A stretch of DNA of 64,000 bases from Isoetes taiwanensis (Eukaryota; Streptophyta; Lycopodiopsida; Isoetales; Isoetaceae). The stretch is taken from the NCBI GenBank assembly GCA_021234155.1, contig JAJEKV010000100.1:842116-906115 (forward strand), read 5' to 3'. Below are positions 1 through 64,000 of this stretch, in pieces; the stretch's first letter is position 1; the number at the start of each line of letters is the position of its first letter. The position numbers were made by a program, and so were the translations under genes. A model generated the notes under the pieces. It ran no database searches and had not been told where the DNA came from. It was given only the letters and a program-made list of their open reading frames with translations.

Positions 1-1645
1 TTCAATTTGGGGACTCAAAAACGCGGGCAGAGCACCTTTTGGGGGTGTGGGGGTTTTGGGGGGTTCCAAAGCCTGAGGGGTCTCTGGCTGCCTCAAGGGG
101 GAATTTAATTTTAATGTGTGTAATGTAATGGTTTGTGTTATGGTTTGTGAATATGGCTTGTGCATCTTCAGTGGTTACAAGAAAAATGTTCTGTTTGACT
201 AGAATCATCTTATTAGACAGTGGTATTGTGATATGTGAGCAATATCTTATATTTGAAGATCTGATTTCTGCTCACAAAAGTAGCATTGTTCATATCTTGA
301 CCTGAACTTTGCAGTATTTATCAAAATTTGGCCTAGATTTTGGACTTTGCATATAACTTTTTAGTGTCTTTTTTTTTGGCATAAGTTACATTTTTTGGCT
401 TATATTAAGTTCATTCACGTAATAATGTAACAGGTAAAACAATGTAGAACAATGGCACAACATCAAAAATGTGTTCAAAATAAAGAATAGTTTATAATGA
501 AAATGTATGTTTGTATAAGCACTAACATAGTATTCCATATACTTCAACCACCTTCATCAAAAGTTCGCCTTGGGTACTATGCCCTAACTTTCACGGAAGA
601 AAAAATTCGCCACCTTACCTAGCTTCTAAAACATGAAATTTGCCTAGTGTTCTATACTTACACATACAAAAATTTCCCATAAGGGACACCCTGGTGGTCT
701 TGGCACTCATAAAGTGGTATGGTTTTTTATTATTCTTTGCCACATCATAAACAAAGTGTTGGAAAATGGAACATACTTTACCTTGCACAAACATCGGAAA
801 GAGAGTATTGGTGTAATGGAGTTGGAGAAGAGAAAATTTGTAAAGCTGACAATTTAATCCTTAACGGTGAATCTTGTTCTTCATGCATCTTTCGTATTAG
901 AGTTGCCAAGAAATAGCCTTAAGTAAATGGTACTTTATTAGAATAGCCATGGAAAAAGCAAACGACATACAAAGTTTGCATAACATGGGATCTGAGAAAA
1001 GCTGGAGCCATCATAGCGCTTAGAACCGTTGTATTAATCTCATGCAGAGACCCCAAATTAGAAGAAAAATAGCTATTTATCTAGACATCATTTCTCAAAC
1101 AACTCTCTGATTTCGTTTCAGAGATTTACATAATTAAGAGGTAAGGCATTCCAACCTTTTTTCTTACGTGCTTTTCACTAAATGCAATGCACATATCAAT
1201 TCTGTAAGATCACCTCCAAAAACCTGAACCAAATAAGAATAACGAATCCAGTCATGAAGCTCGATTTGCAAAGATCGCCAAGATGCTGCCCTTCCCCCTC
1301 CTCCGGCACAAAACTTTTACTTCCCAAGTTCGAAATGGAGAGTTTTCAGCCATGCATCAAGCGCTACTTGAAAGTTTTTACTTCTTATTTTCAAGATGAT
1401 TCGGCCAAGCCTCATGTGCCCATTGCCCCTTCTTTTCCAATCCACATTGTCTTTACGTTGCAACAAACAATGGAGCATTTTGAAATCTAGCAAGGCGGAG
1501 ACTGAAGAAAGTAGTATTGAATAAGAACCAACGTCCTGTAAGCGGCTGAGGGAACGCCGCGTGCATCTGCACATGCGGCGTTCGGGCACAGATATCAATG
1601 CCATCACATTTCAATAAAGAAGATATTTGTTCAATAGAACAAATA
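1..1645. other. Intergenic, no supported gene
   Basis: The first 100 bases are G-rich with runs of G, and the rest is AT-rich. Short open frames at 719-916 and 1182-1490 have no recognisable domain, no convincing codon structure and many alternatives in other frames, so I do not call them genes. No transposon protein could be recognised here. Confidence 0.6.
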
Positions 1646-1654
1646 AGCATCTTA

Positions 1655-2055
1655 GCCCGATAGCATTCTTATTATGCTATTAAACTATTTTGGTAGAGGT
1701 TCGAGTCCCCGTATTTCATATTCTAAAAGCTTAGGACAACCTATATTTTGCATTTCAAAATCATATGGGGCCCCTAATCATAAACGACCACAATCTCAAA
1801 ACGAGGGGTGTCCAGAGGCCTCAACATACAATTTGAACCGTAGGATGGACGGATCCGACAGTATCGGTAGTCCAAGGCACACCTCGTTTATTCTATTCTA
1901 TTCTATTCTTGAGATCGAGTTTTATTCTATTCTATTCTTACATACAATCTGGACCGTAGGATGGACGGATCCGACAGTTGAGTAGTCCAAGGCGCACCTC
2001 GTTTATTCTATTTTATTCTTGAGATCGACTTTTATTCTACTATATTCTTGAGATA
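1655..2055 (+). repeat. tRNA-derived SINE, copy 1, with TATTC-rich tail
   Basis: A pol III B-box-like GGTTCGAGTCC lies at 1698-1708, followed by the body shared with the copies at 56.5 and 57.9 kb (landmarks CGTATTTCATATTCTAAAAG and GACGGATCCGACAG). The head upstream of the B box has diverged or is truncated. The body ends at CACCTCGTTT near 1890 and runs into a (TTCTA)n tail. A second partial 3' end with its own tail follows at about 1941-2055, so this is a partial dimer. The family assignment rests on the four copies in this window. Confidence 0.72.
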
Positions 2056-3040
2056 GACTTCAAATACATGAAGCCTGCAAAAAATCACAGTAGTATAGCA
2101 ACTTGCTCGCCATGTTTTACAATTATGAAATATCATATTCGTTGCAAGAATCACTGAATACACATTAGATCCAATGCAGATCAGTATGACTATAATATCT
2201 AGATATATAGCTACAATGCTCACTGTTGTGCACAAGTCGAAACACCAATAGCACATTCATCACAATATGAGCAACGACATTATGAGCCTTGTCGTGCAAA
2301 CGTTGTTAGCACATTTGTTATCCAAAAGCTCTACTTATAAAGGAAACCTTTGTTATTTTCCCTTTGCATGCCACTGCCAATCTCATTTATCATGTGGCAC
2401 ATGATACATTGGATGGCCTGTGTTGATATAAACACTTATAGGGTCCCATTTTGATGGGTTATTAATATATTGTATGGCAGAAGGGCACTGTGGATCCCTT
2501 CCCGGGTGGACGGTGAGGTCTTGCAACTGGCGGTAGCCAGCACCAGCCACTCGGAAAGGGGGACCAAGTGCCCTTCCCCCACAATATAGAAAAAGGGAAG
2601 AATTGTTTTGCCCCCTTTTGCCTTGCACATTTTTTCTTTTGCTCCTCTGCGCCATGACTCCGTCGGGGTGGCCATCTCTTCAATCCATGCGAATGAAGGC
2701 GCTGGCCTAGTTACATGTCTATTCTGGCGAGTAATGAAGGTGATGGATCAGTTAAATGTCTATTACTGCGAGTTTTGACGTTCTCTGGGTATCAGATAAG
2801 TTTTTTGATGCAAACTTCTTGCATTTTTTTGCATGAATGATTTTTCTTGTCAATAATCTTATCGTGTGTCTTGCAGATGGCTTTGCAGGATTGGGCCCTG
2901 CTAAATCTTGCTCTTAATGCTCAGGACTCCTATAGAACTCTTCGTTTTATAAAAATAGTGGTTCTTTTAGGATGAAGTGCAGATCTGGAAATATATTTTA
3001 GTTGCATGCACAGGTACTCAGAATGAATGAGCGAGGCAGT
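2056..3040. other. Intergenic, no supported gene
   Basis: Overlapping antisense frames at 2383-2683 lie in a locally GC-richer patch but show no domain. No RNA gene or repeat boundary was recognised. Confidence 0.5.
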
Positions 3041-3044
3041 AGGG

Positions 3045-3302
3045 CGAGATTTGGGGGCGCCTATGATTTTGAAATATGAAATACGAGTCTGCCTAAGGTT
3101 TTGATGAAATATTGATACTCTATAAGGTTTTAGAATATGAAATACGGGAACTCGAACCTCTACCAAAATAACTCAAGGTTTTAGAATATGAAATACGGGG
3201 GTTCGAACCTCTACCAAAATAACTCAATAGCTTAATAAGACTACTTTGATCAATATAACCAGTAACCTAACATAATTATTTCTTATCTTAAATCTATATT
3301 TT
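3045..3302 (-). repeat. tRNA-derived SINE, copy 2, 3'-truncated
   Basis: Read on the minus strand, this begins with the family head (ATAGATTTAAGATAA near 3280-3300), then an A-box-like TTAGGTTACTGG (3259-3270) and a B-box-like GGTTCGAACC (about 3200-3210). A 51-bp segment containing the B box is tandemly duplicated (starts 3124 and 3175). The body stops near 3045, before the 3' half seen in the other copies. The boundary is approximate. Confidence 0.7.
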
Positions 3303-4795
3303 TCTTTCCTAATAACCTATTCAATTGTTTTAGGGATGTGGTCTATGGTTTCAAGAATTGTCATTCTTACATCCATATCAAATCCCTCTGGAACCCCTGT
3401 TACTGTGCTACATATTGAATTGAAGCTGGGAAAAAAAAAAAAAAGAACAAGGTGACCGCTTGAACCTGTAACCCAGAATCAGAGTATCCAACTTCCATTC
3501 CGAGTTGTAGGCCTTACCACGTGTCAACATATAAATGCATCATAGACACAAAAAATCGACCCTATTTCTATATTGTGTGCATTATATTCTTGGACCACAT
3601 GACTTTGCCAATTTGCACAAAGGAAGATGCTGATTCCTTTTCAAATCCAAGGACATCCGCATTAGCATTACGTACCATATTTTCTTGTCAAATGTAAATA
3701 TATGTTGACAATGATATTTCAACCTGCACCTTCAACTGGATAAGGACCTTCAACTAGTCACTAAAATGTAACTTTATGTCAGTAGTCAGTTTAGCACTTT
3801 GAAATTTTGCATCAAGAATGAATGTTAGGAAATATCTACATTTCATGGTTTCACGAAATGTACGTGTAGAGATCTCCTCTAATATAGAGCAAGACTTCAC
3901 ACACTTAAATTACAGCACATTCCATGCCTTGTATGTGTTTCTTGAGATGGATAAGCTAAATAGAAGTTGCGTATAAAACTTACAAAGGAATGGAACATAT
4001 GTGTCATCCAATAAATCGCATCAATTGACAATGTTATATTTCATCTGCTTTCTTTCCACATGTTTTCTTATTATCATCAGATGTTGCAAAAAGTCTAACA
4101 AATGTAGTTGTTCTTAGATGGAATCATTATCAAAACTTGTAGAAAAGTAACAATTCTAGTTACTGGAAAATCGGAACAAGGTGCATGAATTTGTCCCAAT
4201 CTAAGGATTGCCATGGCATGTCAATTCAATTGCTATAGAAAATTTATGAACATCATCTTTGGACAAGAAATTTTTTAGATAGTTACTATATTTCTTAGCC
4301 CACTTGTTTAGTCTCTCTTTCATGTGGAATCGAGCTGGTCAGAGCAACTTGCCAAGTGCTTTTTTCCATTATTCATGCATGAACTTCAATCTTACTAACA
4401 GTAAGAGCAACTTGCCAGGTCCTTTTATGCCATTTTCTTTAACAATTTGCTATTCATGCATGCATTTCAATTTTATTAACAGGCATTCTTGGCTACATAT
4501 TTGTATGAAAGTCACATCGACAAAGTAAGAGTTAATAGTTTTCTGGCTTTTGTGGAATTACAGAGTCCGATTTCCGACAGGTGTATGGGGTTAGGCCCCA
4601 TGTATGGAGTAAAGGCACACAGTGGGCACGCATCGGCCACAAGCGTATATGGGACCTTGCAGTGGGAAATACGTAAAATATCCAGGATCTTGCAAAAGTT
4701 GCACCAATAATTCTACCCCAAGGACCCATGGAATCAAATGACGCTACCATCGATGGAAATGTCAAGTTGGGGGTAAGAAAAATAATTGGTATTAA
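3303..4795. other. Intergenic, no supported gene
   Basis: AT-rich sequence with an A run at 3429-3444. The open frames at 4304-4870 have no recognisable homology. Part of the 3' end is probably promoter of the metallothionein. Confidence 0.5.
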
Positions 4796-4800
4796 AAATG

Positions 4801-4888
4801 ACACGTGGCATGTTGACGTGGCCATAAGGAGCCTTCTTAAGTTGGCTTCCATACGCGATTTAGACACCAAGCCGGAGTTCTTGCACTC
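4801..4888 (+). promoter_or_regulatory. ACGT-element cluster in metallothionein promoter
   Basis: GACACGTGGC around 4800-4809 contains a perfect G-box CACGTG of the ABRE type. TTGACGTGG follows within about 15 bp. A TGCACTC at 4882-4888 fits the metal-response core TGCRCNC, although it may lie inside the 5' leader. No clear TATA box was seen. Function is inferred from motif knowledge only. Confidence 0.4.
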
Positions 4889-4938
4889 GCTCTTTTCTGT
4901 ACTATTTTGTAAAGCAGCTCTTCTCCGGCAAAAGCACC

Positions 4939-5525
4939 ATGTCTTGCGATAACTGCAAGTATGTCCTCTTCATTTAAGCTCCAGATTTGTGATTTCTTTC
5001 TTCCGATCTTAATCTTGCTTGAGAATTTTTACCAATGCTCGATTTTTAGGAATCTTTAGTCGTTTCTTTGATCTAAAGCTTTCGATTTTGGTTTAGCTGT
5101 GGCGACAGCGGCAAATGCACCAAGAAGGCTCAGATTGATCTGAGCACTGCTGGAGACAACAGGTTAGTGCATTAACCTACAATCTTTCTTTCTTTCTTCT
5201 ACAATCTACAATCTTTATGCTTGATTTATGTGTATTGAGCTATGGCTAAGCTTGAAAATGCAATTTTTGAGTTTGAGCATGTGCTAAGCGATGTCTAATA
5301 TGTTTTTTCCTTATGTTTAGCATGTCTTTCTATGCACCTGTTTCGGCAGACAACTGCGACAAATGTGCCAATGGAGGAACCTGCACCTGTGGCAAATATC
5401 GCGAGCTTAACTGTGACAAATGCGCACAGAGCGGAGTTTGCACCTGCGGCAAAGCCCGCTCTGTGAGCACTGATACATGTGACAAATGTGCCAATGGAGG
5501 AACTTGCAACTGTGGAAAATACTGA
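4939..5525 (+). CDS. Metallothionein with three C-terminal Cys modules
   Basis: Small Cys-rich metal-binding protein of the cytosol. Exons are 4939-4958, 5097-5162 and 5321-5525, with GT/AG borders, both introns in phase 2, giving 96 residues and 16 cysteines. The N-terminus MSCDNCNCGDSGKC has the C-x2-C-x-C-x5-C spacing that resembles the start of plant type 3 and gymnosperm metallothioneins. After a linker (about residues 15-40), three modules C-x2-C-x5-C-x-C-G-K begin at Cys41, Cys60 and Cys82 (for example CDKCANGGTCTCGKY). This repeated C-terminal block is not the pattern I know from angiosperm types 1-4. There is no aromatic residue between the cysteines of a module. The start is the first ATG after a leader, and it gives the Cys-rich N-terminus. 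An AATAAA lies near 5680. Binding of Zn, Cu or Cd is a family inference. Confidence 0.88.
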
Positions 5526-6496
5526 AGGTAGATGTCCTTCAGATGTACTGAAGATTTCCTTCAGAATATTGCCATGTAACTTTTCTATTGTCTATTCTAT
5601 GTTATTTAATATATCTGGCACACAGGATCTTGTGTGCCTGTCTTTGTATATGCTTTGCATTTCGCACATCTCTAATGAATAAATCCATTATCATCCCGTT
5701 CTGCCTTGCCTAGGTTTTATCTATCTATCTGTTTTAACAGATCTTCATATTTATGTGCTTCAAGATATGTTGAGGATCTGAATATCCCCCCTGCTCTGAT
5801 GTAGTTTTTATTATTCTGGTAGAAGGCCTCCATAATTTTTGTTTGTATGGTCCCTCCCCCATTTGGACTTTATTGAGTGGGCCAAAATATTCAACATGCT
5901 AAAATAGACAATGGCCTGGGAAATGATGAAGGCCCATTCATTCAACCTGCCAATGTTCTCAAATGAACGATTTTTTTTTGTTCAAGAATTTCTCCCTTGA
6001 AAAGGGAGTTTCTTTACAAGTTTTTCACTCTTTAATTTAATTTAATTTAATTAATTCATGCGCGAGACAATAGGTCCATTGGCAAAATAATACAACATGA
6101 ATCAAAGTGGTTTTAGGTAAAACCTTGTTCCTCCAACTCCTTTGCTCCCTGACTATCAAATCAACAATTTATTTTATCAAATGTCTTCAAATGAACGATG
6201 AATTTGGTTCAAAAGACATTCTGCCTTAACACGGAAGTTCCTTGCAACTTTTGGACTTTAACGTGATTCTAGCCTGCCAAATTCTTAAAGATTATGAAGA
6301 AATTAGAGAACTTTTTTTTTTTTACAGACGCAATGTAAAGTGGTTGGGGGCAGGGCCCAACCAAGCCATGTAGTGTGGTGTGTGGTCACATGTCCAGTTG
6401 GATGCTGCCTAGTGGCGTGACGTTAAAATACTATCTATCTATCTTTCTTTTTCTTAATTCTAATGAGACAAATGGCTTTTTCGTAAAAATTATTGA
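5526..6496. other. Metallothionein 3' region and intergenic
   Basis: The 3' untranslated region probably ends after the AATAAA near 5680. Beyond it are short tetranucleotide runs (TATC)n at about 5719 and 6430 and AT-rich DNA. A repeat boundary begins at 6497. No gene is seen. Confidence 0.5.
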
Positions 6497-7165
6497 TGTT
6501 AGATAATTTACAGGATTTAACCTAGGAAAATCACAAATACAAGAAATTAAGACAAGGTTGTGAAGTTAGGTTAAATCTCAATGGTTCGTAATTGCTTATA
6601 TATTTTATGAAGCATATTATTTATTCAATGGTCATTTATAAAACTATATTTAGCAGATATTAGTGTGGTCGAATTGCGAAAAAACTCGTGGTTCTTTCCA
6701 GTTGAAGGCAAGTCCAAAACCGACTTCAATCAGTATGGATCTAAGAATGAATTCAACCAGTATGCTCTGTAACACATTAACGGATTGAATGAAATAATTT
6801 GTGCAGGGGAATGGCAATTCATGGGTGCTTTGTAAGTGCTTGTGCTTTCTTGGTTTTTCGGTCAATATCAAATGAATAGTGCATTGATCGATATTGCTAC
6901 AGTAAATTTAAGCTTAATATTGAACTATTGAATAAGCAAAGTTAATTGCCTTGTCAAGTAGTACAAAACTAACTTAAGGATTGTTATTTTAAGTTAGGAT
7001 TGTCTAGATATTATTTGAAAGTAAATTCAAGCTTAATATTGAACTATTGAATAAGCAAAGTTAATTGCCTTGTCAAATAGTACAAAACTAAATTAAGGAT
7101 TGTTATTTTAAGTTAGGATTGTCTAGATATATTGTTTGAACTAACAAATTGAGCTTGATTTTCCA
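6497..7165 (+). repeat. Left LTR of Copia element with internal 119-bp duplication
   Basis: Starts TGTTAGATAATT and ends TTCCA two bases before the primer-binding-like site. The first 90 bases match 13161-13250. A 119-bp segment is tandemly duplicated (6901-7019 and 7020-7138, a few mismatches). The outer border is inferred from the TG start and the shared segment. Confidence 0.6.
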
Positions 7166-7167
7166 TG

Positions 7168-7180
7168 TTGATATCAGTGC
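7168..7180 (+). other. Primer-binding site of Copia element
   Basis: TTGATATCAGTGC resembles the initiator-Met tRNA primer site TGGTATCAGAGC common in plant LTR elements. Its position, two bases after the LTR end, supports it. Confidence 0.5.
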
Positions 7181-7204
7181 TAACTAGACTTGGTTTTTCA
7201 TTGC

Positions 7205-7492
7205 TTGATGGAGTGGAAGTGTTTCAAGAAGAAGCAGGCTTCCAAGCTTGGAAGGAGAGGATGAAAGATGTGCTACAACCTACGAATCTGTGGGATCTAT
7301 AGTGAAGAAGGTGAGAGTAGTATTGCTAACTCAGGTGGAAGTGCTGCTAGTGAAACATCAATTAATGCTGCTATAGGTGGGACCAACTCAAAGTCAACAC
7401 ATCAGGTAAGATGCGTCATTGCTAGTAAGTTGAGCTCTAGCATTATGTTCAAGTTAAAGAGTAAGACAACAAAAGAGATTGGAATTTTTTAG
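7205..7492 (+). pseudogene. Copia gag remnant
   Basis: In one frame the text reads LDGVEVFQEEAGFQAWKERM and continues into KDVLQ, matching the start of Copia gag, where a target-loop 'W..RM..L' motif is usual. The frame changes near 7268, and the following serine-rich stretch (to about 7490) is broken. A near-perfect 19-bp palindrome (7546-7564, GTTAAGGAG arms) follows just before the LINE fragment. Confidence 0.5.
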
Positions 7493-7599
7493 TTAAGAAC
7501 TATGAGGTGAAGAACTCATCTCAAAATTAAAATACTGGATAGAGAGTTAAGGAGGCTCCTTAACTTATTTTAAGGACATTGTCATTGATTTGGAGGCAG

Positions 7600-8315
7600 C
7601 AACTGGCCGGACCGGACCAGCTCAACATAGCGTGTCCGAATTTCATCATATGCCAGACAACTCTGAAGGTTGTGGCATTCGTCTTCCACTGCTCCAACTT
7701 AGCAGCGTTAACAAAGCCTCTCCTAAATCCATCGCCCCATCTCAATCTGGAGATAATGTGCACCTGTGCGGATAGAGGCAATGGATCTGCGCTTTTTATG
7801 CGTAGATGGGTGTGAAGGTAGCATTGCAGGCCCTGCTCTAGCATGGGGTTTATGTGCCATTGGTAATTTGCTGTCTTGACATGTGCAAGGGTGTTGGCAT
7901 CCCATAGCTTGCTGAGGAAGCATGTATCAATGTACTGTCCTAGGTTGTGGCAGTCTGCCTCCATTTGCACTCAGATGCACCTGTGGTCCTGCACTTTCCA
8001 TCTGGCCAACCATTAAGCTCTCTTTTCTCGCCAGCAGGCCTTTAGGCATTGAGGCCCTATTGCTATAGTGTAAGCAAGGTTAGGGAGGCGAGTATCATCC
8101 ATACTGACCATCTTCTGGAAGTAGATGATGTGTCTGTCAAGGGCCCCCCTTTGAAGAGGCAAGAAGCCTGTCTCCTGCAACAGTATTTGATAAGGAACTG
8201 TGGACTTTACCCTCAGGGCCCGTGCCCAGAAAGCCTTATGCACCTGCTCTAAGCCATTCCAAGTGACGAGGGAAAATATTGTGTCCCAGACCTCGACCCC
8301 ATACAAAAGCTAATA
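7600..8315 (-). mobile_element. LINE reverse transcriptase C-terminal fragment (copy 1)
   Basis: Minus-strand text includes MYGVEVWDTIFS, YQILLQETGFLPLQRGALDR and LPNLAYTIAIGPQCLKA. This is the region downstream of the reverse transcriptase in a non-LTR element. It aligns over its length with 39960-40990, allowing for the MITE there. The frame is broken several times. It sits inside the Copia element, so it inserted after it. Borders were taken from where similarity to the 40-kb copy stops. Confidence 0.65.
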
Positions 8316-8329
8316 GTTGCTACATAAGG

Positions 8330-8880
8330 AAAAGAATTTGTTTGCTATGGTTGTATGATAGAGAAAGGTGCAAGATTGCCATTTCCAAGAAGATGTGAAC
8401 AAGTTGGAGGTTTGCTTAAGTTGATACACTCAGATCTTTGTGGAGGCAATCAATGTTTGAAGTCTGCAAAGTAGACGGTATCGATGACCATTCAAGATGC
8501 ACAAAATTCTTTTTACTTAGAGCATAAGCTTTTTGCCTATAGAATTTTTTAAGTTGAAGCAGAAAGAAGTACAAAAAAGAGGGTTAAATGCTTGAGGTTT
8601 GACAGGAGTGGTGAGTATATCAATCACATTTTCAAGAGATATTGTAGAGAGAAAGGAATAAAAGGATAGTTGACTTGCAGTCATACTCCACAACAGAATG
8701 GAGTTGCAGCGAGGACTGTAGTGTATATTCAAAATAGGTTACCTCCTTCAAGCTTGAATGGTCAAATAGCAGAAGAGTTTGGAGCAAAGCACATACAAGG
8801 TATGATATGTTTAACGTCTTTGGAAGCATTACTTTTTCACATGTAGCTAAAGATGTAAAAAAGGAAACTTGATAACAGAG
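8330..8880 (+). pseudogene. Copia GAG-pre-integrase / integrase remnant
   Basis: One frame reads GARLPFPRRCEQVGGLLKLI followed by HSDLCGG. This is the classical Copia junction, where HSDLCG starts the integrase core with its first catalytic Asp. A stop follows at once, and FIDDHSR-like text continues in another frame. The rest is decayed. Confidence 0.65.
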
Positions 8881-8902
8881 CACTAAGAGGCTTTATGATG
8901 AA

Positions 8903-9620
8903 ATGTTCAAAGGGTATAGGTTACTTAATCTGGAGAAGAAGATTATTGTTAGTAGAGATATTAGATTCAATGAACTTATACTCTATAAAGATAGAAAAGA
9001 AATTGATTATAGACTAGACCTATTTACAAACACTAAGGATTCTACCAAAGTGGTGCACAATGAGAATGTTGCAGAATCTCCAAAATCTAATTCATACTTG
9101 ACTAATGATGACGACGATGATGAAATTGTAAGTACAGGCAATGAAAGGAAAAATAGTGATGAAAAAGTCGTGAGAAAGAAGAGATGGTTTGAGGTTGAGA
9201 GACTGAAGAATGGGCGTAAAGATTTTGATGCTAACAATCATGGTAGGACCATTCAGGTTCATCTAGAAGTCTACAGACGAACAATGTTGAAATAAGTGAG
9301 ATCATGGCAATACTCGAGCCTAATGTACCGAAAGATTATTTGTAAACCATTAACTATGAGAATTCAGATAAGTGGAGAGTAGCAATGGAGGAAGAAATGA
9401 AATCATTTGCAAGAACATAAACTTATAATATGGACTTGTGAAACTGCAAAATGATGGTAAGTTGTTTATTTTTAGAGAGAGAAATCATTTTTGCATTATT
9501 CTCTATATGTTGATGACAATATAATGGTGCCAGATGATTTAGAATGTTTAAATCGTTGCAATAAAGTGTTAAATAGCACGTTCAAGATGTCAGACTTAAG
9601 ATTTTTGTAGAAGTTTCTTG
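8903..9620 (+). pseudogene. Copia linker and reverse transcriptase remnant
   Basis: From 8903 a 130-residue open stretch begins with GYRLLNLEKKIIVSRDIRF, the conserved segment between Copia integrase and reverse transcriptase. It continues into an acidic, Lys-rich linker. The catalytic YVDD box is at 9506-9517 (YSLYVDDNIM), and a stop falls at FL*KFLGI near 9606. Most of the palm domain between these two parts is missing. Confidence 0.65.
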
Positions 9621-9819
9621 GCATTGACAAATACACAGGAATTGAGAGCTTAAAAGGATAACTTTGACCTTCAAAGGTATGTTGCAGAGGTTTGTAATGA
9701 TTAGATGCAATAGCGTCAATTCTCTCTGAAAGCAGGACAGAAGTTGCACAGAATTTATGTCCGAAAACTGCGAGTGAAGTAATAGATATATCAATTCAGA
9801 GAGTTGTTAGGATGCCTTT

Positions 9820-10015
9820 TATATATTGTGAATTGTTTCTTAGATTTTTAAAGGGAACACAATATGAAGGTTTAACCTTCACAAGAACTAACCTCAACTT
9901 GACTGCATATTCAGATGTAGACCGGAGAGAAGATTTGGACTTAAGAGGGTCAAGATCAGGATATATCTTATAGGTTGGAGGTAGTATTATGTCTTGGAGA
10001 AGTAAAAAACAAGGT
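9820..10015 (+). pseudogene. Copia RNase H remnant, 5' part
   Basis: Text such as LTAYSDVDRRED and SWRSKKQG matches Copia RNase H (A.SD.D and SW.SKKQ boxes). It is cut at 10015 by the nested LTR element, and the next residues (CIATSTAEAGYNDVPLASKE) appear near 12655. Confidence 0.65.
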
Positions 10016-10733
10016 TGATACGATTCATGTATATTTGGGAAGTTGTAGCAACACAGAATCATAGAACCATATATTGATATTGAAATAGTAGAACACTGGA
10101 CTAAAGAAACTTTATTCATGCATAATTGATATGGCAGCACCATTAACCACCCAACCGGATCCACTGAGTTATGGCAAAGCACAAGTACTATGGCAAATAC
10201 AAAGCTCTAACATTTGGCTTATTGGCCTTCCAAACTAATCTAGCTACTCCAAGTAGCCACACATCATAAAAATAATTGCAGATCTGTGAAGTCGCTATGG
10301 CAGTGATCTGTGACCCCTTGTCACATTTTCGGCCATTACTCTCTCCTCGGATGAACTACGGAACTCCGAGCCGGTTCCAATGAGGTAAAGGTTGCTTCAA
10401 TCGGAGCTCTGGTTGCGGAGATATGCCCAACTGAAGTTTTAGTTCTATTTATAGATCTCTATGCGACTTCAGCCTTTTTTAGCAGGCAGTTGCCTTTTTC
10501 CTCAAAATATCTCCTTGCCTTTAATTAGCTTATATGACTTATCATATGGGATATTATCTATATGGGATATTATCTATGATCTTTTTCTCAACCAATAATC
10601 ATCCCAATGATAGTGCCTCGAATATCAATGGTTTTCTCACACCCAAATGCTATATTATCCTATGCCCCTTTATATTATTAGGTGACCTTAGGAATAACAT
10701 TTACATAGTATTTGCCATAATTCCAATAACCCA
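10016..10733 (-). repeat. 3' LTR of nested LTR element
   Basis: TG..CA ends on the minus strand. It contains a short tandem duplication TATGGGATATTATCTA near 10545-10575 that is absent from the other LTR. Confidence 0.75.
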
Positions 10734-11902
10734 TCCCTTTTCAAGATAGATCGTCCGCGATCATCCAAGATACGCTCAATTTCAGTCCAACCCTTCTCAA
10801 GATGGATCTTCCCTGGTCATTACCAGTCTGAAAGTTTTATAATCCCTGCAAAACTCTAAAAGCAGTTATGGATATCCGCGTACTTCCACAGTACGATATA
10901 TCCTTATACCTCCTAGGTACATTATTATCTTTCGTACCTCTGCGGTACTACTTGATTGTATCGCCACCACGATACAGTGTATCTCCAAGATACAGATGCA
11001 ACTTTTGTCAAGCCAATTGTGTTGCAATCACAATTACTAGTCTTCAAAAGTATACATCTTATGCTCTCTTGTTCAAGCCGATTGTGCTGCAGACACAATC
11101 ACTAGTCTACCAAGAGGCATTCCCTATCTAGTATACCATGTTCAAGCCGGCTACGTTGCAATCGTAGTCACTAATCTACCATGGGTATACACAACAAAAG
11201 TATCTATTCTTTATTCCAAATAAAGAAATTCAACTTAGGAACTTTACCCATAAGCCTGTCCCATAAGAAACAATTTGAGATTCCGCATCCAAATTTTGCG
11301 TCCATATCCTTGACAGCTTCTACGTAAAGTGACCTTCCCAATGCTTAACACTATTAGCAAACCTGCAAATAAGGTCAAGTGTTAATATAGATGACTTCCA
11401 AAGTCAAATATTTATATAAATGACCCCCACGGCCAATTAGTCTCTCAGATCACCACGATCTGACTATGCAATCCCAGCAGGATGCTTTTATTTATTCCAT
11501 AATCCCCCAAGAATCGTAGAGATTTCCCCAATAATCCAAACTCGTTCTCAACAAGTCGGTCCCATATGCTTCGAGCATTCTCCACGAAAGCACCGAGCTT
11601 TTCTTTTCTCTGCTATTGATGCTTCGGCTTCATTTACAGCAGTAGTCATCAAATCCTCCTTACTTTTAATACCGATATATTAGTCTTTGTCCCAGAATTA
11701 CACAAATTCTTGGAGCTCTAAGATTCCACTTTGGACGCCACGCTCCGAAATTCACCTGTTTACCATATACTTTGCTCCTAACACTTCTTTGACGAAGTTA
11801 AACCCATCTATACTTGCAGCACAAGCTTGCAAGGTTCTTGGTGTTGATGTTCCCATAGCCCGTAGATTCCCAGAAGAATCGCAGCTTCGCTCTGATACCA
11901 CT
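10734..11902 (-). other. Internal region of nested LTR element
   Basis: Holds the polypurine tract at the 10734 side and the primer-binding site at 11889-11900. Three imperfect tandem units with TCAAGCC.{6}GT.{2}TGCA spacing lie at about 11012-11180. No gag or pol residues are recognisable, and the open frame at 10868-11131 is not credible. Confidence 0.6.
11889..11900 (-). other. Primer-binding site of nested LTR element
   Basis: TGGTATCAGAGC on the minus strand is an exact match to the common plant retrotransposon site complementary to initiator-Met tRNA. It lies two bases from the LTR end. Confidence 0.85.
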
Positions 11903-12615
11903 TGATACGATTCATGTATATTTGGGAAGTTGTAGCAACACAGAATCATAAAACCATATATTGATATTGAAATAGTAGAACACTGGACTAAAGAAACTTT
12001 ATTCATGCATAATTGATATGGCATCACCATTAACCACCCAACCGGATCCACTGGGTTATGGCAAAACACAAGTACTATGGCAAATACAAAGCTCTAACAT
12101 TTGGCTTATTGGCCTTCCAGACTAATCTAGCTACTCCAAGTAGCCACACATCATAAAAATAATTGCAGATCTGTGAAGTCGCTATGGCAGTGATCTGTGA
12201 CCCCTTGTCACATTTTTGGCCATTACTCTCTCCTCCGGATGAACTACGGAATGTGCCACTCTAATTCGGAAACTAGACTCCGAGCCGGTTCCAATGAGGT
12301 AAAGGTTGCTTCAATCGGAGCTCTGGTTGCGGAGATATGCCCAACTGAAGTTTTAGTTCTATTTATAGATCTCTCTGCGACTTCAGCCTTTTTAGCAGGC
12401 AGTTGCCTTTTTCCTCAAAATATCTCCTTGCCTTTAATTAGCTTATATGACTTATCATATGGGACATTATCTATGATCTTTTTCTCGACCAATAGTGCCT
12501 CGAATATCAATGGTTTTCTCACACCCAAATGCTATATTATCCTATGCCCCTTTATATTATTAGGTGACCTTAGGAATAACATTTACATAGTATTTGCCAT
12601 AATTCCAATAACCCA
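11903..12615 (-). repeat. 5' LTR of nested LTR element
   Basis: Near-identical to 10016-10733 apart from indels. The outer end TGGGTTATTGG is followed by about 38 bp (12616-12653) that belongs neither to the LTR nor to the Copia coding text. Confidence 0.75.
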
Positions 12616-12653
12616 TTCGCCGTGGACCATTCCCCCGTGCTTACTCCATATCA

Positions 12654-13160
12654 GTTGCATTGCTACGTCAACAGCAGAAGCTGGGTATAATGATGTTCCG
12701 CTCGCATCTAAAGAAGTTGTTTGGTAAGAAGGATGTTAAATAAGTGCAGTGCAAAATAGACCTACTATACTTTTTATAGACAATCTAAATTGTTTGACAA
12801 TAGCAAGGAAGCATGTTCTGCATGAAATGACAAAGCACATTGAACTTCACGTGCATGTTTATCAAGGATAGTGGAATATAAGAATTTCCCAGAACAAATA
12901 GCAGACATTTTAACTAATGTCCTTTTAGAGACATGTTTTCTAAACTGTAGAAACATTTGAATAGAAGCAACTTAGATGAAAGGTTCAAAACAAACATGTG
13001 GCAAAGCTGAAGAAGTTGCAGGGGAAGTAAATATTTCACAGTATAAGTATGAACAGGTTGAAGACTGTACGGTTCAAACATGTTACAGGTAAAATTAAAT
13101 GATTGAAGTTACAAGCGTAAGTGAATATCGAACATGAAGAGAAATGTGAAAATTATTAAT
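12654..13160 (+). pseudogene. Copia RNase H remnant, 3' part, and 3' untranslated region
   Basis: CIATSTAEAGYNDVPLASKE followed by VVW is the end of Copia RNase H (STAEAEY box, here with Gly instead of Glu). It joins the segment that ends at 10015. The following 400 bp carry remnants up to the right LTR. Confidence 0.65.
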
Positions 13161-13250
13161 ATGTGATAATTCACAACAAGATTTAACCTAGGAAAATCAC
13201 CAATCTAAAAAGGTAAGACAAGTTTGTGAAGCTAGGTTAAATCCCAATGG
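13161..13250 (+). repeat. Right LTR of Copia element, truncated
   Basis: Starts TGTGATAATTCACA and matches the first 90 bases of the left LTR, including TTTAACCTAGGAAAATCAC and GTGAAG.TAGGTTAAATC. Similarity stops near 13250. Confidence 0.6.
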
Positions 13251-13471
13251 GGTCATCGGTCCAGCTCACGCGGCCCATGCGGCCTTGCCATGTATGTAGC
13301 AGCAATTCTTTTTCTGAAATGTAGCAGCAATTCTTTTTTCTCACTGTTGACCAGGATCTTCGTCACTACTTTGCCTCACATTCAGCAATGTCACCTACAA
13401 TTCTTCTCTCCAACCATTGCATTCTCCACATAAAACGTTGGATCTACGGCCCCGTGACTTCACTTGTCCAA

Positions 13472-13607
13472 ATGCCACTAGCCTTGAATTCCAGCGAGAA
13501 AGGGTGCAGCACATCGGCCAGCCTTCTTTGCCGAAGTAAATGCCGCTAGCCTTGAATTCCAGCGAGAAAGGGTGCAGCACATCAGCCAGCCTTCTTTGCC
13601 GAAGTTC
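13472..13607. repeat. 68-bp tandem duplication
   Basis: Units at 13472-13539 and 13540-13607 are almost identical (GCCTTGAATTCCAGCGAGAA in both). Confidence 0.85.
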
Positions 13608-13694
13608 AAAGGGTCACAGGCATTGCTGTATCCAAAACTTTAAAAGCATCATTCGTAGTACGTTTCCTTAAATTTGTGTACAAATTTATTTCTT

Positions 13695-13846
13695 GTTTTT
13701 GAGTTGCCCCCTTATGCACATATTTATTTCTTGTCTTTGGGTCACCCGTAGGGAGAAACCCATAGGTATTGTTTTTGAGTTGCCCCCTTATGTACATATT
13801 TATTTCTTGTCTTTGGGTCACCCGTAGGGAGAAACCCATATGTATA
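13695..13846. repeat. 76-bp tandem duplication
   Basis: Units start at 13695 and 13771 and share TTTGGGTCACCCGTAGGGAG. Confidence 0.85.
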
Positions 13847-14157
13847 GGTATATGTTGGGAAATATTCTGGAGATGGAGATGGTGGAGATCGATGTTAGAT
13901 AAAGGTGAAGATGGAATGTTTCATTTTGATGAACGAAGTTTCAGTTTTGGTTGCAAGCTTCAGCTGCCTTAAGCTTGACAGTTGCTTATAATTTTTCTGC
14001 CCAAGACAGTTCTGGAGGCCCAACGCCATCCGTAAAAACCTGGTCGCAGATCAAATGCATTTCTAATAATTTATTACCAATGGCAGAGCCATCAACATGA
14101 CCATGTAATTATCATGAGAAAACTAAAGCTTAGCTCTGTTGATGAAATGGGTAAGAC

Positions 14158-14475
14158 GTTTGACAAAAATATCACTTCATAGGGTATTAAACACAGAGAA
14201 AGAATTAAGAGGGGTTAAATGGTCTGCGCCAGATTTAAACACATAGATCAGAGTAAACAGAGATTGAAAGGCAAATAACAGTGGTATCTGAACCGAATAT
14301 AACAGCATCAGCAGAAGTTTGACAAAAATATCACTTCATAGGGTATCAAACAGAGAAAGAATTAAAAGGGGTAAATGGTCTGCGCCAGATTTAAACACAT
14401 AGAGCAGAGTAAACAGAGATTGAAAGGCAAATAACAGCAGTATCTGAACCGAATAAAACAGCATCAAGAAGCTTA
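14158..14475. repeat. 159-bp tandem duplication
   Basis: Units start at 14158 and 14317 and share TTTGACAAAAATATCACTTC and GGTCTGCGCCAGATTTAAAC. No gene is seen between 13850 and the end of SNU13 at 15046. Confidence 0.85.
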
Positions 14476-15045
14476 AATACATCTCTAAGATCGAGATCAA
14501 TCCTTTGGGCACTGGATCATCTAAGAATTTCCCAACTTTAACAATAAAAAGCATAGGTTTTGCTTCTGATTGAGAATATCAAAGATTTCTTCCCTATAAA
14601 AGATGGTTGAATCTAAACTGGTGTTCAGCAAGTCACTGTCTGTTCCATCCTATATAACTTAATAACTACGGGATAACTGGCCCAGAACTGCCTAATCTGT
14701 GCCTCTGAACATACCCAATACCCATATTCTTACACAGCTTTAAAGGAATGAAAAGCTGTCAAGGAAGAAAACTACCGGTGATCCATAACTGAAAAGTCAA
14801 AAACTGCTAAGCATCAAAATATTACTAGCTTTCAAACAATTAGTATTACTTAAATAAATGTTCATCCACATCCGTAAGGCCAAAATTCAATGTAACTGAG
14901 CTGCAACCATATACTTGAAAAGAAGACATTGTTACTTTCCACTACAATTGATACACTTCGACAGCCATAACAGCGGAGACTTAGCTGGACAAATCACTGG
15001 CAGGTGCCATCTTTGTCAAGGCTATCTCATCAGTGGCATATCAAA

Positions 15046-15836
15046 CTAGATAAGAAGCTTCTCAATGGAAGTCTGCAAGAAGAAAATAAAAGAGAACATG
15101 AACATTAATTCATTTTCGCTGCTTGCAACATCAATGAGGTTGATAAAAATATATACCTTCAACTGCTCAATTTGGGTCTTCAACTGACTACCTTCGTTAG
15201 TGGTCACTGAGCAAGAAATCACAGGCCTGGAAACACCACAAGCACGCCCTAGAGCTTGCTTGGAGGGAACAAAAACATAAGGCACGTTCTGCAAGCATTT
15301 AACATATTCCAAGATTAAGTGAGCCAATAGAAGAATCAAGACAAACAAATAATAACAGATAAACTAACTTAAGTAACTAATTACCTGACAAAAAGTCTCT
15401 GAAGTATTCCAATAACTTACAACAATGTGAATCATAGAAAAACAATTACTGGAAACTATACCTTATCCTCAGCAAGCAGCGGTAAGTGCAACAAAATCTC
15501 CAATGGCTCAGTATCTGCTGCCATAACTACGAACTCTGCTATACCCCTGTTTAAAGTCTTCGTGGCTGCAAAATGCACAGGATTAGTACAAAAGAAATAA
15601 AAAAAACGGACTACTCACAATCTATTAACAAATATAGACCTTCATTTGCTCCCTTCTTCAGCTGCTTGTAGTTTGCAGCTTGTTGGACGATATCCAGGAT
15701 GGTAATCGTCAGTTGAGCATCCGCCAAGGGGTAGGCTTTAGGATTGATTGCATCGGAACCCTGCAAAAGAGGTAAAATATAACGTCTGTGTCACAGGTAG
15801 AAGGAAAGAGGAAAAGTTTCGGGCCTAGCTTACCAT
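15046..15836 (-). CDS. SNU13: SNU13/NHP2L1 (15.5K) L7Ae-family RNA-binding protein
   Basis: Binds kink-turns in U4 snRNA and box C/D snoRNAs, serving both U4/U6.U5 tri-snRNP assembly and snoRNP maturation in the nucleus and nucleolus. Five exons on the minus strand: 15836-15834 (ATG only), 15760-15640, 15565-about 15462, 15288-15157 and 15072-15046 (stop TAG), all with GT/AG borders. The spliced product is 128 residues, the same as the human protein. Diagnostic blocks are [58 protein letters not shown] and [20 protein letters not shown], covering the whole L7Ae fold. The C-terminus is [13 protein letters not shown]. There is no stop or frameshift. A first exon holding only the start codon is unusual but fits splice sites and homology. 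It is the best-supported gene in the window. Confidence 0.95.
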
Positions 15837-15875
15837 GGTGTCGACGAGACGGAGCTTGCTTCCTTCGAACCTCTT

Positions 15876-15920
15876 AAACCCTAGTTCTTTGCCATTTTTA
15901 TTCTACACCCAAAACCCTAA
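15876..15920 (-). promoter_or_regulatory. Two telo-box motifs upstream of SNU13
   Basis: AAACCCTAG at 15876-15884 and AAACCCTAA at 15912-15920 lie about 40 and 76 bp upstream of the start codon. Telo-boxes are typical of promoters and leaders of plant ribosomal-protein and ribosome-biogenesis genes, which fits a snoRNP protein. Confidence 0.65.
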
Positions 15921-17390
15921 TTTTCTAGTGTTGTATTGTATTCTCATTTATTATATTTTATTTAATAAAAAAATAAATAACTAGCAGAACAGTAGTTGGG
16001 TTTTTATAATAATCAAGTTTTTAGGATTTTTAGTGATTTGAAAAAATGGATACCGGAGAAAGCAACAAGGAGGGAAAATTTGAAGAAAATGGGCAAGAAA
16101 TGCAGAAAAATAATAGACTAATTAGAATACAAACTAGATTGGTAGAAAGACAAAAAATTTGCCATAAATTCGTATTATTTGTTAAATTTCCAACCACAAC
16201 AACAACAAAAAATTAGTTGCTGCTACTTTCGAATTCTCTCAGAATTGGTACATTGTAGACGTTAACATAAATTTTATGATGTGAATTATTCTTCTTGGTC
16301 CCCGAAGTTGTCCGATTGAATTGGGCTAAACCGGACATCCACGAGCAATATGACCGGCTCCTCCATACTAGAGGCAAAGATTAGCCTCCCTCGGATCTTC
16401 GCTTCTCGGCCGTCGACAAGGGGCCTCGAAGCTGCGGGATCGATCCGCATATGTGACGTCCAAAGATAATAATTGACACATTACTAACAACATGTACATG
16501 GTGGTGGCTGTAAAGGGTTGTCCCATGGGGCACAACCATTAGAACCCTTTTTTTTTTCTTTTTTTTTTTTTTGATTGAAAGTATTGTATTGTATTTATTT
16601 TTGAGAGATAAACAAAAAAGAACAACTCTTTGTAGGGGAGTTTATGACCCTTATCGGCCCTAGATAGTTATGAAATTTTAAGGCTATTGAGAATGACTTA
16701 AGTAGAGAAGGAAACTCAAAAGAGTTTGATTTTCGGCTCCTTATCAAAACAACACTATATTGCCGTGTGGCAATACCCCATATGAGCCATATGCATGAAC
16801 CAACAAGTCAGATTGACATCCAAACCCTACTATAGAAGCATGCACAAATTTACCTTACGGTAGAGAATGATAACATCAAGAAGAACGTGTATAAATGTGA
16901 CCTTATCGGTATCGGACTACCCATCTATCGGACTACCCATCGCATATTTCTAAAGCATTGCAGAGAAGCTTTTGGCATGTCCATTTTCGCGCCTGATACA
17001 CCGCAATTATTGAAGTCCATGACATGACATTACGCTCCAACATTCTATTAAATATCCAACATGCATTCATTAATTTCCACACTTTCCATACATGTTAACG
17101 AGGGGCATTACATATAGCAATTTGTCACATTCGGTTCCTCTGTTTCTAATATAAGCATGTACTAATTACCCATTGGCTAAACATTCCATGTTAGAACATG
17201 CATCGGAATGGCCATAAAAGTAACATTATTTGACAATTTTGAGAATATTATCAAGTTGCATCAAGTGGAAAAGAGTAAGAGCACCCTTTGCTTGCCCATT
17301 ACGCACATTAGCAACAATTATATCCGTCCAGGTGATTACAGGAATTCTAATAAAAACATCATAAGCACCTTAGGAATTCTAATAAAAACA
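15921..17390. other. Intergenic
   Basis: AT-rich DNA with a T run at about 16551-16572. A 33-bp tandem duplication (AGGAATTCTAATAAAAACAT) lies near 17338-17400. Some PPR remnant may start before 17400, but I could not assign residues. Confidence 0.4.
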
Positions 17391-17399
17391 TCATAAGCA

Positions 17400-18228
17400 T
17401 CTTTTACACTGCCACATCTGCCATACATACTAACCAGTGCATTCGCAAGTGCAAGATCCAAGCTAAATTCTCTGTTTAAAATACAAGCGTGTAACCATTG
17501 TCACATGCAATATAAGGTGAATTGTAGCGGACATTCAAACATGGTAAGGAATGTGATCTTGTTTGGGCTTGATCCTCCTTGTTTCATTTCTTGGAAAGCT
17601 TGAAAGGCCTCCATTTTATGCCCGCTTTCTACATATGCTGCAATCAAGGTAGTCCAAACTACCACATCTCTCTGTACAATCTCAATTTTACTAAATGCCT
17701 GGCAAGCATCTTCCAAACTTCCACACTTGCCATACATGCTAAGGATTACCTTTGCCCATTCAAACATCCAAACTCAAATTCACCTTTAGATATGTGAGCA
17801 TGTACAAACTTTCCAGTCTCAAAACATCCTAAGCTACTGCAGATTTTTATTACCCCTATTAAGGTAAATTTGTCTGGAACAATGCCCTCTTGCTGCATTT
17901 CCCTAAACATGCTAAGGGCTTGATTCAAACACCCATACCCGGCAATCACCCCGATCATTATATTCCAAGCAAACACGTCTCTTTTAGGTATCGACTTGAA
18001 TACGGTATTCACATCCTGAAAAGAAGCAAACTTCGAATAAATTCCCATCAGCATGTTACCCAATGTAGTATGTAATTCTGCATTAGCTTTGACCATAAAG
18101 GAAAATATGAGTTTCGCCTCTGGAAATGATGTGAACTTCGGGCGGGAAGGTAGAGAACTGATGTTGCAAATGAGTGAGATGAGTGAGACCCAAGCCAAAA
18201 CCTGTCGAAATGGAGGTCCTGCAGTCAA
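17400..18228 (-). pseudogene. PLS-type pentatricopeptide repeat protein fragment
   Basis: PPR proteins bind organellar RNA. Minus-strand text shows successive degenerate 31-36-residue repeats: VFAWNIMIGVIAGYGCLNQA, then REMQQEGIVPDKFTLIGVIK, then ILSMYGKCGSLEDACQAFSK, then WTTLIAAYVESGHKMEAFQA, and ALVSMYGRCGSV near 17400-17460. The repeats are in the right order but need frame changes near 17750 and 17500, and neither a start nor a C-terminal E or DYW domain was found. It is a 5'- and 3'-truncated pseudogene. GKFVHAHI and the S/L-type repeats suggest the PLS class. Confidence 0.75.
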
Positions 18229-20586
18229 AACTAAGCCTGAATGTCCTGCGACCTATCCCTACAGCGAAAATGATCCCCAAACCTGGCCAAGATGCTGCCG
18301 AATCTGGCCGAGGTCCTGCTAGTCCTGCCGATCAAATGTAATAGAGCCCCTTCGGGCCTAAGAAGATGCATCCGACGAGTTTGCCGCAACAGATAGCTCA
18401 ACCGACTGTAGGAAAAAACATAGGTTTAAAAAAAAAACCTATGTACCTCAAGGCAGTGCCAAGCAGAGCTCAAGAGCTATGCCACCGCCATAGCAAGAAA
18501 GAGAAACACGGCCGTCGCCATCCGGATCTGCCATAGCCGAGTTGCGAAAGGCACGGCAGAGAATTTTTAGAGTTTTCTAATTTCCCTGGTCGTACGATTC
18601 GAAATTAGAGAATCGGACGGCTCAAATTGATTTTGGGTGACGTGGCACGACACGTGGCATAGCTAGAATTGCAGCCTTTTGTGCAGGGGGGGTTAGGCAA
18701 CCCTGCTAAAGACATTGAGGGAATCCAGGGCCAGTGTGCCATAATCCCTCCTCCCAATCCCAAAAATCAGGACCGCCATTCTGCCCATCCAACTCCCCCT
18801 CCTTCAAAAAAAAAAAAAAACAAGGTCTTTGCGCAAGACGGGGGTTGCCCTCCGGTGCCCGAAAGTGTGTTTTCATGGGTTCTGTTTCGTCATTTTGTGT
18901 TGTGTCTTGTTTGTTTGTTTGTTTGTTTGTTTCCATATTCTACAAGACATCTATGAACTCAAAATTCTCAATCCCTCAATTTCATAAATTCCTAGCAGAA
19001 ACTTCATCATTCCTACAACTAATGTCATAAGTTTTCACCGTAGGAGGTTGAGCCCTGCCATAATATCAATGTAACAGTTTTGGGCACATCACTGTATTGT
19101 ACCTTCTCAACCCTCATAGTCTTGGAACTCTTTTGGTCCTTTGTAGAGAGCTTTTGCACCTTCTTTAGGATTCGGTGAACTACAAATTTTCGATTTTGCA
19201 AGACCACTCGCATTTATATATTAACAAAGGGGCCTATTTTTGTACAAATGCAATGTAAGCTAGGTAAATGTTATTTGTTCCATCAAAAGAAATGTGAATT
19301 TAGGACCTTCTCTTTCGAGACCAATATTGTCAATGGAACTCTTCTTTTTTGCTTCTTGAATCTTCTACGTGATGGTCTTTTTTCCTAGCAGGGCTCCACT
19401 CCAAATGTGAATTTTGCTTCTTCTATGCATCTTGTTTCTAAATTTGTACCAACATTTTCAGATTTCTAAGATAAGACCTTGCCAAAAAGTGTACACATTT
19501 TTTTCGTAGAACTCTCTTCTTTGTTTTTTTACTTTGGCTGGGATACCTAGCTTCTATATAGAATATGCAAAAGTCCCATAGAGAACTTGTTCTTGTTGCT
19601 AAGTTGAATGTTTGCCACACTCAAATCATGACATATAAACTCTTTTTTGTCTATTCAGGCATCACTTGGATGATTTTCATAGTCACAAACCAGAAGTACT
19701 TAGATGGATGGCTCAAAACCCTCTATCTTCGTGTGGGAAGAAATATTATGCAGCCTTGTTGTAATATTCATAGCTAGGATTTCAAAATTCAACTTGAATA
19801 TTTGAACTTGTTTAGGTGTTGTTGCACGCCACCTGTAAATTTTTCTGAATTATGTTCCATATGTTCAACAAAGACTTGCACGATGTAGAACAAAGGCAAA
19901 TGCATACAACCCAAGGCCACGTCATGGTAGGAGGAAAATTTTTCTCTTCAATTACTACTTTAGAAAATGTCTACCTCACCTAATGGTATGATTCTCTCAT
20001 GGTTTATGTCACTTATGACCAGCACCAATATTACTCTAACATTGACTGAAGACATGTTCCCATTTCAAATGCAAGGTTAATCTCATTTTTACTTTTTAAC
20101 AAATAAAATATGCCCTATTTTGTAGCTGACTTTTATAGATAGTGAGGCACAACTAATTTCTAAAATTGTCAACGTTAGACACAACAAAGCAATGCTCGCA
20201 ATTAGATACCGTAAAGCAATAAAGAAACTAAAAGAACAGATGGCCAAGCATTCCAAAAGTCTAGATTGTAAAGTCAAAGCTCTAGCAAAAGCTGGAATTG
20301 GTTTTCAAATAAGGTTAATAAAGCAGGAAACAAGCCTCGTTTATGTCATCTTAATCCCAGCGTAATTAAGGCTTGAACGTGCATTTAGTTATAATTTGAT
20401 GCAGCTTAGTATACCATGTTTGACCATATTTCGTTGTACTTGGTAGGAATAATTGTTAGAGGAACTGATATTTAATAGATGATAGACACCATCATGCTCA
20501 TGCTGCCTTTTGAACGTGAAAATGGCCGTTATATAATTTTAAATCCAGCTGTAACGAGGATTATCATGTAAAGGTTCTACTATAAA
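18229..20586. other. Intergenic with hairpin and dispersed motifs
   Basis: A perfect hairpin (ACATAGGTTT arms, A-rich loop) lies at 18418-18444. A motif around 18845-18880 (TGTGTTTTCATGGG, revcomp CATGAAAACACACT) recurs near 25718. A G-run/GGCAACCCTGC segment at 18686-18705 recurs at about 57825-57855. An (A)n run and (GTTT)n run lie at 18806-18820 and 18909-18930. Open frames here show no domain. Confidence 0.45.
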
Positions 20587-21150
20587 TTGGCAGATTCAAG
20601 TTCTAAATGGTCAAGCAAGAATGGGCCAACAATGCATGGGGATCCTATAGTTTCATGCATATGGCTCATTGCAAAAGCATCTGTAACTACATTGCAAGGT
20701 CAAGATGAAAAAGCTCTGCAAGCATTTCTGCGTGAAATTACGCTGCCATCTAGCTCTTCAGTTCAAGGCTGGGTCAGGGATGCTAATCCCAGTTGCAACT
20801 GGACTGGTATCCAATGCAATTCAGATGGCAGAATTACTGCTCTCAACTTGACAGGCCTTGGCATTTCAGGCCAAATTCCTGCAGAGCTCTCAAACTGCAC
20901 AGCTTTGGCCACATTAGATTTGTCTGGAAATCATCTCTCTGGCTCAATCCCTTCATCTCTTGGATCACTTACCAATCTTCAGTTTCTGCATCTGGGTTTT
21001 AATAATCTCTCAGGGACCATTCCATCAACTTTTGGTTTCTTGTCTAATATACAATACATGTTCTTGGGCCAGAACTATCTTACAGGTTCTATTCCAGTCT
21101 CTCTTTCCAACTGCACCAAGATAGTTAATCTTGGTCTCTATAAAAACTAG
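20587..21150 (+). pseudogene. LRR receptor-like protein, N-terminal fragment
   Basis: Plant extracellular LRR ectodomain. The first ATG in frame is 20632. The protein shows an LRRNT_2 cap (DEKALQAFLREI, with GW and CNWTGIQC) and then plant-type LRRs of 24 residues, LxxLxLSGNxLSGSIPxxLG (for example LATLDLSGNHLSGSIPSSLG). It stops after NLGLYKN at 21150, where the sequence switches to unrelated DNA. No transmembrane or kinase part is present. A matching downstream LRR segment lies at 30784-31390, so this is probably the front half of a disrupted gene. Confidence 0.75.
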
Positions 21151-21448
21151 TTATGGTGCCCGGCGTTGCCGGGCTTTAGTAACAATTTGAAAGTGAAACA
21201 ACCATTGTACAAAAATCTTAGCTGACTGCGAGCATCTTCTAGTGCGTTGTTTTTTCATTGTATGATACCTCTACCAGAATGATGTTAGGGTCAGGCATTG
21301 GTAGGCTTTAGCAACCTATGAAGTTTTGGATTGCAATGTGAAGGCAACAACAGTTATACTTGAAATCGTGTATTTCAACTATAAGTAATGTTTGCTTGAA
21401 AGTTGTAGATGTAGTTGTGTTGAGTTTGTCCTAATGTAAGAATTAAGT
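21151..21448. other. Unassigned sequence after LRR break
   Basis: No coding signal. GTGCCCGGCGTTGCCGGGC at 21155-21173 is a short GC-rich inverted repeat right at the break. Confidence 0.4.
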
Positions 21449-21590
21449 GTGGTGTTTTTGGGTTGCCCCTAGGGGGGCAAACCCTTGTTTATGTGGGTTT
21501 TTGGCATATCCTAGGTATATGCTAGAATATCCCTAGGATATGCTGGTGACTGCTACAAACCTATCCTCCCCTGTAAATTGGCGGTCACCT
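21449..21590 (+). repeat. Short dispersed repeat, copy A, beside Cdc20 fragment
   Basis: Landmarks are GGGTTGCCCCTAGG, a GTTTATGTGGGTTT block, a palindrome-rich ATATCCTAGGTATATGC core and GGTGACTGCT, ending near AAATTGGCGGTCA. Copies B (24868-25005) and C (minus, 32462-32595) have the same order of blocks. Confidence 0.75.
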
Positions 21591-22045
21591 GCGTTGTGGG
21601 TCGGGGATGCTTGAACCGGCTAACTGGAAAGACAGAACGAAGCAGTAACAATGTTGTGGCTGTTGCACTGGGAAACACTATTTACCTCTGGAATGCTACA
21701 ACCAATTCCATCGAAGAGCTCATGCAGGTGTCTGATGAGGTTGGCCCTGTGACTAGTGTGGCCTGGGGCCCTGATGGAAAACATATTGCAGTTGGTTTAA
21801 ATAACTCTGTTGTTCAGCTATGGGATTCTTTCTCTCTTCGGCAGGTCAGTACTCTTTGGTTTAGTCTGTAGTGTTATTTCTCCATGGTTTCTTAACCTGA
21901 TTTGTTTAATGGTCAATGCAGGTTCGATCCCTTAAAGCCCATTCTGCTAGAGTAGGTAGCCTTGCATGGAATGGTCCAATTCTCAGCACTGGTGGGCGAG
22001 ATAATATGATATTTAACAATGTATTGCATGTGGAATCAGGTAAGT
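21591..22045 (+). pseudogene. Cdc20/Fizzy WD40 fragment
   Basis: Encodes a piece of the WD40 propeller of the APC/C activator Cdc20. Text: [40 protein letters not shown], then [10 protein letters not shown]. An intron follows (GT at about 21846, AG before 21922), then VRSLKAHSARVGSLAWNGPI and LSTGGRDNMIFNNVLH. Only about two blades are present, with no N-terminal C-box and no C-terminal IR tail. The retained intron shows that the copy came through DNA, not mRNA. Confidence 0.8.
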
Positions 22046-22174
22046 GGGCTATTTTTTTTTTAATGAATGCATTTGTAAAATATGAAAATTATGTATAAAT
22101 TATGATGAGAGGATTCCTTGCAGATGGAAGAAGTTCAGACACCTAACTAGTCTGGCACAACATGCCAAGACCAC

Positions 22175-23730
22175 TTTAAAGGCTAAGAAACTTGCTGACA
22201 TAGCTATTTCTAACATAGCTTCTGCAACCCAGCAAAGCTAGCCTGTAAGTTGTAAGTTGTGCAATGTCAAAAGCAGTTTGAAATTTTTGAAGTTGGAACC
22301 GAAGTAGATGTTTTGTGGCATCGATAGCAGAAATAGATTGTGATATCATGCTGGGCAGCGTTAAGCATATATGTTTCAAGTGAGTAGAGTGCATTGTAAT
22401 TGGTGCAAGCAATAGTTCCTATAGCAATACTTACAGACGGGACTATGAAGGTGCAAACACAAGTTGCAACTGCAATAGCTCATATGGTGACCCGATCCAC
22501 GTAAGCTCAAGAAGCCAAGAATGCTTTTGGTCTTTGGGGGTGCCATAAGGTATTTGGTTACACTTCTTTCATATGATACCATTGAAGAACCAACAAAACC
22601 GCAGAATCCACCAACAATGCACACTATAGCTAAGAGCGTGGCCCAAAGCAAGGCTGGAGCTCAACCAAATGTAGGAAACAATTGGGAAGAATATCAAAAT
22701 AAAATTTGAGACAAATGATGAAAAGTTTGGGTCAGAGAAAAACCAAAGATGGTTAGAGAAAAAGTGGTTGATCCTTCAAAAGCTTCGGTAATTGGCCTCA
22801 AGGGAAGCCAAAAGTCCATTTGATGTTGCTCCATCAAGTTATTTGGCATCTCCTAACCACCACCATTCAAGAAGCAACAAGTGGGAAAATGGCGGACCAA
22901 TGCTTGGGGTTTCTCAAAGGGACTATAATAGAAAGGAAAGAGAGCAAGGTTGATGCACAAACCGTATCCGAGATGAAGGCGTATGGCACATGCACTATGG
23001 AAACTAGCGTTAAGAATGTAAGGAATTGCAAATTTATTATCGACACAAGAGCATTACTTTGTTTTGCACAATTAATTGAGAAGGAAACAGGACAAGTGCA
23101 GAAAAACTCAATCATGGCAAGTCATGGAAATTGCGATTCTTGTTGAAGAGGCGACCTGGGAGTTAAAGAGCGCAGCATTTAAGATGAACTCGCCATCTGT
23201 GAGGGCCATTGTAGAACAGTTACTAAGCGTCATTGAAACATGAGAACCAGAGCTGCAGGTATGTTGTTTAAAGGCAATTGGATGCATTGCAAGAATATTT
23301 CCTGCAAAGGAGGTCAAGGTGGTACATACAATTCTTTGCTTTCGCCTAGCATCTAACAATTATGAAGTTGAAAAAGAGGCTGCAATAGCCCTATGAAAAT
23401 TCACAGAAAAGGATAATTTCCTTTGTCAACAACACTCTAAAGCAATATTAGACGCCAATGGAGCATCTTATTTGGTTCAACTTGTTTTGTTCGAAGGTCC
23501 TGCACAAGTTCCTTCTTTGATCTTGTTACGTAATATTGTTGTGAATGCGGGGATGATGATTCCCTGAAAAAAGCAGATGCTTTGAGCATTTTAAAACAGG
23601 CTACAAGATCAAGTCACCTGATGCAGATACCTGATATGGAGAACTTAGTTTCAACGGCAATAGAAAAGCTTGAATTATACCAAAGTGATTGCCGGGATGG
23701 TCATTACGACTTAGAAATAGGTACTTATTA
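22175..23730 (+). pseudogene. ARMADILLO REPEAT ONLY (ARO) family pseudogene
   Basis: ARO proteins are plant armadillo-repeat proteins involved in polar growth. Recognisable blocks come in order: VQTQVATAIAHMVTR, LVTLLSYDTIEEPTKPQNPP, TRALLCFAQLIEKETGQVQK, NSPSVRAIVEQLLSVIET, CLKAIGCIARIFPAKEVKVV, NYEVEKEAAIAL, KDNFLCQQHSKAILDANGAS and TAIEKLELYQSDCR near the normal C-terminus. Several stops (for example before EPELQV) and frame changes separate them. No introns were recognised inside. It starts about 130 bp after the Cdc20 fragment. Confidence 0.7.
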
Positions 23731-24867
23731 CTGAGGACTCTGGTCTGATTATTTCAAACATCGTAAAAGAGATAATTGTCTATGATGTTGCACTATATGA
23801 AAGACTGTTTAAGCGAACCATAAGCAGGAGTTAGATTTTCATGTGCTTGGGAAATATATTGATTTTGTAGCCACTCTTCATAACCATTTCTTTTCCAATT
23901 GGTGGCTGCCATATGTTTGGTGACATGGGCTTCTGCACAATGGATGGCAAATTCTTAAAAAATAAGGAGGTGGCACTTGCATGTTAAAGACTCAGTCATA
24001 TTTGGATGGCACCTTTGTTTGTGCTATGTCAGTTTGGAAGACAAACTGCCTCACAAGGAACACAGTCACACTATGCGAGAGTAAGGCAAACCTGAAGGAT
24101 TCGCAAACAAAATATGAAAATTGCATAATCATGACGCTACCTACAGGCTGGGAGCTTGTCATTGATGACACGACAACCAAGTTCTTATTCTCCTCGTTGA
24201 CACATTTTGTTGTATTGTGACTGAGAAGGTACTGTTAATCATGAAGTTCACCATTTGAAGATAGTTTAAACAGGATAAATCTTTAGCAGGATACGGAGTT
24301 TGAATTTCATTATTTTTCTTAATCCTATTGTTAAATGATGTTGCATGGATGACCCTCTGTTCATTTTTGAGCAGAATTGTATATTGTATCTTCTTTTTTT
24401 CTTCTAATACACGCCGTTTCTTTTCTTCAGATGCAGAGGACTTAGAGAACATGTTCTAGGGATTTTAAACCCAAAATCAATCAGACAATGCAATAGGAAA
24501 GATAACAAGAAGACGACTTTTGACTTTATGGCACCTGAATCTTCAACTTCACAACGAGGATATGAATATGAGGCAATAAAAAGCACCCTTTTTGTGCTAG
24601 CAGATGCTCTTCTTTAACATCAATTTCATTTTTCTCCTTGCAAATGGCAACCGCCTTATGAGTGCCCATGTCTCCCCACCAAAGAAAAATGAGGCGTGGA
24701 AGCTCTCCATGCAGGTTTAGATTTTAGGAAAAGCAGTTAAAGGATAGTGTGTGGCTTTATTTGAATAGTCCTAAATTGTGAAACACTGGAACTTATCGAA
24801 CGATGCGAGATCACCAGCAAATGCTCTATGAGCCATTGCTACAAAATCCAAGAGCATGTCACGCCGC
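23731..24867. other. Intergenic, no supported gene
   Basis: Open frames at 23981-24220 and antisense show no recognisable domain. Confidence 0.5.
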
Positions 24868-25005
24868 CACATTTTTGAGCTGCCCCTAGGGGGCAAACCC
24901 TCGTTTATGTGGGTTTGTGGCATATTTAAGTATATGCCAGCATATGCCTAGCATATGCTGGTGACTGCTCCAAACTGGCTGTTGCCAGTAAACTGGCGGT
25001 CAGCC
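24868..25005 (+). repeat. Short dispersed repeat, copy B, beside subtilase fragment
   Basis: Contains TGCCCCTAGGGGGCAAACCC, GTTTATGTGGGTTTGTGGCA, the palindrome-rich GCCAGCATATGCCTAGCATA core, GGTGACTGCT and AAACTGGCGGTCAGCC. The order is the same as in copy A, again immediately upstream of a host-gene fragment. Confidence 0.75.
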
Positions 25006-25009
25006 ATGT

Positions 25010-25318
25010 TGCCACCCGAACCCCCTTAAGGACTCCGGCTTCAGCTATGGCTATGTTGCTCGCCTTTTTGCTTGTTGTCCTAATAACAAGCTTGTGGGGG
25101 CTCGTTATTTTTACAGGAGCGGACCCATAAATGAGACCTTGGAGTTCAAATCCGCTCGAGATTCCGATGGGCATGGCACTCACACTGCTTCCACTATTGT
25201 TGGGCGTTATGTATACCATGCCAGCATGCTGGGATTTGCCGAGGGGACTGCGGAGGGGATGGCTCCCAAGGCCAGAGTGGCTGTTTATAAGGTTTGCTGG
25301 AGATGCTTCCTTGGCTAA
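25010..25318 (+). pseudogene. Subtilisin-like protease (plant subtilase) fragment
   Basis: Secreted S8 serine protease family. The text reads [20 protein letters not shown], then the catalytic-His block [12 protein letters not shown], then [15 protein letters not shown]. This is the stretch between the catalytic Asp and the substrate-binding Asn. Propeptide, Asp, Asn and Ser boxes are absent, so it is a captured piece about 90 residues long. Confidence 0.8.
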
Positions 25319-27390
25319 GAACGTAACCGAGGCGGGGTTGTGTTGTCTGCAGGAGGCAGAGGAATGATTCTTGCTAATTCGGCGACAGAAGGGGAGGGGC
25401 TGAGATGGCGAGTGTTGTAGGTTATGCATCTGGCAGCATAATCAAGAAGTACATAAAGACCAAAAAAACAGCCGAGTGCCAAGAGCTTTTTTGAGTTTCT
25501 GAGGAGTTTGCATTGCCAGGAAGATGATGATGAAGACGATATGTTGGATATTGAATATATGTCTTTAGATGAAGAATCAGGCAACTCGGAAGATATGAAA
25601 GAGGATCAAAGGAGTCGAGAAAATGTGGCTTACGATTGTTTTACTGGCGTGTTGAAGGAAAATGAAGAGCTCCTTAGGGTTTATACACAAGAATGTAGGT
25701 CCACGTCCCAAAAACATGAAAACACACTCTCGGGCCACCGAAGGGCAACCCTCCGTGCGCAGCACCTTGTTAATTTATGCATTATGGATATAGAAGCATA
25801 ATGATTAGAGAATTTTATGAATGCACTATACTTCTAATTTTATGAATGCACTACACTTCTGGGTTAAATTATATGGTGTTATCAAATGCGATCATGTATG
25901 TCTTACACATGAGAGGTATGGACATATTTAATAGTCAAGTGATTTCTTAAGGTAGATAGAGCAATTGATTTCGAAATTGAAGATATTATGAACGATACCC
26001 CAATATATGGGTCTAATGCCAATTCACGTTTATGCTAGTGATCCAATATGGATGTAATGTATGTTTCAAAAATTCATCCTAATATAGGTGTAATGCCTCA
26101 CACAGTAAAATAAAATGAGACTATCTATTCAATGTCTACTCAAATGTAGTTTTGTGTTGATTTTTTTGAATAGTGTAATTGTTAGGCTTATACATGTCTA
26201 ATTCTAATTGATACAGTAAATAAGAAGACCATGTTTTTTCAATGTGTATCCAAGCGAGTCAATGTGTATGGTGTATTTGTTGTCATTACTCGCTGCTAAA
26301 GTTGCCTGTGAAATAGATAATAATGTTGCATGCTGTATCCAGTAATCCATGCATTCTATATTCAAGTAAATTCCTCAGAAGACTGTTTGCACAATGTTAT
26401 AATGTAGTCGTCTCCACTACCACATGCTTGAAATGTTCATTCGGTGCTCGATGTCAAGGTGGTTGATCTTAGCTAAACTATTCAAGAAGAAAGCATGAAA
26501 AGTGAATGTGATATATACACTTGGATTAGATTTGTTTAAATAAGAAGTAAAATAGAGTGGACTCAATATTTACCTGCGATGGATTTATGCAAAGAATAGC
26601 TATCACGTTGTTTGATGTCTGGTTGCTATATGTGACATGTAGATTCTGTCTTCTTAGTGTCGATGTCCACTTTAAAATAAAGAGACAATGTGAGACAATG
26701 AGCTAAGAAATAAATGCATATTTGCACAAATTGAAGAAAAGGAAGCGAAATATGACATGAGATTCGTTTCAGAGCTCAAATCCAAGTAGTTGCTGGCAGG
26801 GGTCGTGATAGCAACACAAAGTTATCAGAAGCAAATATTCTAGTGTCTAAAAATGCGCAATACATGAAAGAACTTACTGCATATGGAGCACTGGGTCTGT
26901 TGTGGCCTTAAAGGTTGAACATCCTACCATGAAGCAAGATACAACCCTATCTGCAAAAGTCCATAGTATAACCATGTTAGATCTTGATAATATGATGCTA
27001 TTTTAGAAGCAAAGAAGAATATAAGATATTTCTTTGCAAAATGTTGAGGCAAAGATCTTCAAAGGATACAAAATTTGAGATAAGATCATTGATACAATAA
27101 ATATTTCAGCATATAAGGTAACATCTGCCCATACAATGGCTAAGCAGCTTACGGCAGAACATGATTTAGTGTTCATAAAATGGAAGGGGGTTATTGTGTA
27201 TTCCTTTAACATGTTGACAATGAAGATAGAAAAACTCACTTTTTGGTCATAAGTTAAATGGCAATTAAGAAGGTCAAACTCGCTTTCAGAGAGCATGGTT
27301 TTCCAAAAAAGGATGTTTGCAGGAATTTTTCTCTTAGCCTTTGTTGTATCTGCAAAGCAAGAACATATCTTTAATATATCTTATATATAC
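25319..27390. other. Intergenic with an acidic open frame
   Basis: An open frame at 25508-25801 (97 residues) starts MHCQEDDDEDDMLDIEYMSL and is acidic, with no known domain. Its 3' end contains the CATGAAAACACACT motif shared with 18.85 kb, so it is probably a repeat-derived fusion. 25800-27390 is AT-rich without signal. Confidence 0.35.
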
Positions 27391-27394
27391 CAGG

Positions 27395-27852
27395 GACCAC
27401 ATATCAATTGTTGTAGAATACTTCCTTGCCCCCAAGAAGTATTTCAACTGCTCGACACAGAGAAGGTAGGGATATTTCTTCGTTGAAGCCACTTCTTACC
27501 TATACCAAAGTGTAACAACAGTTGTATTGTTGTATCTTGAGTGGACTACCATATTGATGAGCCAATCCAAAATCACAAATCTTTAGTTCTTCTCTATTGC
27601 TTAAAGCAGGTTGGAATTCTTTAAATCTCTGCAAGTTGTTCAAAAAGTCAAAGAACATGGTAATAACTGAAGAAAAACAGCAAACAGAGTTTATAAACTG
27701 CAAGAAAAGTTTGTACCAATGAAGCACTCAATTGTCATGAAGATATCATATGCCGCATTTGACTTCACTTTGACTAAAAGGCTGCTTCATGCTTTCCATA
27801 AGCCCCTTCCGACCATGTTCCATGTACTCCATGACCATGAAGATGCTTTAAC
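27395..27852 (-). pseudogene. CDKG/CDC2L-like protein kinase pseudogene with introns
   Basis: Cyclin-dependent kinase of the CDKG (PITSLRE-like) group. Three exon remnants lie on the minus strand. About 27852-27716: [31 protein letters not shown] and YLHDN..VLHW. About 27620-27500: SNREELKICDFGLAHQYGSP with the DFG motif, then frame-shifted TVVTLWYR. About 27450-27395: LLGGK and STTIDMWSL. Exon borders keep GT or AG (for example TATAG|GTAAGAAG). In the catalytic-loop position HRD the text has HW, and stops occur. The ATP-binding lobe is at best hinted near 28290-28380. It is a decayed gene copy, not a processed one. Confidence 0.72.
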
Positions 27853-30783
27853 TCGAAACATCCATTTGTAAAGAGAAAAAATGAAATGAACTACTTTGCA
27901 TTTACCACAGACAAACTGGCAATGAATGGTATCAGAATGTGGAACTAAAGAAGCTAAGGATAGCGGAGTAAATTGTACCTCTCTGATATCGTCTTGTCTT
28001 GCTGGCATCATGCAGATTGCAGGCTTTGAAAAAACAAATAGTTAGGCTCTTCGCTAGAGCCATAACTATACCTTTTAGCTCTGATTGGCTTGCTGTTCAA
28101 GGCATAGATATACGATCTTGCTGTACGTGAACCAAAGCAACCAAGCACAGAAATATATAACATCGCTATAGCGATGCACTTGGCATTTAAAAAGAGAAGT
28201 CCTCTTAGGCACTGCCCTCTTGTATCAGCATGAAAGCAGCCAAGAAATTTAAAACGCTATCTCGACGTGTCAATAGTATAATTCTCTGTGCTTTTAGTAG
28301 CTTCTAGTTTGACCTCTTTAGTAGAAGCGTTCTTTATCTCGTAGCATCTTTGCCGGGACCAAAGTGCCAGTTCCGGAAGCCTGATAGATATACAAATGAC
28401 CTGCTCAATGAAGTGAACAGCGTTTTTATCCATCAAAAAAAAAGAAAAAGGGTGAACAGCCGACCTGAAAGGCTTGAACTGAGTCCTTGTTCTGCCATAA
28501 GTATTCATAGAGCAATTATAAATTATAGATTAACCATAGGAACAGTTAACATAAAGAACAGGTTGCTTTGCATCATACCTTTGCATGCATCGCAGCACAT
28601 CAGAACAAAGCTATCTGGCTACTTTATCTAGGCCATTGTTTTTACATAGCTGACAACATAGAAATTATTGCCTTAATAAAATGAAGATGGCAACTCAGCT
28701 TTAGACTAGGAACAATAAAGTTTCCAACCTGGAAGGTAACTCCTTTCATAATGTGATCCAAATGCAGCAGAGACACCTGCAAGAAACAAACCCATGCAAT
28801 AACATAAACCGAGGGATAAGCATTTATCACTCACTGCATGCAAAGTTCATGGAATAATTGTGTAACACTTAATATATGGACAGATCAAAGAAGAACTATG
28901 AGATAAAGCATGACAGACAAACACAATATATGTGACAGGATAAAATAGAGGTAAAAAGAATAAATAGAGACCCATTTTAAAACCATCAGAATCTGTCAAA
29001 AGTCCTCATGGCCAGCTTGTGAAATTGTGAATACCATTCAAATCATCTAGCAGGTCTACACTAGAGCGAAGTTCTAAATGATATGTATTTTCTAGAATGG
29101 TTGGAAGCACCCTGCTCCTAGCTCTTACTTTTTAAAACTTCAGACTTGACCCAATTCTTGCACCAGGCCAAGTGATCATAGGCAAGCACCACAATCCCTT
29201 TCCGATGCACAAATCTAAGGGATGCCATTAGGATTTAGGAAAGAAAGGAGTTGTACTTAGTTGCAAAGCAACACAAATCTCAGAACTTCCCCTCTATAGA
29301 ACTTCCCCTCTATAGACCTGGTTCCTTGAAGGCCAACAACGAAATCTTGGAACCTGACCTAGCCTTCAAATCTTGAACTTTCTTGCCGAATCACCTCTTA
29401 GCTAGCAAACCATGATGCAATAAAGGCCTAAGCGATCTAGACAAATGAGTAGAAACACAACTACCTAGAAGAAAGAAGCAGTCTGAATAGAAGTGAAAGA
29501 CAAAACTATAAAACAAACCCATTCAATGTGCCACAGACAATAGGAAACATGATGTCACCGAAGGAATGACATGCAAATATCAATAGATGTTTTTACCTGA
29601 CTTTGGCTCTTAGGCCCTATAGCATATGAGATGAAGATTGGTCTGCAAGGCTTATGAGTCCACTATTGTTCATCAGGAAGAGAGAGCTCTGCTCAATTGA
29701 AAGAAACATTTAATAGTCATTTAAAAAGTTCTTAACCATTCTGGTTCGAAAGCACAATCTAAGGAACAAATTAACATGCGGCAATAACCTTGTCATCTGA
29801 CAGTTTTGAGAAGATTTTATAAAAGTAAAGAATGTACCTTGATCACACTGACCCAAGGTAATAAGCCTTAGGTATTATGGTTGGTGAAGCAAGATAAGCA
29901 GACTGTCAATACTCAGCAGACGTCAATAAACTCTTGAATGTTGCAAGTCAACATAAATCTAATAGTGCATCAGTGCATCATTGATTGATTAGAATGCTTG
30001 AATGCTAGAAAAGAGCCATATGCAAGAACCAAAAACATGAAAACTGATTAAATTCAGTAAATTCAAAATTAGCATTGCAAATACTAATCTTCAGCCTGAC
30101 ATCATTAACAAAGGGCTTGGATGGCTAAACTCGGTTGATTAAGAATCTAACTTAGTATTTAACACAGTTTTATTCTAGCATAGACTAACCTTGTTTTTCC
30201 TCTATATCCAAGCATCACCTGGCAGCTCTCAACTCCACCAAGGGCAACTATAATCATCAACATTTCATATCTGCCTGAAATCAACTTCACATAGCAAACG
30301 AATTTAGACCAATATAAAACTTGCATGCTCTGGAAAAGTAGGAAGCTCTACCTGCATAATCACTGCAAATCACAACACCGGATGGGTTAAAGGAAAATAG
30401 ATGTCGCATCCTCACTAGGCTTGTTTGCAAGCAAATCAAAGCTGACGTGCTCCATCCCGACAAAAATATGCCATTTGGGTGCACTGAACTACAAATTCCG
30501 GCTATTAGGGTTCTTGGACAAACCGTAGCCAGTCTATCCTCGCCGATGCAAAGGAAATTGTTTTGAAGAATATCTCGTTGATGCCACGGAGCTGCATCCA
30601 TGCTGGTTTCGTGTGGCATCCTGCAGTACTTATGCCATTTCGATCAGATAAGGAATGAAATCCATGACCAAAATCATACCTTCAACAAACTCTACGATAT
30701 TTGGCAAATCTGAAATTTTCTCAGGCAGGTAAAACCACTAAAATCTTAGAAAATGGACTTAAAAAAAATTCCAAAAACATTTT
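27853..30783. other. Intergenic with one unassigned antisense frame
   Basis: A 110-residue minus-strand frame at 30287-30619 contains HPNGIFLSGWSTSALICLQT and LFSFNPSGVVICSD. This looks like part of a real protein, but I cannot name it; WD40-like is a guess. The rest is AT-rich and shows nothing. Confidence 0.3.
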
Positions 30784-31390
30784 CCATAGATATCCTTGGG
30801 GGACCTATTCCCCCAGAATTTGACAGGTTAACCATGATAGAAAATATCAGTCTTTATGATAACCATCTCCTGGTCCAATTCCTACAAGCATGTTGGTAAA
30901 TTGCAAGAGACTTGCTGGCATGTATTTGGCCTACAATTATCTGTCAGGTTCCATTCCTGCAGAGATTGGAGGCCTGACAGAGCTCGAGCAGCTATGGTTG
31001 AATGTAAACAACCTCACTGGACATATACCAGAAGAGATTGGCAATTTATCCAAGTTGATTATTCTAGATATTTCACACAATGGATTGACTGGACAAATAC
31101 CAAGATCATTGGATGGGCTTGTGAATTTGAGCTGGGCACTTGTTTTAAATGAAAATTTCTTACAGGCGGGTTTCCAGTGGAACTTACAAGACTAATCAAT
31201 GTGCAATTCCTATGGTTGCATGACAACATGCTAACAGGTCCAAATCCTGCTGAAATAGGGGGGATGAACAAGATGAAATCTCTTCAGCTAGGATCGAATT
31301 TTTTCACAGGCCAGATTCCTACTGAGCTTTTTAATTGCACATCCATTAAAAGTTTGCTTTTGGAAAAAAATAAGCTGGGGTATCACAGCA
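30784..31390 (+). pseudogene. LRR receptor-like protein, central fragment
   Basis: Plant LRRs of 24 residues: LGGPIPPEFDRLTMIENISL, then CKRLAGMYLAYNYLSGSIPA, EIGGLTELEQLWLNVNNLTG, EIGNLSKLIILDISHNGLTG, FLWLHDNMLTG and SLQLGSNFFTGQIPTELFNC. Frameshifts occur near 30890 and 31165, and the text ends after LEKNKLGYHS. The spacing and the first repeat would continue naturally from the fragment ending at 21150. No kinase or transmembrane part is present. Confidence 0.75.
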
Positions 31391-32461
31391 TGCTAACATG
31401 AAAATCTCGCATGATATATTATCTCTTTCTCCTACGGGGAAGACATTAAATCTCTTTACATACATCTGTGACCATTTCATTATCTTCAGCACCACTTCTC
31501 CAATTTCTTTACTTCGCAGTGCCATTCCTCCAATATAATGGGCACATGAGCCCATAATTTAGAACTATAACGTTTATACATTTAAACTCACGCTGAAAAC
31601 AATACAACAGCAGCTTCTCACGAGAGACAAACCTGCAGATTGTTAGTCGCAGTAGACTGATCCCTGAGTGGTGAATCCATGACTATGAAGTTTTGCTTGG
31701 CCCATTGAATAAAAATTCCTGTCCCCACAGCAAGAATGCATTGGGTTTACATGTGAATCCTTTGTCAAATGCTGCAAAATATGCGCACATATCTTTAAGC
31801 AATGCTATAGTTCCTTCTGCAATGCCAGATTTCTTCAAATAATCTGCATGGCATGTCTAGTTGCTAGTGTAGATGGAGATTTTCGTCCATTTAAAACAGT
31901 CAATAATACAACAAGCCTTGCAACCAATCTCTTACACATACTATCTAAAGAGGTAGGAAAGTAACTTACATATAAAGAAATGCATATTTCTGTGATTTTA
32001 CCGCATCAATGCTGCAGTTTGAAGCAGGTATATGTTCTGAAAGACAAGCCACCTGATCTTCTCAAAGACCATGGACTTCTGCACTAAAACCTCAACCTGC
32101 AGAGGATAGTCACAGGAGCTCTAAGATGTTATCTATCAGAGTAAATTGCAAAACAGCCAAGATAAGTGAATATACCTGATTACGCTTCTTTGGGATAATA
32201 TGAATGAAACAAAGGATTTACAGAAGAAAACGCAATGCCAAATACAGTCCCGAAGATAAATAAAAATAAGGGAAGTGCCGGAGTTGGGAAGCTCCAAATC
32301 TTTCATTAACTGCAGAAGCTCCAATTATAAGGGCCGGAAATGCAAGAATCGGACCAACATTTGAGCGACATCCATCAATGCTGCAGCCTCGAGCAAGGAG
32401 CGAGCACCGGTTTCCCGGTTTCCACAGTTCCTCTCCAGCAACAGGGGCAACCGAGCATTTC
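31391..32461. other. Intergenic; possible coding scrap
   Basis: Antisense text GPILAFPALIIGASAVNERF near 32250-32350 looks like a hydrophobic protein segment and lies just beyond repeat copy C, as the gene fragments do beside copies A and B. I cannot identify it. Confidence 0.3.
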
Positions 32462-32595
32462 CTATGATGGGTTTTTAGCAGTCATTGGCATATTCTGGGT
32501 ATATATTGGCATATACCTAGAATATGCCACAAACCCACCTCAACAAGGGCTTGCCCCCTTAGGGGCAACCCAAAGAAAAAATAAAACACCAAGAC
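32462..32595 (-). repeat. Short dispersed repeat, copy C, inverted
   Basis: On the minus strand it reads TTGGGTTGCCCCTAAGG, GGTGGGTTTGTGGCATATTC, the palindrome-rich ATATGCC core, then AATGACTGCT. The block order is the same as in copies A and B. Confidence 0.65.
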
Positions 32596-32677
32596 ATTCC
32601 AAAAACGCAAACGAATTAGGTTCTACGGGCAGATTTCGGCAGCGAGATTGAGGGAGCAGGTGGCACACCAATTAGGA

Positions 32678-32738
32678 ATGGCCCGAATTGGATTCTTTTC
32701 CCGCCGAATCCTTCCTGCTCCAACTCTTAGGCGCTCAG
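32678..32738 (+). other. Possible first exon with presequence-like peptide
   Basis: ATG at 32678 gives MARIGFFSRRILPAPTLRRS, followed by CAG|GTAAGT. The peptide is basic, without acidic residues, like a mitochondrial targeting sequence. No following exon was found before the hAT repeat, so this is tentative. Confidence 0.25.
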
Positions 32739-33106
32739 GTAAGTCTTCACTGTGTTCTTTTCCAAAAAAAAAAAAACAGTTTCCTCGTTCTACAATCTGA
32801 TTTCTAGCATTCATTTCGTTTTTGGATTGACTGTTCCTATTCTTGCATAACGACCCCCCCTTTCAAAATTGTTATACCAATCATCTCTTGCTTCTGTGCA
32901 TCCATCTTTGAAGATTACTGCCTATGAAGCTAAGATTATCAGGACTTTCATTTTGTTATTGGCTTTCCACATAGAAGCCAGGATTTCTACATCTTTCTTT
33001 TTGCCTTAATGCTGTGCAGCTGCTTACTGGCAGTATTTAAATACCTTGTGTTAAAAAAATCAGATGAATTCCCTCCATGACCTCAAGGTCCTAAGGGGCA
33101 TGATAA

Positions 33107-33134
33107 TAAATATTATTATTATTATTATTATTAT
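33107..33134. repeat. (ATT)n microsatellite
   Basis: Pure ATT/TTA trinucleotide run, followed by a partial duplication containing CGTTCTCTTATTATGTTA. Confidence 0.85.
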
Positions 33135-33305
33135 GTGTCGTTCTCAAAAGTCGTTCTCTTATTATGTTATGTGCCGTTCTCTTATTATGTTACATAATAC
33201 AGATCAGATGAAATGGGAAAGAAGGGGCCAGAATGGGATCATGTCATTGTTGGGAAAAAGCTTAGTAGAGGAGTATTTCTAGTGAAATGCAAGTATTGTG
33301 ATCAT

Positions 33306-33337
33306 CCATACTCAGCAATTCGAATTGCTGAGTATGG
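33306..33337. repeat. 32-bp perfect palindrome inside hAT BED region
   Basis: CCATACTCAGCAATTC followed directly by its reverse complement. The right arm lacks the second half, so 16 bp were added as an inverted copy of the preceding 16 bp. Confidence 0.9.
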
Positions 33338-35113
33338 CACAAAGGATCAGGGCACATCTAATTGGAATAAGAGGACTTGGAGTTGGTCCTAAGAAAAAAC
33401 CTTCTACTAGTAATGGAGGTTGCAAGAAAGTGCCAGTAGAAGTATACAATGCAATGGCTAGATGTGCAGAAGCAGCTATAATTCGTGAGGAGTAATTAAC
33501 TAATCGTGAGGATGATGTTGTTGATTTGGATAATGAAGTCATTAACCTTGCAAATGAATCACAAGAAACCATGATGACATTGGCATAAAAGAATTCTAAT
33601 AAAAAGAGGAGAGCGGAGGACAAGGCTGAAGGTGGAGGACCTTTAGTGAGATTGTTGAGACGTACACGAAGAAATGCAGCTGATAGAGCTTTAAGAAAAT
33701 GGTTTTACACATGCGCAATTCCGTATAATGCTACAAATAACAAGTGGTACAAGATGGCATTGAAGGAAATCACAAAGGCAGGTGAAGGATATGTCCCGCT
33801 ACGTTACAATGACTTGAGAGGATCATATCTAACGAAGGAGTATAAAGCACTTCAGGTAATTAGTTCACTAATTTGTTCTTTCATAAGTTTGCTTGATGTA
33901 GTCGTTTTGATTTTTGATGTTTATCTTGTGCTACTGGGTAGGAAACATTGAAGCCACTTCAAAAGGCATGGCCAAAGTATGGAGTTTCAGTATGCAGTGA
34001 TGGATGGTCTGACACTAAAAAAAGGCCAATCATAAATTTTATGGCATCTTCTTGCATGGGAACGGTATTTCTAAATCTGTGGATACTAGCGGGATAAAAA
34101 AAACTGGTGATTATTTGTATTTGGAGATCAAGAAAGTAATAGAAGAGATTGGGTCTGAAAACGTTGCTCAGGTATGCACGAACATGTTTTTCTTCTTTGA
34201 AATTTTTGATTTTTTGTATTATTTCTGATTTATTGATTATTTTGCACTTGTACCTTCCCAATAAATTCTGATTTTTGTCTTTCCAATTATGCGTGTTGAT
34301 GATTTCTGATCTTTAATGATTATATTGTATTTCATAGGTGATCATGGACAATGCATCCAATGTTGTTAAGGCAGGAGAAATGATTGAGAGGGACTATCCA
34401 AAAATATTTTTCATAAGGTGTGCTTGTCATTGTTTGGATTTGCTCTTTGAAGACATAGGACAATCAGATTGGGTGCAACCTGTAATTCGAGATGCTGAAA
34501 AGATTGTTACTTTCCTTACATGCAAAGAGTCTGGAATTTCTCCATTTGCTAAGTTTTGCAAGAAGTCAATGGTAAGGCCTGCAAACACAAGATTTGCTTA
34601 CAGTTTATCGTCTTGAGTCAAATTTCAAGTAAAGAATTTGAAAGTGCTTTGTTGCGCATGGTCATGAGTCATGAATGGAAGAAATGGAAGCATTCTAAAT
34701 CTCCTAAAGGTCAGATTGTATACGATATTAAGAAGTGATGCATTCTTCAGGAATGCCAAAGAGATTTGCTATGTCGTTGCTCCTATTTTGAAAATGCTCA
34801 GGGCTGTAGATAGAGAAGGTCCTACAATGGGATTGGTTTATGAGCTGATGGACACAATGAATGAAGCATTAAGGTCTATGAAAAAGGATATTCAAGAGTG
34901 GAAGATTGATGCTATAGAGAAGCTGATTATGTTGGAGGATGATGAGGGTGCGTGGAGTGGTATGTGGTCCATGTTGCATTCGCCATTACATGCTGTGGGC
35001 CTCTTGTTGCATCCACTATATAGAGATGAAAAGCATGAAGATAGATTGGATGATGACGAAATAATGCAAGGATGGAGAACATTCCTGTCGACGTATGATT
35101 CATTTATAAGAAA

Positions 35114-35268
35114 TTTGTCTTCTATTTCAGATTTGTTTTATATTTCAGATTTGTTCTCTATTTCAGATTTGTTTTCTATTTCAGATTATGTTTTAAAGCA
35201 CTTTGTTTTCTATTTCAGATTTGTTTTATATTTCAGATTTGTTTTCTATTTTAACTTGTTTATTTTTA
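35114..35268 (+). repeat. Tandem acceptor-like repeats in hAT intron
   Basis: Repeated unit TTCTATTTCAGATTTGTT (with TA/CT variants) occurs about six times, ending at a normal-looking acceptor TTTATTTTTAG before the next coding block. The counterpart in the right arm is about 36040-36190. Confidence 0.7.
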
Positions 35269-35437
35269 GGTACTGTAATGGTGATGAAGATCTTGAAGAT
35301 AGATTAACCCAACAACTCCAGAAGTTCCGCAATCCTTCGCATGAATTAAGTAGCTTGTCCCCTAGCTCTTCAGATGCATTACGAAGGCATAATATGTTGA
35401 AGGCAATGCTTATGGTAGTAGTCTTCCTGATTTAAAG

Positions 35438-35845
35438 CACTAATAAGGGAAACACACGAAGAAGAGGTTAAGGAGGAAAGGGATGGGGAAGAAAGTTCAG
35501 AGCTAGAAACATCTTCTGAACATAGTGACAATGATGAGGATGATTGTCCAGAATCTGCTGACAATGTCGAAGAAGACATTGGCCTTATTGTGGAGCTTTA
35601 GTATTTAGAAGCATTTGGGAAATTCTGAAATTTCTAGATGTTTGACATGTTTGTAATCTCTTTAAACTTCCAAGACTTTAACACATGTTTGTAGTCTCTT
35701 ATATTTCTGAAATCTTTGGATCTTTTTCATGTTTATGAGCTCTTTAAAATTCTGAAATTCTGAATATATGAAGTATTTTTTGTATATGCTTAATAGCAGA
35801 TGCAAACAAGACGTTTGCACATTTGATGCAAACGTTTGCAACCTT
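35438..35845. other. Spacer between inverted hAT arms
   Basis: About 410 bp that forms the loop of the inverted repeat. The left part encodes the acidic C-terminal tail of the left copy (to 35601), and the rest is AT-rich. Confidence 0.65.
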
Positions 35846-38196
35846 CTTTAAATCAGGAAGACTACTACCATAAGAATCCCACCACGAGACTGCCTTCAAC
35901 ATATTATGCCTTCGTAATGCACCTGAAGAGCTAGTGGACAAGCTACTTAATTCATGCGAAGGATTGCGGAACTTCTGGAGTTGTTGGGTTAGTCTATCTT
36001 CAAGATCTTCATCACCATTACAGTACCTAAAAATAAAGAAGTTAAAATAGAAAACAAATCTGAAATATAAAACAAATCTGAAATAGAAAACAAAGTGCTT
36101 TAAAACATAATCTGAAATAGAAAACAAATCTGAAATAGAGAACAAATCTGAAATATAAAACAAATCTGAAATAGAAGACAAATTTCTTATAAATGAATCA
36201 TACGTCGACAGGAATGTTCTCCATCCTTGCATTATTTTGTCATCATCCAATATATCTTCATCCTTTTCATCTCTATATAGTGGATGCAACAAGAGGCCCA
36301 CAGCATGCAAATGGCGAATGCAACATGGACCACCTACCACTCCACGCACCCTCATCATCCTCCAACATAATCAGCTTCTCTATAGCATCAATCTTCCACT
36401 CTTGAATATCCTTTTTCATAGACCTTAATGCTTCATTCATTGTGTCCATCAACTCATAAACCAATCCCATTGTAGCACCTTCTCTATCTACAGCCCTGAG
36501 CATTTTCAAAATAGGAGAAACAACATAGAAAATCTCTTTGGCATTCCTGAAGAATGCATCACTTCTTATAATATCGTATACAATCTGACCTTTAGGAGAT
36601 TTAGAATGCTTCCATTTCTTCCATTCAGGACTCATGACCATGCGCAGCAAAGCGCTTTCAAAATCTTCACTTGAAATTTAACTCAAGACGATAAACATGT
36701 AGCAAATCTTATCTTTGTAGGCTTTACCATTGACTTCTTGCAAAACTTAGTAAATAGAGAAATTCCAGACTCCTTGAGTGTAAGGAAAGTAACAATCTTT
36801 TCAGCATCTCGAATTACAGGTTGCACCCAATCTAATTGTCCTATGTCTTCAAAGAGCAAATCCAAACAATGACAAGCACACCTTATGAAAAATATTTTTG
36901 GATAGTCCCTCTCAATCATTTCTCCTGCCTTAACAGCATTGGATGCATTGTCCATGATCACCTATGAAATACAATATAATCATTAAAAATCAGAAATCAT
37001 CAACATGCATAATTGGAAAGACAAAAATCAGAATTTATTGGGAAGGTACAAATGCAAAATAATCAATAAATAAAAAATAATACAAAAAATCAGAAATTTC
37101 AAAGAAGAAAAACATGTTCCTGCATACCTGAGCAACGTTTTCAGGCCCAATCTCTTCTATTACTTTCTTGACTTTCAAATACAAATAATCACCAGTTTTT
37201 TTTATCCCGCTAGTGTCCACAGATTTAGAAATACCGTTCCCATGCAAGAAGATGCCATAAAATTTATGATTGGCCTTTTCCTAGTGTCGGACCATCCATC
37301 ACTGCATACTGAAACTCCATACTTTGGCCATGCCTTTTGAAGTGGCTTCAATGTTTCCTACACAGTAGCACAAGATAAACATAAAAAATCAAAACGACTA
37401 CATCAAGCAAACTTATGAAAGAACAAATTAGTGAACTAATTACCTGAAGTTCTTTATACTCCTTCGTTAGATGTGATCCTCTCAAGTCATTATAACTTAG
37501 CGGGACATATCCTTCACTTGCCTTTGTGATTTCCTTCAATGCCATCTTGTACCACTTGTTATTTGTAGCATTATACGGAATTGCGCATGCGTAAAACCAT
37601 TTTCTTAAAGCTCTATCAGCTGCATTTCTTCGTGTATGTCTCAACAATCTCACTAAAGGTCCTCCACCTTCAGCCTTGTCCTCCGCTCTCCTCTTTTTAT
37701 TAGAATTCTTTTATGCCAATGTCATCATGGTTTCTTGTGATTCATTTGCAAGGTTAATGACTTCATTCTCCAACTCAACAACATCATCCTCACGATTAGT
37801 TAATTGCTCCTCACGAATTACAGCTGCTTCTGCACATCCAGCCATTGCATTGTATACTTCTACTGGCACTTTCTTGCAACCTCCATTACTAGTAGAAGTT
37901 TTTTTCTTAGGACCAACTCCAAGTCCTCTTATTCCAATTAGATGTGCCATGATTCTTTGTGGAATTGATGAGTATGGATGATCACAATACTTGCATTTCA
38001 CCAGAAATACTCCTCTACCAAGCTTTTTCCCAACAATGACATCATTCCATTCTGGCCCCTTCCTTCCCATCTCATCTAAAAGGGAATAGAAAAAGGCAGG
38101 AAAAAGGAGAAGGGGAGGGGGTGACAGAGAAGGGTTTGAAGCGCCAAGGATTTGAAGTGATAGGATTTGTTTTAAGAACAATGCAAATTGTTTCAA
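35744..38196 (-). pseudogene. hAT transposase pseudogene, right copy
   Basis: Same domain order as the left copy, on the minus strand: MGRKGPEWNDVIVGKKLGRG, CKYCDHPYSS (BED finger), GGCKKVPVEVYNAM, ALRKWFYACAIPYNATNNKW, IMDNASNAVKAGEMIERDYP, CACHCLDLLFEDIG, and near the end SWWDSYGSSLPDLKKVA, the conserved hAT C-terminal start. TAA at 37711-37713 is shared with the left arm. A frame break near 36690 is also shared. A separate 1-bp insertion lies near 36310. Text after LPDLKKVA is not hAT-like, so the true C-terminus is missing. Confidence 0.78.
35846..38077 (-). mobile_element. hAT element, right arm of large inverted repeat
   Basis: Reverse-complement partner of 33206-35437. The two 3' ends face each other (tail to tail). 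Within the block 36683-36961 the encoded 92 residues differ from the left copy at roughly ten positions, so the copies are clearly diverged. Confidence 0.8.
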
Positions 38197-38199
38197 GAA

Positions 38200-39639
38200 T
38201 TTGAATTTGTTTCAAATAAATCTATTTCCTGCATCTATTTCAAGATTCATTACAAATCTGTCAGCAAAATGAATTTGCTTGCTGCAGTTGCCGAAGCCCA
38301 AATCCACCAAATACAGTCGCGGGTGCTTCCGAATGAAGAAGCACCAAATAAAACTGGTGACATAGCCAAATTCGGCATCTAAAACTCCATAATACAATCT
38401 GCATGATTCCGAAATAAAAAAGTTCATTAAACTTCTTTTAGAATAAAAAAGCTTCAAATAAGGCTTTTTTTATGTGAAGGCTTTGATTCAAATTTTGTGG
38501 ATGGCTTAGAATCAATAGAAAGACACGGAACCATCCTTAAACTAGCAAGAGAAATGCAGCAGCCTACATACCTTTTAATATGCAGCTGCTGCATCTGCCC
38601 AAAATCTTGCTCAAAATTCGAGCCTCGAAGAAACTTTTTTCAAATTTTAAGAGTGAGAGAAAAACTGAGAAAAAATTTGTGTATTAATGCACGCGAGTGT
38701 TTGTACATGGGTAGATTTTGTTGCAGACACGGATGTGTAGACGGAGAGAGTGCAATGATTCAAAAAGTTGAAAGAAAAAGCTTAGTTTCAATAAACTATT
38801 TTAAGGTTGAAAGGAAACTAAATATAGTTTTAGAGAAAACTGAATATAGTTTCTTCTAAAACTTTATATAGTTTCTAGATTGAAACTACAGTTAGTTTTT
38901 TTTTTTCTTGAAGGAATAACCCCAATCGAGCATAGATAAAGTGATCGATAGTGAAGGGTCACTTTAATAGCTCGAGGATTTGAAGACTATATTTATAGTA
39001 CACTCATTTTTTTTGTAGAACTTCCAACTTTGACATAAATGTGCCATAATTTCAAATGGCCACAATACCAAGTTGATGCTAAGTTTTGGAGACAAATATT
39101 TGTTAAAGATAAAGATGACATGGTATATCTTCCAAAAAACGTGAACTAGAAATATGTGAAACACATACCTAAGGTGATTATTAAAACTCCATGGTGTTTG
39201 ACAAGACTAAAATTGAAAAGAGGTCTAAATTTGCGCCAAGTGCCCAGTGTGGTATTTGGCAACTTATAATCAAAGGTGAACCAAAGGTGTTGAGCTCTAC
39301 TTTAGCAAGTTCCATCCAGATTTATCTTAGTATTCTGCTCATAAGTTAGTCAAACGCATAGATCTTGCCTTCATTAATGTCAAAAAGTTAAACCCACGCT
39401 ATTATAGGGTTCATACAATATATGGTATTCTCAAACCATCTGTTTTAACATTGTGAAGGGAAAATGTCACATGCCAAGTGGAAATGACACGTATAAGAAG
39501 CAAGACTTCCAAGTTTTCACTACCATCTCAATGGGGAATCATGTCTTAAATACTCATAAGGCAAATATCAAGTCTGTTATATTTTGGATTTTCAACCAAA
39601 AAAAGTCCAAGTTACTATGCATATACTCCATTATCACAT
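38200..39639. other. Intergenic, no supported gene
   Basis: Repeated motifs TATAGTTT and AAACTA occur near 38800-38900. No gene or known element is recognised. Confidence 0.5.
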
Positions 39640-41330
39640 AAAGAATAGAATAGAATAGAATAGGATTTTTATCGTCCACGGAGACTAATTGGCCTATGGG
39701 ACCCAAACAGGAGGCGCAGCAAGCGTATTACTGTCTAGATTAAAAAACCCCCTCCCGTCCTAAAGGGTTGTTTGGGGGAAAAACTGTGACAGGAATAGGT
39801 TTGCTGTCAAACTGTACAAATACAAATATAGACTAAAATATGAACATGTATCAAGTAAGTGAGGACCGAGCTGATCTTGGTGATCCATGATCTCTTGAAT
39901 GTATGAGCGCAACCTCCGTACCGAGCTCGTGCTCAGCATCTCATGTAGGGGTTGGTCGAGACGGACCAGCTCAGCATAGCGTATCCGAATGTCATCATAT
40001 GCCAGACAACTCTGAAGGGTGTGGCATTCGTCTTCCACAGGTCCAACCTAGCAGCGTTGACAAAGCCTCTCCTGACGTAGTTCGCCAACCCATCTCCTTG
40101 TCTCAATCTAGAGATGATGTGCACATGTGCGGATAGAGGCAATGGATCTGCGCTTTTTCATGGGTAGATGAGTGCGCAGGTAGCATTGCGGGCCCGGCTC
40201 CAACATGGAATTTATGTGGCGGTGATAATGTGTCGTCTTGACCTGTTCAAGTGTGCTGGCATCCCATAATTTACTGAGGAAGCATGCGTCAAGGTACTGT
40301 CTGAGGCTGCGGCGATCTGCCTCCGTGTGTACTTGGATGCACCTGTGCTCCTACACGTTCCATCTGGCCAGCCACTGAGCTCTCTTTTCCCGCAGGCAGG
40401 CTTTTAGGCATTGAGGCCCCATTGCCACAGTGTAAGCAAGGTTAGGGAGACGAGCATCGTCCATGCTGACCACCTCCTGGAGGGTAAAAGCATGTTAGGG
40501 TGTACCTTAAAAAGTATTATTTAGTGACCAAAAAAGTACCTAAAAATGTACCCAGGACTGGGTACTGGGTACCTGTATAATATCTCAATAAAAGGTACAT
40601 TCTAGAACTTTTATATATATTTTGGTCTCCAGTAGCATTATCTTTATCTTAACTTTGAATATTAATGCGTCCTTGACTTTTATTTTGGATTTTTGTACTA
40701 GTTTTAATGAAAATAAAAATGAGAAAGTACCCAGTTCTGAAGTACCTAGTGTATGTACTTTTGCAGGTTCCAAAAGTGGTACACCCTAACATGCTTTTAC
40801 CCTGGAAGTAGACGATATGTCTATCAAGGGCTCCCCTTTGAAGAGGCAAGTAACCTGTTTCCTGCAGCAGTATCTGGTATGGGACTGTGGACTTCACCCC
40901 CAGGGCCCTTGCCAAGAAAGCTTTCTGCATCTACTTCAAGTCATTCCAAGTGGCGAGAGAAATCACTGGGCCCCAGACCTCGACCCATACAAAAGCACAG
41001 GTTCTACTAGCACCTTGAATAGGTGCGATTGGTGAGTCCAATCATACAGCTCTGCCTTGTGACTATTGTTCTCCATTGCATAGAGTGCCTTTCAACCTGC
41101 TGCGGCTCGCAGCCAGATGGAATCGTCCCAGTTCATAGCCGACGGGAATTCCACCCCCAAATATTTGTAAGCGGGCACCACTTCGACATGTTGGCCACGA
41201 TAAGTGAGGATTGGAGGCCGTGGCTGGCGTGCGGACGATACCAGAACCACCTTGATTTTGGCTAAGTTGACACACATAAATGCAACTTTCATTTTTAATG
41301 GTAGGATTCATACCATTAGAAAACATAGAA
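39640..41330 (-). mobile_element. LINE 3' half (copy 2) with TATTC tail
   Basis: Minus-strand non-LTR element. RT C-terminal text at 41290-41000 (YRGQHVEVVPAYKYLGVEFP, LVEPVLLYG). At 40930-40820 it reads QKAFLARALGVKSTVPYQIL and LLQETGYLPLQRGALDRHIV. At 40040-39900 it reads CHTLQSCLAYDDIRIRYAEL and VRRLRSYIQEIMDHQ. The 3' untranslated part ends in (TATTC)n, seen as AATAGAATAGAATAG at 39641-39663 on the plus strand. It has frameshifts and is 5'-truncated. A MITE-like element splits it at 40482-40802. Confidence 0.72.
40482..40802. mobile_element. MITE-like element with 25-bp terminal inverted repeats
   Basis: Ends GGGTAAAAGCATGTTAGGGT (left) and its exact reverse complement (right), 25 bp perfect. 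The 321-bp insert interrupts the LINE text that is continuous at 8110-8130. Flanks give TGGA on both sides (40478-40481 and 40803-40806). Alternatively an 8-bp CCTGGARG duplication is possible if the TIR starts at GTAAAAGC, which would suggest hAT mobilisation. It is AT-rich inside, with GTACCCAG repeats and no coding capacity. Confidence 0.8.
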
Positions 41331-41960
41331 TCTTAGTGTCAGAAGTATCTCTCCAGCTAAGAATTCTAGCATAATCAGTAAGCCTAAGTAGCCAGTAAAT
41401 AAGCCTAATCCCTTTTTTCTTAAGATTTAAGGTGTTAAGATAATTCTTAGAATATGATCCCTGCCTCCGACTCATCGGTCTACATAAAGAAGGAAGAAAT
41501 GCCCAAATGGGATCTTATCACTCCACCATCTCTACTGTCTCTACTGTGATGGAATCTTTTTTAACAACTAATCCTGTGCAATTAGGCGAGAATGCAATTA
41601 GCCGAGAGCATTGTACCTGATAGACATGATGGTCATGCAGATGATGGATATTATAATTCGCAATTCGTGCTTCGAGTTCAAGTAAAGACAGGTAAAGCAA
41701 AGCATACAAAATGATGAAAAAACTTCCCTATCTATATCCCATTTCGATACAGGTCCTTTCAATGGACAATCATGTTGCAGATATAAAGATTTATCACACT
41801 TAAAATGCCTAGTAAAATCTGGACTTTTAAGATTGCTATCCCCCCATTTGCCACAAATAGTATCAGCTGCCACTACTTGACTAGCTAGACTATATCACCT
41901 TCGTATATAATTTTGACATTATATTCAATTCTTTATTCTTTCATGCAAATGTATTGCAGA
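41331..41960. other. Intergenic, no supported gene
   Basis: No domain or repeat was recognised apart from the possible left target-site duplication of the L1-like element near 41956-41967. Confidence 0.45.
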
Positions 41961-42013
41961 CAACCAGCTCTTGATCTTTTAGGGTTCAGTTCTAAAAGTA
42001 AACAAATACAAAC

Positions 42014-44212
42014 GTGTGGAACTATAACTATGTGCGGCCCATCACCTTATTGTCATCCGTATATAAGATCTTCGCCAAGGCTTTTGCAGAGCGGGTAAAG
42101 GACATCTTGGCAGAGTCCATCTCAACAACCCAGTCAGGTTTTCTTCCAAAACGGTGCATTTTGAATAATGTTGCTGCTGCTTACGAGGGAATTTATTGGG
42201 CACGTAGGCAAAACCTTCCAGTTGTATACCTTAAGCTTGATTTTGCAAAAGCTTATGACAGTGTCAGATGGGAATTCATGCGTCGTTGTATGATAAGATT
42301 GGGATTTGGGGAACAATTCACATTAGATATTATGAAGCTGCATATCTCTGCTCGGGCGACTGTCCTGTTCCATGGTGAGCCGTCACATGCCTTTTCACTC
42401 GGTCGTGGTATTCGTCAGGGATGCCCTTTAGCACCATTGCTTTTCACAATTGTTGCAGAGGCTTTGTCACAGTTATTCACCATTGCAACGACAGAGGGAC
42501 TTCTCCATGGTCTTGCAATGGAGGACGGCACCCAAGAGGTTTGCAATCAATATGCAGACGACACGTTCCTCTTCCTAGTCGCTAATGATGAGAATCTTGT
42601 TGCTGCCAAAATGCTTTTAGACACTTTTTCACTGGCTTCCGGTGTTCTTGTGGGGTGGCAGAAGTGTAAAGCTTTGTGGACATTGGATAATCCGTCTCCG
42701 ACATGTGTTCACGATTATCCATGGAAATTACTTGCGCATGGACAGGCCATCAAGTTGTTGGGGATTCCAGTTGGCATCCATGTTACTATGGGAGCTGCAT
42801 GGGAGGAGATCATTAGGGGTTTGGAGAAGCACTTATTCTGGTGGTCCACTGCTAAGTTGTCTCTTGCAGGTCGCATTACAGTGGCCAAGTCAGTCCTTAG
42901 TAGTACCCATGTTTATATGGCATCCTTACTGCTAGCACCACAGATCAAAGTGCGTGAGCTCATTGCAATAGTTCGGAACTTTATTTGGGCAGGTACTGAG
43001 GAAGGTGCTGTGGTCAAGGTGGCTTGGTCGAAGTGCATCCTTCCAAAATGGGCAGGTGGTCTGGGTATGATGGACTTCTTACTGCAGAGCAAAGTGCTTA
43101 TTTCAAAGTTCATTTGGAGACTCCTAAATGGTGAGGATGACTCTCCTGGTTCACGCCTTCTTAGACAAGCTCTTGGTCACTGTATCCCTCTAGGCAAGAA
43201 GGGTGTCAAACCAGTCCTACCTTGGGGTTTATTTCAGACTCTGCAGCCTTTTCCAAGTGCTTCTCCATTTTTGCGTGGCTTGTTGGCAGCATGGGAGGCA
43301 GTCAGACATCTTTTCTGGCCATGCCCCTCTATCCACACCCTATTGGAGACTCCATGGTGGTGGGCACCACTACCTCCAGACCCCTCAGCACCTCCATTGG
43401 CAGCCTCAGTTCATCCCCTTACACAGAGAAGGTGGGTTCTTGCAGGTGTTGTCTATATTCAAGCATTGTATGAGGAGGGCCGCCTACTATCTTGGCCTGA
43501 ATTTCAGACAAAGTTCCTGCTCTCTCGTTGGGATGTATCTCTATGGGAGAAGGTCGCAGAAAATTTGCCTCTCATAGTGCAAGTTGGTGCTGCTGAAAGG
43601 GTACCATAGGACTGTCATAAAAATATTCACAAAGGCAAGCAATTTGTCAGATCAGTATATCGCCTTCTTTTAGCACCACAACCCCTCCAGTTGCCAGATG
43701 GGTGGCACCTACATGTTCCACAGCCCACTTTGTGTCGTACATGGCGATGGCTTTGGGATAGGTTGCTCCACCCTAAAGTCTCTGTACTATGGTGGCAGGT
43801 TATCCACAGGTGCCTGCGGGTTAATGCCTTTCGACATCGCTATGATCCTCGCATATCTGCAGTATGCCCGCTCTGCCTCTCGGACGTTGAGACTCTTGAG
43901 CATTGTCTCTTTGATTGTCCTGAGGTTCAACCGGCGTGGTCCTGGCTACAAGGTTTGTTTAACAGTACATTGGACTGCCGATGCATCCTTTTGGCGTCCT
44001 ATCCCAATGCATGGCCTCCAGCTAAACAAAGGGCATTTCATCTTGGTTCCGGTTGGCTCCTATGGTCGATATGGGAGCGTCGCAGACACCACATCTTTCA
44101 GAGCATTTATTCATCTGCACACAGTGTTATTACAGTGGCCCAGAAAAAGATATTGACAGCCTACGAGTGTTCTTCCCTTGACTCAGAACTGGTGGAACGC
44201 ATCTGGATTTAG
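42014..44212 (+). pseudogene. L1-like LINE reverse transcriptase, one in-frame stop
   Basis: Non-LTR retrotransposon ORF2 without its endonuclease. RT blocks: RPITLLSSVYKIFAKAFAER, YLKLDFAKAYDSVRWEFM (motif A Asp), GRGIRQGCPLAPLLFTIVAE (motif B) and NQYADDTFLFL (catalytic YADD at 42551-42562). A thumb region and then the zf-RVT domain follow, with TWRWLWDRLLHPKVSVLWWQ and CPLCLSDVETLEHCLFDCPE. A single TAG at 43607-43609 interrupts the frame, which otherwise continues to 44212. Upstream of about 42000 the text stops, so the element is 5'-truncated. GCAGACAAC.AG occurs at about 41957 and again at 44408 and 44453, which may mark a target-site duplication. Confidence 0.85.
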
Positions 44213-46021
44213 TATCTTCGGATTGATTCTTTTCATTAGTCTCCTATTCTGGAGTAAGTACATTGTGCTCCAGGCTCGTGCTCCTGTGGCATCTCTGTGT
44301 GCTTACACAGTTAGATGAGACATGGGGGCAATGTTAATTGCTAAGATCATGTCCTAAAAAGAAGAAATATTACATCCTAACTTTTGTATATAATCGTATG
44401 CTACTGCAGACAACTAGTATCTAAGATATGTTGATGATGGTATGATACTGCAGACAACTAGTTCTAAGATATATTGATCGAAGAATTTGGATCTACTTCA
44501 GCTAAGAAATAAAGTAGCAAGGGAAACAACAAATGAATAATGCATACAAGATCCCACGGTCAACCAAAGGTTTCTTGGAATCAATCTCCTTACTTCGTTA
44601 TACAAATGGAAAGAGTATAATGTATCAAGCTCACAATTTCAAAGCAGAGACACACAACGTTCGAAATGCCATGGCTATAGCATATATTGGAAGACCACAG
44701 GCTCTATTTGGAATCAGGATTAAATTAGAGTTAGATCAGGCTGAATAGCAAAAGAATGAACTGAAACTAAGATAGTTTCGTCAGTTCTCATGGCGGCTTC
44801 ATAGCACATTCTAATTCCAAGCGTTGGTACTTGTCCACCAAACACAGTAATTGCCAACAAGCCTGGTTTTGAAAGAGAGATTCTGATAACATTGTATGAA
44901 AGGTCAAATAGAAGCCCAAAAGAAGAATGTGAAGTGCTAACGTGCAGCATAGAAAGGATAAACAAAACATAAATCTGAATACTCAGATAGAGGTAATGGT
45001 TCAGTGAGATTGCGATTCTAAAGTATCAGACGTTTCCAAATAGCCTTGTAAATATTGCTAATTGGTAGTTAAAAAATAGGCAAAGAAAAGGAAGCAATTG
45101 GTCCTCGTAACGAATTTATCTTGTGTTTTTACATAATCCCAGGTAGAATTCGTGTTCTGCCTTGCTCCAAGAATGCTCAAACTTATTATACATGCCAAAT
45201 CGGCATCTGCTACTCGATCCGCGATAATACCTAAGAATTCTACATTGAAAAAAGCCATGGATGCAGATAAGACTCTCGTACTTTGGGGTAAAAGAATGCT
45301 AGGGTTTCCTACATTTGACCAAATGTAGAGTAAGAGATGTATAACATTTCAAATACATAACCATTTTTTCTGTATGTACATAATAGCACTATTAAGGAAT
45401 CTTTTTTTTCGGAACTACTTGACACATCAATTAAAATGTAATCATGAACTAGATTTCATTCCCACCGCTCTAACCACTCCAAGAAATGCCTGTACGTTAG
45501 GATGATTTCCCATTTTCTAGCTAAAACTTCGCCCCGCTGCAGGATTTCCCTCCTTCTTATTGGAATTCTCCCAACTAACCTTAAACCATGCAAGTACCAT
45601 GATGAACAACGAAGGAACGGAAATGGCGCAAGAAGATTGCAATATCGGGAGTGTGACAGAGAAAATGAAGTGTAAGATTGATGAAATTATTAGATTTAAA
45701 GATTGCAATATCGGGAGTGTGACAGAGAAAATGAAGCGTAAGATTGATGAAATTATTAGATTTATATATGATTAGGTTCAAGATTTACGTTCTGTACAAA
45801 AAAGGGCTTTAGCGGTTAAACCTGCACTTCTTTTTTGAACCTGCCATTGGAAACCCAGCACAAGCCACTGTGAAGGCGCCATGTTACAAAATATCCGGGA
45901 AGGTTTGATGGAAGTGAAACAAGCAACTAGCAGAAAAAAATTAGCAGCTAAGCATTCCTGTTATCAGTGATTGTTTTTTTTTTGAAGAACGTGTTGTACT
46001 TCATATTATACACTCAAAATA
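44213..46021. other. LINE 3' region and intergenic
   Basis: About 50-bp tandem units with CTGCAGACAACTAGT start near 44400 and 44447. The small antisense frame at 45058-45258 begins MAFFNVEFLGIIADRVADAD; it is unidentified and weak. The rest shows nothing. Confidence 0.4.
45560..45775 (+). repeat. 66-bp in-frame tandem duplication in a small open frame
   Basis: Units start at 45635 and 45701. In the open frame they give a 22-residue repeat (DCNIGSVTEKMKCKIDEIIR, then one changed residue). A protein of 71 residues would result. No homology is recognised and coding status is uncertain. Confidence 0.4.
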
Positions 46022-46498
46022 TTACAAAGTACTTCCAGAAGTAAGAAATGTTCCTGAAGCATCAATCACTTTTAGATGATCACTCCATATTGGAATTTTA
46101 ATACGATCAGGCCAATTGGAGATCTGAAAGCAATTATACAACTTCTTACGAATTTCTTGAAGCACCACCTGAGAAGAAATATGCTTATCATAAAAGACCT
46201 TTCTTCGCCTTCGCTTCCATACACTCCATATTAGCCAAGACTTTGCCATGTGAAATGCAATCCTTTTAGAAGCAGTCCACTGATTTGGATAAATACCCAA
46301 AAGAAAATGTTGACTATCCAAAGATACTCCAAAAAGAGAATGCAGCCAGAACCTAAGACTACTCAGCTCTGCACACAAATATAAACAGTGTTCCAATGTT
46401 TCAATGCACCGCTCACACATTGGGCAAAGTGGGCTTACTCCCGGCTTAAAGCGATTCTCCCTGTTATCAGTGATTGTTGGTGAGAATGGAAAACTCAA
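46022..46498 (-). pseudogene. LINE zf-RVT domain fragment
   Basis: Minus-strand text PLCPMCERCIETLEHCLYLC is the zinc-knuckle zf-RVT signature. GIYPNQWTASKRIAFHMAKS, SWLIWSVWKRRRRKVFYDK and a short tail follow. It corresponds to the C-terminal end of an L1-like ORF2 and is 477 bp long. It is a different copy from the one at 42-44 kb (many substitutions). The reverse transcriptase is absent. Confidence 0.75.
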
Positions 46499-46734
46499 GC
46501 AAGAAGGAGCAGCCTCTAGAATTCTTCAAGTGCAAGCAAGAAACCTTACAAAAGGTGCAACTAGAAGAAAGTGCATGTCATTATCAGGTGCTAACATGTG
46601 GACACTGGCAGGAAGAAATCCAGGTCAAACATGCTTCCGAAATCAACCAAACACTTGGTAAATGATTTTTGGTTAACCCACACTAAAACTTCTCCAAGGT
46701 ACAGGGATGTCAGAAAGAAAAGGACACTTCCAAT

Positions 46735-47820
46735 CCTATTTAAGATTCAATCGAGATTCCCTTAGATTCTCAAGAATTTTAGGAAGATTCCCCTAGATTC
46801 CCTTACATTCTCAAAGATTCTCTCTTGAACCATGTAGATTCTCTTAGATTTCCCAAGATTCTATAAAGACTTCAATAGAATCCCTAAGATTCTCTTGAGA
46901 TCCCTGTAGATTCTCTAAGATCCTATGAAGATTCCCCTACATTTTCCAAGATTGCATCAAGATTGCCGTAGATACCCTTATATTTCCCATTAGATTTCTT
47001 AAGATTCTACAAAGATTCCCCTAGATTCTTAAGATTATATGGAGATTCCCCTATATTTTATTAAGATTCCCTTAGATTCTCCAAGATTCTATCTAAATTC
47101 CCATAGATTCCTAAAGATTTTATAACAATTTCCATAGGTTCTCTTAAGACTCCTTAAGATTCCCCTAGGTTCCCAAAGATTATCCCATGACTCCTCTAGG
47201 TTCCCCAAGATTCTATGAAGATTCTCCAGGATTCCCCAAGATTCTATGAAGATTCCCTTAGATTCTCTAAGATTCCATCAAGATTCTCCTGGATTCTCAA
47301 AAATTTCAAGAAGATTCTCCTAGATTCCCAAAGATTCTCTTAAGATTTGCTTAGATTCTTCTAGATTCCTAAAGATTCTATAAAATTCTTAAAGTTCTAT
47401 GAAGATTCCCTAGATTCTTAAGATTCTACAAAGATTCCCTAGATATAATTCTCCAAGCTTCCATCAAGATTAAATTCTCAAAGGTTTTAGGAATATTCCC
47501 CTAGATTTCCAAAGAATCGTTTGAGATTCCTCTAGATTCTCTTGAGATTCCTCTAGTTCCCATAGATTCTATGAAGATTCCCCTAGACCCCAAGATTCCT
47601 TCAAGTTTCCTCTAGGACCTTAAAGATTTTATCAAGATTCCCTTACATTCATTTACATTCTCAAAGATGTTGTCTCGAGATTCCCATAGATTCTCTAAGA
47701 TTTTCATGATATTCCTCTGGATTCTCTAAGATCCTATGAAGATTCTCCTAGATTCCCTCAACTTACCATAGATGCCTTAAAACTCAAAGATTCCCAGAAG
47801 ATTCTTAGTATTCGATCATG
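46735..47820. repeat. Degenerate AGATTC array, period near 10-11 bp
   Basis: About 1.1 kb made almost wholly of AGATTC words separated by CCCTT, CTCTA, CCCCT, TATGA and similar, for example AAGATTCCCCTAGATTCTC. Steps are mostly 10-11 bp or doubles of that. Strand bias is strong (AGATT on plus). No open frame or known element is seen. A related, looser array lies at 62.7-63.05 kb. Confidence 0.8.
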
Positions 47821-47842
47821 TTGGCTCTATCTGCAAGAAAAT

Positions 47843-48290
47843 AGTGCCAAAGCACTACTATTGGAAAGCTCTCGATGAGAGCAATTCAACAGCATGGGCC
47901 CCACCTTCAACCGACCTCTCTACTGCAAGCTACCTGCCTTTGAAGGCGATTAAGGCCCTTTTTCCATGGCATAGATGTCTTAAATTTACCTCAATAGGAT
48001 TGGGCCAAATCAGCAAATGTGACACCATGACTTTTCCACTAAAACTTTTAGGACATGTCTTAAATCAATTCCGTACAATTTCAAAGTCTTATTTTCTTTC
48101 GGGGGAAATCCCCCGCCACAAAATAAGACAGCAGATCCTAACCAATCAGCTGCCTCCTTTGCCGCAATCCAAGGCTGTCCAAAAAAAAAAAGGGAAGGGT
48201 AGAGCTGGCTTAATCGGAACTGCGATCAATTGGAATTGGAACAACAATAGATTGGAACTGGAAGTGCAATCAACTGCACCAACAAATACA
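47843..48290. other. Unassigned, open frame not supported
   Basis: An open frame from 47844 runs into the GGTCGGATTC repeats and has no domain. Confidence 0.35.
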
Positions 48291-48294
48291 AATA

Positions 48295-48790
48295 TGAGAA
48301 GTAGGTCGGATCCGACAGTTCTTCAAGCTTCAGGTCGATTTCGGCAGTACTTCAGATCGGATTCGGCTGTTCATCAAGCTTCAGATCGATTTTGGCAGTT
48401 CTTCAGGTCGGATTCGGCACTTCTTGAGGTCGGATTCAGGTATGGAATTTCTCAGTTCTGGATTTAACAGTCGATTTCTCATGTCGGGATTCGATTCCTC
48501 AGGTCGATTTCATCAAGCAACAGTTCGATTTCTCAGGCGCTCAGGTCAGATTCCGGCAGTTTATCAAGCTTCAAGTCGGTTTCTCAGGTCTGTAGTTTTT
48601 TCACATCTCGATTTTTGTGCAGTCGATTTCTCACAGATCGGGATTTAACAATTGATTCACAGTCTATTCAACAAGTCGGGATTTATAGTCGGATCTCACA
48701 GGTCGGGATTCTTACAGTCTTGTTCTCACAGATTCTCACAGGTCGGGATTCACAGTCTATTCTCACAGATTCTTACAGTCTTGTTCTGAT
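48295..48790. repeat. Degenerate CAGGTCGGATTC repeats
   Basis: Two successive blocks: 20-25-bp units with AGGTCGGATTCGGCAGTTCT up to about 48430, then units with CACAGGTCGGGATTCACAGT to 48790. They lie upstream of the Harbinger ORFs and may be its subterminal region. Confidence 0.6.
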
Positions 48791-49069
48791 TTCTTGTTCC
48801 AGTGAGAAAGTTCTTCTTCTGATTTCTTGTTACAGCGATTTCTTGTTTCGATTTCTCGGCTGACATATCTCTATCATATCTCTCGGATGATTTATCGGAT
48901 GACATGTTTTTGTTTCATATCTCTATTTTTCCTATGGTTCGAAAGTGAGAAATTAGATTTCTTTTTTTCGACTTCTACATATCTCTGTTTTTCCTATGGT
49001 TTTTGTATATGCTTATGGTTTCTACATGGTATCTACATGCTTGTGGTTTCTATATGTTATCTACATGCT

Positions 49070-49335
49070 TATGTAGATACATTTTTGTACATTTTCTACA
49101 TGCTTATGGTTTTTCTATATTATGTAGATACATTTTTGTACATTTTTTACATGCTTATGGTTTTTCTATATGGTATCTAATGGTAATCATTTGAAATCCT
49201 TGTAACTCCCTTCATGTAAAATCCTTATGCATAGGTCATGTGAAAAAAATCCTTGTAACTCTCTTCATGTAAAATCCTTATGCATAGGTCATTTGAAATC
49301 CTTGTAACTCCCTTCATGGTCATCCTTATGCATTA
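49070..49335. repeat. Two adjacent short tandem arrays
   Basis: A 51-bp unit (TATGTAGATACATTTTTGTA) is duplicated at 49070 and 49121. Then about three units of roughly 50 bp start at 49189, 49237 and 49290 (TTGTAACTC.CTTCATG). Confidence 0.75.
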
Positions 49336-49503
49336 TTGAAAAATCTTAGTGCATAGGCCATGTGAATTCATTGTCATGTAAAACATTGTGCAATTCCTTA
49401 TGCTTATGTTGTTTTATTTTGTGCAATCTACTTTGTTAAAGCTTCAATTGTATTCATGATCTTTTACTTTTCTTTATGGCGTTTTAGATTCCCAGAGATC
49501 CCC

Positions 49504-50497
49504 ATGGCTGGATTTGATGGTTTTGATGGTTTTTCCTACATGCCTCAAGGATACTCGTCCTTTCCTTATACCCAGGGCCTTGGGGAACCTGAATCTCAAG
49601 AAATACCTTCCTCTCAACCTATTCCGCCACTTCCAAATTATCCAGTCCATTTTTATGCATTTCCACGTGGTCCACTTGCAAGGAGATCTGCTATCCCTCC
49701 AATATATCCTTATCCTAGTCCTCCTATTATAACAGAGCCAAGTCAAAACATTGCTGAAATCGTTCCAGAGCCCAGTCTGAAAAAGAAACCTCGTGGAAGA
49801 AAAGCAAAGGAGCCTGCCAAAGCATCTGCTGGAGACGTGCAAAAAGGCAGAGGCACAAATTGGAAAGACAATTGGATGGTTGCTCTAATCCACTTACGTG
49901 GAGAAATGCACGAGGAATTTATTACTAAAGCTGGAAAGCGAGGTTTTGATATTTGGCAAAAATTGTATTTGCAGTTAGTGTCACGTTGCCTAGACTTGGA
50001 TAAAGATACTGAAGCATGCAGAAAGAAGTGGCAAGCAGTTTATGGAGACTATAGACATGATAAAGCACAAAATAATCTCTCTGGTGCAGAACAATTTGAG
50101 AAGTGTAGATGGTTTGATCTAATAGATCAATACATGAGTGAATGAACGTGCTCATGTTGTTTGTTATGCTCATGACAGCGCTATAGATGCTAATACACCC
50201 ATGGCAGAAAATACGAAGGAGGAGGACATTGTTGAGACAGAAGAAGTGGAGAGTACTAAGACATCCAATGACAAAGAGGATGGGGGAAAGAGGTTGACAC
50301 CTGATGAGAAAAGAACTGTAAATCCAAAGAAAAAGAAAAAGTCAAAAGGTGCAGCATCTGAGGTTGTTTTGGCTATCAAAAGAATGACTGAAATAAGCGA
50401 GAAGGCTCAAGATGATAACCTTGCTCTTGAGAAGGAAAAATTGAATATGTTGAAAGGGATATCTCAAAGTCTACAAGGCCTTTTTGAAAAACTGTAG
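49504..50497 (+). pseudogene. PIF/Harbinger Myb/SANT-like ORF1, frameshifted
   Basis: DNA-binding accessory protein of PIF/Harbinger elements. From ATG 49504: a Pro- and Gly-rich head (MAGFDGFDGF), a basic stretch KKKPRGRKAKEP, then a trihelix/Myb-like domain GTNWKDNWMVALIHLRGEMH ... CRKKWQAVYGDYRHDK ... CRWFDLIDQYMSE. A direct TGAATGAA at about 50138-50145 looks like a 4-bp duplication that ends the frame with TGA. The other frame continues with ERAHVVCYAHDSAIDANTPM to a Lys-rich, coiled-coil tail (LEKEKLNMLKGISQSLQGLF) and TAG at 50497. Residues 140-220 hold the DNA-binding part. No introns were seen. Confidence 0.75.
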
Positions 50498-50754
50498 TAG
50501 CGGCCACTTTAAACTAGTCTTCCGCTTGTCAAATCAATCAAAGTAGTCGAGTAATGTTTTTTGCTTGTTTTATTTCTAATGAAGTAATTGTTTTCCATTG
50601 GGTAAACTAGTCTTCCACTTGTTCTATTTCTAATGAATTGCATAATTGTCAAACTAGTCTTCCACTTGTGAATTTTTATTGTTTTGTTTTAAATCCAAAC
50701 TCTTACCATTCTCTATCATGTATTGCATGCTTAGGTCATATCTATTGGCATGGA

Positions 50755-52066
50755 TCCAACTATGCGGCAGAGTCTTCTTCAAGTTTGCCAAGCAAGCATG
50801 TTTTCATCATGCTTCAGTTGTTGAGGCCTAGTGATGCACGACCGTCAGCTAGGTACATGAAAGCATGCATGCAAGTGATTGAATTAGTGAGCTATATGCC
50901 CTTCATGAAGAGGGAAAGGCCTATTTGTTGGGCGCATAAGCGGGTCCAAGGCTTCTATGAGAACATACTATCAGTGAGCCACACTAATAGAATGTTTCGT
51001 CAAAGAATGAGGGTGTCTAGAGCAACCTTTCAATGGATTTGTGATATTTTGCACCCAGTCTTATTGAAAAAAGATACCAACATGCGAATGGCAATAGAAG
51101 TGCCAAAAAAGGTTGCCATTGCATTGACACGATTGGCTACTGGGTCAACACTAGACTATGTAGCAGAACTTTATGGAGCTCGCACCACAACTGTTCATAG
51201 ATGTGTTGTGGTTTAGTCGAGCTATCAAGATAAAAATGAGAGATTTGCATTGTGGATTGCATTGGCCAAGCGAAAATCAATGCAAAGAGTTATTGCATAT
51301 GAGGCAAAACAGGGTATCCCTAATGTAATTGGGGCAGTAGATGGTAGTCATATTCCTATCACGGCTCCAACCGATCATGCTGCAGACTATTACAATACGA
51401 AAGGATTCCATTCGATACTTCTACAAGCCATTGTGGATTTTAGATGCTTGATATGGGACTATGATATTGGGTGGGCGGGAAGCATGCATGATTGGGCTCT
51501 AATGCAAAGAACAGCTGCTTACACTAAATTTGAATCTGGAAAAATGAAAGAATTATTGTTTGCTTGGTGATGCTGTGTATACTCCAAGGCTTTGGTTGTT
51601 GACCCCATTTATTAACAAAGGTACTGGATTCAAGGATCATGAAAAACATTGGAATTTCATCTAGTCGAGCACTAGAATGTCTGTGGAACGAGCTTTTGGC
51701 ATACTAAAAGCACGATTCCGTATATTGTTGAAGAAGACAGAGGCACATCTAAAGCATGTGCCAATGGTTGTAGTTGCTTGCATAGTGATGCATAATTTAT
51801 GCATCATACATAATAAAGCATTTGATGAGAGTTGGGTCACTGAAGCGGCCGCGGAGTTAGAAGGAAATGAGGCAAGTGCAAGGGAGGCATTACATGAACT
51901 AGGTGCAGTAAGTGCACACCAAAATGAGAAGGCTGAGGTTGATGAGAATGCTGAGGTTGAGGAAAATGTCGAAGAAGAGCTAGTTCTAGAAGACATTGCA
52001 AGAAGGGATGTGTTGGCAAGGGCTCTATACAGTGCTCGTTGTTCTATGGACGTAGACGACATCTAA
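50755..52066 (+). pseudogene. PIF/Harbinger DDE transposase, two stops and a frameshift
   Basis: HARBI1-like nuclease. Helix-turn-helix region MRVSRATFQWICDILHPVLL and IALTRLATGSTLDYVAELYG, then the DDE core: GAVDGSHIPITAPTDHAADY (first Asp codon 51340-51342), GWAGSMHDWALMQRT (second Asp 51490-51492), and MSVERAFGILKARFRILLKK (Glu 51686-51688), followed by VACIVMHNLCIIHNKA. All three catalytic residues survive. Breaks: TAG at 51214-51216, a frameshift near 51555 and TAG at 51662-51664. Both stops are followed by TCGAGC and could each come from CAG. The C-terminus is acidic and ends at 52066. ORF1 lies 260 bp upstream on the same strand. Confidence 0.85.
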
Positions 52067-52122
52067 AAATGTTCTTTATGAGGATTTCATGTTTTTATGG
52101 CTTATAAAATTGTCTTTATAAT

Positions 52123-52225
52123 AATATGACATGTCATATTTTGCGTAGTGGAAAATTGTAAATATAAGACATGTCTTATATTAAAGTAGTGGGAAACTAA
52201 TTTTTGTATGACATGTCTTATAAAT
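52123..52225. repeat. Cluster of palindromes with GACATGTC core
   Basis: A perfect 18-bp palindrome at 52123-52140 (AATATGACA arm), a perfect 22-bp palindrome at 52161-52182 (AATATAAGACA arm) and an imperfect one near 52207-52222. They lie in about 50-bp units with GTAGTGGRAAA, just after the Harbinger transposase. Confidence 0.85.
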
Positions 52226-52399
52226 GACGTGGAACTCAAAAGGATGTCTTATCCTTTTCAAAAAAAACAAATTTAATATTAAAAACTTAATGGCTAGGAT
52301 TTATGCTCACCTTTTGATCTAACGGTTAAGATCTGCTACACCAAATATTGTTGCCACCTCATCATGTGGCATTGAATGCATTCAATACACGTGGCAACA

Positions 52400-52790
52400 T
52401 CTGGGCTATTTATTTCGCACATTCGACGGCCCAACCTTCGCGAAGTCCACAAAGCAGCAATACAAGTCATGCCGATGGTTTCGGTTGTCTTCAATCAGTG
52501 CCCGCAGTGTAAAGATATGGTCAATCGTTGAGTGGCGGGGTCTAAAGCCTGCTTGTGTGAGGGCTCGCACATCTGCTGCCTCTGCCCAACGGGTCAACTG
52601 CTGCTCGAGAATGCCAGCCAACAGTTTGGCAAATACTGAACTAACCATGATCGTCCGGTAATTGGCCGGACAGTGTGGGTCGCCCGCCTTGTGAATGGGG
52701 ACAACCCTGCTTGTGGTCCATTGTCGGGGGAAACCTTCCTGCAATGCTCTGTTGAATAGGGTAGTGAGGATCGGCACTAGCGGCTGCCCT
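52400..52790 (-). pseudogene. LINE reverse transcriptase N-terminal fragment
   Basis: Minus strand: LFNRALQEGFPRQWTTSRVV, PIHKAGDPHCPANYRTIMVS, SVFAKLLAGILEQQLTRWAE, QAGFRPRHSTIDHIFTLRAL and CCFVDFAK (motif A with its Asp). It is cut off after motif A and at the 5' side. It may belong to the same family as the fragments at 7.6-8.3 and 39.6-41.3 kb, but they do not overlap, so this cannot be tested here. Confidence 0.75.
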
Positions 52791-53440
52791 GCTCATTTGA
52801 GTAACTTCACCAATAGTTGTATGAGAGAAAACCTTCTCACAAACTACCAAAATCCTATTATTCAAGAGTAATGATACACCATCCAAGAATGGTCCATGGA
52901 ATTGTTATAGGAAGAGCATAAACTTGTGGACCAAAAATATTGTTCATGACTTAAATATACTCTAGTTAACAACGACAAACATCAAGGCACGATTATTGTA
53001 AAATATTGTCAAACACAATTTACATTAACAAGAACTGAGAGAGATTTATTTGACATTGCTCTGCTCTGAACAACATTCCTGTTAGAATCATTACTTCACA
53101 AACATATACATCATATAATGTTAATGGTCTTGCATATACCAACTTCTCATTTTAATTCAAACTTCAATACTCGAATAATCAAATAAGTTCAATACCCTTC
53201 CGGGTAGTATGATGTATTGTTATTGCTTGTTCTGACGTTGTTTATGCTTCTGCTGTGATAGGAGCCCATAGGGAAAGGGCGCGCAAGACACCTTCGTGTC
53301 CCCTTCCCACACTAGGGATACCCTGAAGTGCGGGATAGACGGAGGGCCCGTGCGATCGAAGGACCGGATGGGGGATTTCCTACGGGGTGTACGGCGGGGC
53401 GCCGTATATTTTGTAGGGAGCGTCACAGAGGGCTCCAATA
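52791..53440. other. Intergenic, no supported gene
   Basis: No domain was seen. GC-richer from about 53260. Confidence 0.5.
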
Positions 53441-53443
53441 GCA

Positions 53444-53540
53444 CCACAAATGGCTCCATGGCGCCATTTGTGGGGTATACCTACCCCCCTGGCAGCCCCC
53501 AAATGGCGCCATTTGGATGGTATACCTGGCCCCCCAAATG
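53444..53540. repeat. Inverted repeats built on AAATGGCGCCATTT
   Basis: CCACAAATGG (53444-53453) pairs with CCATTTGTGG (53464-53473). An 18-bp perfect palindrome CCAAATGGCGCCATTTGG lies at 53499-53516, and a further half-copy follows near 53530. Confidence 0.8.
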
Positions 53541-53544
53541 GCAC

Positions 53545-56435
53545 CATGAATGAAATCATAGATATTTCTAAGGTCAATACACGGACCTTTTTAACTTTGA
53601 ACTCCAATACGCTTCACCAAATAACCAGATGAAATTTCGATTCTTCTTAGATTTGTTTATAGTAATCAGTCCGGCCGATTGGCCTAACCGATTGCCGTTC
53701 TTTCCCATCGGTCGACAAGCTTGTCTTCACAGCATTGGATCGAGTTTTAAAACTCGGTTCCCTCCCGAAAATTCTGACCTAAATTCAACTTGCTAACAAT
53801 ATCCCACATGATTTCTTTCGTTTCAAGAACCTATATAATTTCAATGGTTCATGTTTAACCATTGATAGGAAATATCCCATATTACTTCAATGGTTCAAGT
53901 TCAGCTAATAGATAGGTCTTTTGCATTTCAACGTTCATCTCCTGTATCATGTTCAACATCAATGCCTTTAACCCTGACTATTGATTCTTCACCATAATAT
54001 TTAACTGATCGCATGTTCACATTATAAGCAAGGTTTAAACCTGTCATCACCATTTAAATATCAATATGTTACTGTCTCAGAGAACTATCTGTCTGCTCTT
54101 ATTCTGCATGTGGCCTTAAACCAAACATTACCATTTAGGTTCCCGTATGTGATCTTTAACCAAATATTAGCATTTACCATTTAGGTTCCCATATGTGGCC
54201 TTAAGCCAAGTATTACCATTTAGGTTCTTATATGAAATTTGATATGAACACATTTTCTTTCAATTATGTCGTCATCAAATGAAAGCCGAGCAAAAAGATC
54301 TCCCAAGACATTGCCCACCTACAAACCATTCCATGATCATTTTCAGATTCAAGTCCTTCACACAACCAATAATAAGCAAAAAGCAAATCAACTAGAAAAA
54401 AAAAAAAAAAATCCAACAATACGAAACCACCACTACAGGCTACAACAATTTACTAGCCAACCCGTCCAAAACAAAAAAGTATTAGTTTCTCAAAATCTAA
54501 CAACACGGAAAGCTAAAGCATTTATGAACCAACACTTCATTTGCAAGTTGGCTTTTCCATATTTCATTTACAAGCAACAATATTATTATTAAGTTCTCAA
54601 ATATAATAACTAGCTCAAATTATATATTATTACTATATAATATAAAAAAAAACTATTCTTATTCTTATTGATAAAAAACCATTCTTATTCTTATATAATT
54701 ATTATTATAAATATATACTATTATTATTTTCTTGTCCTCAATCTTTATTATTATTTTCTAATTAGAAACTGAATCCAAGGCTAATACTGCCCAAGCCTCC
54801 TATTGCGCCTTTTTGCGAGTTTTCTTTTTTTTTTTTCTAAACCTCAACACCACTATATCCACAAATCTCCATTTACCCATTTTTCTAAAATTAAATTCAC
54901 CATAGCCTGAGGCAACATTGACACTTCCTATGCGAGCCTTTAAATATGCCATCGACTTTATATGCTATGAAGATTTACTCCCCTAAAAGCTTTAAACATT
55001 GCACGCTTTCAAGAGTTTACATGACAATAATGGATCATAAAGGAGGAAGAAAATATTTTGAAGGGGTGGAAAAGATTTCGTAGATCTGGCATATTAATGC
55101 CAGAAATTGACTAATGCCTTCAAATAATATTTTACATGGAATTACAACGATAACATTTTATAATTTCTTGGGGGGCCTTTTGGAGACCCCATATTATCTC
55201 TAATGCCTTTTCGGAGTTAATGCAAATGTTTCTGAAACTTAGCTCGAAGGCTCCAATGTCTTACCTTGTGCACGAGATTTCCGATAGAAGAGCTTTATAA
55301 AAGGTCACGTTCCTAATAAGAAGGAACATTTGATTGGCCATCTAGAACTATATGTTCAAGTTCTGCAACAAAGATGGTTGGCCTCCAATGTTCTATAAGA
55401 TGAAACCTGGGCACCGAGAGTGATTCCCAGAGAAGGGTTTCAAAATGTGGAAGGCAGATGCAGATGGTGCATCCATGATTCCTCAAGAAGTACCCAAGAC
55501 TATACCTCCGGTGAAAGCTCTTAAGGACATCGGTGCTTTGAGAAGCTTCATAACAAAGTACATCATGCATTGGGTAGCCATCTCAAACGGAAAGGAGCAC
55601 TCATGGTCTAATGACATACATGAATGAGGTTATCGACTACTTGTTGGGCCTACTATGTATCTTTGGAGAGGTGGATGCCAGTTCATAGGACATGCATGAT
55701 TTCTTTGTTCATGTATCTTTGATTGAACTAGAATTAGTGATCCAGCAAGAATGTAATCTTCGACCATCAATATAGGCCCTTCTAATCAGACACCTAAAAA
55801 CCCCATTTAGATGTTTAATCCATATCAAGATATTAAGAAGGGTATGTTCTTGCTTGTGAGACAAACTGATAGCTGTCCAATATGGTTAGCTTATGCAGAA
55901 GACCCAAATCGTCATGAACCTAATATGCAAAAAATATGCAAGAAATATGGAGGAAATACGTCAAGATTGGCAAAGAATCTAATATATGATGAAGAAAGAA
56001 GAATACAAATGTGACATGAATTATCAACAAGCTTATGAAACTGTGGTCCTCGGAATAAATACCAACCTGGGTTAGGACAAGATCCAATTTCCGAATTGGT
56101 CTCATAACCCTTGATTGTTTTGCATTAATGTACTGCATAATTCAGAAGACTAAAACTAACCCATATATACAGGATCCTACAAATACAAATAGCTTGTCAA
56201 AACCAACCTGACCCACCAAAAAATATTGTTGCAATTCAACATAATCCCTGGCTATAATAATATGAACATAACCTACCTAGAAAACCAACACTGGTATGCA
56301 TACCTTTACATATTCCTGGTTGTAAACAAATATGTAGCAAAATAACAGGGGGTTCCAGGGGGATTTGATATAGATATAATTCTTGAAATCATAGACCATA
56401 TCCCTAAAACAATTCAATGGGTTATTATAAAAAAA
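53545..56435. other. Intergenic, weak open frames only
   Basis: 54590-54790 is very AT-rich with (TAT)n and (ATT)n stretches. Open frames 55445-55627 and 55811-56014 (DIKKGMFLLVRQTDSCPIWL in the latter) look like pieces of real proteins, possibly from transposons, but I cannot name them. Confidence 0.4.
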
Positions 56436-56437
56436 AA

Positions 56438-56757
56438 CATAGATTTAAGATAAAAAATAGCCACATTAGCTCACTGGTTAGATTGGTTAAAGTAGTTTTA
56501 TTAGGACATTGAGTTATTTTGGTAGAGGTTCGAATCCCCGTATTTCATATTCTAAAAGCTTAAGCGAAACCGTATAGAGGCTCGATATACCATCAAAACC
56601 TTAGGCAAACTCGTATTCGACATCTTAAAATCATAGGCGTCCCCAATCATAATTGAGCATAATCGAAACGAGAGGTGTCCAGAGGCTCCAACATACAGTC
56701 TGGGCCGTCGGATTGACAGATCCGACGACTGTGGTAGTCCAGGGTGCACCTCGTTTA
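56438..56757 (+). repeat. tRNA-derived SINE, copy 3, best head
   Basis: Head with ACATAGATTTAAGATAAAAA, A-box-like TTAGCTCACTGG (56466-56477) and B-box-like GGTTCGAATCC (56527-56537), a tRNA-type pol III promoter. The body contains CGTATTTCATATTCTAAAAG and ends TGCACCTCGTTT near 56757. It matches the copies at 1.7, 3.1 and 57.9 kb. A-to-B spacing is about 50 bp. Confidence 0.8.
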
Positions 56758-57849
56758 GAATATGTAGCGCATAGACAAACTATTATCTTCCTTATATTGG
56801 GGCTGAATTGGTCTCGTAACCTGTGACAATGTACTACATAATTCAGAAGACTAAAACCAACCCATAAATGCAGGATCCTACAAAATACAAATAGCTTGCC
56901 GAAACCAACATGACCCACTAAAAAATGTTTTGCAATTCAACATAATCCCCGGCTATAATACTATAAACAACATCAAAATTTATATTGCACACAAATTTAT
57001 GGCAGATTTTACTAACTTACAGCACCCTAAAGAGCTTATAGCAAAGCATTACAGAAACTAGTATGGCCTAATGCACCATCATAAAAGACCTGCTCATAAC
57101 GTACCTAGAAAACCAACATTGTATGCATACTTTATGCGTTCCTGGTTGTAAACAATCATGAATATTGTAGAACATAGACAAACTATTATCTTCCTAGTAT
57201 TGGGGATGTCCTGCATGAAATAAATAGACGTACATAGAAAAACAAGGTGATTAGGAAAGGAATGTACTCTCCTTTTGTATAATGAATTATGGAGCATGCA
57301 ATACGCTAGAGAGGGTGACACATACACCACTGTAAATTATAAATGATCTATTGATGGCCAGAGAGTTTATTTCGCCATCTGATTCCGCCTTGTTAATAAA
57401 TCTGATCACAACTGTGAAAACATAGCTCCTCAATTCATATGAATCTTCCATAAAACAAGCAAGTCGTACCCAAAATTTGTTGTCCGAGGAGCCTCTATAG
57501 ATTTCGGTGAGAATTTAAACTGCCCTGACAAAGTAATAGATATGAACCAAAATCCCTTTAACAAGGGTTTAGGTGCAAAGGCAGTTGCTTTGCCATGGTA
57601 TGTTGGACCTAATTTGGCATCCTATGGGTCTTCAGAAGAGCACGATTTGTACCCACGGCTACGCAACTATGGAAAAACTGGAGCACAGCGGGCGGTTTGT
57701 TGTATATCTTCTTGGACTTTTAATTTTCTATACCATTGTAAGAAATTGTAGATCGCATGGATCTCATTCAATTGAGTTTAGATGGCTGTACACGTGGATA
57801 GGTTAGAATTTCAAAAATTGTTGGTTGGGGGGGAGGGGGGTGTAGGCAA
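56758..57849. other. Intergenic with an unassigned open frame
   Basis: Part of 56760-57200 repeats sequence seen at 56080-56340 (ATTCAGAAGACTAAAAC, ACCTAGAAAACCAACA), so a diverged duplication is present. An open frame around 57480-57751 reads GASIDFGENLNCPDKVIDMN and continues GLGAKAVALPWYVGPNLASY; it looks protein-like, but I do not recognise it. Confidence 0.4.
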
Positions 57850-58245
57850 GCCTGCTTAAAAAAACTATAGATTTAATAGAAAATATAATCATATTAGCTT
57901 GCTGGTTGTGTTGGTTAAAGCATTCTTATTAGGGCATTGATATATTTTGGTAGAGGTTCGACTCTCCATATTTCATATTTTAAAACCTTAGGCGAAGCCT
58001 CTATAAAGCCTTATAGAGGTTCGAGTCCCCGTGTTTCATAGGCGAAGCCTTATAGAGGTTCGAGTCCCTGTGTTTCATATTTCAAAACTCTAGGAGAATT
58101 CAAATTTCATATTTCAAAATCATAAGCCCCAATCAGAACGATGATAATCAAAACGAGAGATGTCCGGAGGCCCCGACATACAGTCCGGGCCATAGGATTG
58201 AGGGATCCGATGACCGAGGTAGTCCGAGGCACACTTCGTTTTGAA
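57850..58245 (+). repeat. tRNA-derived SINE, copy 4
   Basis: A-box-like TTAGCTTGCTGG (57894-57905), B-box-like GGTTCGACTCT (57955-57965), then a short internal tandem duplication with CTTATAGAGGTTCGAGTCCC (57992-58076) and the common body, ending CACACTTCGTTTT near 58242. Confidence 0.78.
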
Positions 58246-58344
58246 TATATAAAGAATATATGGGTTTTAAAGAGCTGTTAAAAAAAAAAGAGCATGTAAA
58301 AACAACCAAAACCAAAAAGTTACAAAAGTGAGACAAACCATGCT

Positions 58345-58620
58345 TTCATTTGAAGATATAAATGAATGAGCATATCTTTATTGTCTATGGAGGCCAATTG
58401 ACTTATGGGACCCAAAACAAAGAAAAGAACAAGTATATTATTGTCAGGATTAAAAATCCCTTGCCCTAAAGGGTTTTTGTGGGAAAAACCTTGGTAGTAA
58501 TAAGTATATTGGAAAACTGTACTGTGATATAATAGGGTACATTTCAATGCCGTGTTGGAGAACATATTTGAGTGTGCATATCCATGATCTCTTGAACATA
58601 TGATCTCAGTAACCCACTGA
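58345..58620 (-). mobile_element. LINE 3' end, heavily 5'-truncated (copy 3)
   Basis: Matches the terminal part of the LINE at 39.66-39.92 kb: GG.GACCAATTG.C.TATGGGACCCAAA on the plus strand, then CCCTAAAGGG.TTTTGTGGGAAAAAC, GGAAAACTGTAC and TGATCTCTTGAA.{2}TATGA. It has no coding part. Confidence 0.65.
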
Positions 58621-59600
58621 TGCGTGTCTAACAGAAGGAACTGCTTGCAACATGCACAACCTCGATTCCTCTCATTTGTTTATATTCTTGAAAGATCAAT
58701 GTAAACAAATAAAACGAAATGTATTTGAGAAATTTCATTAGATGAATAGGTTAAATTAGTAATATCAAGCCACAAAAAATAAGGTGTGAATGTCCAATAG
58801 CATTGGGTTGATTGGTTTCATGGTACTTTGTGTTCAGCGACGATTTTGTTAGTACGTTGTGTTGGTGACTGCAAAGAGAAATGTTCGTGGCGGCTTTGTC
58901 CACTGCAAACCATGGCGCTGAATTTCTTGCATATGGAAATGTGTCCGTGGGCTTGATTCCATGTTGGAAGCTTGGTTGATGCACAAAGGCGCAGATAACA
59001 TGCACATTGGTGCAACATGAAGTTGAATGTGGGCCATATTTTAGACCACATGGCGAGGTCTGAAATCCATTAATGAAAAAGCAAAGTGTGTGGGAACATT
59101 GAGGAAAGTAGATTCTCTAAAGAACGATGGACATGTGGCATGGTGCTAGGCTGGGATGCCTGCGCATTAACTATATGTAACAATTATATAGTTTAGATAG
59201 GCAATCATGACGTAACAATATGATGAAGCTTAAGATGTTGTAAGATATAGGCTAAGCATAAGAATATGCCAGTATATGCGAGGTTTTTTATAAAACAGAA
59301 AAGAGCTTTTTGTTGAAATTATGCTCACGTCACAATGGCGTTATAAATTCCTCATTAATTTCAACAAAAGTCCATTTAGGAACAACTAAAGTAACTTATA
59401 CGAGTGGACTATAGGCAGTGCAAAAAATAAAACACAAATAAGACCAAAAGGTTGAGTTTGCCTTTTATTTTTCGGTGAAAGGTCTAGAATGTTGGCTAGT
59501 AACGCCCTTTCTTGAGCTTGAAGAAATGCAAAGCAGCGTGTGAGAATATGCTAATGTGTGTGGACTTCCATGAAAAGGGGGAAAGGAACTAAAAATGGGG
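58621..59600. other. Intergenic
   Basis: No gene seen. A TATA-like CTTTATAAG at 59601-59609 lies about 55 bp before the next gene. Confidence 0.5.
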
Positions 59601-59660
59601 CTTTATAAGCTCTATTTTCCTCCTAACCTAAACGCAAGAAAGAAACAGTTCTAAGTTAGC

Positions 59661-59999
59661 ATGGCTCCAGAACGGGAGACGCACCTTGTAGGCCGCCTGG
59701 TGAAGCGCATCCGGTCCTTCGATTTCCTTCTCAAGCTTGTCCAATCCGACGAGGAGCTTCATTTTCCTTCCGTCGAAGATCCAGCACCTCATAAATGCCC
59801 TTATTCTGCCGTTCGTAAGCATCCCTGCCCTTCCGTCTTCCAAATGCCTCTTCATTACCCTAAATATGGCGCAGAGGAGTATGCGGCCATGCCGGAATGG
59901 CAGCTTGACCGCTTGCTTGAAGAATATGGCCTTCCTTCCTCCGGTTCTTTGCAGGAAAAGAGGGATCTTGCTATCGGTTCTTTTGTCTGGAAGATCTGA
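59661..59999 (+). CDS. DUF7722-domain plant protein
   Basis: A small plant protein of unknown function, 112 residues in one exon, ending in TGA at 59997-59999. The conserved C-terminal block reads FQMPLHYPKYGAEEYAAMPE, then WQLDRLLEEYGLP, and closes with KRDLAIGSFVWKI, which I associate with the plant DUF7722 family. The N-terminal half, MAPERETHLVGRLVKRIRSF, is basic and variable. The start is the first ATG downstream of a TATA-like box (59601-59609). The frame is clean, and GC content is above that of its surroundings. No role can be given; I assign the family from memory of its motif. Confidence 0.75.
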   Translation: MAPERETHLVGRLVKRIRSFDFLLKLVQSDEELHFPSVEDPAPHKCPYSAVRKHPCPSVFQMPLHYPKYGAEEYAAMPEWQLDRLLEEYGLPSSGSLQEKRDLAIGSFVWKI

Positions 60000-60569
60000 A
60001 GCTTTTGGTGTTTTTTCGTTGCTCTGAAGATTGTCCTTTGAGGAGCTAGCATGCATGTCTGCTTCAAGTTTTTGATGCTTCGTACATATTATTGTGAAGC
60101 ATGTAGCTTTTGACAGAAGTCTGAGTTCTGTTGAAAGTGATTTTTGATAGCAAATTAGTAAGTTGTTTTTGCCTACTGTGCATCCGGTAGAAGAATTCTG
60201 ATTATATTGAGAAAAGTCGTTGCACTTTTATTTTAGTTTCAATTTGTATCGAAACCTGTAAGTAATTTCTTAACACACTTTTGAGTTAGATTGGAATGTT
60301 CCAACTAACAGTATGTGGAGAAGAGTGTAGAGAGCTTTTAATATATAGCATTTCCATAGACCTACACGAGGCAGTTTAGAATCTTAAATAAGTTTTCTTT
60401 GGTTTTCGTGTAGAGCGAACCCTTGTTGTGGAGGACGGGGGATTCACATTTGAAGGGCCTGGATTTTATTGACAATATATTATGAAATATGTTAGATAGG
60501 TGGCTATGGTAGGGTCGTGATATGAGAGTTTCGTGCTTGAAGGGCTAGATAACATCCTCTAATGAGGCA
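60000..60569. other. DUF7722 3' region and intergenic
   Basis: Nothing recognised. Confidence 0.5.
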
Positions 60570-60728
60570 TTATGGCCCGAGAAAAATGGCCGAGGCGGCC
60601 ATGTGGCTTGGAAATGCCGAGGTCGAGGTGGCTATGTGGCTAGGAAATGTCGAGGTCGGACGGCAGTACGGTCGAGGCATTTCTTGGCCACATGGCCACT
60701 GAGGCCATTTTGAATGGGCCAGAACGCT
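60570..60728. repeat. Imperfect inverted repeat (foldback)
   Basis: GGCGGCCATGTGGCTTGGAA (60594-60613) pairs imperfectly with the complement of GGCATTTCTTGGCCACATGG near 60675-60695. The outer parts AAAATGGCC and GGCCATTTT also pair. A GCCGAGGTCGAGG motif is repeated in the left arm. Confidence 0.6.
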
Positions 60729-60886
60729 TCATCAAGCCTTAACGTCCTTTGCAAAGCATTTTGCAGAGCCGCCATAGCCAAGCTTCGTAGCTCGCCCTGC
60801 ATTCTAGCACAACTTTGTATGCTCTGATCAAGAATAACGAACCAAATGTAAGGCTTTGTTTTCAAAGTAGAGCATTTGTAGTGACG

Positions 60887-60972
60887 AGCAGGGGAGGCGG
60901 ATTTAAATAGAGCAGGGGAGGCGGATTTAAATGGAGCAGGGGAGTCGGATTTAAACAGAGCAAAGGAGCTCA
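60887..60972. repeat. 27-bp tandem repeat, about three copies
   Basis: Unit GAGCAGGGGAGGCGGATTTA repeats with small changes, and the last copy is degenerate. Confidence 0.8.
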
Positions 60973-62060
60973 TAATCATTTGCATGTAACATCTTTCTTG
61001 CCAGTTCTTTAACTTTTGACGGTCTGGGTAGAAAACTAGGTTCTTTTTCGGTGTTAGAAGCTCCAGCTGCAGTGGTTGCTTACTGCAGAGCTTCGGTTGT
61101 TAGAAGCTCTGTTTTAAAACTGGGATGTCCCTTCAATGGAAAGATAAAAGGCGCTTTTGGCTATGGCTTGGAGGCCTGGCTATGAAGGCTTGACTATGGA
61201 AAGATATGGAGGTCTGGCTATGGCGGCCTGTTGCAGAGGATTCGACCATTACGGAGAGGATTCGACCACGACAGCAGGGATGTATGGGCATAACATCCTT
61301 GTTATGGACATAACACACTTGTTGTTTCATAACATTTTTGGCCCGAAATTGTTACTGGATATAACATCTTGGAATAGACTAGAATGGACGCCTGAGATCA
61401 AAACCTACAGCTAAATGTTGAGGCCAAGGATGTTAAGGGCATGTGATGTGTGCAAGGTAATGCATATGCATGACAAGGCGTTACTGCCCCTTTTCCTACC
61501 AGGGATAGTGTCAGGTGGGGATGGTGGGGATAGTATGAGGTGGCTATATGGAAGGCATAGATATAGATCCAGCGCATGCTGCAAGGCTAGATGTAGATCC
61601 GATATGTTGCAAGGCCCAAATGTATCTGGATATTCTAGCATACCCTAAAGCTCTCTTAGCCGTGGCAAGAAAATATCATAATTCTATTGCAGATGATGAA
61701 GCTTTGCTGGAGAAGATCCATTTTGCAAGGCTAGTTCTTTCATAAGTTCTACAGTTGGGATTCTCAATACAATAATTTTAATGATTTCTTGTGGCAAAGG
61801 CACATTAGGGAACTTCTAGTTTCATGTTGTTCCATTGTTGGGTTACTTAAGTTTGTGATTATTCAGATGAAGAAAAATGGGTGGGCTCCATTTCTTATGC
61901 TCTTTTGGTTTGTAACAAGCTGTGAAGTTCTTATGCTCCCTTGGTTTGTAACAAGTTATCTAAACATATTTTGTGCCACTGACTCTTTGGAAAGAAGATA
62001 TTATGCTCTTTTGGTTTGTAACAAGTTGTCTAAACATATTTTGAGCCACTGATTGTTTGG
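60973..62060. other. Intergenic with one unassigned open frame
   Basis: A plus frame 61548-61745 (MEGIDIDPAHAARLDVDPIC, ... LLAVARKYHNSIADDEALLE) looks like a protein end but is unidentified. At 61880-62055 the words TGGTTTGTAACAAG and TCTAAACATATTTTG repeat two to three times. Confidence 0.35.
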
Positions 62061-62557
62061 AAATTATGACAAGATCTACACTGATGAAGGGTGAGAATTA
62101 GAGTACAACAAGATTTGCCCTGCTCTTCAGGGCATCCTCGAGGCCGTTGGCAACCATTTCTCATTAGGGTTTTCCTCGAAAACCCAAAAGGGCAGGGTTT
62201 TTATATCCTGATGAGAAGTTGTCGCTATTGTTCTTTCGCCTGCCTTTGCATATTTTGTTATTTCATTTATGGGGTAGCTAGACATTGTCCACGTGGTGGA
62301 TCCCCATTCAAACTTTCCCACACATTGTATCTTTGCTGGCGGCGATACGGGGGCATGCCTCTGACCATATTGGCGCCAAAAAATCCTTATTGGGCAAAGC
62401 CCCAATGTATATAATTCATAAAATCATACATGCATTTTGCCATTATAATAATTAGAGAAGCCTAGCACATTATTCTACCATATCCAAACCCTTGCCATGC
62501 ACTTCAATTATGGCCGTGACATTATTTTGCACATAATCCATCAGTAAGAGAGGAAAA

Positions 62558-62582
62558 GTATATATATATATATATATATATA
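62558..62582. repeat. (TA)n microsatellite
   Basis: An uninterrupted TA dinucleotide run of about 25 bp. 62061-62557 shows no gene. Confidence 0.9.
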
Positions 62583-62689
62583 CAAGTCTTTGTACTATCA
62601 ACGGGTCTACAAACTATGGTTCACGAACATATGGGAACAAAATCCAAGCGTAAACATATAAAGGTCTAAAGTCGAGTGTTGGGAATATG

Positions 62690-63050
62690 TCCTACGGTGC
62701 ATATTCCCACGGTGCAAGATGTTGTGAAGATTCTCTTAGATTCGCCTTAAGTTCTATGACATTCTTGTAGATTCACTAGAAACATTCCATTAGATTTTAT
62801 AAGAACTCCTTGGATTGTCTTAAATATTTGTGAGAATCGCTTAGATTCTTTACGGTGCATGTTCCAATGGTGTAAGTTCCAATTTTAGCATGTTCCCACG
62901 GTGCAAGATGTTATGAAGAACTCCTTGGATTGTCTTAAACATTCCATTAGATTTTATAAGAACTCCTTGGATTGTCTTAAATATTTGTGAGAATCCCTTA
63001 GATTCTCTAAACCTTCATGAAGATTTCTTTAGTTTCCATAGATTGCCTTA
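62690..63050. repeat. Looser AGATT/GATTGTC repeat block
   Basis: Contains AGATTCTCTTAGATTC, then direct repeats of ATTAGATTTTATAAGAACTC (near 62789 and 62947) and of CCCACGGTGCAAGATGTT (near 62707 and 62894). It shares vocabulary with the array at 46.7-47.8 kb. Confidence 0.65.
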
Positions 63051-63218
63051 TAGCGCCTTCCTAAAAACATAATCCACAAAGGAGAGTATGTGCCATTGTG
63101 GCCATAAGAAACAAATAAACATAGTTATGTTATACTAATTTCATGTAAAAAGGCATTTCAAGTGGCATACTTCAAAATTGTTGCCAACTGCACAGACACA
63201 ATCCAAGCTTCACAAACT

Positions 63219-63432
63219 ACATCACAGGATACAACATCAACTTCATATTGTATCTAAGTTTGTTGATGTTGTTGTGGAAGAAATGAAACAAATACAATAA
63301 AGACACTTTTGTTTGTTTTTTAATTACATCAGAGGATACAACATCAACTTTATATTGTATCTAAGTTTGTTGATGTTGTTGTGGAAGAAATGAAACAAAT
63401 ACAATAAAGACACTTTTGTTTGTGTTTTAATT
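63219..63432. repeat. 107-bp tandem duplication with internal hairpin
   Basis: Units start at 63219 and 63326. Each holds ACAACATCAAC and, about 20 bp later, GTTGATGTTGT, which can pair. 63433-64000 shows no gene. Confidence 0.85.
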
Positions 63433-64000
63433 CCTTGATTATGTCGAAACTTTAATATTCTATCCAAGGGATTTTCACAAATACATGATTGTCAAAAGCT
63501 CGTTCAACCATATGCTTAACGGAGATCTCGGATCTCCTAGAAGCGTGATGCTTTAGTGAAATGCCAAATGCTCAAAAGTCGGATTGCTCAATAGACAACA
63601 ACTATTTACAATGTAACATGTCAATTTGTCGATAAATTGTGCTTTAAAACACAAACTTAGATGAGCACAAGTCACAAACTTCTTGCGGATAGATCAAGAA
63701 TGGTGCATGAAAATAAGATGTGCAACCACAATTAGCATCGTTTCCAACAAATATTCAAAATATTCAAAATGTAACTCATAACCAAGTGAACAGGCATCAG
63801 GTTTTTACTTTGATGCTTGATGTGTAGCAAGGTGATAATACTATTGTTCTACATTCATCTACGTCTATGCAAAACAGAACAGAAAAATTTGAGCCTCACA
63901 CCGTCTTATAAATATTAAAAATATATCGTGGTGGCCTTTCCAAATTCCTTACACAAATAAGAATCCTTAGATCCAAAAAAAGGGCGAAATATTGATCATA

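Follow-up and report, generated by a model that had tools for sequence, protein, structure and literature searches.

An inverted duplication of one dead hAT transposon copy in the genome of Isoetes taiwanensis

In Mu killer (Muk) of maize, part of a transposase gene is duplicated in inverted orientation at one place; Muk derives from an internally deleted DNA transposon, and the locus described in the present study resembles it in these respects (PMC3440606, in part). The duplicated part of Muk comprises approximately 1.3 kb of mudrA, compared with 2.2 kb here (PMC3440606, in part). Furthermore, terminal repeat A occurs twice in Muk, active targets are known, and genetic work has demonstrated silencing by Muk (PMC3440606, in part). 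By contrast, terminal repeats are absent from the present locus, which is known from DNA alone and for which an intact target was not found. The long-hairpin model of Mu killer has been questioned in its own study, in the part drawn on here (PMC3440606). A second related system, GmIRCHS of soybean, is a tail-to-tail inverted repeat of a broken gene (pseudo-chalcone synthase) that acts as a natural source of RNA silencing; it involves a host gene with a known silencing phenotype, whereas the repeat described here consists of transposase sequence with no phenotype known (PMC13051633, in part). Muk belongs to Mutator, in contrast to the present locus, which is of hAT origin. Among the titles and abstract openings of the open-access literature, no hAT case of an inverted transposase duplication was found.

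Two further systems are relevant to how such a structure may arise. In double Ds of maize, one element is inserted in another in opposite orientation, with termini and target duplication. The present locus likewise comprises two hAT-type elements in opposite orientation, but the termini and target duplication of double Ds are absent at its junctions, and insertion of one element into another was rejected because the inversion junction joins the 3' region to mid-coding sequence. Deletions produced by abortive gap repair in such elements were reportedly treated earlier by Rubin and Levy (1997). Abortive gap repair leads to internal deletions and filler in Ac/Ds and mariner elements (PMC5490172, in part). 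The likeness lies in a deletion at short direct repeats within a cut-and-paste transposon. A 771-bp relative in the same genome (L007) is a derivative of this type. The present locus has more than a plain internal deletion, in that it carries an inverted second copy and has lost both termini.

The window, i.e., the whole stretch of 64 kb analysed here, lies at C909:842116-906115 of the 1.66-Gb assembly. It contains a tail-to-tail inverted repeat with a spacer of 408 bp (Table 1), in agreement with a previous sequence-only reading, which placed two facing hAT copies tail to tail about 410 bp apart. Both arms do hold the hAT coding part, but the two copies are of unequal standing, with element sequence on the 5' and 3' sides of the coding part occurring in the left copy only. 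The 5' region of the left copy probably comprises the first exon, which would be non-coding, and the first intron. This copy lacks the outermost 5' sequence of the family (~85 bp in L009, a relative with both termini), as the match of L009 to the window (32570-32626) sets in at L009 position 86. An abundant unrelated repeat abuts the left copy instead, and most of the matches listed for it (best 40 of 2971 candidates) span query position 1 to ~375-393. Within the left copy, a deletion of ~277-280 bp, measured on the relatives L001 and L002 and flanked by the microhomology AAG, takes away most of the dimerisation domain. At its outer end, the right copy begins with AGATGA, immediately ahead of the start codon, and it reaches 9 bases past the start of the left deletion; it is without 5' region, 3' region and terminal repeat, and its dimerisation domain is cut off, with most of it absent. 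No match elsewhere was found for the right flank up to the old diverged repeat, and no donor sequence for the right outer breakpoint. The terminal repeat of the family was not found on either copy, and its only matches in the window were two scattered ones with one mismatch each, at 8777 and 11771. No palindrome of >100 bp joining both flanks extends past the arms, and an Rfam scan of the 64-kb window gave no match. In the neighbouring LRR gene, a scan for kinase motifs returned two isolated DFGLA matches; HRD and APE were not found.

Table 1 Features of the inverted repeat and its flanks, in window positions
Feature	Position	Strand	Remarks
End of abundant unrelated repeat, abutting the hAT copy where its 5' terminus is expected	32200-32579 (approximate end; matches stop at 32574-32592)		Similarity search, best 40 of 2971 candidates scored
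Left hAT copy, 5' region	32572-33205	+	92% identity to L001 over 32572-33007
Left arm: coding part of the hAT copy, with introns and a piece of DUF659	33206-35437	+	TAA 33586-33588; missing G 34072/34073; own stop 33493-33495; own one-base loss 34602/34603
32-bp perfect palindrome	33306-33337		16-bp insertion private to the left arm, reverse complement of the preceding 16 bp
Left hAT copy, 3' region, now the loop	35438-35841	+	Upstream deletion at 35437/35438; last ~52 bp with the terminal repeat missing
Inversion junction	35837-35845		5-bp microhomology TGCAA (35837-35841), then right-copy bases lost from the left copy
Right arm: backward copy, coding part only	35846-38077	-	TAA 37711-37713; missing G 37226/37227; own one-base loss 36701
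Right flank	38078-38295		Old diverged repeat begins at ~38296

A total of 17 loci from the same genome (L001-L017) were used for comparison, including six distant DUF659 relatives (L012-L017). The DUF659 domain is present in both arms (E values of 4.5e-15 and 2.4e-15) and in L002, and Dimer_Tnp_hAT is present in L002 and L005. The terminal inverted repeat of the family, CATRGTTGGGAGCAAA, occurs at both ends of L007 and L009; L007 is additionally bounded by an exact 8-bp target-site duplication, GTCTGCTT, and no clear target-site duplication was found at L009 though its termini are present. Based on the domains, the family terminal repeat and the 8-bp target duplication of L007, the source of the inverted repeat is a hAT element of the DUF659 type. 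Close copies are few, with four loci at ≥80% identity besides the window. L001 and L002 have insertions and short frames, L003 a long insert and a stop, and L004 has lost its DUF659 part, while in the fetched parts of L005, L006 and L008 nothing matches the first 1.5 kb of the arm. An open C-terminal frame of 344 codons is retained in L005, and distant relatives with long open frames exist at 52-55% identity. No intact close relative was found among the best candidates scored in our genome searches; as only the best candidates are scored, an intact close copy may nevertheless exist.

Alignment of the two arms gave 2144 identical and 71 mismatched positions over 2215 aligned bases, with 34 gap columns. 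The mismatches comprise 46 transitions and 25 transversions and correspond to a K2P distance of 0.033, i.e., ~3.3% drift since duplication. Substitution rates of ~1.3e-8, 6.5e-9 and 2e-9 per site per year would place the duplication at ~1.3, 2.5 and 8 million years, respectively, a loose date from rates that are not lineage-specific. Observed/expected CpG ratios of 0.43 and 0.39 in the arms, against 0.50 in the window, are compatible with past methylation, although as a sign of it they are unspecific.

The lesions of the arms are shared only in part. Both arms carry the TAA after MMTLA that had been remarked on earlier, and all four relatives covering the site (L001, L002, L003 and L004) have GAA. 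Searching the genome with the 24 bases around the stop at ≤2 mismatches returned five places, with TAA in two (both arms) and GAA in three. The frame break after RFA, which the sequence-only reading took to be the same in both copies, was rejected as a shared lesion, since each arm lacks a different base: the T of ACATG is missing from the left arm and one T of GCTTACA from the right arm, 4-5 bases apart. Neither loss occurs in L001 or L002, and the frame of L002 is open through the site. A missing G is common to both arms and is present in L002 and L003. L001 is also one base short at this spot, which makes the missing G less clearly private; its shortfall would most simply be the loss of a different base, with a common loss and two later substitutions as a possible alternative. 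The left arm further has a private stop, where the right arm reads CAA, and a private 13-bp loss near 35405.

Distances and a tree were computed on 2083 trimmed columns comprising both arms and relatives including L001 and L002. The arms differ from each other at 70 of 2014 positions (3.5%) and from L002 at 78/1955 (left) and 72/1970 (right), i.e., 3.7-4.0%; the corresponding values for L001 are 93/1984 and 92/1999. The arms are sisters in the tree with a bootstrap of 89, on a uniting branch of 0.0019 compared with tips of 0.0185 and 0.0177, and four sites join the arms, with two and one for the other two pairings. The AU test was applied to six topologies in which the arms are not sisters; it rejected two and did not reject four. 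In view of the short uniting branch and the AU test, common descent after damage is best supported by the private TAA.

The deletion junction of the left copy was found at one place in the assembly at ≤2 mismatches, and the inversion junction at one place at ≤3 mismatches. On the sequence of the relatives, 9 bases separate the start of the left deletion from the inner end of the right copy, and this proximity suggests that both arose in one event. As the right copy retains these 9 bases, it was templated no later than their loss from the left copy. The internal breakpoint of L007 falls within the same short stretch as the start of the left deletion, which weakens the argument for a single event; the stretch may break easily or share much microhomology with the element ends.

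Based on this anatomy, we consider it probable that one already damaged hAT copy underwent a single backward duplication at its own site, with template-switching repair as the likely mechanism. The copy probably carried the premature stop before duplication, and probably the frameshift too. The mechanism, as read from the junctions, would have begun with a break within or beside the element, perhaps after failed excision. Synthesis would have proceeded rightwards through the copy, skipped ~280 bp at the AAG microhomology and continued into the 3' region, before switching to the complementary strand at TGCAA. The coding part would then have been copied backwards to just before the start codon and joined to the present right flank. 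We infer the single repair event and the order of its steps, as well as the status of the locus as a relic without present function. With both termini and most of the dimerisation domain gone, the locus is unable to move or to make a working transposase. The private TAA, the sister position of the arms and the unique junctions uphold the earlier proposal that an already dead copy was duplicated in inverted orientation. We therefore regard the locus as a genuine and well-preserved structure in which one dead hAT copy was duplicated in inverted orientation without moving.

Inverted repeats undergo gene conversion, and the element could accordingly have been intact at duplication, with the TAA and the missing G arising later in one arm and spreading to the other by conversion. 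The small number of changes uniting the arms favours this explanation, as does the spacing of their differences, which is borderline uneven relative to random placement (P 0.050; longest identical run between the arms 200, P 0.049). The differences per quarter of the arm (18, 22, 25 and 12) are nevertheless not strongly clustered and two tracts would be required to spread both lesions, and we consider this order of events unlikely.

As to a possible function, a transcript through the repeat had been expected to fold into a long hairpin. The predicted fold of the inner 981 nt agrees with this expectation, at -543.7 kcal/mol compared with a mean of -216.1 kcal/mol for 20 shuffles. Read-through or convergent transcription could thus yield a long hairpin whose siRNAs methylate and silence hAT relatives, in the manner of Mu killer, and could have helped to end the activity of the family. 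In line with such a role, 1089 of the 2193 21-mers of the left arm are common to both arms, L001-L006 and L008 also share 21-mers with the arms, and few close copies are left; the arms moreover span coding sequence of the transposase, which is also true of Mu killer (PMC3440606, in part). However, the element's own 3' region, the expected transcript end, sits in the loop, so the hairpin requires read-through, and the terminal repeats that carry promoters in Mu killer are missing. All seven relatives sharing 21-mers are broken or truncated, none of the six distant relatives shares one (nor do L007 and L009-L011 among the 17 loci), and the family would be just as much expected to decay without silencing. 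Even in the Mu killer study, the part used here reports short antisense transcripts in silencing plants and not the proposed long hairpin (PMC3440606). Transgene hairpins, for their part, tend towards self-silencing (PMC9263138, in part). A Mu killer-like silencer is thus quite improbable, and we are more doubtful still that the locus is a natural hAT silencer in the full sense, in which an accidental inverted duplication of a dead copy, arisen by template switching and requiring no element promoter of its own, became the hairpin siRNA source that ended its own family's activity. As the close relatives found in the genome are broken too, the locus is most likely an ordinary relic, and to judge from its sequence a regulatory siRNA role is unlikely.

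Two separate insertions of a defective hAT lineage, mobilised in trans and with the ends lost later, would also account for the shared lesions, and deletion derivatives of the family did move, as L007 with its terminal repeats and exact 8-bp duplication indicates. However, no third copy with the TAA was found; the right copy begins within the coding part, ends short of the 3' region and has no terminus at either end; and the inversion junction has microhomology and not a terminal repeat. Comparison of the flanks revealed no shared terminal repeat or target duplication beyond that of shuffled sequences, the longest words being 9 nt inverted and 10 nt direct, compared with 8-12 and 8-13 nt in 20 shuffles. 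Two insertions, or mobility of the whole inverted repeat as a unit, were rejected on the lack of terminal repeats and target duplication, and an amplified defective family because the TAA word and both junctions were found only here. The suggestion that a defective family moved with help is unsupported, as no third TAA copy was found and termini are missing from both copies, and separate insertions are very improbable. Least probable of all is an assembly artefact from a fold-back read or false join. Inverted repeats are a known assembly risk, but the sequence read contains no N, and a fold-back read of one copy would not yield arms that differ at 71 bases and by private indels and are asymmetric.

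An in-place inverted duplication of one dead hAT copy therefore remains our preferred reading, and its meaning depends on whether the locus is silent. If it is, the asymmetric anatomy, the junction microhomology and the private shared lesion make it a cleanly readable case of a transposon relic turned into a long inverted repeat without transposition. If siRNAs are made, natural transposon killers would comprise a second kind in addition to Mu killer, which would be relevant to the question of how often chance inverted duplications, and not gradual decay, silence transposon families. Were the silencer reading true, Mu killer would have a counterpart in the hAT superfamily.

The short non-autonomous hAT derivative at L007, a locus of the same genome, carries terminal repeats and an exact 8-bp target duplication, and its 3' 754 bp share 97% identity with the relative at L002. 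One short stretch holds the internal breakpoint of this derivative together with both inner breakpoints of the inverted repeat in the window.

Rearrangements were also found in the relatives L001 to L004. The insertions in L001 (5891-6360, ~470 bp) and L002 (5800-6505, ~700 bp) differ from each other and hit nearly the same codon, matching window positions 33728-33744, close to which a large deletion in L004 also starts. A 1.1-kb tandem duplication of the 3' part of the hAT element is present in L003 (1-1714) and L004 (6005-8236), with the terminal-repeat word closing each of the two units in L004. Two further remnants, L006 and L005, lie about 380 kb apart on one contig; the same flank adjoins their 3' terminal repeat, suggesting that the pair goes back to a segmental duplication.

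Features of the window and related loci
Feature	Location	Strand	Remark
Related hAT remnant (L006)	G000 C920:2175094-2182838
Related hAT remnant (L005)	G000 C920:2558741-2560048
Non-autonomous hAT derivative	L007 2465-3235		771 bp
Perfect 32-bp palindrome	window 33306-33337		left arm of inverted repeat
LRR receptor-type gene pieces	window 20572-21150; 30863-31401	+
LINE-type reverse transcriptase frames (RVT_1, zf-RVT) and Myb/SANT-like frame	window 42002-44212; 49366-50145

Lying upstream of the inverted repeat, the LRR receptor-type gene pieces are separated by about 10 kb and stop ~1.8 kb short of it; nowhere in the window was a kinase motif convincingly identified. Within the repeat, only the left arm carries the 16-bp fold-back insertion that has produced the palindrome, the same kind of event as the inverted repeat on a small scale.
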